DNA from: Verrucomicrobiia bacterium | GTDB lineage: Bacteria > Verrucomicrobiota > Verrucomicrobiia > Palsa-1439 | Reading direction: 5' to 3' | DNA: 36,136 bases | NCBI GenBank assembly: GCA_022072455.1 | Contig: JAJVHY010000034.1 | Location: 1-36,136, forward strand | Shown: one piece after another, positions 1 through 36,136 of the stretch | Position numbering within the stretch: position 1 is the first letter of the stretch | Layout of the letters: each line of letters starts with the position of its first letter | The notes under the pieces: generated by a model | What the model was told of the DNA's origin: nothing | Databases searched by the model: none | What the model saw: the letters and a program-made list of their open reading frames with translations, nothing else | Translations under genes and position numbers: made by a program

Positions 1-117
1 TCGCTTTCTTGGTGCTCAGACACCGTTGCTTGTTTAGGTTTGAGAGCGAGGAGCACTTCGTTTATGCTCCCCGCCATGCGCCGCTCAGTTTACTCCAACA
101 ACCGAGGGCTTAGATGA
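1..117 (+). CDS. Possible 3' end of an upstream small gene (partial)
   Basis: A reading frame enters from the window edge and ends at TGA 115-117, giving 38 residues that end in NNRGLR. The stop sits at the left edge of the first attC-like site, which is where cassette-borne genes usually end. No family is recognisable in so short a piece, and its codon use gives no strong coding signal. It could equally be noncoding. Confidence 0.25.
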   Translation, partial: SLSWCSDTVACLGLRARSTSFMLPAMRRSVYSNNRGLR

Positions 118-175
118 GTATCAATCCGCTGGAGGCAACGCGGCTTCGCCGCGTGCCTCAGCTTGAGCGATAGGC
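116..175. other. attC-like recombination site A
   Basis: The site has an imperfect palindrome at 128-144 and 148-162 with a TTC loop. Its left arm carries one unpaired G and one unpaired A, like the extrahelical bases of integron attC sites. The flanks read GAGTATC (116-122) and GATAGGC (169-175), so the ATC and GAT cores pair with each other but differ from the consensus AAC and GTT. The stretch CAATCCGCT (122-130) also occurs in site D. The next gene's ATG starts 3 nt after the right flank. No integron integrase lies in the window, so this is a structural call. Confidence 0.5.
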
Positions 176-177
176 GT

Positions 178-657
178 ATGAGTACGAAAGCTCCAGACAT
201 CAAGATTTCAGAGCTTGAGGGATTCGAGCAAGTTGCGTCCATTGTTGCAGGCCGTCCGCTCTACCATTTCAGTCGCGTCTATTCTTTCCGGTATCTCGGT
301 CGTCGAGAGGACGAGCTTGGTGATGCGTGTAGAGAGATTGAGCTTATCATGGAGGAGCTAGAGCCACCACGTGCGCAGATTGGTTTCCGGTTTCATCGAG
401 TTGCGGATGTTTCGTTCTATGGTTTTGGTCAGATTATGGGGCTGTACTTTCAGAGCATTCAGGAGCGAGGTTGGGAGCGGCTACGCTTCGAGGTCGGAGA
501 CTATGAGGATGGTCACATACATTTGTTTTGTCATCAGGTCTCTCTATTTGCCCCGGACGGGCGCGCCTATCAATCCGATGGAGCTATGATTTGTCAACTC
601 TGTCATTGTCATTGGTCATTGGGGTCAACTCTGGACACTGGACAGAATGCGGATTGA
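178..657 (+). CDS. Small orphan soluble protein with chimeric C-terminus
   Basis: This is a 159-residue protein without a signal peptide or membrane segment that I do not recognise. It is rich in acidic and aromatic residues, with a central stretch DVSFYGFGQIMGLYF. Size and composition would suit an immunity-like or orphan cassette protein, but that is a guess. ATG 178 is preferred. An in-frame TTG at 163 lies inside the attC-like site, and the same TTG-to-ATG spacing of 15 nt recurs at 2573/2588. The last 20 or so codons (from about 590) run through GTCATTG repeats and the left inverted repeat of the transposase unit. The natural C-terminus has therefore probably been replaced, and the gene may be truncated. 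Confidence 0.6.
   Translation: MSTKAPDIKISELEGFEQVASIVAGRPLYHFSRVYSFRYLGRREDELGDACREIELIMEELEPPRAQIGFRFHRVADVSFYGFGQIMGLYFQSIQERGWERLRFEVGDYEDGHIHLFCHQVSLFAPDGRAYQSDGAMICQLCHCHWSLGSTLDTGQNAD
615..646 (+). repeat. Left arm of RAYT inverted repeat
   Basis: This is identical to the reverse complement of 1625-1656 over 32 bases. Pairing stops on both sides, with a mismatch at 614/1657 and another at 647/1624. The arm lies inside the 3' end of the gene at 178-657, so its bases are translated there. Confidence 0.9.
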
Positions 658-689
658 CGCCGGGCCGTGGCCTCGGTAGGCTCGCGGAC

Positions 690-1646
690 ATGGCGCGACC
701 ATTGCGAGTCGAGTTCCCGAATGCGGCTTACCATGTGATGGCCCGCGGCAACGAACGCCGCGCCGTTTACCGCGACGACACGGATCGGCGCCGGTTCCTC
801 GAGACCCTGGGCGAGATGGTGGAGCGGTTTGGAGTGCGGTTGCACGCCTATTGTCTGATGCCGAATCATTATCACCTCTTGCTCGACACGCCGCAGGCGA
901 ATCTGAGTCAGGCGGTGGGCTGGTTGCAGGTGACGTACACGGTGCGGTTCAATCGGCGGCACCGACGGAGCGGCCATTTGTTTCAGGGGCGGTTCAAGGC
1001 GCAGTTGATCGAGGCCGATGAGTATGCGCAAGGCTTGGTGGAGTATGTGCATCTGAATCCGGTGCGCCCCCGGCAGAAAGCGGCGCGGCTCGACCCGGCG
1101 CGGGCGGGTGAATTAGACGACTATCGCTGGAGCAGTCATCGGGTGTACGCGGGATGGGAACGGAAGCCGGTCGGGTGGTTGTGCCGGGATTGGCTGCGGT
1201 ATTGGGGCGGGGTGCCGCGGGAAGCGCATCGGGAGTATCGCCGGTCGGTGGCGCGGTGGTTTGCGGGGGAAGTGGCGAATCCGTGGGCGGGGTTGGTGGG
1301 GGGGCTGGTGTTGGGCGGGGCGAAGTTGTTGGCCAAGGCGCAAGCGCAATTGGGGCGCCAGGCGCGCGCGGAGGAAACGCGGTGGCTGCGGCGGGAACAG
1401 GCCAGCGAGTTGCGGGAGCGTCTGGGAGAAGTGTTGGCGGTGGAAGGCGATGAACGGGTGAAGATTTGGGCGCGGGTGCGGTTGGGCGGGGAGCGCGGGG
1501 TGGTGGTGGCGCGGGAATTGGGTTATCAGGATGGCAGTGCGGTGGGACACGTGGTGCGGCGGTTGGAGCGCGCGAGTGGAAGGGATGCGGATCTCCAGCG
1601 CAAGCTGGCCCGCCTTCGGGAAAATCTGTCCAGTGTCCAGAGTTGA
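690..1646 (+). CDS. REP-associated tyrosine transposase (RAYT, Y1/IS200-like)
   Basis: This 318-residue single-strand DNA transposase of the HUH/Y1 superfamily should nick and join REP-like hairpins. The N-terminus MARPLRVEFPNAAYHV is typical of the family. The metal-binding HUH motif is H60-Y-H62 in MPNHYHLLL. Candidate nucleophile tyrosines are Y112 and Y119, just before HLNPVR. The C-terminal part (about 200-318) is Arg-rich and likely binds DNA. ATG 690 is chosen because family homology starts there, although the frame is open further upstream. The coding region is clearly more GC-rich and G-rich than the flanking cassette genes, in keeping with separate origin. The frame appears intact. 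Confidence 0.88.
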   Translation: MARPLRVEFPNAAYHVMARGNERRAVYRDDTDRRRFLETLGEMVERFGVRLHAYCLMPNHYHLLLDTPQANLSQAVGWLQVTYTVRFNRRHRRSGHLFQGRFKAQLIEADEYAQGLVEYVHLNPVRPRQKAARLDPARAGELDDYRWSSHRVYAGWERKPVGWLCRDWLRYWGGVPREAHREYRRSVARWFAGEVANPWAGLVGGLVLGGAKLLAKAQAQLGRQARAEETRWLRREQASELRERLGEVLAVEGDERVKIWARVRLGGERGVVVARELGYQDGSAVGHVVRRLERASGRDADLQRKLARLRENLSSVQS

Positions 1647-1656
1647 CCCCAATGAC
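1625..1656 (+). repeat. Right arm of RAYT inverted repeat
   Basis: This is the exact reverse complement of 615-646. It overlaps the last codons of the transposase (stop at 1644-1646). It is followed at 1657-1670 by a second GTTGACCCCAATGA, so the right side carries one and a half copies of the motif. Confidence 0.9.
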
Positions 1657-1665
1657 GTTGACCCC

Positions 1666-1734
1666 AATGATCGCGCCATCGGCCCGCAAGGCCCCGGCGA
1701 CTGGAGCGACCCGGCCACCATCATCGTGCCCTGA
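1666..1734 (+). pseudogene. Remnant C-terminus of an FN3-type protein
   Basis: Immediately right of the RAYT repeat a frame reads NDRAIGPQGPGDWSDPATII followed by VP and TGA (1732-1734). The pattern RAIGPQGPGDWSDPA is typical of the last strands of a fibronectin type III domain, as found at the ends of secreted proteins in this type of genome. No upstream part of such a protein exists here, since the frame to the left is transposase and repeat. A terminator-like hairpin follows at 1755-1797. I infer a gene end left behind after insertion or deletion at the RAYT unit. Confidence 0.5.
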
Positions 1735-1754
1735 GCCGGTAAGTTGATAATCCC

Positions 1755-1797
1755 GCAGGCCGTCCCGGCAAGTCCTGGGCGGCCTGTTGGTTTTGTT
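1755..1797 (+). terminator. Intrinsic terminator of the lost FN3 gene
   Basis: CAGGCCGTCCC (1756-1766) pairs with GGGCGGCCTG (1777-1786) with a single bulged T. The T-rich tract TTGGTTTTGTTG follows. It lies 20 bp after the stop of the FN3 remnant, which supports that remnant being a genuine gene end. Confidence 0.55.
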
Positions 1798-2156
1798 GAA
1801 CAACCCAGCCGCTGCTGGCGGCCGGGGAGAGCCGCCTCAAGGGGGTCAACGAGTGACAATTGACAAAATAACAGCGTGTGGAGTCAAGAGTTGACACAAA
1901 AGATGGGGCAAAGTGAATGCTGTCAAAAGTCAATCGTTGCCCCTCCCGAACGGCGGCACGGAGAGGAGGAGTGCCGGCAACGTGAACCGGCAACAGGGAA
2001 CCAGTCGGCGTGGAGAGTGGGGAGTTGACCCCGGTGACACGATTGACATATGCACGAGCGATTCCTATCGTACCGTCAGCGGACAGGGTTGGGAGCACTT
2101 TGTCAATCGCCTCTGACTTTGTCCCACTAATAATGTTCGGCGGAAGGAGAACAAAC
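1798..2156. other. Gene-free stretch with scattered RAYT-type motifs
   Basis: I see no convincing gene here. The stretch holds GGGGTCAAC (1842-1850) and GAGTTGACCCC (2022-2032), which match parts of the RAYT inverted repeat, plus a GAGTTGACAC variant near 1887-1896. A promoter-like sequence lies at 2043-2071 and a strong ribosome binding site AAGGAG just before 2157. Confidence 0.5.
2043..2071 (+). promoter_or_regulatory. Sigma-70-like promoter for the 2157 gene
   Basis: TTGACA (2043-2048), a 17-bp spacer and TATCGT (2066-2071) make a perfect -35 box and a 4 of 6 -10 box. It lies about 85 bp upstream of the first small membrane-protein gene. This is a pattern match only. Confidence 0.35.
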
Positions 2157-2576
2157 ATGATCTACTGGACTTGGTTCAATCTGCTGGGTGTCCTGCTCTC
2201 CGTCATTGCGGTGGTTGTATGCGTGTGGGCTTACCGGCGAAGCCGAAAGCTGGGATACATGCTCATCGCCGCCGGTGTGCTTTTCGGCGTGGTCACAATG
2301 GTTGCTTTCTCCGCAATCCACAAGGCGCGAGTGCGGGCTTGGTACGCCCAACATCAACTCGCCGAGGATGCCCACAAGGCATTCATGGAGGAGTCCAATG
2401 CAATCGCGAAGAAGTATTTTCCAGCTGGTAATCCCCCGACTGGTCCGTCCATTCACTTCCCGGTCGGCGCGGTTCTCGCATTAACTGGTCTGTGGTTGCT
2501 TGCACGAGCGGAGGGCAAGATACCGGCCGAACCAGACGCTGGAGGCCACGCGGCTGAGCCGCATGCCTCAGCTTGA
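2157..2576 (+). CDS. Small orphan membrane protein with hairpin-encoded tail
   Basis: This 139-residue protein is not recognised. Membrane segments are predicted at about 4-26, 31-53 and, more weakly, 104-120. Between them lies a charged helical stretch that probably faces one side of the membrane. ATG 2157 is chosen because AAGGAG stands 8 nt upstream; an in-frame start at 2010 would translate repeat DNA. The last 14 residues (EPDAGGHAAEPHASA) are encoded by attC-like site B. The frame reads GCC GAA C where a cassette site would be expected to read GCC TAA C, so a T-to-G change may have removed the original stop. The stop used overlaps the upstream TTG of the next gene. Confidence 0.65.
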   Translation: MIYWTWFNLLGVLLSVIAVVVCVWAYRRSRKLGYMLIAAGVLFGVVTMVAFSAIHKARVRAWYAQHQLAEDAHKAFMEESNAIAKKYFPAGNPPTGPSIHFPVGAVLALTGLWLLARAEGKIPAEPDAGGHAAEPHASA

Positions 2577-2585
2577 GCGAGACAG
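2526..2585. other. attC-like recombination site B
   Basis: The palindrome at 2538-2554 and 2558-2572 has a TGA loop and two unpaired bases (G and C) in its left arm. It matches site A at 39 of 43 positions including the shared TTGAGCGA. GCCGAAC (2526-2532) fits the core RYYYAAC in six of seven places, while the right flank GAGACAG is degenerate. The next ATG (2588) stands at the same distance as in site A. Confidence 0.5.
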
Positions 2586-2587
2586 AG

Positions 2588-3025
2588 ATGATGAATGCTG
2601 AGCACATTCTCCGGAGTCTGCGAACGTGGATGCATACAACGTTCGGATCAATCATGCTCTTCATCACCGCCTGCTGCTTGGGGGTTTTCGCTGCTCATCC
2701 GGCATTCGTGAGTCACGCGGGATTTCAAATGCTCCCGATCATTTGGTTGTTTTATGCGGGCATGAGTCTGATGATTCTGGTCGGCATCCCATTTGTGTTG
2801 CTCCAGCTCGCTTGTTTGTATTCGTTTCTTTTCACCGACCGGTCACGCTTACATCTTTTCTTTTTGGTATTACTGACCGAGTTTGTTCGGCTGTACCTCG
2901 TTCGTGCGTGCATGGGCCGGATTAGCCTGCCTATATATTTTGTCACTCTCGCGGCAGTATTGCATGTTTATTTTGGCGGAGTGTTGCTGGCGCGTTGGCT
3001 TGGAAGGATACTTCCAAGTGTCTAA
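2588..3025 (+). CDS. Small orphan polytopic membrane protein
   Basis: This 145-residue hydrophobic protein has about four membrane segments (around 18-38, 48-75, 85-105 and 113-135) and short charged loops. I do not recognise its family. ATG 2588 is chosen, and a second ATG follows directly. The TTG at 2573 lies in the hairpin site and is less likely. The stop codon TAA (3023-3025) lies inside GTCTAAC, a perfect match to the attC left core RYYYAAC. That is the usual way a cassette gene ends. It probably acts at the inner membrane, but its role is unknown. Confidence 0.62.
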   Translation: MMNAEHILRSLRTWMHTTFGSIMLFITACCLGVFAAHPAFVSHAGFQMLPIIWLFYAGMSLMILVGIPFVLLQLACLYSFLFTDRSRLHLFFLVLLTEFVRLYLVRACMGRISLPIYFVTLAAVLHVYFGGVLLARWLGRILPSV

Positions 3026-3090
3026 CAAGATCACTGGAGCTACCGGCTGGCCGCTGGCGCGGCCAGCCGTAGCGCACTTCCGACAGTAGC
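3020..3090. other. attC-like recombination site C
   Basis: GTCTAAC (3020-3026) matches the integron core RYYYAAC exactly, and AAG follows as in many attC sites. An imperfect palindrome pairs AGCTACCGGCTGGCCGC (3038-3054) with 3059-3075, with one unpaired C in the left arm and one mismatch. A clear right-hand GTTRRRY core is not visible, so the right half may be degenerate. Confidence 0.5.
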
Positions 3091-3102
3091 TGAAAGAGAG
3101 AC

Positions 3103-3552
3103 ATGACACAGGACGAAGATCATCTCAGGTTGCTCACCATATTCCACTACGTCGTCGCTGGACTGGCCGGCCTATTCGCATGCTTTCCGATTATTCATTT
3201 GGTTATCGGCTTGGTATTCATCCTTGCGCCACACAAGTTCGAGGGCAAGGGTGAGCCGCCGCCAGCGTGGTTCGGATGGCTGTTCGTGATTATTGCGAGT
3301 GTCTTCATCACGCTCGGATGGATATTTGCCGGTTTCGTTTTCGTTACGGCCCGCTTTCTCGCTAGGCGCAGGCGCTACATGTTCTGTCTAGTCATGGCTG
3401 GCGTGGAGTGTCTATTCATGCCATTCGGCACAGTGCTCGGAGTCTTCACCATCATCGTGCTGATGCGAGAGTCGGCGAAGCAGCTATTCACAGCTAACAA
3501 TCCGCTTCAGCCCACCGCTGTCCGCTCCGCGTCTCGCGGTGGCTCACCGTAG
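3103..3552 (+). CDS. Conserved small membrane protein with attC-encoded NPLQPTA tail
   Basis: This 149-residue protein starts MTQDEDHLRLLTIFHYVV, which I recognise as a recurring but uncharacterised family of small membrane proteins. Three to four membrane segments lie at about 14-38, 58-85 and 93-125, and the conserved stretch MPFGTVLGVFTIIVL is visible. A purine-rich AAAGAGAG precedes the ATG. The final residues NNPLQPTAVRSASRGGSP are encoded by the next attC-like site, because the protein frame passes the TAA in GCTAAC out of register. Tails of this NPLQPTA type are common in unrelated hypothetical proteins and fit read-through of attC DNA. Confidence 0.7.
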   Translation: MTQDEDHLRLLTIFHYVVAGLAGLFACFPIIHLVIGLVFILAPHKFEGKGEPPPAWFGWLFVIIASVFITLGWIFAGFVFVTARFLARRRRYMFCLVMAGVECLFMPFGTVLGVFTIIVLMRESAKQLFTANNPLQPTAVRSASRGGSP

Positions 3553-3561
3553 ACGTTTGGC
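3493..3561. other. attC-like recombination site D
   Basis: GCTAACAATCCGCTTCAGCC at the left and AGACGTTTGGC (3551-3561) at the right resemble classical attC ends; GTTTGGC fits GTTRRRY in six of seven places. AGCCCACCGC (3509-3518) pairs with GCGGTGGCT (3536-3544) with one unpaired C. The site lies between the NPLQPTA-tailed protein and the methyltransferase. This is the best overall match of the four sites. Confidence 0.55.
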
Positions 3562-3602
3562 CCTGACCGAATCTATTCACACCCGGAAGGCAACATTTCA
3601 CA

Positions 3603-4349
3603 ATGGACATCCCACGGATATTCAACATCACTGAAAGTGCTCACCGCATTCACAACCCGATCACACCCGAAAAGCTCGCCACTCTCGGCGCGGCGCTGCG
3701 TCTGGAATCGGGGGCCCGAGTGCTCGACCTCGGCAGCGGTTCGGGGGAGATGCTGTGCACCTGGGCCCGCGATCACGGCGTCAGCGGCACCGGCATCGAC
3801 CTGAGCCAGTTGTTCACCGAGCAAGCGAAACGCCGGGCGGAAGAACTCGGCGTCGCCGATCAAGTCAAGTTCATCCATGGCGATGCGGCCGGCTATGTTT
3901 CTGACGAGAAGTTCGATGTGGCAGCCTGTGTCGGTGCCACGTGGATTGGCGGGGGAGTCGCCGGCACGATCGAACTGCTGGCGCGGAGCCTGCGCACCGG
4001 AGGGATCATCCTCATCGGCGAGCCCTACTGGCGGCAGTTACCGCCGACGGAAACTGTTGCCAAGGGGTGTGAGGGCAGTTCAATCTCCGACTTTCTCAGG
4101 CTTCCAGAACTTCTCGCGTTTTTCGGCCGCCTTGGCTACGACGTCGTGGAAATGGTTCTGGCTGACCAAGACGGCTGGGACAGATACGAGGCGGCCAAGT
4201 GGCTCACCATGCGCCGATGGCTTGAAGCCAATCCCGACGACGAGTTCGCGAAAGATGTTCGAACCAAATTGACCTCGGAACCCGAGCGCTACGCCGCTTA
4301 CACGCGTGAATACCTGGGCTGGGGTGTGTTCGCGCTGATGGCTCGGTGA
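3603..4349 (+). CDS. Class I SAM-dependent methyltransferase
   Basis: This 248-residue cytosolic protein has the Rossmann methyltransferase fold. Motif I is LDLGSGSGE near residue 40, the acidic residue after beta-2 is in GIDLS, and motif IV is near FDVAACVGATWIGG. The later part contains GEPYWRQLPP and a C-terminal helical cap. The substrate cannot be read from the sequence; small-molecule methylation is the usual role of this subgroup. GGAAGG lies about 12 nt before the ATG. It follows attC-like site D by 41 bp and is the last gene of the cassette-like string. The frame is intact. Confidence 0.8.
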   Translation: MDIPRIFNITESAHRIHNPITPEKLATLGAALRLESGARVLDLGSGSGEMLCTWARDHGVSGTGIDLSQLFTEQAKRRAEELGVADQVKFIHGDAAGYVSDEKFDVAACVGATWIGGGVAGTIELLARSLRTGGIILIGEPYWRQLPPTETVAKGCEGSSISDFLRLPELLAFFGRLGYDVVEMVLADQDGWDRYEAAKWLTMRRWLEANPDDEFAKDVRTKLTSEPERYAAYTREYLGWGVFALMAR

Positions 4350-4859
4350 TGAGGGGATTGCCAGGCCGGTTCGCGGAAGACAGGAGTCAGGAGTCAGAAG
4401 TCAGTACCGGCTATGCTGTTCTCCGCGTCCTCTGTGGTTGCCGCGGGAGAGAGGAGTGCGGCGTGTCGTCTAATTGCCGAGAACGGCGTTTCGTCCGACT
4501 CAGCTCCCGCTCCTGTGGTGAGAAATCCTTCGCCAGGTTCAGGATGACAACCGGGAACCGGGGAGAGTGGTCAGCGGGCATCCGCCTTCGCCTGGCCTTC
4601 GGCGGACACGGCTGTCAGCAGTCAGGTATCAGCGTACATCGGCGGCATCGGCGGTTCCTTCCATTCCCATCCGCCTGTCCCGTCGGCGTCCGGGACGGAC
4701 GCGGCTACACCGGAAGCGGCGGGCGTTTCGCTCAACTGCGCCAGCCCTACCGGTATCCGTTTCATCTGTGCGATCTGTGTCCATCTGTGGCCTAACGCAG
4801 TTCTCGCTTGCTTCGTGGTCTTGGCGCTCTCCCTGTTCAATCCCCTGCTCCGCCGCGGG
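4350..4859. repeat. Gene-free stretch of dispersed repeat fragments
   Basis: This 510-bp region carries no convincing gene, although one frame stays open for about 150 codons. It contains a short tandem repeat of the unit GAGTCAG (about 4383-4404). It also holds a stretch ending CCAGGTTCAGGATGACAAC (about 4530-4553) and TCTGTGCGATCTGTGTCCAT (about 4765-4785). Similar phrases recur as noncoding repeats in many environmental bacterial genomes. The arrangement suggests accumulated repeats between the cassette region and the starch operon. Confidence 0.45.
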
Positions 4860-6587
4860 TCAGGCGATGCGCCAAATGGCGGACTGCCGGGGTGCGATCG
4901 TCGCGGAGCTGCCGGCCAAGGGGACATCGTGCAAGAGTTCGTGGCCGGTCAGATCTTCGCCAAAATCAATCACGTGCGGATTGGCACTGCGGTTGACCGC
5001 GACAAGGCACCGGTTGCCAGCCAGACGGCGTTCGTAGACGTAAAGCTCCCGGTCGTCGTCGGCAATGAGCGTGCGGAAAGTGCCGGTGCGGAGCGCGGGG
5101 TTGGCTTTGCGAATCGCGATGAGTTTTTGGTAGTGGGCGAAAAGTTGTTGATGTTGGAGTTCGGGTTTGTCCCACGGATAGCAGCGCCGGCAATCGGGGT
5201 CTTTCTCGCCTTCCAAGCCGATCTCGTCGCCGTAGAAGATGCAGGGCGCGCCTTCAAAGGTGAATTGGACGGTGGTGATGAGTTTCAGGGCCGTTTCATC
5301 GCGACCGGCGGCGGTCATGGGCCGCGGGGTGTCGTGGCTGCCGAGGAGGTTGAGCATGACGGCGGTGGCTTGTTCGGGATAGTCCACCGCGATTTGCCGG
5401 AGGGTGTGGTCGAGTTGCCGGACGGTCAGCTTTTGCTCAGCGAAACAGCCGAGCAACGCTTTCTGGAACCGGTAGTTCATCACGGCGTCAAATTGATCGC
5501 CTTGCAACCAGGAGGTGGCGTCGTCCCAGATTTCGCCGACGATGTAGGCCTCGGGGTTGACCGTTTTGACGGCTTGCCGGAACTTGGGCCAGAAACTTTG
5601 GATGACTTCGTTGGGCACGTCGAGCCGCCAGCCGTCAATGCCGGCTTGTTCGATCCAGTAGGTGGCGACGTCGAGGAAGTATTTTTCGACGGCCGGGTTG
5701 TGGTAATTGAGTTGCGGCAAGGTGTAGAACCCCCACCAGCAGTTGTAGTGGTCAAGCGCTTCCTGGTGGGTCTTGAAGCGGGCGGGAATCGGCCATTGCT
5801 TGATGAAGAACCAGTCCCAGTATTTCGACTTCGGCCCTTTTTTGCGAACGTCGAGGAAGTGCGGGTGGAGATTCGAGCAATGATTCAACACCGCGTCGAG
5901 GATGATGCGCAGGCCGCGTTGGTGACATTCCTTGACGAGTTTTTTCAGCAAGGCGAGGTCGCCGAAATGTTCGTCAATCTCGAAGTAATCAATGGTGTCG
6001 TATTTGTGGTTGCTGGCGCTTTTGAAAATCGGGGTGAGATAGAGCGCGTTGATGCCGAGGGTTTCGAGGTAGTCGAGTTTCTGGAGGATGCCGGCGAGGT
6101 CGCCGCCCATGAAGTTGCGGAGGGCGGGCGCAGTGCCCCAGGGCCGCGTGCCGGACGGGTCGTTGGAGCGGTCGCCATTGCAGAAGCGTTCGGGGAAGAT
6201 TTGGTAGAAGATCGCGTCGCGGACCCAGGCGGGCGTCGCGAAGGCGAGGTGGTCGGCGGGTTCATAGGTGAACCAGTCCGGTGGTTGGCCGCCATTGAAG
6301 TGGGTGCCGGTCGGAGTCACCCACCGTTCCAGACCGCAGGAGAAAACCTTGAAGGCGTACTCGGTCCGGTGCGCCGCGGGAATGGTGACGCTGTAGTACT
6401 CCTGACCGTGGGTGTGGCCAATGTAATGAAACGGGTATTCGCCCCCGCCGCGCACGACGACGTGGCCCTGCCGGATCTCGTCGCAGTCGCTTTGGAGCTT
6501 TAAGAGAACCTGCGTGGCGTCGAGTTTGTTGACGTAGCGCCGCGAGTGCGGGTCGTGGCGCATGCAGGTATGGACAGTCTCAATCAC
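4860..6587 (-). CDS. GH13 alpha-amylase family enzyme (neopullulanase/cyclomaltodextrinase type)
   Basis: This 575-residue glycoside hydrolase should split alpha-1,4 (and perhaps alpha-1,6) links in maltodextrins. Residues 1-120 form an N-terminal beta domain like that of maltogenic amylases. The TIM barrel carries region I DAVLNHC (about 231), region II GWRLDVPNEV with nucleophile Asp (about 321), region III GEIWD with acid Glu (about 351) and region IV LLGSHDTPR (about 417). A C-terminal beta domain closes the protein. There is no signal peptide, so it should act in the cytoplasm on imported oligosaccharides. Its ATG overlaps the stop of the upstream glucoamylase gene by 4 bp, indicating translational coupling. 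It is the last gene of the operon. Confidence 0.9.
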   Translation of the reverse strand: MIETVHTCMRHDPHSRRYVNKLDATQVLLKLQSDCDEIRQGHVVVRGGGEYPFHYIGHTHGQEYYSVTIPAAHRTEYAFKVFSCGLERWVTPTGTHFNGGQPPDWFTYEPADHLAFATPAWVRDAIFYQIFPERFCNGDRSNDPSGTRPWGTAPALRNFMGGDLAGILQKLDYLETLGINALYLTPIFKSASNHKYDTIDYFEIDEHFGDLALLKKLVKECHQRGLRIILDAVLNHCSNLHPHFLDVRKKGPKSKYWDWFFIKQWPIPARFKTHQEALDHYNCWWGFYTLPQLNYHNPAVEKYFLDVATYWIEQAGIDGWRLDVPNEVIQSFWPKFRQAVKTVNPEAYIVGEIWDDATSWLQGDQFDAVMNYRFQKALLGCFAEQKLTVRQLDHTLRQIAVDYPEQATAVMLNLLGSHDTPRPMTAAGRDETALKLITTVQFTFEGAPCIFYGDEIGLEGEKDPDCRRCYPWDKPELQHQQLFAHYQKLIAIRKANPALRTGTFRTLIADDDRELYVYERRLAGNRCLVAVNRSANPHVIDFGEDLTGHELLHDVPLAGSSATIAPRQSAIWRIA

Positions 6588-9500
6588 GGGACGAGTTTTA
6601 CCCGGTAATACCGGGCGGCGACAACCGGATTATTCGTGTAACTCATCGTTACACCGGTCGCGGTGTTCGTCGAGGAGAGATCGGCAAAGCCGCTGGTCAA
6701 TTGATCGGAATATTGCACGACGTATTGCTTGCCGATGACGCTCTTCCAAGTGATCACGGTGTCACCGGTCAGCAGGCGATTCACCGTGATGATCTGGAGG
6801 ACGTTCGCCGGGTCGGTCGGATTCGTACCGGCCCGATACTCGGCTTGAGCGTTTTGGCCGTCGCCGTCGCCGTCGCACGTCGCGCAGGACTGGCTGTTCG
6901 TCGTCGTGCCGGAGCCAGTCGGGTCGTAGTAGAGAATCCGCCACCAATCCGGGATGCCGTCCCCGACCGTGTCCGTCGTGCCGTAGTAGACGACGAGGGC
7001 GTTGTTGCCGGTGGCGGTCTTGAGCGGGCCTTGGATGTGGACGCGACCGGTGGCCAGATCGTAGTCGGCGGGCACCGGTACGTAAGGATTGCCGTTGGTC
7101 ACGATGAGAGTCGGCGGGTTGAAAGCCGGGAGGCGCAGGTACGTGTCGATGTTAAGGGCGCCGCTGGTGCGCTTGTTGAAGTCGAGACGCACGTGGCCGG
7201 TGTTCTCGGTAACGCCGACGTCGAACCGGTGCGCGCGGAACAGCAGGTTGCTGAAGCCCATCGTCGTCCATGCGGACGGGAGCTTCGGCGCGAAGTAACA
7301 GGTGTTGTTGCTCGCGACCGGTTTGTAGTCGAGGAACATCATGATCTGATCCACGAGCGTCAGATCGGCTTCCCAGAGATTCGGCCACGAGGTCTGGAGC
7401 CAGAAGCCGGGGTATTTTTGCAGCGAAACTTTCGGCGCGATCTGCTCCGCGCCGATGAGCATGTGGTCCATCTTGTTCGTCAGCAAGTTGAGCGTGTAGA
7501 AGTTGGTATTGATGAGGGCCTTGCCGCCGACGTAGTCCTGCCAGCGCGCGAAGTACATGCCGTACCACGACGTGGCGAGAAACCACGGGCTGTGCAGGTA
7601 GGCGCCGGGAGCGGTATTCCAATAGTTGTCGGTGTTCCCATTCACATTGTGGGCATACCGGTTGAGCAGGCCAACGATGTCGGGGTAATTGACGGTGTCG
7701 TTCTCGACGAGATTGTCGGTGTAACCACCCGCGGCTTGCCGGCCATGAATCCATTCGACCATGTTCGTCATGCGGGCGTCGTTCGCGGCGTAGGCGTCGT
7801 AGGGATAAACCATTCCTAGGTGACTGATGTCCGCCGGTTCGACTCGCGCATCAATCCGCGCATCGATACCGGTGCGGATCAGGTCAGCGCGGGCGCGGTA
7901 GGCGGTGGCCGTGGCGCTGAGGTTGAACGCGTCGGCGATGAGCGCGGCGTCGCGCAGGCCGCGGACGATGCTGGCGTTGCTGTAGATGAACAGAGCGTTG
8001 GAGTCTTCCCACACGTTGTTGCCATGGACGAGATTGTAGGTTTCGTCGAAATACAGGTTCGCGTCGTACGGCGAACCGCCCGGCGGCGCAAAACCGACGG
8101 AGTGGATCGCGGAAAACGCGAGGTTGGTGTAGCCGGCCAATTGCGCCGCGTCGCCGGTCAGTTGATAGAGATAGTTGACCGCCCACGGAACGCTGGCGGA
8201 TTCGTCGGGCTGCGCCGCGCTCCAGACTTTGTATCCGTTGGTCGTGTATTTCTGGAAGAAGTGTGACTTGAATCCTGCCGACGTGTCGCGAAACGCCACT
8301 TGATCGAGAAACCCCAAATAGCCGGCCGCAACGGTCGGATGGCCGAGCCGCGCAAACGCAATCGCCGCGTAACAACCATCGCGCGGCCACGAGAACGGAT
8401 ACGCGCCGTTGTGTGAGCCGGCAATGATCGCGCCGCTGGCGACGTCCTGATGGATGACGCTGATGAGCAGTTTACGTTTGAACAGCCGGTCGTAGTACGT
8501 GCCCGGCAAGTCAATCGTGACGCCGGCGCTCAACCAGTCCGACCAATACGCGTCGGTCGTCTGTTGGACGGCGGCCATGCTGTTGGTGTAGAACCACGGG
8601 ATCAGCGGACGCCCCCAGACGTTGTGCGTGCCAGTCTGCCCCGGTGCGTCGTCCCACGAACCGACGATCATGATGTCCACTTCATTGGTCTGCCCGGCCG
8701 GGATGGTGATGCGCTTGCCGAGCCAACCTTCCTGCGCATCGGTCGCGGTGTGATCGCGCCAACTGCCATCCGCCGGCTCACCCGCGCCAGTGACGGTATT
8801 GGTGACGTGTTTCAGCACGGTGGCGAAGTAGACGGAATTGTTCCGGTCGTACGAACTGGCCGACACCATTTTGTAATTGGCGCTCGCGAGGAAATTGCCG
8901 GAGCCGTCGTCGCCATAGCCATTCGCATTGCACCCTTCGCCGGTAATGGTGCGCGCGGTGTTGTCGTAGGCGACCATCGCGCTGTAATTCGTGCCGGCGG
9001 CGGTGCTTTCCCAATACATGCCGTCGTCAATGTTTGCACCTTTGATGTTGAAGTTCACGTCGTAGTAGAAATCCACCGTCCGCGCCGTCGCCTCGCGGTT
9101 GATGAGCAGGACGCGTTTGATGTACACGGCGCGATTCGTCCGCGTGGCATCCGCCACCACCGGCAGGGCATTCGTCGCCGGCACGAAATCGTACTGGATC
9201 ACCTGAATGTCATTGCCAGCAACCGTCAGCCGGTTGCTTGTCAACACCGTCAGCGTCTCGTCGCCCGACCATTGCTGGCCGACGTCGGTATAGTCCGTGC
9301 CGGTCTGGTTCTTGAGCCAGTGAATCGAGTTCGTCCCGCCGGTCACCAACCCGATCCCGGCCATCCCGGCAATGACGTTCATCTGGCCGTTGGCTTGTTT
9401 GTCGGTGCCACAACCAAACGGGCCGCCGATGAATTCTTCCGGACCTTTGTAGCCTTCGTTGGCGGTGCCCGACCCTTGCCGGTTGCCGATGCTGGGAAAG

Positions 9501-10120
9501 TAGATGTCGTACAAGGTGCCGTTGGCGTCGAGCATGCAGAGGATATACCCGTTGCCGACGACCGCTTGCTCTTTGTAATGATGAATTCGACTGGCCGGGT
9601 CGCTGGCGTAGCCGGCCGTTGCTCCCCCCGGCCACGGCAGCAGAACCCGGAAGCTAAACGCATTACTCGCAGCCACCGATTCGGTAGCGGTCGAGAATGA
9701 CTGCGTGTTGTTGCCGTATATAAACGTCGTATCGCGATCGGTGAATGTGATGCGGAAATAGTATTGAACAACGTCCCCGACGTTGAAGCCCGCCGGAATA
9801 ACGGTTTTCCAAAACTTGTCGTTACCGTTGATCGTGTCGTACGAGAGCGTGTTCGTGCTCCACGTCGCATCCGTGCTGCGCCGGTAAAGCAGTTGGCCGC
9901 CACTCTGGTCACCATCGAGGCTGAAACTGCCGTTGTAGTTGGTGACGCTGGTAAGCGGCGTGATAATCGACAGCGGATTGCGCATGCTCGGCACGCCACT
10001 GGGCTGGGCATTGACTGGGACGTGCCAGACGTTGCCGATGGCCGCGTAGGCCGCCACTCCGAGTGACTGAATCAGGATTGCCGCGCAAAAGACCCGCCCG
10101 AGATGATGACACTTGTTCAT
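6584..10120 (-). CDS. Secreted GH15 glucoamylase/glucodextranase-like protein
   Basis: This 1178-residue secreted enzyme probably releases glucose from starch, glycogen or dextrin ends. ATG 10120 is chosen over the upstream in-frame start because AGGAG lies 7 nt before it and a clean signal peptide begins there, ending near AAYA-AIG. Residues about 35-165 form an extra beta domain and about 175-540 the GH15 N-terminal beta-sandwich. The (alpha/alpha)6 catalytic domain spans about 555-925, with the family signature SWPRDGC (about 578) and a likely catalytic base in GAEQIAP (about 891). Near 1100 an acidic repeat DGDGDG looks calcium-binding. The last 70 residues form a beta-sandwich ending in ARYYRVKLVP, a type common at the ends of secreted verrucomicrobial proteins. 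Confidence 0.87.
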   Translation of the reverse strand: MNKCHHLGRVFCAAILIQSLGVAAYAAIGNVWHVPVNAQPSGVPSMRNPLSIITPLTSVTNYNGSFSLDGDQSGGQLLYRRSTDATWSTNTLSYDTINGNDKFWKTVIPAGFNVGDVVQYYFRITFTDRDTTFIYGNNTQSFSTATESVAASNAFSFRVLLPWPGGATAGYASDPASRIHHYKEQAVVGNGYILCMLDANGTLYDIYFPSIGNRQGSGTANEGYKGPEEFIGGPFGCGTDKQANGQMNVIAGMAGIGLVTGGTNSIHWLKNQTGTDYTDVGQQWSGDETLTVLTSNRLTVAGNDIQVIQYDFVPATNALPVVADATRTNRAVYIKRVLLINREATARTVDFYYDVNFNIKGANIDDGMYWESTAAGTNYSAMVAYDNTARTITGEGCNANGYGDDGSGNFLASANYKMVSASSYDRNNSVYFATVLKHVTNTVTGAGEPADGSWRDHTATDAQEGWLGKRITIPAGQTNEVDIMIVGSWDDAPGQTGTHNVWGRPLIPWFYTNSMAAVQQTTDAYWSDWLSAGVTIDLPGTYYDRLFKRKLLISVIHQDVASGAIIAGSHNGAYPFSWPRDGCYAAIAFARLGHPTVAAGYLGFLDQVAFRDTSAGFKSHFFQKYTTNGYKVWSAAQPDESASVPWAVNYLYQLTGDAAQLAGYTNLAFSAIHSVGFAPPGGSPYDANLYFDETYNLVHGNNVWEDSNALFIYSNASIVRGLRDAALIADAFNLSATATAYRARADLIRTGIDARIDARVEPADISHLGMVYPYDAYAANDARMTNMVEWIHGRQAAGGYTDNLVENDTVNYPDIVGLLNRYAHNVNGNTDNYWNTAPGAYLHSPWFLATSWYGMYFARWQDYVGGKALINTNFYTLNLLTNKMDHMLIGAEQIAPKVSLQKYPGFWLQTSWPNLWEADLTLVDQIMMFLDYKPVASNNTCYFAPKLPSAWTTMGFSNLLFRAHRFDVGVTENTGHVRLDFNKRTSGALNIDTYLRLPAFNPPTLIVTNGNPYVPVPADYDLATGRVHIQGPLKTATGNNALVVYYGTTDTVGDGIPDWWRILYYDPTGSGTTTNSQSCATCDGDGDGQNAQAEYRAGTNPTDPANVLQIITVNRLLTGDTVITWKSVIGKQYVVQYSDQLTSGFADLSSTNTATGVTMSYTNNPVVAARYYRVKLVP

Positions 10121-10156
10121 AGTCCGCTCTCCTGCTGCCAAGATACTCCGCTTCGC

Positions 10157-11035
10157 TCAGGGTGCGACAATTTTTACGGAGTTTTGATTACCGGCGGCAT
10201 CAGTGGCGGTTTCGGCGGCGGCGGGATCGAGCAGCCATTCGCCATCCACGACAAATTTGTATTGGTACTTGCCGGGCTTGAGATTGAGCTTCGTCGTCCA
10301 CATCCCGGTGGCGTCTTTTTGGAGCGGGTTGGCGGTGGCGTTCCATTGGTTGAATTCGCCGGCCACGCTGACTGCCTTGGCGGCCGGGGCGGCGAAGACG
10401 AAAGCGACATTACCGGCCGCAGGCGCAGCGGCTCCGGCGCGGACTTCGATGACGGAGTTGTCGCCTTCGGTGGGTTTGGTCGGGTCTTTTTCCCAGCGGG
10501 CGCCGCCGTCAATGACGTATTTGAATTGATACCGGCCGGGCGGGAGATCTTTGGTGAAGGTCCAGTTGCCGGCGCCGTCGTTTTGCATTTGCCACTCGGC
10601 TTTGCCGGTAACGCGCCCTTCCACGTTGTCGAGCCAGCGGTTGAATTCGCCGGCGAGGTGGACGGTCTGCGCCTTGGCGTCGGTAAAGGAGAACTGCGTG
10701 CCGGCGGCAACCGCGGCCCCACCGACGGTAATCATGGAGTTCTCGATGTCATTGACGGTTTTGCGGGCCGGATTTTTGGGGTCGAATTTCCATTCGCCAT
10801 CCACGACCAGTTTGTAGCCGTAGGTACCGGGTTTGAGGTGGAGGGTTTTGGTCCAGTTACCGGCGTCGTCCTTGGTCAGCGGGAGGGTTTTCCAATTGCT
10901 GAATTCGCCGGCGACCTCGACGGACTTGGCGGTGGGGTCGGCGTAGGTGAACGTCGTGGCCACCGCATCGTCGGCGTGGGCGCCGAGGGTGAGGCAGAGA
11001 TTGCAGACAATGATTTTGAGCAGGGTTGTTCGCAT
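10157..11035 (-). CDS. Secreted protein of three tandem CBM48-like glycogen-binding modules
   Basis: This 292-residue protein has a signal peptide (cleavage near AHA-DDA). The rest is three CBM48/AMPK-type carbohydrate-binding modules at about 25-100, 108-200 and 207-290. Each contains the pattern VxxAGEFNxW followed by KPGxYxYKxVVDGEW and DP. No catalytic domain is present. It probably binds starch or glycogen outside the inner membrane, concentrating substrate for the GH15 enzyme encoded next. GGAGTG stands 8 nt before the ATG. Only 15 bp separate it from the LacI gene upstream and 36 bp from the GH15 gene downstream. Confidence 0.88.
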   Translation of the reverse strand: MRTTLLKIIVCNLCLTLGAHADDAVATTFTYADPTAKSVEVAGEFSNWKTLPLTKDDAGNWTKTLHLKPGTYGYKLVVDGEWKFDPKNPARKTVNDIENSMITVGGAAVAAGTQFSFTDAKAQTVHLAGEFNRWLDNVEGRVTGKAEWQMQNDGAGNWTFTKDLPPGRYQFKYVIDGGARWEKDPTKPTEGDNSVIEVRAGAAAPAAGNVAFVFAAPAAKAVSVAGEFNQWNATANPLQKDATGMWTTKLNLKPGKYQYKFVVDGEWLLDPAAAETATDAAGNQNSVKIVAP

Positions 11036-11050
11036 GGTGATGCACTCCGG

Positions 11051-12079
11051 TTACGCGGCTTGGGGCGCGGGGCGCTTGGCGCCGCAGGACTCACGCACGG
11101 TCAGGTAAATCGGCAGGACTTCCTGAACGCGTTCCACTTTTTTGTGGATGAGTTCGATCAGCCGCTCACAGCTTTGCTTGCCGATTTCGTAGAGCGGTTG
11201 GTGAACGGTGGTCAGGCTGGGAATGGAATAGCTGGCTTGGGGGATGTCGTCGAAGCCGACGACGGCCAGGTCGGCGGGGACGCGGCGGCCCATTTCGGTC
11301 AGTTTGCGGATCGCGCCGAGTGCCATCTTGTCGTTGAGGGCGAAGATGGCGGTAATGCTCGGGTCGGCGGTGACGATTTCCGCGGCGGCCTTCATGCCGC
11401 CTTCTTCGGTGAGCCAGCCGTCCACAGTCAGTCGAGGTTGGATGACTTCGTTGAACGACTCGCAGATGTCCTGGCTGGTCTGGATTTCGTTCAAGCCGCC
11501 CCCGATGAAGCCGACGCGTTGGTGGCCGAGCCGGAGGAGATGTTGGGCAGCCTGCCAGGCGCCGTATTTGTAGTTGGAGACGACGTAGTTGACGTCGTGC
11601 TGCTTCGAGTAGCTGTTGACCAACAGGAACGGCCGGGTTTTGTCAGCGAAATCGGCGATGAATTTGTGCTTGTTGTTCGCGCCGATGAACAGCATGCCAT
11701 CGATGTATTTCTGGTCGTACAGCCGGATGTATTCGCGGCTTTCGATGAATTCGGCGCGAGCGATTTCCAGGAGAACTTTGAAGCCGAGCTTGGAGGCCTT
11801 GTCGTAGATGCCGCTGATGATTTCACCGAAGTAGACGTCCGCAAAGGCATGGCGCAACTGCGGCATCACGACCGCCAACGTGCGGGTATGCTTCCACGCG
11901 AGCGCGCGGGCCATGCGGTTGGGCTGGTACCCGAGACGTTTCATGGTCGCATGGACGCGGTCGCGGGTTGCCGCGCTGATGCGCGTGTTCCCGTTCAACA
12001 CCAGTGAAACAGTGGAGAGCGAAACCGCGCTTTGCTCAGCGATATCTTTAATCGTATAACGACGTTTGGCCTCTGACAT
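11051..12079 (-). CDS. LacI-family transcriptional regulator of the starch operon
   Basis: This 342-residue repressor has an N-terminal helix-turn-helix (YTIKDIAEQSAVSLSTVSLVLN, positions 8-29) and hinge helix (NRMARALA). A periplasmic-binding-like effector domain of about 275 residues follows. It is the first gene of the minus-strand cluster encoding starch-binding and amylolytic proteins, so it probably controls its own operon in response to maltose or a maltodextrin. That ligand is inferred from context only. A short palindrome at 12105-12115 just upstream could be its operator. The length is normal for the family and the frame is intact. Confidence 0.9.
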   Translation of the reverse strand: MSEAKRRYTIKDIAEQSAVSLSTVSLVLNGNTRISAATRDRVHATMKRLGYQPNRMARALAWKHTRTLAVVMPQLRHAFADVYFGEIISGIYDKASKLGFKVLLEIARAEFIESREYIRLYDQKYIDGMLFIGANNKHKFIADFADKTRPFLLVNSYSKQHDVNYVVSNYKYGAWQAAQHLLRLGHQRVGFIGGGLNEIQTSQDICESFNEVIQPRLTVDGWLTEEGGMKAAAEIVTADPSITAIFALNDKMALGAIRKLTEMGRRVPADLAVVGFDDIPQASYSIPSLTTVHQPLYEIGKQSCERLIELIHKKVERVQEVLPIYLTVRESCGAKRPAPQAA

Positions 12080-12104
12080 ATCAAGCCACCCCCTTGGCTA
12101 CGCA

Positions 12105-12115
12105 GCGATTTTCGC
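12105..12115. promoter_or_regulatory. Possible LacI-type operator
   Basis: GCGATTTTCGC is a perfect inverted repeat with a 3-bp centre, located 26 bp upstream of the lacI-family start in the divergent spacer (12080-12205). It is shorter than classical operators and lacks the usual central CG, so it is only a candidate. Confidence 0.2.
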
Positions 12116-12205
12116 AATAAACACCTAATAATCAAGCGTTTTATCTGCGAGACGGATTGACCCACCTGCCAAGCCTTGTTAGCATTTGGCCACGAGGTGA
12201 AAATC

Positions 12206-13750
12206 ATGAAGAAATTTGTCCGAAGCCTGCTGCCGTTTCTGCTCAGTAGTCCCCTGCTCTGCGCGGCTGAATTGGTGCCGGCCAAGTCCGCCGTCCCCAA
12301 ACTTGATTCACCCGCGGCTTACGTTCTCCAAAACAATACCGTCCTTATCGAACTCAGCGAGTACGCCGGCTATGCCGGCTTGATCGCGGCCAACGGCGGC
12401 TTGCAGCCGAATGAGGATTCGTTCTTCTTTCAGAAGCATGGCTTCAAAGTCGAAATCAAACTCAGCGAAGCCGAAAGCTGGTCCGCCCTCAACTCCGGCA
12501 AGCTGGCGGCGTCCGCCACGACGGTGGATGTTCTCGCCAGCTTCGGCCGGCAATTTCAAGTCACCGTCCCGGTGCTCATCGGTTACTCGCGCGGCGCCAC
12601 CGGACTGATTGTTCGGAACGACATCAAAAAGATCAACGAACTCCGCGGCAAGACCATCGTCACCGCGCAATTCACTGAAGCCGATTTCTTCATCCGGTAT
12701 CTGGCGGTGGAAGCTGGCCTGGCCATCAACATTGAGCCCACCCCTGATCCCGAAAAACTCAATCTCGTCTTCTGCGACGACGGTTTTGCCGCCGGTGATG
12801 CGTTTCTCGCCGACCTGAAATCCGGCAAGAACCAACTGGCCGGCTGCGTCACTTGGGCGCCGAAAACATCCACTGTCGTCGCCGACAGCGCCGGCAAGGC
12901 GCGCCTCCTGACGACGAGTCGCAACCTGCTCATCATCGCCGACGTTTTGGTGGTGAACAAAGGATTCGCCCAAGCGCACCCTGACAAAGTTACCGGGCTC
13001 GTGGCGGGATTGCTCGAAGGCAACCGGCGTCTCCGCGAAACCGGCAGTGGAGTGGATGTCGTGGCGCAAGCGTTCGGGTGGGACGCCGCGAAAACCCGGG
13101 CGGAACTCGACAAAGTTCATCTGGCCAACCACCCCGAAAATATCGCCTTCTTTTCCGGTGCGATTGACGCGGCCGGTAGTTTTGGCGGCATCTTTCAATC
13201 AGCGGTTTATGCCTACGGTCCCTTGATCAAGTCCCCGGCCGATAGCGATGTTTTCGCCGACCCCAAACCGCTGCAAGCGCTGGCCAAGACCTACGCGCAC
13301 CAGAAAATTGCGATAGCCCCGCTGCGAGGCAGCACGGAACCGGTCACCGTCGAAGGCGATCCGTTGTTGAGCAAAGACATCCGTTTTCTGTTTCAGCCGA
13401 ATTCGGCCAACTTGGATTTGAAAAATGCGACCAATTTGAAACAACTGGAAACAATCAAGAACCTGCTCCAAATCAGTCCTGGCTCGCTGGTGTTGTTGCG
13501 CGGCCATGTGGACAACTCCTTGCTCGAGAATTTTCGCAAGACCGGCGGCGAAACCAAAGTTCGGGAGATGGCCCTGCAGGCGGTCACGTTGAGCAAAAAT
13601 CGCGCGCTCGAAATCAAACGCCTCCTCCACGAACGCCACGGCGTGGAGCCGAGCCGGGTGGAATGCTTGGGCCGGGGCTGGGATGAACCCCTCGGCACTG
13701 ACCACGCACAAAACCGGCGCGTCGAAGTCCAATGGTTCACCGTCGAATGA
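12206..13750 (+). CDS. Periplasmic substrate-binding domain fused to OmpA-like domain
   Basis: This 514-residue exported protein starts with MKKFVRSLLPFLLSSPLLC; cleavage is likely after LLCAA. Residues about 35-370 resemble ABC-type solute-binding proteins of the nitrate/sulfonate (NMT1-like) type. Residues about 390-514 are an OmpA C-terminal-like peptidoglycan-binding domain, with LLRGHVDNS, KNRALEIKRLL and a final AQNRRVEVQW. ATG 12206 is chosen because GAGGTG precedes it by 7-8 nt. No ABC permease or ATPase gene is nearby, so it is unlikely to be a simple transport component. A sensing or cell-wall-tethered binding role is more plausible. Its stop overlaps the next gene's start by 4 bp. 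Confidence 0.8.
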   Translation: MKKFVRSLLPFLLSSPLLCAAELVPAKSAVPKLDSPAAYVLQNNTVLIELSEYAGYAGLIAANGGLQPNEDSFFFQKHGFKVEIKLSEAESWSALNSGKLAASATTVDVLASFGRQFQVTVPVLIGYSRGATGLIVRNDIKKINELRGKTIVTAQFTEADFFIRYLAVEAGLAINIEPTPDPEKLNLVFCDDGFAAGDAFLADLKSGKNQLAGCVTWAPKTSTVVADSAGKARLLTTSRNLLIIADVLVVNKGFAQAHPDKVTGLVAGLLEGNRRLRETGSGVDVVAQAFGWDAAKTRAELDKVHLANHPENIAFFSGAIDAAGSFGGIFQSAVYAYGPLIKSPADSDVFADPKPLQALAKTYAHQKIAIAPLRGSTEPVTVEGDPLLSKDIRFLFQPNSANLDLKNATNLKQLETIKNLLQISPGSLVLLRGHVDNSLLENFRKTGGETKVREMALQAVTLSKNRALEIKRLLHERHGVEPSRVECLGRGWDEPLGTDHAQNRRVEVQWFTVE

Positions 13751-14229
13751 GCGCCACCAACAAACAACCGAATCCGGGCAAAGGCGATTGGTGGTTGATC
13801 GTATTCTTCATCGGTTGCGTGGCGGTCTTGGTGGTGAGTGTGAGTTTCATCTGGCGGAAACTCGGCCAGCCCAAACCGGCGGCAACCCGACCTCCGCCGG
13901 CAGCCGCCCAGCCGGTCCCCCCAACGCCGCCGTTGGTCGTCACCCCACTGCACCAGCCGGCCCCGGCACCGCCGCTGGATGTGTCAGTGCGCGCGATTCT
14001 CAGCGACCCGGAAGCGTTCTTGGGAAAACTGATCCGCACGCCGGGGATTGTCCAGTTCCACGACACCAAAAAGGAGACATTCGATCTCCAGCAAGGCAAC
14101 TATGTTTTGCCGGTGAAATATCAGGGGCTGACCATCACCAGCCGGCAAGTGATGATCACCGGCATCTTGCGGCGGGATGAAAGTTTGAACACTCCCACCC
14201 TTGCCGCCCAGCAGATCGAGCCCCAGTAA
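13747..14229 (+). CDS. Membrane-anchored protein with proline-rich linker and small periplasmic domain
   Basis: This 160-residue protein has one membrane segment (about 15-37) and a Pro/Ala-rich linker (about 43-80). A C-terminal domain of about 75 residues follows, with the look of a small beta-barrel: FLGKLIRTPGIVQF, then TFDLQQGNYVLPVKY and ITSRQVMITGIL. An OB-like fold is a guess. The start ATG overlaps the stop of the OmpA-fusion gene (ATGA), so the two proteins are translationally coupled and probably work together in the envelope. The stop codon TAA overlaps the T-tract side of the converging pilin terminator. Confidence 0.72.
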   Translation: MSATNKQPNPGKGDWWLIVFFIGCVAVLVVSVSFIWRKLGQPKPAATRPPPAAAQPVPPTPPLVVTPLHQPAPAPPLDVSVRAILSDPEAFLGKLIRTPGIVQFHDTKKETFDLQQGNYVLPVKYQGLTITSRQVMITGILRRDESLNTPTLAAQQIEPQ

Positions 14230-14267
14230 AAAGCAGAACCCCCGCTCCGGGTGGAGCGAGGGTTCTG
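14228..14267 (-). terminator. Intrinsic terminator of pilin copy 1
   Basis: CAGAACCCCCGCTCC (14234-14248) pairs with 14253-14267 with one mismatch and a 4-nt loop. Read on the minus strand, five T residues follow. It lies 51 bp downstream of the pilin stop. An almost identical copy lies at 15000-15039. Confidence 0.8.
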
Positions 14268-14318
14268 AACTTACGTCTGAGCTGGGGTTAACTTAACCCA
14301 GCCGATTCGACTCTCGAA

Positions 14319-14705
14319 TCAATACGTGCCCCATTCGATGCCGACGCCGTCAAGCGCTGACTTCGTGGAGGTCGAGATCGCAACGTTGTTGCTCTCGGCG
14401 AGCGTTGTGGAGATCACGAACGCGTTATTCACCGCGTCAGCCGACGGCAGACCGCCTTTGACATACGTGGCCACTTCCGCCAAGACGATGGTGTCACCAA
14501 CTTTCATCTTCTTCTCGATCGCCCACTGATCAATGGCCGAGTCAATCTGACGGGCATCATTGAGGCTGCGGCGGCCTTGGGACTGCTTACGAGCTTTCAC
14601 GAAGCCCGGGATCGCGAGCGCGGCCAACAGACCGATGATGGCAACGACGATCATGATTTCAACGAGCGTGAACGCGGCTTTGTTACTGCGGATCTTACTG
14701 ATCAT
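14319..14705 (-). CDS. Type IV pilin/type II secretion pseudopilin-like protein, copy 1
   Basis: This 128-residue protein has a class III signal peptide. A short basic leader (MISKIRSNKAA) is followed by FTLVEIMIVVAIIGLLAALA, with Glu5 of the mature protein present and Ala instead of Gly at -1. The C-terminal part is a small globular domain whose DARQIDSAIDQWAIEKK segment is typical of the PulG-like subgroup. It should be processed by a prepilin peptidase and assembled into a pilus or pseudopilus. GGGAG stands 7 nt before the ATG. It ends SALDGVGIEWGTY where copy 2 ends SALANVGIEWGVY; otherwise the two proteins are identical. No other pilus genes lie nearby. Confidence 0.88.
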   Translation of the reverse strand: MISKIRSNKAAFTLVEIMIVVAIIGLLAALAIPGFVKARKQSQGRRSLNDARQIDSAIDQWAIEKKMKVGDTIVLAEVATYVKGGLPSADAVNNAFVISTTLAESNNVAISTSTKSALDGVGIEWGTY

Positions 14706-14759
14706 GTTTCTACTCCCTTTATTATGGTTTTGTTTGGTTCAACTACGCCAAACCTCTTT

Positions 14760-14775
14760 AGCAGTGGGTATGCCA
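14760..14775 (-). promoter_or_regulatory. Sigma-54-like -24/-12 promoter of pilin copy 1
   Basis: On the minus strand this reads TGGCATACCCACTGCT. The TGGCA and TGCT elements are spaced exactly as in RpoN promoters (TGGCAC-N5-TTGCW), with GG and GC 10 bp apart. It lies 54 bp upstream of the start codon. Pilin genes are often RpoN-dependent. Confidence 0.6.
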
Positions 14776-14999
14776 CAGCCGAAATCCGGCCATTTCACCC
14801 TGATTTGCCTCCGAATATCTCATTCCTGTGTGGCCAAGCTGATAACCCGTTCATTCTTGCGACAAACAAAATCGAGCAACGCCCGAAACCGGAACGAGTC
14901 AAGATGCTTCATCACGGTTGAATGGGAGGGCGAACCTCCCGGCGAGCCACGGCTCAGCAGGAGCTTCGCACTCCCGCAACCCTTCGATTGCAACACACG
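14776..14999. repeat. Spacer between pilin copies with a double-hairpin repeat
   Basis: No gene is seen. At 14924-14940 GGGAGG and CCTCCC form a hairpin with a GCGAA loop, and GAGCC/GGCTC (about 14944-14955) form a second. The phrase GGCGAACCTCCCGGCGAGCC is a dispersed element I have seen as an intergenic repeat in related genomes. The start of the stretch may hold upstream activator sites for the pilin promoter, but none can be named. Confidence 0.4.
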
Positions 15000-15039
15000 A
15001 AAAAGCAGAACCCCCGCTCCGGGTGGAGCGAGGGTTCTG
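15000..15039 (-). terminator. Intrinsic terminator of pilin copy 2
   Basis: The stem 15006-15020 with 15025-15039 is the same as in copy 1, followed on the minus strand by five T residues. It separates copy 2 transcription from copy 1. Confidence 0.8.
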
Positions 15040-15091
15040 AATTTACGTCAGAGCTGGATCCGAACTTAACCCAGCTTGTTCGCCGAATGGA

Positions 15092-15478
15092 TCAATACAC
15101 GCCCCATTCGATGCCGACATTAGCCAACGCTGACTTCGTGGAGGTCGAGATCGCAACGTTGTTGCTCTCGGCGAGCGTTGTGGAGATCACGAACGCGTTA
15201 TTCACCGCGTCAGCCGACGGCAGACCACCTTTGACATACGTGGCCACTTCCGCCAAGACGATGGTGTCACCAACTTTCATCTTCTTCTCGATCGCCCACT
15301 GATCAATGGCCGAGTCAATCTGACGGGCATCATTGAGGCTGCGGCGGCCTTGGGACTGCTTACGAGCTTTCACGAAGCCCGGGATCGCGAGCGCGGCCAA
15401 CAGACCGATGATGGCAACGACGATCATGATTTCAACGAGCGTGAACGCGGCTTTGTTACTACGGATCTTACTGATCAT
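15092..15478 (-). CDS. Type IV pilin/pseudopilin-like protein, copy 2
   Basis: This 128-residue protein is identical to copy 1 over its first 115 residues and differs only in the last 13. It has the same leader, FTLVE cleavage region, hydrophobic spine helix and globular domain. ATG 15478 is chosen because it matches copy 1 and has GGGAG 7 nt upstream; the frame stays open further upstream. With its own promoter and terminator it is an independent transcription unit. The two could be interchangeable subunits or a major/minor pair with different C-terminal faces. Confidence 0.88.
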   Translation of the reverse strand: MISKIRSNKAAFTLVEIMIVVAIIGLLAALAIPGFVKARKQSQGRRSLNDARQIDSAIDQWAIEKKMKVGDTIVLAEVATYVKGGLPSADAVNNAFVISTTLAESNNVAISTSTKSALANVGIEWGVY

Positions 15479-15531
15479 GTTTCTACTCCCTTTATTATGG
15501 TTTATTTGGCTCAACTACGTCGAACCTGTTT

Positions 15532-15547
15532 AGCAGCGGGTATGCCA
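15532..15547 (-). promoter_or_regulatory. Sigma-54-like -24/-12 promoter of pilin copy 2
   Basis: On the minus strand this reads TGGCATACCCGCTGCT, with the same -24/-12 spacing and position (54 bp before the ATG) as copy 1. Sequence upstream of it is unrelated to that of copy 1. Confidence 0.6.
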
Positions 15548-15712
15548 GCCACGGTTTCCGCCGTTTTACCCCCCAATTGCCCCCAAAAATCTCAAAACTG
15601 CGCCATCCATCGCAAAAACATCGTTCATTCTTGCGACGAACAGAAATGATCAGGCCGGTTCTGCTCCAAATTGTGATTGATTGTCGCGCCTTCCCCCGTA
15701 GCATGCCGGCCC

Positions 15713-17683
15713 ATGACAACTTCACAGAAAGTCGGCTGGGGAATTCTGAGCACTGGTGCCATCTCGCGCGCATTCGCGGAGGCCGCGCCCAAATCCGTTA
15801 CCGGTCGGTTGGTTGCCGTTGCGAGCCGTGACAGCGCGACCGCCCAAAAATTTGCCGGCGAATACAAAATTCCCAACAGCTACGGCCGCTACGAAGACCT
15901 TCTCACTGATCCCGCCGTTCAAGCCGTCTACATCTCCACCCCCCACCCACTCCACGCCGAATGGGCCATCAAAGCCGCGCAAGCCGGCAAACACATCCTC
16001 TGCGAAAAACCGGTTGCCCTCAATCATCCCGACGCCATGCGCATCGTGGCCGCCGCGCAGGAACACGGCGTCTTCCTCATGGAAGCGTTCATGTATCGCT
16101 GTCACCCTCAGACTGCAAAACTGCTGGAACTCCTCCGCGACAAAATCATCGGCGACGTGCGCCTCATCCAAGCCACCTTCAGTTTTCAATGCGGATTCAA
16201 CGCCAACAGCCGGCTCTTCAGCAATGCCCTCGGGGGCGGCGGCATCCTCGATGTCGGCGGCTACCCGGTTTCCATGGCGCGCCTCCTTGCCGGCGCCGAG
16301 CCGCTCGATGTCAAAGGTGTCGCCCACCTCGGCACCACCGGCATTGATGAATGGGCCACCGCTGTCCTGCGTTTTCCCGGCGACATCCTCGCCCAAGTTT
16401 CCACCGGCATCGTCCTCAACCAGGAAAACGTCGTCCGCATCTTCGGCAGCGCCGGCAAGATCACCCTGCCCAACCCCTGGGTCGCGAATCGCAAAGCGCC
16501 CGATACCGGCAAAATCATCGTCCACCTCAACGGCAAAGAGCCAACCGAAATCAGCATCCCGACCAACGTCACGAGTTACTCCCATGAAATTGACGTTGTC
16601 GGCCGCGCCATCCAAGCCGGCCAGACCCAAGCCCCGGCGCCGGCCATGACTTGGAACGACACCCTCGGCAACATGCAGACCCTCGACCGCTGGCGTGAAT
16701 CCATCGGTTTGCTCTACGACGCCGAAAAGCCGGCCGGCTTCCCACAACGAACCCTCCGCCTGCGCCCGCAACATACCATGCAATACGCCCGCGTTCCCGG
16801 CGTCACCCTGCCAGTGTCCCGCATCGTTCTCGGCGGCATGGAAATGCCCTCCCTCCCGCGCACCGCCGTCATCTGCGATGATTTCTTCGAACGCGGCGGC
16901 AACTGTTTCGACACGGCCCACATCTACGGAGGTGGCGTCCCGGAAAAATACTTCGGCCACTGGGTCCGCAATCGCAACCTGCGCGATCAAATCGTCATCA
17001 TCGGCAAAGGCGCCCACACACCCTTCTGCGACCCGGTCAACCTGACGACGCAACTCCTCGAATCACTGGAACGGATGCAAACTGACTACGTTGATCTCTA
17101 CATCATGCACCGCGACAACCCGGCCATCCCGGTCGGCGAATTCGTGGACGTCCTCAACCAACACCTCCGCGCCGGCCGGTGCCGGGCCTTCGGCGGCTCC
17201 AACTGGTCGCTCGACCGCGTCCAAGCCGCCAACGACTACGCCCGGCAACACGGGCTGACCGGCTTCACCGCCGTCAGCAACAACTTCAGTCTGGCCCGGA
17301 TGGTTGATCCTGTCTGGAGTGGCTGCATCTCCTCCGCTGATCTCGATTCGCGGGCGTGGTTTACCAAAACCCAGACCGCGCTCTTCGCCTGGTCCAGCCA
17401 AGCCCGTGGCTTCTTCACCGAACGCGCTGACCGGTCTGACGACAAGGAATTGGTCCGCTGCTGGTTTGCCGACGACAACTTCGCGCGCCGGCAACGCGCC
17501 TATGAACTCGCCAACAAACGCGGTGTCCATCCCAACAGCATCGCCCTGGCGTACGTCCTCCGGCAACCGTTCCCCACATTCGCGCTGATCGGGCCGCGCA
17601 CCTTGACTGAATTTCACTCGTCTCTACCGGGCCTGACTGTCGAACTGTCGCCCGAGGAGTTGCGGTGGCTGAATCTCGAGTAA
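15713..17683 (+). CDS. Gfo/Idh/MocA oxidoreductase fused to aldo/keto reductase
   Basis: This 656-residue cytosolic protein has two complete redox domains. Residues 1-335 are a Gfo/Idh/MocA dehydrogenase, with the NAD(P) loop GWGILSTGAIS, the catalytic-lysine motif CEKPVAL and the C-terminal beta-sheet domain. Residues about 345-656 are an aldo/keto reductase, with the tetrad visible as FDTAHIYGGG (Asp, Tyr), IIGKG (Lys) and YIMHRD (His). It may oxidise and reduce the same sugar or polyol in sequence, recycling the cofactor. That is inferred from the fusion, and the substrate is unknown. ATG 15713 matches the start of the family domain. The next gene, an MFS transporter, overlaps it by 19 bp. 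Confidence 0.88.
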   Translation: MTTSQKVGWGILSTGAISRAFAEAAPKSVTGRLVAVASRDSATAQKFAGEYKIPNSYGRYEDLLTDPAVQAVYISTPHPLHAEWAIKAAQAGKHILCEKPVALNHPDAMRIVAAAQEHGVFLMEAFMYRCHPQTAKLLELLRDKIIGDVRLIQATFSFQCGFNANSRLFSNALGGGGILDVGGYPVSMARLLAGAEPLDVKGVAHLGTTGIDEWATAVLRFPGDILAQVSTGIVLNQENVVRIFGSAGKITLPNPWVANRKAPDTGKIIVHLNGKEPTEISIPTNVTSYSHEIDVVGRAIQAGQTQAPAPAMTWNDTLGNMQTLDRWRESIGLLYDAEKPAGFPQRTLRLRPQHTMQYARVPGVTLPVSRIVLGGMEMPSLPRTAVICDDFFERGGNCFDTAHIYGGGVPEKYFGHWVRNRNLRDQIVIIGKGAHTPFCDPVNLTTQLLESLERMQTDYVDLYIMHRDNPAIPVGEFVDVLNQHLRAGRCRAFGGSNWSLDRVQAANDYARQHGLTGFTAVSNNFSLARMVDPVWSGCISSADLDSRAWFTKTQTALFAWSSQARGFFTERADRSDDKELVRCWFADDNFARRQRAYELANKRGVHPNSIALAYVLRQPFPTFALIGPRTLTEFHSSLPGLTVELSPEELRWLNLE

Positions 17684-19086
17684 CTCCTCCGCTCCGGCAA
17701 TCCTTGCGGTTCATCATGGTGGCCTGGGTCATCGGGGCCGGCTGGATGTACCTGACCACCGGTGCCGTCTTCACCCGGTTCGCCAAACTCCTCGACATGC
17801 CGAAATTCGGGTTCGGCCTCTTGGCCGCCATCCCATTTGCCGGCGCACTGGCGCAATTACCGGTCAGCTACATCATCACCCGGTACGGCCATCGCAAACC
17901 ACTGTTCATCACTCTTGGCCTGATCCACCGCGGCCTCTGGCTGGTGATCGCCGGCATCCCCTGGCTGCTGCCCGCCGGTTGGCAATGGCAGGGTTTGATC
18001 CTCCTGTTCATCCTCACCAGCATGACCGGCCAAATGGTCACGCCGATCTGGGTCTCGTGGATGGCCGACCTCGTGCCCAGCCGGATCCGCGGCCGGTATT
18101 TCTCGCGCCGCAGTCAACTCGGTCAGATGATCGGCGTGATCATCACACTTCTGATGGGATTTGCACTCGACCGCGCCGAAATCCGCGGGAGTCAGATGCT
18201 GCTGCAAGTGGTGGCGCTGGCCCTCGCGTTGGGCGCGGTCTATGGGATGATCGATTTCCTGTTCTTCCTCAAAGTCCCCGACATCCAGCGCGTCGAACCC
18301 AACCCCGCGACCAACCTCTGGCAAATGGTGCGTGAACCACTCCACGACCGGAACTTTCGCCGCTTTCTCGGCTACACCGCCACCCTGACGTTTGGGATTG
18401 GGTTCGTTGGCCAATTCGCGTGGCTCTACATCTTCGACATCGCCGGCCTGTCCAACGCCCAAGCCAACGCCATGCTGGTGCTGATCCCGCTGATCTTAAT
18501 GATGATCTTCACCCCGATCTGGGGGCGGATTGTTGACCGGTTCGGCCGCAAGTCCACCCTCGTCCTCGCCGGCATCCTCGTCATCCCGGGTTCGCTCGGC
18601 TGGATTTTTGTTTCCCGTGAAAACTGGCTGTGGGGCTACTCCGCCATCGTCATTGCCACCGCCGCGTGGCCCGGCATTGAAATCGCCAACTTCAACGTCC
18701 TCCTCGGCATGAGTGACCAAGCCGGCCCCCGCTCTTCCGGCAGCGCCTATGTCGTCGTCAACAGCACCCTGACCGCCATCGCCGGCATCCTGAGCGGCCT
18801 CTTTGGCGGCGCAGTGGCCCAAACTCTGGACGACTGGAAATTCTCATTCGCCGGCATCACCCTGACCTACCACGGCGTCCTCTTTATCATCTCGACGCTC
18901 ATCCGCACTGCCGGCCTGTTTTGGTTGGTGCGATTTGAAGACCGACAAGCCGGCACTCCGCGCGCCGCGCTCCGCTACCTCGGCACCAATCTTTACTCCA
19001 ACCTCCAGCAAGCGGTCTTCATCCCCGGCCGACTGTTTCAGCAATTGAGCCGATGGACGTACCAAATCAACAAACGCCGGCGTTAA
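17665..19086 (+). CDS. MFS transporter coupled to the oxidoreductase fusion
   Basis: This 473-residue inner-membrane protein has about 12 membrane segments. The MFS loop motif appears as GHRKP between TM2 and TM3 and again as DRFGRKS in the second half. The start is GTG 17665, with GAGGAG 5 nt upstream inside the end of the preceding gene, giving a 19-bp overlap and likely translational coupling. It probably imports the sugar or related solute handled by the upstream fusion enzyme. The last 60 residues form a basic cytoplasmic tail. It converges on, and overlaps by 4 bp, the gene that ends at 19083. Confidence 0.85.
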   Translation: MAESRVTPPLRQSLRFIMVAWVIGAGWMYLTTGAVFTRFAKLLDMPKFGFGLLAAIPFAGALAQLPVSYIITRYGHRKPLFITLGLIHRGLWLVIAGIPWLLPAGWQWQGLILLFILTSMTGQMVTPIWVSWMADLVPSRIRGRYFSRRSQLGQMIGVIITLLMGFALDRAEIRGSQMLLQVVALALALGAVYGMIDFLFFLKVPDIQRVEPNPATNLWQMVREPLHDRNFRRFLGYTATLTFGIGFVGQFAWLYIFDIAGLSNAQANAMLVLIPLILMMIFTPIWGRIVDRFGRKSTLVLAGILVIPGSLGWIFVSRENWLWGYSAIVIATAAWPGIEIANFNVLLGMSDQAGPRSSGSAYVVVNSTLTAIAGILSGLFGGAVAQTLDDWKFSFAGITLTYHGVLFIISTLIRTAGLFWLVRFEDRQAGTPRAALRYLGTNLYSNLQQAVFIPGRLFQQLSRWTYQINKRRR

Positions 19087-19994
19087 CCCTCGCCGGGCAC
19101 GCGCTTCGCGCCGAACGGCCACCACCACTTCTTCTTCGGCGCCGGCGCTGGGGGGGGCGGTGGCGGTTCGAGTTCTTCGTCGGTCATCAGACGCTCCTGC
19201 CGGGGGTACGTTTGTTCGCCGCCGACCACAACAATGGAATTCTCGCGCACCTGCAATTCCGGCAACGAAGTATAATCGGAATACGCTGCCCGCGTCGCCA
19301 GGCGCGCGGCGGGATCAATTCGCACATACCCATACGAGCGCGGACCGTTTTGGAACAACACATGCAAGTGAGCCTCCTGGTCAATCCGGCCTTGAAGTCC
19401 AGTTGGCGCGATACAGGGACCAAGCGGCACCAAACTGAAGATCGTCTTCGACGGTTCACCGCGAACGCTGACATAGAGTTGGTCCCTGTCGCCTTCCCGG
19501 CGGGCAATCAAAGTGTAAATCCGGTATTCCTCCGGCACCCCTTCCACCACCGGTAAGCCGACTGTCTGAGTCCAGAGTTCGCGACCGTTGATAATCGCCA
19601 AACTGGCTGGCGTGGAGCTCGCGACCACCCCGCCGCTGGTAACTGAGACTTGAACCCGGTAGTTTCCGCGCCGCCGCAGATCGTAGTACGGCAAAATGTC
19701 CACAACCCGGGAAACCGTTTGCCCCGCCGGGATGAGGACGGACTCGCCTGCCACAAACTCAGCCGTAACCGATACATTCTGATTATTTTCGTCGGTGACA
19801 ACAAATCGGAGCCAGGAAGTTGCGTCGGAATTCTCGAGCTGGATTGCCCGCCCGGAAAAATTGCGAATTGTGACTGTGACCGGGATGCTTTCATAGACGA
19901 GAAATGTGTCTTTCGCAGCACGGAGTTGGACACTGATTTGCGCGGAGGCAATGCCCGCGCTCACAAGAAGTAAAAGCAGAGCACGCATGCGCAA
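19083..19994 (-). CDS. Secreted hypothetical protein
   Basis: This 303-residue protein has a signal peptide (MRMRALLLLLVSAGIASA-QIS). Residues about 20-130 look like an immunoglobulin-like beta-sandwich (FLVYESIPVTVTIRN and YRVQVSVTSGG). A second beta-rich part follows. The tail is proline-rich and then strongly basic/aromatic (KKKWWWPFGAKR), which could touch membrane or cell wall. The family is not recognised. It lies 6 bp downstream of the M14 peptidase gene in the rho operon. An alternative start two codons in is equally possible. Confidence 0.65.
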   Translation of the reverse strand: MRMRALLLLLVSAGIASAQISVQLRAAKDTFLVYESIPVTVTIRNFSGRAIQLENSDATSWLRFVVTDENNQNVSVTAEFVAGESVLIPAGQTVSRVVDILPYYDLRRRGNYRVQVSVTSGGVVASSTPASLAIINGRELWTQTVGLPVVEGVPEEYRIYTLIARREGDRDQLYVSVRGEPSKTIFSLVPLGPCIAPTGLQGRIDQEAHLHVLFQNGPRSYGYVRIDPAARLATRAAYSDYTSLPELQVRENSIVVVGGEQTYPRQERLMTDEELEPPPPPPAPAPKKKWWWPFGAKRVPGEG

Positions 19995-20000
19995 ACCGTA

Positions 20001-20732
20001 TCATGCGCGAAAAGTCAGCGACAAGGCAAATTCGAGTGCGGTCACATGCGCTTGGGCACGTTGCGCGAGCGGGACGGTGAGGGCCGATTCGCTGCCGAGA
20101 ATGTGATCGGTGCAGTGCCGGAACAAATGGAAGGCCATTGGCCCGCGTTGCCGGACGCGCGTCATGTTGCGGCCGATTTCCCGGCGGATCAGTCCGTGGC
20201 CGGTGGCCCGGTTGCCGTCAATGATCGAGTCGCGGTTGATCGGGGTCACACGGGATACCGCCTGCAGAATTTGTTCACCGATGTACGGCGGTTGCCGGCG
20301 CAGTTCGTAGAGGTAAAAGCCGCTGGCGTCCACGTCCTCGTGAAATTCAAACGAGAATTCAAACCGCCGGCCTTTGACCAGACGCTTGATGAGTTCGGCT
20401 TCGGGAGTATTGGTGCGCCGCTGGAATTGCCGGTTGATGTCGCGGCGTTGCCGGTTGCGGCGTTGGTTGCGCGCCCAGCCGTAGGGGTTGATGCAGGGGA
20501 AGACGAGCCAGTTGATATTGCCCGGTCGGCCGCACTCCAACCACCGTAGGACGCCTTCGACGCCGGCGGGTTCTTCGCCGTGCATTCCACCGCTCAGCAA
20601 AACTGTCGGCGCCCGTTTCGCGACGGTAGGCTCGACAACAAACCACGGGTATTCCCAAATCGTCGCCACTTGCCGGACTTTCCAACCGCGGAGCGCGCGC
20701 AAGCGGTCGGTCAGCTCGGAATAGGAGCGCAC
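20001..20732 (-). CDS. M14-type zinc metallopeptidase (carboxypeptidase/deacylase-like)
   Basis: This 243-residue protein of the M14/succinylglutamate-desuccinylase superfamily has zinc ligands H51 and E54 in SGGMHGEEPAG and a third His in FEFHEDVDASGFY. The substrate-binding Asn/Arg are in RQRRDINRQF, and the likely catalytic Glu is in GSESALTVPL. No signal peptide is seen, so it is probably cytoplasmic. It may trim a C-terminal residue or an N-acylated amino acid; the exact substrate cannot be read. The start is GTG 20732, 3 bp after the rho stop, indicating co-transcription with rho. Confidence 0.75.
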   Translation of the reverse strand: MRSYSELTDRLRALRGWKVRQVATIWEYPWFVVEPTVAKRAPTVLLSGGMHGEEPAGVEGVLRWLECGRPGNINWLVFPCINPYGWARNQRRNRQRRDINRQFQRRTNTPEAELIKRLVKGRRFEFSFEFHEDVDASGFYLYELRRQPPYIGEQILQAVSRVTPINRDSIIDGNRATGHGLIRREIGRNMTRVRQRGPMAFHLFRHCTDHILGSESALTVPLAQRAQAHVTALEFALSLTFRA

Positions 20733-20735
20733 GGG

Positions 20736-22046
20736 TTACCGCGACGACTGCGGCGTGTCTACGATGGCGCGGAGGAATTCGGCGTTGGTCTTGAGTTTGC
20801 TCAGGCCGTTGAGAAGTTTCTGGATGGATTCGAGCGGCGGGGCGCCGCTGAGGGCGCGCCGCAATCGCGTGACGCCTTCCAACTCCCACGGTTTCAGGAG
20901 CAATTCTTCGCGACGGGTGCCGGACATGTTGATGTCAACCGCCGGCCAGTAGCGTTGCTCGGCAATCTTGCGGTCGAGCACAAGTTCGGAGTTACCGGTG
21001 CCTTTGAATTCCTGGAAGATCAATTCGTCCATCCGCGAGCCGGTTTCCACGAGCGCGGTGGCGATGATGGTCAACGAGCCACCTTCTTCCGCTTTGCGGG
21101 CGGAGGCGAAGATGCGGCGGGGTTGTTCCATCGCGCGGGCGTCGAGACCGCCGGTCATGGTGCGGCCGGTCGAACCCATGTGGTTGTTAAAGGCGCGGGC
21201 CAACCGGGTAATCGAGTCGAGGACAAGGAAAACGTCCCGGCCAAATTCGACAAGGCGTTTGGCGCGCTCGATGGCAATTTTGGCGGTGCGGACGTGGTCT
21301 TCAATGGTTTGGTCGTTGGTCGAGGCGATGACTTCACCGCCTTTGATGGAGCGGCGGAAATCAGTTGTTTCTTCGGGACGTTCGTCGCAAAGCAACACGA
21401 TGGTGTGCGCTTCCGGATGGTTCGTCAACACGGCGTCGGCCATGTGATGTAGGAGCGTGGTCTTGCCGGTGCGGGGGGCGGCCACGATCAGGCCGCGCGT
21501 GCCTTTGCCGATCGGCGCGACGATATCCACGACGCGAGTGGTGTAGCGCTCTGGCACGGTTTCGAGGACGAAACGTTCGTTGGGTTGGATGACGGTGAGG
21601 TCGTCGAACTTTTTGAGCGCGGTGTATTTTTCGGGAGGCTGGCCGTTGATGGTTTTGATGTCCACCAATTGCGGGCTGCCTTTGCGGGGCGGCGCAGCTT
21701 TGCCGTCAATTTCCAAACCGGGCCGCAAGCGAAACCGGCGAATGATGTCGGGCGAGACGTAGATGTCGTTGGGGCTGACTTGAAAGCTCTTGGCTGGATT
21801 ACGGAGAAAGCCGAAGCCTTTTTCACCCACTTCGAGCACACCTTTGGCGATTAGCTCCGGGCGGGGTGGTTGCTGCTGCTGTTGCGGCGGCGGTTGAGTG
21901 CCGGGCGGTGGTTGTTGACCCGGTTGAGTCGCCACTTGCGGCTGGGGTGGATTTCCGTTCGGGACCGGCTGTTGGTTCTGGTCGGATTCGTTCACTTTGG
22001 GTTTACGATGGTGATAGTAGCGACGGTGATGTTGATGACGGCTCAC
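20736..22046 (-). CDS. rho: Transcription termination factor Rho
   Basis: This 436-residue RNA-dependent ATPase ends transcription of untranslated RNA. Residues about 1-62 are a low-complexity Gln/Pro/Asn-rich tail with a His/Arg/Tyr-rich start, in place of the usual Rho_N helical domain. The primary RNA-binding OB/CSD domain (about 65-140) has GEKGFGFLR. The ATPase core has Walker A APRTGKT where many Rho proteins have PPKAGKT, the signature CDERPEETT, the Q-loop region and SGTRREELLL near the end. The core looks complete and functional. It is the first gene of a three-gene operon. Confidence 0.95.
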   Translation of the reverse strand: MSRHQHHRRYYHHRKPKVNESDQNQQPVPNGNPPQPQVATQPGQQPPPGTQPPPQQQQQPPRPELIAKGVLEVGEKGFGFLRNPAKSFQVSPNDIYVSPDIIRRFRLRPGLEIDGKAAPPRKGSPQLVDIKTINGQPPEKYTALKKFDDLTVIQPNERFVLETVPERYTTRVVDIVAPIGKGTRGLIVAAPRTGKTTLLHHMADAVLTNHPEAHTIVLLCDERPEETTDFRRSIKGGEVIASTNDQTIEDHVRTAKIAIERAKRLVEFGRDVFLVLDSITRLARAFNNHMGSTGRTMTGGLDARAMEQPRRIFASARKAEEGGSLTIIATALVETGSRMDELIFQEFKGTGNSELVLDRKIAEQRYWPAVDINMSGTRREELLLKPWELEGVTRLRRALSGAPPLESIQKLLNGLSKLKTNAEFLRAIVDTPQSSR

Positions 22047-22210
22047 AGATTGGTCTCAGCCCACGCGGAGCGCAGGATTTGGGTTGTTTGTGTTGGAAAT
22101 AAAGGCATGTGCTTCCGTGGCGCGCTGGAAGTCAAATTCGACTATGCGCTCCAAATCTGGAATCAGTTTGAGCTGAATGACGGCCACTATGACACTGATA
22201 TACAGTTGCT

Positions 22211-23008
22211 CTATCGAGCTAGCCCGCGCTCCGACTTGCGACAGAAGTCAACGAAGTGGGTGAGTTCTTGGCTCTGCGGGAGTTCGCGGGTGACAGTATC
22301 CAACGCTGTGGCTAATGTCAACCCCGACTTGAAGACTATTTTGAAGGCTTCTGTCAGCGCCCGAATCGTCTCTGCCGGCACGCCTCTCCGTTCCAGCCCA
22401 ACCTTGTTCACACTCCGGGTCTCGCCGGGATGGCCGTCCACAATCATGAACGGCGGGACGTCTTGCACCACCTTGGCGCAACCGCCAATGATGGACATTT
22501 TACCGACCCGACAAAACTGGTGCACTGCCGCCAGCCCGCCGACAATGGCGTAATCTTCAACCACGACGTGGCCGGCCAGTGTGCCGTTGTTGCTGAAAAC
22601 CACATGATCGCCAACGACGCAATCATGCGCGATGTGTGAGTAGGCCAGGAAATTCCCGTGCGATCCGACTCGCGTATGCAACCCGTCACCGGTCGCCGTG
22701 TGGACGGTTACATGTTCCCGAAAGACATTCCCTTCCCCGATATCGAGGTAACACTTGCCGCCGGCAAACTTCAGGTCTTGGGTCTTCAATCCGATGCAGG
22801 CAAACGGATAAAATTCGTTGCATGGACCAATGGTCGTCACCCCATCAACCACCACATGCGAATGCAGCCGGCAACCGTCACCGAGTTTCACGTTCGGCCC
22901 GATGACACAATACGGCCCAACCTCACAGCCAGCGCCAAGCTGCGCCTGTGAGTCAACGATTGCGGTGGGATGAATGCGTGCTGAGACCACGTCTGTGTGA
23001 CAAGTCAT
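22211..23008 (-). CDS. lpxA: UDP-N-acetylglucosamine O-acyltransferase
   Basis: This protein of about 265 residues catalyses the first step of lipid A synthesis, moving a 3-hydroxyacyl chain from ACP to UDP-GlcNAc. It begins near IHPTAIVD with left-handed beta-helix hexapeptide repeats. It carries the active-site segment SHIAHDC (catalytic His) and the conserved GGLAAVHQFCRVG, and ends with a helical domain. ATG 23008 is chosen; an in-frame ATG at 23032 and a GTG nearer IHPTAIV are alternatives, since no clear ribosome site decides. It is divergent from gluQ, and the lpxC-fabZ gene lies beyond that. Confidence 0.92.
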   Translation of the reverse strand: MTCHTDVVSARIHPTAIVDSQAQLGAGCEVGPYCVIGPNVKLGDGCRLHSHVVVDGVTTIGPCNEFYPFACIGLKTQDLKFAGGKCYLDIGEGNVFREHVTVHTATGDGLHTRVGSHGNFLAYSHIAHDCVVGDHVVFSNNGTLAGHVVVEDYAIVGGLAAVHQFCRVGKMSIIGGCAKVVQDVPPFMIVDGHPGETRSVNKVGLERRGVPAETIRALTEAFKIVFKSGLTLATALDTVTRELPQSQELTHFVDFCRKSERGLAR

Positions 23009-23062
23009 ACACGAAGCACACCGGCTGGTCAATCAAACCGATACCGGTTATCCTGCGCCGGC

Positions 23063-23923
23063 ATGGTAATCGGTCGACTTGCTCCCACGCCCAGCGGCGG
23101 ACTGCATCTGGGCAACGCGCGAACCTTTCTCATCGCGTGGTTGTCGGCACGTGCTGCGGGCGGGCGCATCGTGCTGCGCATTGACGACCTCGACCGCCCG
23201 CGAGTCAAAATTGGCTACACAGAACAAGCGCTTGCCGACTTGCGCTGGCTCGGACTCGATTGGGATGGCGAGCCACTCTACCAAAGCCAACGCTCCGCCG
23301 CTTACGAAACCGCACTCGATAAATTGCGCGCGGCGGGTGCCGTCTACGCCTCCACTGCGAGCCGCCGCGAACTCGCTCTGGCTGCCCAAGCACCACACGC
23401 CAATGAGCCATCGTCTGGCGATATATCCAGCGACCGGCTCCCCGCATGGCGGTTTCGTGTGTCGAAGCAGCCGGTCGATTTCGACGATGCAATTCACGGT
23501 GCGTGTGCCATCACCACCGATGATTTCGTCGTTTTTCGTAACGACGGCATCGCCGCCTATCAACTCGCAACCGTGGTGGACGATCATTTTCAAGGAGTCA
23601 CCGAAGTCGTGCGCGGCGATGATTTATTGAGTTCGACGCCGCGACAGATTTTGCTCGCACGCGCCCTCGGGCTCCCCTCGCCCCGCTACGTCCACGTTCC
23701 GCTCGTACTCGATGGGCAATCAGAACGAATGGCCAAGCGCCGGGATTCGACTCAATTGGCCGCTTTGCGCGCGGCCGGGGCTCCGGCAGCGGAAATTATC
23801 GGCAGACTTGCCGGCAGTTGCGGGTGGGCGCAGGCCGGTGAGCATATCCGACCGGCAGAATTACTCGCGCGATTTGATTTGGCAAAACTGCCCCGACACG
23901 CAGTCCAGCTTACCGGTCCATGA
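23063..23923 (+). CDS. gluQ: Glutamyl-Q tRNA(Asp) synthetase
   Basis: This 286-residue truncated glutamyl-tRNA synthetase paralogue attaches glutamate to queuosine in tRNA(Asp). The HIGH-like motif is in PTPSGGLHLGNA, and the KMSKS-like loop is ERMAKRRDST. It lacks the anticodon-binding domain, as is normal for the family. The zinc site found in many GluQ proteins (two Cys in a Cys-X-Cys pattern after the Tyr) is replaced by VYASTASRREL, so this one probably has no structural zinc. ATG 23063 starts directly at the family domain. Its 3' end overlaps the converging lpxC-fabZ gene by 14 bp. Confidence 0.88.
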   Translation: MVIGRLAPTPSGGLHLGNARTFLIAWLSARAAGGRIVLRIDDLDRPRVKIGYTEQALADLRWLGLDWDGEPLYQSQRSAAYETALDKLRAAGAVYASTASRRELALAAQAPHANEPSSGDISSDRLPAWRFRVSKQPVDFDDAIHGACAITTDDFVVFRNDGIAAYQLATVVDDHFQGVTEVVRGDDLLSSTPRQILLARALGLPSPRYVHVPLVLDGQSERMAKRRDSTQLAALRAAGAPAAEIIGRLAGSCGWAQAGEHIRPAELLARFDLAKLPRHAVQLTGP

Positions 23924-25235
23924 CAGCGAACATCACTTCGGCTTCGCTGACGACTTCGCCGGCAACCTTGCAGATGCCGTTCGCCTTCGCGATTTTGCCG
24001 CGAGCCTTCCCCATTTCAATTTCGATCACAACTTGATCGCCAGGCCGCACGGGTTTGCGCCACTTGACGTTGTTGGCACTCATGAAGTACGCGACTTTGC
24101 CGGCGTTTTCACCGGCCCGTAACATCAGAATCCCGGCCGCCTGTGCCATAGCTTCGAGTTGCAACACGCCCGGCATGATGGGATGACCGGGGAAATGGCC
24201 CTGAAAATATGGCTCATTGATTGAGACGTTTTTCAGCGCGACGATTTTCTGTTCACCTTCGATCTTGAGAATCCGGTCAATCATCAGGAACGGATACCGG
24301 TGCGGCATGATTTCCAGGAGCCGCATGATGTCCATCGCTGTTTCGATGGGCGCGTCTGCCGGCATGGGTGGGGTGAACGCGACGGGTGCCGGTTGCTCTT
24401 TCTCGATCACTTTCGCGAGCGCTTTGGTCAATTCCGCGTTCAGGCCATGACCGGGCCGAACGACGACAATGTGCGCGGCCAGCGGCCGGCCGAGCAAGGT
24501 GATGTCGCCGATGATGTCGAGAATCTTGTGGCGGACGAATTCATCACGAAACCGGAGTGGTTCGGTGGAGAGAATGCTGTCGCCGCGGATGAGCACGGCG
24601 TTTTCGAGACTGCCGCCTTTGATGAGGCCTTTGTCCACGAGGTATTGAATCTCCTCGTAGAAGGCAAAAGTCCGAGCGGAGGAGATCTGAGTGTCGAAAG
24701 TTTCCGGCTCGATATCGAGGCTGAGAAACTGCGCGTCGAGTCCCGGCTTGCCAAAGTGGATCGTGCAACTGACGCGCAGGTGATCGCTCGGCAAGACGAT
24801 TGCCAGCGAGTCGCCGACTTCGACATGAACGACCTGCTTCGGTTGGAAAACTTCGCGTTTGCCTTCCTGCGGTTGGATGCCGGCTTCCTTGACGAGTTTC
24901 ACGAACGGCTTCGCGCTGCCGTCGCCGACCGGCGGTTCGTTGCCGTCGAGTTCGATGAGAATGTTGTCGATGCCGAACCCGGTCAGCGCGGAGAGAACGT
25001 GTTCCACCGTGTGGATGACCGCCCCACCGCCGCTGATGGTCGTCCAGCGCGTTGTGTCGCCGATGTTGCGGATGTTGGGCTCAATGACCGGCTTCGACTC
25101 GAGGTCGGTGCGGATAAATTTAATCCCGTGATCAACGGGGGCCGGTTTCCAGGTCATGTTGACCTTGTTGCCGGTGTGGATGCCGATGCCGGAAAAAGAG
25201 ACAGGCCGTTTGATGGTCTGCTGTTGCTTGAGCAT
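23910..25235 (-). CDS. lpxC-fabZ: Bifunctional LpxC deacetylase / FabZ dehydratase
   Basis: This 441-residue fusion enzyme links lipid A and fatty acid synthesis. Residues 1-275 are UDP-3-O-acyl-GlcNAc deacetylase LpxC, with zinc ligands in HTVEH and in RHKILDIIGD. After a linker, residues about 300-441 are 3-hydroxyacyl-ACP dehydratase FabZ, with MPHRYPFLMID, the active-site His in GHFPGHPIMPGV, and Glu in LQLEAMAQ. The fusion is known from Bacteroidetes, Chlorobi and PVC-type bacteria. It places the enzymes that compete for 3-hydroxyacyl-ACP in one chain. With lpxA nearby it shows an LPS-bearing outer membrane. Confidence 0.95.
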   Translation of the reverse strand: MLKQQQTIKRPVSFSGIGIHTGNKVNMTWKPAPVDHGIKFIRTDLESKPVIEPNIRNIGDTTRWTTISGGGAVIHTVEHVLSALTGFGIDNILIELDGNEPPVGDGSAKPFVKLVKEAGIQPQEGKREVFQPKQVVHVEVGDSLAIVLPSDHLRVSCTIHFGKPGLDAQFLSLDIEPETFDTQISSARTFAFYEEIQYLVDKGLIKGGSLENAVLIRGDSILSTEPLRFRDEFVRHKILDIIGDITLLGRPLAAHIVVVRPGHGLNAELTKALAKVIEKEQPAPVAFTPPMPADAPIETAMDIMRLLEIMPHRYPFLMIDRILKIEGEQKIVALKNVSINEPYFQGHFPGHPIMPGVLQLEAMAQAAGILMLRAGENAGKVAYFMSANNVKWRKPVRPGDQVVIEIEMGKARGKIAKANGICKVAGEVVSEAEVMFAVMDR

Positions 25236-25461
25236 GCGCGCCTTGTAACACGCACCCCAGCGATAGGCAAGCTGGGTTCACCGTTCTTGGTGAGCTACTA
25301 TTTGATACGAAAGCCTGATATGGGAGCGGCGTCCCGCCGCGATTCCCCTCTGCCCCCGGTCGCGTCGGGACGCCGCTCCACAACCTGCCACTGACGTTCA
25401 TGGGCCTGCACACTTCCCGTTTACCGAAATTTCCGGTACAAAACTTGCCATCCATTACGCC
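25236..25461. repeat. Intergenic spacer with a 19-bp inverted repeat
   Basis: Bases 25323-25341 (GGAGCGGCGTCCCGCCGCG) and 25361-25379 are reverse complements with one mismatch and a 19-nt loop. The spacer lies between divergent genes, so a terminator role is unlikely, and no T-tract follows. It resembles a dispersed palindromic repeat found in related genomes. No gene is seen. Confidence 0.6.
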
Positions 25462-26061
25462 ATGGCAAAGTGGAATTTATCAGCGGAAGACGAAAAGGCA
25501 CGCGAAGCCGCGTTTGAAGCCAAGCTGTTGGCCGAACTGCGCGGGGTCACACCGAAACCTCAGCCGCCTCCCCCACCCTCGCCGGTCACCGCAACAACTG
25601 ACGGCATCCAAATTTCCGTGACCGCAAGCGGCCAGACGACTCATTTCAACTCACTGGCGAGTGTCCCCTTGCCGGTGCGCCAACGAATTTTGAATGCGTG
25701 GATGGCCGCACCGGCCCTTCGCACCGAAACGCCCACGCCGCCGGTTGCTCGCCCGCGAACACGCAGCGCCGCGGTTGCGATGAATCTGTTCTTGCCGGGG
25801 GCGGGTCAGTTCTACCTTGGACAACCCGGCTGGGGATGTTTTTACGCGCTAAGTTTCTTGGTGTGTTTCGCGGCCATGATTGTGATCTTCATCCGCGGGT
25901 ATTTGGCGCTGGACCTCAACGGCGACATTTTTGCGACGGGCACGCTGGAGAAACTGATGGAAACCTTTCAAGCCGGCACGTTGATCGCGCTGCAGATTGT
26001 CGCGTTGGTCATCTACCTAGCCTCCACCGCGCACCTCTTTCTATCACGGCCCCGTGATTGA
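25462..26061 (+). CDS. TM2-like membrane protein, hypothetical
   Basis: This 199-residue protein has a charged N-terminal helix (about 5-27), a proline-rich linker (about 31-42) and a short middle segment. Three membrane helices follow at about 107-125, 128-148 and 170-192. The first carries LFLPGAGQFYLGQPGWG, like TM2-domain proteins. The function is not known. It is preceded by the repeat-bearing spacer and ends by overlapping the converging HPr-like gene by 18 bp. Confidence 0.68.
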   Translation: MAKWNLSAEDEKAREAAFEAKLLAELRGVTPKPQPPPPPSPVTATTDGIQISVTASGQTTHFNSLASVPLPVRQRILNAWMAAPALRTETPTPPVARPRTRSAAVAMNLFLPGAGQFYLGQPGWGCFYALSFLVCFAAMIVIFIRGYLALDLNGDIFATGTLEKLMETFQAGTLIALQIVALVIYLASTAHLFLSRPRD

Positions 26062-26673
26062 ACCGCGCGCGGCCATCAACTCCGCCACTGCCGCGAGAGC
26101 ATGTTCGGCGTCCTTACCGGTCGCGATGAACTCCAATGTGTCGCCTTGCACGGCCCCGATTGACAATAGGCCGATGACCGAGCGCACGTTCCGGTAGGGA
26201 CGACCGTTGAGGAGGAAGTTGTAGAAGTTCATCCCGTCCCGGTGGACGTAGATATCGCAGTCATACTTCTTCGCAATCTCGGCGACGGTCGAGATTGGGC
26301 GGAGATGCAACCCGGCCGCGTCCTGAATGGTGACGCGCAAACTGTGAAAACCGTTTTGTTCGAGCGATTCGCGTTCCGCGCGCCAGATGTGGGCGTACTT
26401 CTGACACCACTCCTCGGCAGCCGAATGCCGGCCGATGTCCCGGCCAGCTTCCTGCGAACGCAGGTATTGATGCTTCTCGATTTCCTGCCGCTGGTCGAGA
26501 TTGTCGCGCCGGAGTTTTTCGCGACGCCAGTCGCCGGCATAGCGCTGGACAAAATCTTCGATGGCCTCCTCGATCGTCACCTCGCTGCCGCGGCTCTGCG
26601 AGAGGTAATACTTGTGCTCCTCAATCGCCTTGAGTTCCGCCGCCGTGAGGTTGATCGCGGGAGTGCTCATCAT
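26044..26673 (-). CDS. HPr-like phosphocarrier domain with helical N-terminal repeats
   Basis: This 209-residue protein has two similar helical units of about 45 residues, beginning [15 protein letters not shown] and [15 protein letters not shown], each ending near W-R-x-E. A complete HPr domain follows (about 115-205). The phosphorylatable His is in [10 protein letters not shown] and a Ser46-like position in [11 protein letters not shown]. It could receive phosphate from enzyme I or an HPr kinase and act as a regulatory rather than sugar-transport carrier. No PTS gene is near. The start ATG overlaps the argG stop (ATGA), so the two are coupled. The helical part may be a partner-binding module. 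Confidence 0.78.
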
Positions 26674-27887
26674 TTCGTGCGCCGCTTCGCCAACACCCCG
26701 GCCCGCGTCCGCAACCGGAGCGCGTTGAGCCGGATAAAGCCGGTCGCGTCGGTCTGATCGTACGCACCCTTGTCGGCTTCCATCGTGGCAACGTACGGAT
26801 TGTAGAGCGAGACCGGCGATTTGCGACCGGCGGTGATGATGTTGCCCTTGTAAAGCTTCAACCGCACGGTGCCGGTCACGTTCTTCTGCGACTCGGTCAC
26901 GAACGCCTGCAACGCCTCGCGCTCCGGCGAGAACCAGAATCCGTAGTACACCAACTCGGCATACCGGGGGATGAGGGAATCGCGCAGGTGCATGACTTCC
27001 CGGTCCATCGTCAGCGTTTCGACTTGCCGGTGCCCGAAATGCAGGATTGAGCCGCCGGGCGTTTCGTACACGCCGCGGCTCTTCATGCCAACAAACCGGT
27101 TTTCCACGAGGTCCACTCGGCCGATGCCGTGCTTGCCGCCGAGTTTGTTCAATGTCCGCATCACGTTCCCCGGTGAGAGTCGCTTGCCGTTGACCGCCAC
27201 GCAATTGCCCTGCTCGAAATCGAGTTCGACGTACTCCGCTTTGTTCGGTGCGTCTTCGGGGGCAACGCTGAGTTTGAACATGTCGCGCGGCGGTTCGGCC
27301 CACGGGTCTTCGAGGATGCCGGATTCAAAACTGATGTGGAGAAGATTCCGATCCATCGAGTACGGTTTCTTGGCCGACGCCTCGACCTTGATCCCCTTCT
27401 CCGCGCAATACGCCAACATCTCCGCCCGGCCTTTGAACTGGTTCTGGTAGGCCGGCATCCGCCATGGCGCGATGATTTTGAGGTTTGGCGCGAGGGCCGC
27501 GTAGGTCAACTCGAACCGGCATTGGTCATTCCCCTTGCCGGTTGCGCCGTGTGCCACGGTGTCGGCTTTCTCTTTCTTGGCGATGTCGACTTGCGCCTTC
27601 GCGATGAGTGGCCGGGCGATGCTGGTGCCGAGGAAATACTGGCTCTCATAAATCGCGCTGGCTTGCACCATCGGGAAAATGAAGTCGCGCGCAAATTCTT
27701 CGACAAGGTCGAGTGCGTAGTATTTGTCCGCGCCGGTCGCCTTCGCTTTCTTATCGAGGCCCTTGAGTTCCTCTTCCTGGCCGATGTCGGCGCAATACGC
27801 GACGATCTCGCACCGATATGTTTCCTTGAGCCAGTGTAAAATGACTGACGTGTCTAACCCGCCTGAGTAAGCAACGACAATTTTCAT
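26670..27887 (-). CDS. argG: Argininosuccinate synthase
   Basis: This 405-residue cytosolic enzyme joins citrulline and aspartate with ATP in arginine synthesis. The N-terminal PP-loop is AYSGGLDTS. Other family marks are [10 protein letters not shown], the [13 protein letters not shown] segment and the later YETPGGSIL. Length and order match the family. It sits between apaG (44 bp upstream) and the coupled HPr-like gene. No other arginine genes are in the window. Confidence 0.96.
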
Positions 27888-27931
27888 AGGCGGCGAGTTG
27901 TAGCAGTCTGTGTGAAAAAATCACGCACAAT

Positions 27932-28324
27932 CTACGCGGCCGGGACCGTCAACGCGAACGGCGGGATGCGGACAAAGATGCGGTTGTCGAACTCATCCAC
28001 ACCATGATAACTGCCTTCCGCGATGCTGTCGCTGCCGATGATGTGGTAACTGTTGTAGGAAAATATCTCCCCCGGTTCGAGGCGCGGTTTCTTGCCGACG
28101 ATGGCCTCGCCTTCGAGGATATATTTTTCCCCGGCCGCATCAGTCACGATCCACTTCCGATGCGTCAGGCGCACCGTCCGGTCGCTGTCGTTGTGGATCG
28201 TGATGAAATACACCAACGGGTATGGCTGCTCCACGCGAGCCGGTAATTCCGGGTGGTATTCCACTCGGTCGATACTGACCCACAGCCCGGCAACTTCCAC
28301 AGCTTGTTTTGGTGTGCGACCCAT
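27932..28324 (-). CDS. apaG: ApaG domain protein (DUF525)
   Basis: This 130-residue single-domain beta-sandwich protein of the ApaG/CorD family has the conserved core LTHRKWIVTDAAGEKY, then GEAIVGKKPRLEPGEIFSYN and the final GSYHGV. The family binds phosphate or nucleotide-like ligands in some members, but its role is not settled. It is the first gene of the apaG-argG-HPr group and is divergent from the MFS gene by about 41 bp. Confidence 0.9.
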   Translation of the reverse strand: MGRTPKQAVEVAGLWVSIDRVEYHPELPARVEQPYPLVYFITIHNDSDRTVRLTHRKWIVTDAAGEKYILEGEAIVGKKPRLEPGEIFSYNSYHIIGSDSIAEGSYHGVDEFDNRIFVRIPPFALTVPAA

Positions 28325-28365
28325 GGCGCGGTTTTCTATCGCAGTTTCCGGTCATTTGAAAGAAA

Positions 28366-29682
28366 TTGCGCGTTGTGAGCGACCGCCCGCCCATAGAGCC
28401 AACGATTGCCAACGTCCCGGTCGAGCAACTGACCGAGCCGCGCCGCGTCATCACCACGCCGGTGAGTTGGCGCGTGGCGTTTGCCGCGTTGCGGCATCGG
28501 AATTTCCGCCTGTTTTTCGCTGGGCAAGGCATCTCGCTGGTCGGCACCTGGATGCACTCCGTCGCGTTGGGGTGGCTGGTCTACGAGGTCACGCGCTCGA
28601 CTCTGACACTGGGCTTCGTCAGTTTTCTCAGTGCCTTGCCGGTGACGATTTTTGCGGTGGTCGGCGGCAACTTGGCCGACCGGGTCAGCAAACGACGGAT
28701 TCTGATCTGGACACAAGTCGGCTCGCTGGTGTTGGCCCTGATGCTCGGAACGCTCGTGTGGCTCGGCAACATGCCCATCTGGCAGATCGCCGCCATTGGC
28801 ATCTTGCTCGGGACCGCGCACGCCTTTGACATCCCGGCCCGCCAAAGTTTCGTCGTCGAGATGGTCGGCAAGGCCGACTTGATGAATGCCATCGCGTTGA
28901 ACTCCTCGCTGTTCAACACCGCCCGCGTGCTCGGCCCGGCCTTGGCCGGAGTGCTCATCAGCACGATCGGCGCAGCCGGGTGTTTCTGGTTGAATGGCCT
29001 CTCGTATTTCGCCGTCATCGCCAGTTATCTTTGGATGCGGTTACCAACCCCCAGCGCCCCGGTGCAGCACTCCTCCGTCTGGGAAGGAACGCAGATTGCC
29101 ATGCAGTATATCCGCCAACACGGTCCCGTGCGCCGCATCCTGATGCTCATGGCGGTGTGTAGTCTGTTTGGATTTCAGTACACGACCCTCCTGCCGGTTT
29201 TCACGCGCGACATCCTCCACGGCGACGCGCGGATGCTCGGCTTCCTCACCTCGGCCAACGGTGCCGGCGCGTTGACCGGTGCCATGCTCCTCGCCAGCTT
29301 CGGCCACCGACTCCCGCGCCGGACAATCTTTCCCCTGTCCCTGACCGCGTGGTCAATGGCGAGCGTTGTGTTTGCCTATTCCACCTCGGTCTGGCTATCG
29401 GCCGCGATGTTGGTGCTGGCCGGGATCGCCTTCATCGTCGGCATGGGCTCGGCGAACACGCTCGTGCAACTCAGCGTGCCGGACGCGTTGCGCGGCCGGG
29501 TCATGGGCGTCTACACGATGGCCTTTCTCGGCGTCGCGCCCTTCGGCGCGTTGCTGCTGGGGGCCGCCGCCAACCTGTGGGGCGCGCCGCTGGCCATCGC
29601 CGCCGGCATGACGATTTGCTTGTTGGCAGCCCTCAGTCAACTTCGGACCAGAGCCCCCGATAATCCCGCGAACTTGAACTGA
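28366..29682 (+). CDS. MFS exporter (EntS-like subfamily)
   Basis: This 438-residue inner-membrane transporter has about 12 membrane segments. The family pattern is clear: RNFRLFFAGQGISLVGTWM at the start, LADRVSKRRIL between TM2 and TM3, and DALRGRVMGVY late in the protein. The subfamily is known for siderophore or drug efflux, but the solute here is unknown. The start is uncertain: TTG 28366 or GTG 28375. It diverges from apaG and stands alone. Confidence 0.85.
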   Translation: MRVVSDRPPIEPTIANVPVEQLTEPRRVITTPVSWRVAFAALRHRNFRLFFAGQGISLVGTWMHSVALGWLVYEVTRSTLTLGFVSFLSALPVTIFAVVGGNLADRVSKRRILIWTQVGSLVLALMLGTLVWLGNMPIWQIAAIGILLGTAHAFDIPARQSFVVEMVGKADLMNAIALNSSLFNTARVLGPALAGVLISTIGAAGCFWLNGLSYFAVIASYLWMRLPTPSAPVQHSSVWEGTQIAMQYIRQHGPVRRILMLMAVCSLFGFQYTTLLPVFTRDILHGDARMLGFLTSANGAGALTGAMLLASFGHRLPRRTIFPLSLTAWSMASVVFAYSTSVWLSAAMLVLAGIAFIVGMGSANTLVQLSVPDALRGRVMGVYTMAFLGVAPFGALLLGAAANLWGAPLAIAAGMTICLLAALSQLRTRAPDNPANLN

Positions 29683-29835
29683 TTCACGTCCACTACTTCA
29701 ACCGAGACCGGACTGCGCGGCCCAAGACGGACTCGATCTCCTCGGGGCTGACTACGTTCGCCAACTCAAGTGGATTACCGCTGATCGCGGTCGTCTTGCG
29801 CGACTTGGATCAGAGGCGCCTGTTTCACTTACCGT

Positions 29836-31380
29836 TTACCAAGCATCCGTCCGAAACGGCGCGGCCGGCAATCCGTCGCGATTATACAAGTTGAGGCCGA
29901 CCGGGTTCATGGCATACGCATACCGCACCGCGACCGGCTTCGCGACGGCAGGACTGGAAACGACGACGGAATCACCGTCAATTACCGCATCCGCCCAAAC
30001 CCATTTTTTGTCTTCGCCGGCAATGGCGAACTGCTTCAACTGTCCGCCGGCATCCTCCACCGCCGGGCCGTGACCGGCCTTTTTGCCGACCATCAACCCC
30101 TTCCCGACGAAATCAAACGTGAGCCGGGCTTTATTATCCACGATGGTCATTTCTTTGAAAAGCGGCCCGCTGCATACCAATCCCGTCTGCCCGTAATCAT
30201 TCCGCAATGCCCAGAGCGCGAGGCGGGTGCCGACATCCACCTTGTTGCGCGGATGGATATCCAAGTTGTCACCGACATCAATCGCCACAGCCATGCCGGT
30301 GTGCGGCAGGGTGAGGGTTTTGCGTTGGGCCTCGCGCACCTTCGCCCAACCATCGCCGCCGGCAGGATCGGTCGACGGTTTCTGCCAGTTGGCCAACTGC
30401 ACAAAGTAGAACGGCATGTCGGCTTGATTCCACGCGGCGCGCCAACCATTCACGAGCGCCCGCTTCTTGTGGAAATAAATCTCGCCCTCATCACCGTTGG
30501 ATTCACCCTGGTACCACAGCACTCCCTTGACGGCGAACGTCGTCACCGGCGCGACTCGGCCATTGTAGATTCCCCCAATGGTTGGACCGGCCGGAGGAAC
30601 GGGCGGGTTTACCGGCAGCGCTTCACCCTTGGCTTGCGCGGCACGAGCTTGCTCCACCCAACGACTCGCCTCATCAAGATACTTTTGGAGCAGCCCCGCA
30701 TAATCCGCTTTTGCCTTGGCCAGAGCCTGAGCTTGCGGACTCAATTCCGGCACGCTGTTCAAACCGGCTTCATTCAACCACAACTCAATCTTGGTGCCGC
30801 CCCAGGCATTGTTGACAAGGCCAATCGGCACTCCGGTTTCGCCATGAATGCGCTGCGCAAAGAAATATCCAACCGCCGACAAAGCGGGAACCGCTTGCGG
30901 AGTGCAAACCGACCAACCATTCGGAACATCCTCCACCGGGACCGGACTCTGACCGGCTTTGAGATTCAGGAAGCGAATGAAACGATTCGTCGCCACTGGC
31001 ACGACCTGCGCCGAGTTATCAACGTTCGCGAGGCTCCATTCCATATTCGATTGTCCGGCACAAACCCACACATCGCCGACCAGCACATTCGTCAGCGTAA
31101 TGGTATTCCGTCCCGCCACCACCAACTCCTGCGGCCCCCCGGCCGGTAGAGCCGCGAGCTGGACCATCCACTTGCCGGCGGCGTTCGCCGTCGTCGTCCC
31201 CGATTTACCGGCAATGCTGACGGTGACTTTTTCACCGGGTTCAGCCCAGCCCCAGACAGGCACCGGTTGGTCACGCTGCAGGACCATGTGATCGCTGAAA
31301 ATCCGCGGCAAGCGCACATCGGCATTGGCCAGACCGGTTAACAGCGAGAATCCGACGGTTGCGAGAGCAAGTAATTTCAT
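29836..31380 (-). CDS. Secreted sialate O-acetylesterase-like esterase
   Basis: This 514-residue exported SGNH-type esterase has a signal peptide ending near ANA-DVR. A beta domain (RIFSDHMVLQRDQPVPVWGWAEPG region, about 25-95) is followed by the catalytic block with the nucleophile Ser in CAGQSNMEW and the Gly block VNNAWGGTKIE. The Trp-rich VLWYQGESN segment and the His-containing DVGDNLDIHPRNK follow. It removes acetyl groups from sialic acid or, in plant-matter degraders, from polysaccharides. No sialic acid genes lie nearby, so the second role is plausible. It is transcribed alone. Confidence 0.9.
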   Translation of the reverse strand: MKLLALATVGFSLLTGLANADVRLPRIFSDHMVLQRDQPVPVWGWAEPGEKVTVSIAGKSGTTTANAAGKWMVQLAALPAGGPQELVVAGRNTITLTNVLVGDVWVCAGQSNMEWSLANVDNSAQVVPVATNRFIRFLNLKAGQSPVPVEDVPNGWSVCTPQAVPALSAVGYFFAQRIHGETGVPIGLVNNAWGGTKIELWLNEAGLNSVPELSPQAQALAKAKADYAGLLQKYLDEASRWVEQARAAQAKGEALPVNPPVPPAGPTIGGIYNGRVAPVTTFAVKGVLWYQGESNGDEGEIYFHKKRALVNGWRAAWNQADMPFYFVQLANWQKPSTDPAGGDGWAKVREAQRKTLTLPHTGMAVAIDVGDNLDIHPRNKVDVGTRLALWALRNDYGQTGLVCSGPLFKEMTIVDNKARLTFDFVGKGLMVGKKAGHGPAVEDAGGQLKQFAIAGEDKKWVWADAVIDGDSVVVSSPAVAKPVAVRYAYAMNPVGLNLYNRDGLPAAPFRTDAW

Positions 31381-31547
31381 AAACTCAATCCACCTCCACA
31401 GGTTTTCTCTTCATTATCAATGGCTGCTTCGTATATCATGGAAGCGGTGCAAGACCAACGCAAACTCGACCCCCAAAAATCCGGCAACATTATCGCCCCA
31501 ATCTTGTCCAACTGACAAACGCTCCGCTCCCATAAGGAAACCACCCC

Positions 31548-32579
31548 ATGCCCACCACCGAGTCATCTGTCACCTCCGCCCGCGCCGAAGACGTTGCCGC
31601 GATTGACCGGCTGCGCGCATTCTACGCTGACCTGCGCGCCGAACTCGGCAAGGTCATTATCGGTCAGGAACAAGTCATCGAGCTCACCACCATCGCCATC
31701 CTCGGTCGCGGCCATGGCTTGCTCATGGGCGTACCGGGACTCGCGAAAACGTTGCTCGTGCGTTCGATTGCCGAGACGATGAATCTCAAATTCTCGCGCA
31801 TCCAATTCACGCCCGACCTGATGCCCGGCGACATCACCGGCACCGACATTCTCCAGGAAACCGCGCAACCCGGCCGCCGCGCCTTCGAATTCGTCCACGG
31901 TCCCGTTTTCGCCAACATCGTGCTCGCCGATGAAATCAACCGCGCCCCCGCCAAAACCCAAGCCGCGTTGCTCGAAGCGATGCAGGAACACCGCGTCACT
32001 GTGACCGGCCGCACCTACGACCTGCATCCGCCCTTCTTCGTGCTTGCGACGCAGAATCCGATCGAACAGGAAGGCACCTATCCGTTGCCGGAAGCACAGC
32101 TCGATCGGTTCATGTTCCTGATCCACGTCGACTACCCCGGTGAGGCCGAAGAAAAACGCATTGCCCGTGAAACCACCGGCGCCACCATCTCGCAGCTCCG
32201 CAAACTCATTACCGGCCCGGAAGTCACCGCCTTCCAGGAACTCGTCCGCCGCATGCCGGTGCCTGACCACGTCTATGATTACGCCGTCGGCCTCGTTCGT
32301 CGCACCCGACCCGCCCTCGAAACCGCGCCCGCGTGGATCAAGAGCTGGGTTAGCTGGGGCGCCGGCCCGCGCGCCGTCCAATACCTCATCATCGGCGCCA
32401 AAGCGCGCGCCGCGTTGCTCGGCAGTTACATGGTCCGACAGGAAGACATCGAAGCCGTCGCCGAACCGGTCCTCACCCATCGCGTCCTCACCAACTTCCA
32501 CGCCGAAAGCGAAGGCATGACCAGCCGCGAAATCGTCCGCCGCCTCGTCAAAGAAGGCAACGGTAACGGCCAAACCTAA
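31548..32579 (+). CDS. MoxR-family AAA+ ATPase
   Basis: This 343-residue ATPase has Walker A GVPGLAKT, Walker B IVLADEINRAPAKTQ, the sensor segment LATQNPIEQEGTYPLPEAQLD (split over positions about 165-185) and a C-terminal lid. MoxR proteins act as chaperones that activate metal-binding or surface proteins, usually together with DUF58 and von Willebrand A proteins. AAGGA precedes the ATG by about 9 nt. The next gene starts one base after its stop. A 31-codon frame at 31420-31515 in the leader has no ribosome site and is not called. Confidence 0.92.
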   Translation: MPTTESSVTSARAEDVAAIDRLRAFYADLRAELGKVIIGQEQVIELTTIAILGRGHGLLMGVPGLAKTLLVRSIAETMNLKFSRIQFTPDLMPGDITGTDILQETAQPGRRAFEFVHGPVFANIVLADEINRAPAKTQAALLEAMQEHRVTVTGRTYDLHPPFFVLATQNPIEQEGTYPLPEAQLDRFMFLIHVDYPGEAEEKRIARETTGATISQLRKLITGPEVTAFQELVRRMPVPDHVYDYAVGLVRRTRPALETAPAWIKSWVSWGAGPRAVQYLIIGAKARAALLGSYMVRQEDIEAVAEPVLTHRVLTNFHAESEGMTSREIVRRLVKEGNGNGQT

Positions 32580-32580
32580 A

Positions 32581-33462
32581 GTGCCCGCCCCTGTCCAACG
32601 CGATTTCCTTGACCCGGCCGCCCTCGCCCGGCTCGCCCGACTCGAACTCTGTGCCCGGGGCCCGATGGAAGGCAGCGTTTCCGGCCGCCACCAAAGCCCG
32701 CACCGCGGCGCCAGTGTCGAATTCGCCGAATACCGGAAATACGTCGCCGGCGATGATCCCCGGCACCTCGACTGGCGCGTCGTCGCCCGCTCCGACCGGT
32801 TCTACCTCAAAGAATTTGAAGCCGACACCAACCTCCGCTGCCACCTCGTCCTCGACTGCAGCGGCTCGATGGCGTTCGGCAACAAACTCGGCTTCGCCCG
32901 CCAACTCGCCGGCCCCCTCGCCTACCTCGCAATGCTCCAAGGCGACGCCGTCGGCCTGACCTGTTGCCGCGAAAATGTCACCCTCGACATCCCGGCCCGC
33001 CGCAATCCCGCCCATCTCCGGCATCTCTTCGACGCCCTCGGCCAACAGCAACCCGCCGGCCAGACCGGCCTCGTCAAAGCGCTCCACACACTTGCCGACA
33101 AAGTCCGCCGCCGCGCGCTCATCATCGTTTTCTCCGACCTTTTCCACGATCCCGAAGAACTCCTGCACTGTTTCCGGCATCTCCACTACCGCAAACACGA
33201 CCTCGCCATTTTCCATCTCCTCGACCGCGCCGAAATCAACTTCGACTTTGACCGCCCCATTCGGTTCGTGGACTTGGAAAACGCCAACAGCCTCGTCGCC
33301 GAGCCCAACGTCATCCAGCAACGCTACCGGCAAGCCCTCGACGCTTACCTCCACCGTCTCCGCACCGGCTGCTACGAATTCAAGGTGGACTACCGGCAAG
33401 CCGTCACCGACCAAGACTATGAGAAAGTCTTGGCGGATTTCCTCCTGGCAAGAATGCGATGA
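32581..33462 (+). CDS. DUF58 (von Willebrand A-like) protein
   Basis: This 293-residue soluble protein has the DUF58 signature: G-RHQSPHRGASVEFAEYR, then GDDPRHLDWRVVAR, followed by a vWA-type segment with the metal-site-like DCSGSM. No membrane segment is present. It is the usual partner of MoxR ATPases. The start is GTG 32581, one base after the MoxR stop, and its stop overlaps the next start by 4 bp, so the three genes form one operon. Confidence 0.9.
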   Translation: MPAPVQRDFLDPAALARLARLELCARGPMEGSVSGRHQSPHRGASVEFAEYRKYVAGDDPRHLDWRVVARSDRFYLKEFEADTNLRCHLVLDCSGSMAFGNKLGFARQLAGPLAYLAMLQGDAVGLTCCRENVTLDIPARRNPAHLRHLFDALGQQQPAGQTGLVKALHTLADKVRRRALIIVFSDLFHDPEELLHCFRHLHYRKHDLAIFHLLDRAEINFDFDRPIRFVDLENANSLVAEPNVIQQRYRQALDAYLHRLRTGCYEFKVDYRQAVTDQDYEKVLADFLLARMR

Positions 33463-34415
33463 AGCCGCTGATCCTTTCGTGTCTTGTTGTGGCTGCGACG
33501 TCAATTGCCGCCACGACCAACGAAATCGCCACTGCCATTCGCGACCTTGGCGCCACCGACCACAAAGTCCGCGAAGCTGCCACCCGATTCCTCGCCACCG
33601 CCGGCAAGTCGGCTGTGCCCGCGCTCGAAAAAGCCGCCCAAAGTTCTGACCCCGAAATCCGGCTCCGGGCAGCCGCGCTCTTGCCGGCTGCCCGCCTTGG
33701 CTTGCCGGCCGACTTCCCGGCCGAGTTGCGTCAGGCATTGACGGAATACGCCCAGTCCACCGTCAGCCAAAAATCGGCCACCGTCACCCGGCTGGCCGAG
33801 CTCGGCCGGCCGGCCCGGACATTCGTGATTGAACTGGCCCAATCCGAGCCGGATCTCGAAACGCGCCTCCTGATTTTTGGACCACTTCTTGAACCGGTCG
33901 GCGCAGAGTTGGAGCGTCGCCTGCAACAGGAAAAACTTGATAACGACGCCGTCGCGCGGATTTCCGAGGGCCTTGAATTCACCCAAGCCATTATTCCGGA
34001 GTTAAGCGTCGAGCTTGTCCCGCGCTTCATCCAACGTTTCGATGCAGTCGGCCACAAAAAAGCCGCGGACGAGCTCTTCGACCGCACCTACCGGCAACTC
34101 GAGCAACTCTGTCGCGCCGCGCCCCAAGATGCCGAGCGCCACAACAACCTCGCCTGGCTCTGCGCCACCGCCCGCCGCCGTCTCGATGACGGCCTCAAAC
34201 ACATCCAGAAAGCGTTGACAGAAACGCCCGACTTCGCCCCCTACCTCGACACCCAAGCCGAACTGTATTTCCAAAAAGGCGACCAAAAACGCGCCCTCGA
34301 ACTCATTGAGAAAGCCATCGAGCGCGACCCCACCATGGATTACCTCCGCCACCAACGCGACCGCATCAAAAAAGGCGACCCGTCTGTTCCACCTCCCGAG
34401 CCGGCTGGTCAATGA
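33459..34415 (+). CDS. Exported HEAT/TPR repeat protein
   Basis: This 318-residue protein has a short signal peptide (MKPLILSCLVVAATSIAA). HEAT-type helical pairs (about 25-85) are followed by an all-helical middle. TPR-like repeats (about 215-300) include AERHNNLAWLCATA, FAPYLDTQAELYFQKGD and ALELIEKAIERDP. It probably serves as a periplasmic scaffold for the MoxR-DUF58 system. TPR proteins are also found in Bat-type operons. The usual vWA membrane proteins (BatA/BatB) are absent, since the cluster stops here and RHS remnants follow. Confidence 0.78.
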   Translation: MKPLILSCLVVAATSIAATTNEIATAIRDLGATDHKVREAATRFLATAGKSAVPALEKAAQSSDPEIRLRAAALLPAARLGLPADFPAELRQALTEYAQSTVSQKSATVTRLAELGRPARTFVIELAQSEPDLETRLLIFGPLLEPVGAELERRLQQEKLDNDAVARISEGLEFTQAIIPELSVELVPRFIQRFDAVGHKKAADELFDRTYRQLEQLCRAAPQDAERHNNLAWLCATARRRLDDGLKHIQKALTETPDFAPYLDTQAELYFQKGDQKRALELIEKAIERDPTMDYLRHQRDRIKKGDPSVPPPEPAGQ

Positions 34416-34540
34416 CCACTGGATCGCGCGCGGAACAAAACATCCCATAAACGGCTTGCCATGGCGCTGGTTGAAGGAATTGTCTGGGATGTGGGGGCGC
34501 GGAAATCTTGAGTCGCTAGTGTCCAGCGTTGGAGCCAAAG

Positions 34541-34927
34541 TCAACCCGATGGATCAAGTCTGGAAAGAGGACTGTTTTGGACATACACAGAAAGGATCGC
34601 ACCGTCCGCAAACCCCAGCGGATCTTCGCTCGTAAATCGCCCAACATACGGATCCATCACGCGCCAGCGGTAGTAGTAAAGCCCACCAGAATCACCGATG
34701 CTCTCGCGCGGTGTCGGCGTACCGGTTGGGGAATAGCAAACCGCTCCCGCGCTCTCACTGCGAATCTTTCCACTATCGGCCAACTGCACCCGGTTGCCGA
34801 CCGGGTCGTAGGTGAACTCTTGCGTCCGACTGTCGGGGTACGTGACTGCCACCAGCCAGTTGTTGCTGTTGTAACTATAACTATTCACGCCTTCGAGCGT
34901 CGTGATGTTGGTTCGGTTGCGGTTCAT
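34541..34927 (-). pseudogene. Displaced RHS C-terminal core fragment
   Basis: About 128 residues of RHS/YD-repeat core are visible: SYNSNNWLVAVTYPDSRTQ, EFTYDPVGNRVQ, then the conserved LYYYRWRVMDPYVGRFTSED and PLG. It ends NSPLSRLDPSG. The part between the repeats and the core is shortened compared with the RHS end at 35486. No RHS N-terminal part is attached; sequence upstream of about 34940 is unrelated and begins with GAGTTGACCCC (34943-34953). It fits an orphan RHS tip, as found downstream of active rhs genes. ATG 34927 is only a nominal start. Confidence 0.6.
34609..34711 (-). repeat. RHS core repeat, copy 1
   Basis: This stretch is closely similar to 35872-35974, encoding RESIGDSxGLYYYRWRVMDP and GRFTSEDPLGF in both. 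The two copies are direct repeats 1263 bp apart. They could support homologous exchange of RHS tips. Confidence 0.75.
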
Positions 34928-35082
34928 TTCGTCAAGAGTGCGGAGTTGACCCCCTCGACGGACGAGCGGTGTTACCGAGAAGCAACGGATGGGCTGTGAA
35001 AGCCAATGCGAGGGAACTTTTTGTCTTGATCGGAACCTTTTATGGGTGACCCCCTCGACCCCAATGACAGGACCTTGATGAT
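34928..35082. other. Spacer with RAYT-type motifs between RHS fragment and membrane gene
   Basis: No gene is seen. GAGTTGACCCC (34943-34953) and the related TGACCCCCTCGACCCC (35047-35062) lie here, each followed by CTCGAC. The motif matches the RAYT inverted repeat core at the left end of the window. Confidence 0.5.
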
Positions 35083-35472
35083 TCACGGATAACGTCTGAG
35101 GATAACGCCAACGCCCAAGCCCACGATTCCTCCGACCGAAACAAGTGGAAGTCCTCCCGTTGCTTGAGTAGTGACCAGTTGAATCGAGAATCCGGATGCC
35201 GCCCCGAGAAGACCCGAAAATATCACCGTTGCAACTGATCCACACCGGCGATCAAGTTTCAGTCCGAACCAAATCTCCATTAACCCAGCATAAAGTAGTG
35301 ATGGCACAATTCCGAAAGCGTATGCATATGCGATCAACAGTGGGAATCCTACCAACATTTCTGGTAGGCTGTTTGAGGGGCGGCACACAAGCAGCATCAC
35401 GCAGGCGGCTAAGGGACACGGAAGGCCTATCTCGACGCATAAGCGAACACATCGATTTGGGGAGATGTCCAT
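35083..35472 (-). CDS. Small membrane protein behind the RHS tip (candidate immunity protein)
   Basis: This 129-residue protein has about three to four hydrophobic segments (around 18-32, 42-65, 82-100 and 105-125). The family is not recognised. ATG 35472 is chosen because it lies 13 bp after the RHS stop; an open frame continues upstream into the RHS tip but would be overlapping. A small gene immediately behind a variable RHS tip is the classical place for the matching immunity gene. A membrane-located immunity protein would suit a tip acting at the membrane. This role is inferred from position only. Confidence 0.5.
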   Translation of the reverse strand: MDISPNRCVRLCVEIGLPCPLAACVMLLVCRPSNSLPEMLVGFPLLIAYAYAFGIVPSLLYAGLMEIWFGLKLDRRCGSVATVIFSGLLGAASGFSIQLVTTQATGGLPLVSVGGIVGLGVGVILRRYP

Positions 35473-35485
35473 CACAAGACTGACT

Positions 35486-36136
35486 TCAAGGCCACATACC
35501 ACCGTCAGGTGGCGGGGGGAGCGAGGGATCTTCGCAAATACTAAGACACGCGAGCAATAAAAGCCACGGCCCTTGCGACATACCTCCCGCAGCAGCATAA
35601 CACTTTTCGTGAGCTTGTTTCATGTCAGTTCCCTTGTCGAATTCGCATGACAAACAGCCACGCACTTTCTGCGACCATCCGCTATTCCCTGCACACTTAC
35701 AAAAACACTTCATACTTGCAGAAAAGTAAACCTTGTCTCCGTACTTATCACACTCTTTGCTATCATCCTTCAAAGGTGGCGCTGAGGAACAATCGCAACT
35801 ACTAAGACCTAAAGCATCGATGAATGCGAATGGGTTGTTTCGCGTGTAGTAGAACACGTTTGCCCCATCCACAAATCCCAGCGGATCCTCACTCGTAAAC
35901 CTCCCCACACTCGGATCCATCACGCGCCAGCGGTAGTAGTAAAGCCCTGCTGAATCACCGATGCTTTCGCGCGCGGTGTACGTGTAGCGATTCGGGAACA
36001 ACAATCCACTGCCCGCTTCACCCCGAATCTTGCCGAACGCTTCGTAGGTGTAACTCTTGGCAACGGCTTGCAGATCGTCTGTCATCGCCCACACGCTGCC
36101 AAGCGCGTCGGTGTGGTAGACATGGCGGCCATCACT
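35486..36136 (-). CDS. RHS-repeat protein C-terminal end with Cys-rich tip (5' end beyond window)
   Basis: The frame is open to the window edge (codons HVYHTDALGSVWAMTDD), so this is the last 216 residues of a larger RHS protein. After the YD-repeat SYTYEAFGKIRGEAGSG comes the conserved core LYYYRWRVMDPSVGRFTSED, PLGFVDGANVFYY and DALGL. The tip of about 105 residues has 11 cysteines, including CFCKC and CLSC, and a hydrophobic segment WLLLLACLSI near the end. RHS proteins deliver variable toxic tips or act as surface shells. The activity of this tip is unknown. Confidence 0.8.
   Translation of the reverse strand, partial: SDGRHVYHTDALGSVWAMTDDLQAVAKSYTYEAFGKIRGEAGSGLLFPNRYTYTARESIGDSAGLYYYRWRVMDPSVGRFTSEDPLGFVDGANVFYYTRNNPFAFIDALGLSSCDCSSAPPLKDDSKECDKYGDKVYFSASMKCFCKCAGNSGWSQKVRGCLSCEFDKGTDMKQAHEKCYAAAGGMSQGPWLLLLACLSICEDPSLPPPPDGGMWP
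35872..35974 (-). repeat. RHS core repeat, copy 2
   Basis: This is the partner of 34609-34711. It lies within the larger RHS gene. After this stretch the two fragments diverge completely, which marks the core/tip junction. Confidence 0.75.

Follow-up and report, generated by a model that had tools for sequence, protein, structure and literature searches.

The locus studied here raises the question of what the imperfect palindromes are that separate small genes at the start of the window, by which we mean the whole 36,136-nucleotide stretch of Verrucomicrobiia DNA that was analyzed. The original prediction had proposed an integron-type cassette array over 116-4349, with four attC-like hairpins, each directly before its gene. 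We found that the first 3.6 kb of the window belongs to a chromosomal integron, a system with which bacteria collect genes. All four palindromes are present where they had been placed; each belongs to the gene preceding it, not to the one following. The features of the cluster are:

1-115, forward strand, tail of a preceding cassette
116-175, forward strand, attC A, GAT/ATC type (R'' GAGTATC, R' GATAGGC)
178-564, forward strand, cassette gene, running into half-site E
565-584, forward strand, half-site E, the left half of a fifth attC (R'' GCCTATC)
615-1656, forward strand, REP-associated-type Y1 transposase element (transposase 690-1646; 32-bp inverted repeats 615-646 and 1625-1656)
about 2097-2141, forward strand, attI-like site (core GTTCGGC at 2135-2141)
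2157-2576, forward strand, cassette gene, reading into attC B
2526-2583 (palindrome to 2585), forward strand, attC B (R'' GCCGAAC, R' G-AGAC)
2588-3025, forward strand, orphan cassette gene, with its stop codon within R'' of site C
3020-3091, forward strand, site C, a strong hairpin (R'' GTCTAAC, R' AGTAGCT)
3103-3552, forward strand, cassette gene
3492-3561, forward strand, attC D (R'' AGCTAAC, R' GTTTGGC)
3603-4349, forward strand, SAM methyltransferase at the distal cluster end

Rfam gave no match, either for the whole window at gathering scores or for 1-4500 at a relaxed threshold, and we therefore built our own attC covariance model (R1) from 20 integrase-linked attC sites, all from other genomes. 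The model recognized A (44.3 bits, E = 1.1e-9), B (31.5 bits, E = 2.7e-6) and D (30.2 bits, E = 5.7e-6), the E-values being rough after a short calibration. The next-best match had an E-value of 0.094 among the 41 window matches listed, and site C was absent among these 41. A PWM trained on relatives scored D (33.7) and A (31.1) above the maximum of 29.6 reached in a control of 20 simulated Markov-1 windows. At B only the left half was strong, and its total of 20.0 lies within noise (8 simulated hits of at least 20). Bottom-strand folding favored A (z-score -3.5) and C (-5.2) and was weak for B (-1.6) and D (-0.6); D thus rests on its cores and the model, not on folding energy. The array reading is supported, with three of the four proposed attC sites recognized by the model and C unrecognized. 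An alignment of five sites of this genome with MAFFT was too gapped for use.

No site of the window satisfied a strict descriptor requiring AAC and GTT, owing to variant and damaged cores, and this blank led us to the core variant. Some cores had been called degenerate, which is correct for the right cores of B and C and incorrect for A, whose GATAGGC is a paired GAT/ATC variant. The R' of B, G-AGAC, is the GTTAGAC expected from the R'' of C minus two T, and the AGTAGCT of C matches five of the seven bases of the expected GTTAGCT. The R'' of B pairs on all seven bases with the core GTTCGGC at 2135, while the R'' of half-site E is the exact reverse complement of the R' of A. We looked for the right half of E and did not find it; the transposase element, which cuts this site, follows. 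This half-site and the attI-like site had both been overlooked in the original prediction.

For the first cassette gene, 178-564, neither Pfam nor NCBIfam gave a match at E 0.01, and 2157-2576 had Pfam matches only below cut-offs. The gene at 2588-3025 was matched only in its own genome among 87 genomes searched. Homologs of 3103-3552 occur in 9 of 86 relatives, and the three of these loci that were examined showed no attC over threshold. We read the products of 2157-2576 and 3103-3552 as small membrane-like proteins. The predicted gene-plus-hairpin organization does not extend through the methyltransferase, after which no attC was found. A neighbor of the cluster encoding 1185 amino acids is present in 3 of 12 relatives and absent from G001, the only genome of the same genus. 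Genome G004, with an amylase-like gene (33%) next to this neighbor and without attC in 18 kb at PWM score 24, was considered as an empty site but is too distant for that use.

Could the hairpins be REP-like palindromes spread by the Y1 transposase of 690-1646 rather than recombination sites? The transposase is present (PF01797 over its cut-off; NF047646 at 66 bits, under its cut-off of 80), and A and B are near-identical in sequence. Many dispersed copies would be expected of such elements, whereas the 4.8-Mb genome contains just three A-type hairpins (at most 3 mismatches; 0 for a reversed-pattern control), all in the same orientation, two lying in the window and the third beside intI, where contig C23 ends. 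As a model built on intI-linked sites of other genomes recognizes A, B and D, and the cassette ends pair across genes, we consider this origin very improbable. A role as intrinsic terminators of small operons is extremely improbable: the hairpins are G+C-rich and lie at gene ends, but their arms are bulged, their cores are conserved, no T run follows the stems and they match the attC model.

The absence of an integrase from the window, noted in the original prediction, held over our search, which gave no credible intI remains (best tblastn E 0.026). Integron integrases were found on other contigs of the same genome. TIGR02249 matched C3:1-549 with 290.6 bits, over the cut-off of 265, and C35:20162-20746 with 249.5 bits, just under it; a further intI, on C23, is decayed. 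The genome holds two integrase lineages, C35/C3 and C23. The first gene is split across C35 and C3 (176-bp overlap at 99.4%), which we count against our interpretation, and on C35 it runs into a transposase-like end. The attI-like site of the window resembles the sequence that separates intI from the first cassette on C23 (score 56, reached in 0 of 500 shuffles, the best of the window segments tried) and has no intI beside it; the corresponding stretch on C35 is unlike both.

With A, B and D on a contig of 36,136 bases and no intI nearby, the window falls under the definition of a CALIN (at least two attC, no intI nearby), a cassette cluster at a contig edge that cuts the array. Window positions 1-125 agree letter for letter with the beginning (offset 2) of the reverse-complemented end of C12. 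Beyond this stretch C12 continues into a different attC body, the match being 91% over 180 bp without gaps. The attC model also matched C12, C31, C23, C35, C14, C15 and C19 (20 own-genome matches at E <= 0.05 over 11 sources searched), and the further arrays sit at contig ends. As in sedentary chromosomal integrons and CALINs, small gene-plus-attC units share one orientation in the window and have paired ends, cassettes are duplicated and intI lies elsewhere in the genome; in contrast to these, many cores here are ATC...GAT, and the array is split over contigs and by a transposase element.

The cassettes have matched ends. The R' of one site and the R'' of the next were complementary on all 7 bases in 82 of 101 neighboring pairs; 19 fell below 7/7 and 14 below 6/7, among the former the window pair, in which half-site E is passed over, and two L072 pairs that contain an IS. 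The canonical core (AAC in R'', GTT in R') is found at D, C23 and C35 and is absent at A, as it is in 8 of 13 own-genome neighboring pairs (GAT/ATC) and 11 of 88 pairs of relatives. We therefore filed these cores as a variant, the core consensus not being the definition of an integron. When pairs were kept on a match of the outer four core bases, blind to the triplet (88 of 105), 67 cassettes were GTT/AAC, 19 GAT/ATC and none GTT/ATC or GAT/AAC, with 2 misregistered (Fisher, P = 1.8e-19). Unique core pairs per locus numbered 38 for GTT/AAC and 12 for GAT/ATC. Triplets of the same site, which belong to different cassettes, mix (n = 125): 81 GTT/AAC, 11 GAT/AAC, 14 GTT/ATC, 12 GAT/ATC and 7 other. 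Four GAT-type sites form bulged hairpins when their bottom strands are folded (z-scores -2.7 to -6.6).

Two duplications locate the cassette ends exactly. The C31 array and the stretch beside intI on C35 share an identical 414-bp GAT cassette, the identity setting in exactly at GATATGC in both places and stopping at GAGCGTT. A 439-bp stretch is duplicated within C31; both copies stop exactly at ...GACG, after which one continues with TTGGGA and the other with ATAGAC. We conclude that there are, very probably, two core types, and that the paired GAT/ATC change is inherited as matched cassette ends. Alternatively, the array could be a dead remnant in which the integrase was lost and GAT arose from GTT by mutational decay; the decayed C23 intI, the damaged right cores of B and C, the truncation of E and the lack of intI in the window would fit. 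This is improbable, given that every one of the 19 outer-matched cassettes that start with GAT carries ATC at its opposite end, that an identical GAT cassette occurs in two places with exact ends, and that GAT cassettes of G031, G080 and G084 adjoin near-full-length intI frames without stops. The GAT units, changed at both ends together, are apparently still mobile.

GAT cassettes were found in this genome and 4 of the 16 relatives with attC (G000, G026, G031, G080, G084). The GAT core is not general, since the 50 attC found in other genomes, at 20 of 80 integrase loci, included none. Separate integrase lineages, one moving GAT and another GTT cassettes, are unlikely, even though the genome holds two lineages and has its GAT cassettes grouped in runs (all five sites on C12 are ATC/GAT, and C31 has four GAT in a row), which is less than free mixing. 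Both core types occur within single arrays (L072: 12, 6, 5 and 4; Fisher, P = 0.68, with low power). Moreover, GAT cassettes span two integrase groups of the tree rather than one clade, and the GAT label was no more clustered on the tree than in shuffles, 112 of 500 of which were as low.

For the preferred reading of matched, heritable ends, we propose that an IntI integrase, whose gene lies outside the window in the same genome, gathered small genes, each with its own attC, and that a transposase element later broke the cluster. A GTT-type cassette begins TTRRRY and ends RYYYAAC (crossover G^TT); a GAT-type cassette begins ATRRRY and ends RYYYATC (crossover G^AT). Both core halves travel in one cassette, so that an altered core is passed on at both ends together and the bottom-strand stem of R'' and R' stays paired. 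The integrase presumably recognizes the shape of the hairpin together with the outer G, cleaves behind this G and accepts either middle base, a tolerance by which both types could share one array. The identity of the acting integrase and a useful rate of recombination for GAT cassettes are both inferred. Going further, G^TT and G^AT may be two interchangeable crossover alphabets in one array, the middle base being neither read by the integrase nor required for microhomology, kept by hairpin pairing and spreading as a heritable cassette trait. We lean only slightly toward this extension, because the GAT cassettes of this genome are grouped in runs.

According to the cited passages, the AAC/GTT triplet is the only conserved attC sequence and universal to attI, with its role in binding left open (PMC2727003, PMC4792948), and AAC provides the microhomology needed for strand transfer (PMC4792948). 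A mismatch in the attI1 triplet is described as nearly abolishing binding (PMC4792948), which we count against our interpretation. The canonical attC is given as RYYYAAC...GTTRRRY (PMC2727003, PMC7370490, PMC12901181); the sites described here share with it the extra bases in the L'' arm of the hairpin, the near-fixed spacing and the crossover G, and differ in the middle triplet base, where the change on one side is compensated by that on the other. Secondary sites of IntI1 (GNT/GWTMW) are reported to accept GAT, with cleavage between G and A (PMC4618277, PMC10127599). Those are stray targets in these accounts, whereas GAT/ATC here is an inherited core at both cassette ends. Three attC of Treponema denticola without identifiable AAC were omitted from the authors' alignment (PMC3607928); AAC is missing in both cases, and the passage on Treponema mentions no matched GAT partner. 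Excerpts from the open-licence PMC literature contained no natural GAT/ATC attC arrays, GAT cleavage being reported there at secondary sites only. As we read it, what is new is GAT/ATC as a second crossover core of whole cassettes, with an integrase that needs the outer G and not the middle base.

Natural cassettes changed at both ends, some adjoining unchanged ones, amount to a ready-made mutational experiment, with which binding, the position of cleavage and microhomology in strand transfer could be told apart. Such cassettes suggest that surveys based on the canonical core may miss cassettes and, if there are indeed two crossover alphabets, tools and primers based on AAC/GTT might undercount them. 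The isolated sites of C14, C15 and C19, which we considered as candidate insertions at secondary sites, combine a left ATC with a right GTT and showed no clear start of a cassette; we count them against our interpretation.

Four palindromes and a half-site lie in the window, the former at the positions where the original prediction placed attC-like hairpins of an integron-type cassette array:

116-175, palindrome A
565, half-site E
615-1656, REP-associated-type Y1 transposase element, after E
2526-2585, palindrome B
3020-3090, palindrome C
3493-3561, palindrome D

The window is an entire contig (C30) of the 4.82-Mb genome (36 contigs), and the cassette cluster therefore sits at a contig edge. 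A covariance model of attC (R1) was trained on 20 attC of relatives, with none from the genome itself; the attC were located by a descriptor and a position weight matrix (PWM) in 20 stretches that flank the integron integrases carried by relatives from the same family or class. Hairpin pairs of the training set covary, with two-sided changes in 62 cells versus 26 ± 4 in shuffled sets (0/500 as high). In the window, R1 matched A (E = 1.1e-9), B (2.7e-6) and D (5.7e-6; all E-values are rough), a fourth match following only at E = 0.094. The predicted hairpins were thus recovered as attC at A, B and D, but not at C, which had no R1 match in the window scan. Contig C23 carries at its end a site 97.8% identical to A over 46 bp and 90.4% to B over 52 bp, and a genome-wide pattern search (≤3 mismatches) returned exactly these three copies (reversed-pattern control, 0).

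The relatives yielded 105 R1 matches across 16 of the 20 stretches. The genome itself held at least 17 at E ≤ 1 (150 of 4501 candidates scored), and its fetched stretches 20 at E ≤ 0.05, plus one further on C31. The start of C31 carries an array, as does the end of C12; single attC or small groups occur on C14, C15, C19, C23, C35 and the window. In the 20 matches, 86% of cells were paired versus 70 ± 2% in shuffles, which favors a hairpin, and two of five measures fell within the shuffles (both-side-changed pairs, 137/500 as high; pair types, 421/500). We conclude that this is a true array belonging to a known kind, with high confidence that the sites are attC and the units cassettes. Passages of PMC8618304 list Verrucomicrobiota among integron carriers.

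A search of the genome for the integrase gene (intI), which the original prediction proposed to seek in the flanking contig, gave TIGR02249 matches on C3 (1-549; 290.6 bits, above the cut-off of 265), on C35 (20162-20746; 249.5 bits, just under it) and on C23 (two pieces, one carrying stops). C35 and C3 overlap by 176 bp at 99.4% identity. Past the overlap, the C35 gene continues into an end resembling that of the window's transposase element; this end breaks intI at 19821-19873 of the fetched C35 stretch (L017). The presence of two gene copies, or of two strains, would account for this arrangement. The C23 integrase, 80% identical over 110 residues to that of a relative (G008), is of another lineage than C35/C3.

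The first bases of a cassette are expected to be the reverse complement of that cassette's left core (R''). For the right core (R') of A, GATAGGC (169), the counterpart is GCCTATC (565) in half-site E, a fifth attC of which the left half is present and ends before the Y1 element. B's R'' GCCGAAC (2526) corresponds to GTTCGGC (2135), the core that closes an attI-like stretch resembling the C23 region from intI to the first cassette (score 56; 0/500 shuffles; next best window segment, 42). C's R'' GTCTAAC faces B's G-AGAC, short by two T, and D's AGCTAAC is matched by C's AGTAGCT at 5/7 positions of the expected complement. For D's GTTTGGC no answering core was found, and the methyltransferase is therefore no more than a candidate cassette gene. 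In a relative (G020, stretch L200, ~1890-1925), the homologue of the gene at 3103-3552 ends in AACAATCCGGGTCATCT, resembling a left half-attC; no right half was found there.

The attC core in the array is a new variant, with ATC/GAT in place of the AAC/GTT triplets. It occurs in 5/5 sites on C12, in 4/7 sites on each side on C31, and in the window at A and half-site E. Among 125 sites in 17 genomes (own plus 16), neighboring cores were complementary over all seven bases in 82/101 pairs. When cassettes were called by the four outer bases only, 88/105 pairs qualified: 67 GTT/AAC, 19 GAT/ATC, 2 misregistered and none mixed (P = 1.8e-19), counts that are not all independent since unique core pairs per locus number only 38 and 12. 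The 19 came from the own genome (7), G084 (7), G080 (2), G031 (2) and G026 (1). Within a site, R' and R'' mix and belong to different cassettes (GTT/AAC 81, GAT/AAC 11, GTT/ATC 14, GAT/ATC 12, other 7; n = 125). Neighbors in the largest mixed array (L072, from G084) look independent of each other (12, 6, 5, 4; Fisher 0.68, low power), unlike the own genome with its runs of GAT cassettes. There is good reason to regard the GAT/ATC core as functional, and moderate reason to think that one integrase may use both core types.

The 14 GTT/ATC sites include three lone ones off the arrays, left ATC and right GTT, which are perhaps single cassettes at secondary sites:

C14, 102578-102644, attC
C15, 30719-30779, attC, with a weaker second site on this contig
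C19, 31957-32011, attC

Two duplicated cassettes point to movement. A 414-bp cassette has identical copies in the C31 array and next to intI on C35, with identity running from GATATGC, preceded by unlike sequence, to GAGCGTT; the TT is common to both because GTTAGGC and GTTGGCC follow. A 439-bp cassette present twice on C31 ends at GACG, after which the two copies continue with TTGGGA and ATAGAC, respectively. Both would fit strand exchange directly after G, the next base being T or A. Window bases 1-125 equal the C12 end (L092), beyond which another attC body follows; over 1-180, the remaining 55 bases show 16 mismatches without gaps, giving one cassette tail with two different attC bodies.

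Published passages confine attC conservation to AAC and GTT (PMC2727003) and describe the AAC crossover triplet as universal to attI, giving microhomology and mattering for binding (PMC4792948). Others describe the second base as lax and GAT as cleavable, especially at secondary sites (PMC10127599), and mention that AAC is missing from three attC representatives of T. denticola (PMC3607928). Natural GAT/ATC cassettes were not found in the passages covered by our search of open-licence PMC papers. Across 80 integrase loci from named records of many phyla, R1 found 50 attC in 20 loci (GTT 48, AAC 49), none with GAT or ATC; three rows were odd (two cut or shifted, one GTA), and 19/30 neighboring pairs matched at 7/7. 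A middle-base-blind PWM agreed, with GAT in 0/32 sites. GAT is present in the own genome and in 4 of 16 relatives with attC (G026, G031, G080, G084), which together span two groups in the integrase tree.

An IS1182-family element, or in the last case a left end like that of the element, was seen at these places:

L072, 9573-11171, minus strand
L072, 13118-14716, minus strand
L183 (G084), from ~12320 to its end
L019, ~19876-20000, at the C23 contig end

The L072 copy matches NF033551 at 308 bits. In G084, the element sits exactly inside the attC right core in 3/3 places seen, the third two bases off a contig end: ...CGTT, the IS with ends GAGACTGTCGAAAAACCC / GGGTTTCCCGACAGTCTC, then GTT repeated. 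On C23, attC continues into a left end like that of the G084 element. The element appears to be an IS that targets attC and duplicates GTT. The window also carries direct repeats at 14228-14871/15000-15645 (647 bp, 89% identity) and, close to the other contig end, at 34599-34771/35862-36034 (175 bp, 81% identity).

What the first reader, a model, noticed from the sequence alone, without database searches (positions are those of the whole stretch)
34541..36136. RHS Cys-rich tip, candidate membrane immunity gene and an orphan RHS end
A conserved RHS core is followed by a tip with 11 cysteines in about 105 residues, then after 13 bp a small membrane protein gene, then a displaced RHS core with a different ending. 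This is the layout of tip exchange in polymorphic toxin loci. The tip matches no toxin fold I know and includes a hydrophobic segment.
Basis: partly seen in the sequence, partly recalled or inferred. Interest (0 to 1): 0.65.

Follow-up and report, generated by a model that had tools for sequence, protein, structure and literature searches.

The report
Cysteine-rich RHS tip with membrane partner
The end of this contig carries the interchangeable tip of a bacterial RHS protein, a compact cysteine-rich domain of unknown fold that, in every relative whose downstream DNA could be read, is followed directly by a small multi-pass membrane protein; it looks like an undescribed toxin and immunity pair used between bacteria.

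Summary
At 35486-36136 (-) an RHS core (TIGR03696, 62 bits), cut by the contig edge, ends in a 105-residue tip with 11 cysteines. After 13 bp comes a 129-residue protein with four predicted membrane spans (35083-35472). A decayed RHS core copy without a tip lies at 34541-34959.

The tip is an undescribed domain family, absent from Pfam, NCBIfam and PDB sequences. I found 11 relatives in Verrucomicrobiota, Planctomycetota, Desulfobacterota and Zixibacteria at 29-86% identity; ten cysteines are conserved. In all ten relatives with readable downstream DNA the next gene encodes a protein with 3-5 predicted spans, against 10 of 95 other RHS tips (Fisher p = 6e-9). The closest relative shares tip (86%) and membrane protein (47%) behind a different RHS stub. 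AlphaFold2 gives an all-helical domain (pLDDT 79) with no PDB match.

Other contigs of the genome hold an array of RHS cores with five further, unrelated, cysteine-rich tips.

Best reading: an exchangeable, disulfide-stabilised RHS toxin tip acting at the cell envelope, with its inner-membrane immunity protein. Pairing is well supported by comparison; toxicity and envelope target are inferred.

The parts
35804..36136 (-). RHS repeat-associated core, 3' part of an RHS gene, open at the contig edge (its 5' part lies on another contig)
   Evidence: TIGR03696 62.4 bits; the last 127 bases are an exact overlap shared with the starts of contigs C11 and C8
35489..35803 (-). Tip T5: 105-residue cysteine-rich domain (11 Cys, 10 of them conserved in relatives), candidate toxin
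   Evidence: translation; 11 relatives; AlphaFold2 model pLDDT 79.4
35473..35485 (-). 13-bp spacer between the tip's stop codon and the ATG of the membrane gene
   Evidence: sequence
35083..35472 (-). 129-residue protein with four predicted membrane spans, candidate immunity protein; relative with 47% identity behind the same tip in L129
   Evidence: no Pfam or NCBIfam family over cut-off
35047..35059 (-). 13-bp copy of the short repeat GTCGAGGGGGTCA after the membrane gene, also found at unit boundaries
   Evidence: self-comparison
34936..34959 (-). Unit-boundary sequence GTCGAGGGGGTCAACTCCGCACTC, the 5' junction shared by the array units on C8 and C11
   Evidence: 0-1 mismatches at this site, three sites on C8 and one on C11
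34541..34959 (-). Decayed orphan RHS core copy: 5' 189 bp, internal deletion, 3' core, stops at the core end with no tip
   Evidence: TIGR03696 48.4 bits, pieces against C8 units
33459..34415 (+). Context: TPR protein at the end of a MoxR-DUF58 operon that converges on the RHS unit (not part of the system)

Best explanation
This is one cassette of an RHS polymorphic toxin locus: a conserved RHS core, then an exchangeable toxin tip, then the gene of its cognate immunity protein. The tip is a small all-helical domain held by about five disulfide bonds. RHS carriers of this kind appear to leave the cell by the Sec route, so the tip would fold oxidised outside the cytoplasm and act at the envelope of a neighbouring bacterium, most likely at the inner membrane from its outer face. 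The four-span membrane protein would sit in the producer's inner membrane and block the tip there, as membrane immunity proteins of pore-forming colicins do. Repeated cores and short boundary repeats allow cassettes to be swapped by recombination. Shown: the anatomy, the tip as a conserved family, its constant partnership with a multi-span protein, exchange of tip plus partner between cores, purifying selection. Inferred: toxicity, immunity, disulfides, export of this particular protein, the membrane as target.
For: RHS core followed by the tip. Relatives of the tip found with T5 alone as query (phmmer, Z=100,000: 1e-58 to 4e-11 for ten of eleven). Ten of ten relatives have a 3-5-span protein as next gene, against 10 of 95 other RHS tips, p = 6e-9. 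Tip plus membrane gene conserved as a pair in L129 behind a signal-peptide mini-RHS. Ten conserved Cys, an even number. The full-length RHS on C11 and the mini-RHS proteins in L129 and L099 carry apparent signal peptides (read by eye). Array of six unrelated Cys-rich tips in the genome. AlphaFold2 all-helical fold. Membrane immunity is typical of toxins that act in the inner membrane (established knowledge of colicins; for CDI ionophores see PMC11630599).
Against: No toxicity or rescue data. The tip has no conserved membrane-spanning segment, so it may not form a pore by itself; its invariant Arg49 and nearly invariant His66 and Trp44 would also suit an enzyme or a receptor binder. The membrane partners of distant relatives are too diverged to align convincingly. 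The window's RHS unit is incomplete, so expression and export of this copy are not shown. Cysteines could bind metal instead.
Confidence: 0.68

Rival explanations
1. Toxin and immunity as above, but the tip is a secreted enzyme (for example acting on lipid or peptidoglycan precursors) whose active site includes His66 and Arg49, and the membrane protein protects the substrate or its flippase.
For: Arg49 invariant in 12 of 12, His66 in 11 of 12, Trp44 in 11 of 12; the AHxxCY motif faintly recalls phospholipase A2 (from memory, a lead only).
Against: The residue after His66 is variable, unlike the HD pair of phospholipase A2; no fold match.
Confidence: 0.25
2. The tip is not a toxin but a secreted binding or adhesion domain, and the membrane protein is its anchor or export partner.
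For: Some RHS/YD proteins act in adhesion (general knowledge); no toxicity data.
Against: The same cores carry many unrelated tips with different downstream genes, the polymorphic toxin pattern; membrane partners vary in size and family (86-333 aa), unlike a dedicated export component.
Confidence: 0.12
3. The window copy is a silent orphan cassette or a decaying remnant with no function of its own, kept only as a recombination donor. This can be true together with the best explanation of the family.
For: Array units start at one internal junction without a clear ribosome site, and the neighbouring unit is decayed; no full-length gene with this core type is in the assembly.
Against: Tip and membrane frames are intact with pN well below pS against L129, although that selection may have acted in other genomes; the missing 5' part may lie on an unbinned contig.
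Confidence: 0.3

Closest known systems
RHS polymorphic toxins with orphan tip-immunity modules (e.g. Rhs of Enterobacteria, WapA; Zhang et al. 2012, PMC3482391)
   Same: Conserved core ending near a DPxG-like motif, variable tip, small gene directly downstream, extra core copies with other tips.
   Different: The tip family is in none of the family libraries searched; all six tips of this genome are short and Cys-rich; some relatives are mini-RHS proteins made of a signal peptide, a core stub and the tip.
CDI ionophore toxins and their CdiI proteins (PMC11630599)
   Same: Helical C-terminal tip thought to act at the inner membrane, and an immunity partner that diverges faster than the tip.
   Different: Those tips are five-helix bundles predicted to span the membrane, with entry domains, carried by CdiA; this tip has ten conserved Cys and no conserved span.
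Pore-forming colicins with 3-4-span immunity proteins (established knowledge)
   Same: Polytopic inner-membrane immunity protein next to a helical toxin.
   Different: Colicin pore domains are larger, ten-helix, without such Cys content and with a hydrophobic hairpin.
Tox-WTIP pore-forming RHS tip (Zhang et al. 2012, PMC3482391)
   Same: RHS-associated tip proposed to act in membranes.
   Different: Tox-WTIP is defined by two membrane-spanning helices and a Wx[ST]IP motif, both absent here.

Membership tests
RHS polymorphic toxin system | RHS repeat-associated core directly before the variable tip | tested here: met
   TIGR03696 62.4 bits ending at residue 111, tip from 112
RHS polymorphic toxin system | Different tips on near-identical cores | tested here: met
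   82-83% aa cores on C8 and C30 with mutually unrelated tips
RHS polymorphic toxin system | Candidate immunity gene immediately downstream, linked to the tip type | tested here: met
   10 of 10 relatives against 10 of 95 controls
RHS polymorphic toxin system | Full-length carrier with export signal | tested here: inconclusive
   Window gene cut at the contig edge; full-length C11 RHS of another core type has an apparent signal peptide
RHS polymorphic toxin system | Toxicity of the tip and specific rescue by the downstream protein | not testable with these tools
   needs a bench test
Known toxin domain families (Pfam, NCBIfam) | Profile match over the curated cut-off | tested here: not met
   none for 12 tip members; none for the tip alone in PDB sequences or PHROGs
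CDI ionophore or pore-forming colicin | Membrane-spanning helices in the toxin domain | tested here: not met
   best 19-residue hydropathy 0.2-1.3 in 12 members, below 1.6; single-scale test
CDI ionophore or pore-forming colicin | Polytopic membrane immunity partner (colicins) | tested here: met
   four predicted spans in the window protein, 3-5 in relatives
Known solved fold | Structural match to a solved chain | tested here: inconclusive
   Foldseek no match at E <= 0.001, VIA best Z 2.1; model pLDDT 79

The most novel reading that the evidence does not exclude
The locus is a repertoire of disulfide-rich, bacteriocin-like toxins: a lineage of Sec-exported RHS proteins, down to mini-RHS proteins of signal peptide, core stub and tip, that delivers several unrelated oxidised Cys-rich domains acting at the inner membrane, most with their own small partner gene. 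The tip described here would found a new toxin fold with a new class of membrane immunity protein.
Probability: 0.35. Interest if true: 0.7.

Novelty: new member of a known kind. Interest (0 to 1): 0.52.

Why it matters
Polymorphic toxins have supplied many new enzyme and ionophore activities. This tip family has a clear signature, a constant partner and no family entry or fold match in the libraries searched, so it is a ready test case for disulfide-stabilised, envelope-acting effectors in Verrucomicrobiota and Planctomycetota, whose contact weapons are little studied. The mini-RHS form raises a simple question: whether the RHS cage is needed at all.

Tried and rejected
Single-sequence searches with the tip in 387 phylum genomes gave only weak hits near E 0.002-0.008; the four loci read out showed no RHS tip of this kind. 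Plasmids, phages and viral contigs gave nothing. A synthetic three-row alignment (A1), two rows of which I made up, served only as a degenerate motif and found nothing. A designed motif CxCxCxGx7[hydrophobic]RGCxxC, guided partly by my recollection of such tips, was scanned over genome contigs: 28 hits, of which about eighteen were chance matches by inspection and were dropped; the kept ones were checked with T5 alone. L130 is the weakest (E 0.019 alone) and is kept because of its motif, RHS core and membrane gene. Three A2 profile hits in the phylum (two with stops inside, E 7e-5 to 8e-4) were not counted. Phospholipase A2 was considered for the AHxxCY motif and not adopted. Pfam hits of the membrane protein (DUF5413, Competence, and DUF456 in L129) are below cut-off and taken as hydrophobicity matches. 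The AlphaFold2 model of the membrane protein is poor (pLDDT 57) and was not used beyond its helical content. Foldseek and VIA lists hold no convincing fold.

Full report
What is there. The window is the whole of contig C30 (36,136 bases) of a 4.8 Mb, 36-contig genome. Its right end lies inside an RHS gene on the minus strand. Residues 31-111 of the open frame 35486-36136 match the RHS core model TIGR03696 (62 bits). The remaining 105 residues hold 11 cysteines. Thirteen bases after the stop codon an ATG opens a 129-residue frame with four predicted membrane spans; by eye its Arg and Lys lie at both ends and in the middle loop, which fits both ends in the cytoplasm. Further down, 34541-34959 is another RHS core copy (48 bits) made of 189 bp of the unit's 5' end, a deletion, and the 3' core; it stops at the core end, so it is a decayed copy without a tip.

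The locus is larger than the window. The last 127 bases of the window are identical to the starts of contigs C11 and C8, an assembly branch. I read the three contigs apart and did not join them. C11 carries a full-length RHS (1686-codon frame; a likely true start at an internal signal peptide MKKIQRLMMAGATLIALTLG) with a Cys-rich tip, then a T2SSG-like gene (PF08334, 1.5e-15), then a unit of the window's core type running off the contig. C8 begins with four core copies (82-83% aa identical to the window's) spaced 1.3-3.1 kb apart, each with another tip and most with a small gene after it. Homology between units runs from GGGGTCAACTCCGCACTC to the core end and stops there. No tip of this genome resembles another tip in the survey or in the genome. 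All six have a Cys fraction of 0.09-0.18, against a median of 0.02 in 104 other tips of the phylum, with 2 of 104 as high (p = 3e-5; the comparison set is weighted towards genomes with large arrays, and tips of one genome are not fully independent). RHS cores are common in the phylum (256 of 387 genomes), so the array as such is ordinary there.

The tip is a family. A motif scan of 85,000 species genomes, with chance hits removed by reading each frame, and a profile search of 212 genomes of the phylum of L109 (Planctomycetota) gave eleven relatives: two Limisphaerales, a MAG labelled Akkermansia muciniphila, Desulfatitalea, a Zixibacteria MAG and six Planctomycetota. With T5 alone as query ten score 1e-58 to 4e-11 and the eleventh 0.019. 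A conserved RHS core lies upstream in ten of the eleven; in L127 what reads like an IS5-type transposase gene lies between core and tip, and in L133 no core was found within 1.5 kb. Ten cysteines, Gly40, Trp44, Arg49 and His66 are conserved in nearly all. The family is rare: no convincing other case in 387 Verrucomicrobiota, one new in 212 Planctomycetota. It is absent from Pfam and NCBIfam, PDB sequences, PHROGs and PADLOC.

The partner. In all ten relatives with readable downstream DNA the next gene starts -37 to +85 nt from the tip's stop and encodes 3-5 predicted spans. The eleventh is cut by its contig end. The same script on 95 other RHS tips finds such a gene in 10 (Fisher p = 6e-9); the controls come from Verrucomicrobiota only, which is a limit. 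Partners differ: 86 to 333 residues, some with a zinc ribbon. The window's partner has one clear relative, in L129, at 47% identity behind a tip at 86%. There the carrier is a mini-RHS, a signal peptide joined to a core stub, so tip and partner move together between carriers. Synonymous sites are near saturation in that pair (pS 0.90 and 0.78) while pN is 0.11 for the tip and 0.35 for the partner: both are real genes under constraint, and the partner varies more, as reported for CDI immunity proteins (PMC11630599).

Structure. AlphaFold2 on the tip alignment gives an all-helical domain, pLDDT 79, pTM 0.71. Foldseek finds nothing at E <= 0.001 in the PDB and the VIA second look tops out at Z 2.1. 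This does not prove a new fold.

How it most likely works. Exported RHS carriers plus an even set of conserved cysteines point to a disulfide-bonded tip that works outside the cytoplasm; a polytopic membrane partner points to the inner membrane as the place of action. I put toxin plus immunity at about 0.7 and the envelope target at about 0.5. Enzyme and ionophore remain open. Toxicity is untested.

Verdict. An undescribed toxin-immunity family in a known kind of system, in a locus whose tips are all Cys-rich.

Noticed in passing
L129:4243-9451: In the MAG labelled Akkermansia muciniphila two mini-RHS cassettes sit between an intact lysS and a duplicated lysS 3' fragment (by eye), which suggests an insertion or tandem duplication at lysS.
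   Followed up: partly
L020:742-1161 (C11, minus strand): The gene directly after the Cys-rich tip of the full-length RHS on C11 is T2SSG-like (PF08334, 1.5e-15) with one membrane span, an unusual candidate partner for an RHS tip.
   Followed up: partly
L127:3595-3852 (reverse-complement coordinates) and upstream: In a Planctomycetia genome an apparent IS5-type transposase gene separates the RHS core from this tip while tip and membrane gene remain downstream.
   Followed up: partly
L088, L099, L105: The gene after the tip's membrane partner is the same NmrA-like frame (TGAFGYSGRYIARRLL) in two Limisphaerales and one Phycisphaerae contig.
   Followed up: no
L130, L134, L135, L127: Several membrane partners from Planctomycetota carry a CxxCGY...CPECG zinc ribbon at one end.
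   Followed up: no
L021:1211-2539: A TPR protein of 442 codons lies inside the C8 array between two RHS units, and its frame ends in the unit-boundary repeat.
   Followed up: no
G117:C1:483746-594885 (L064-L067): Another genome of the phylum has dozens of RHS core candidates (74 in the first look), many in one region of about 110 kb, with varied tips, several of them Cys-rich and hydrophobic.
   Followed up: partly
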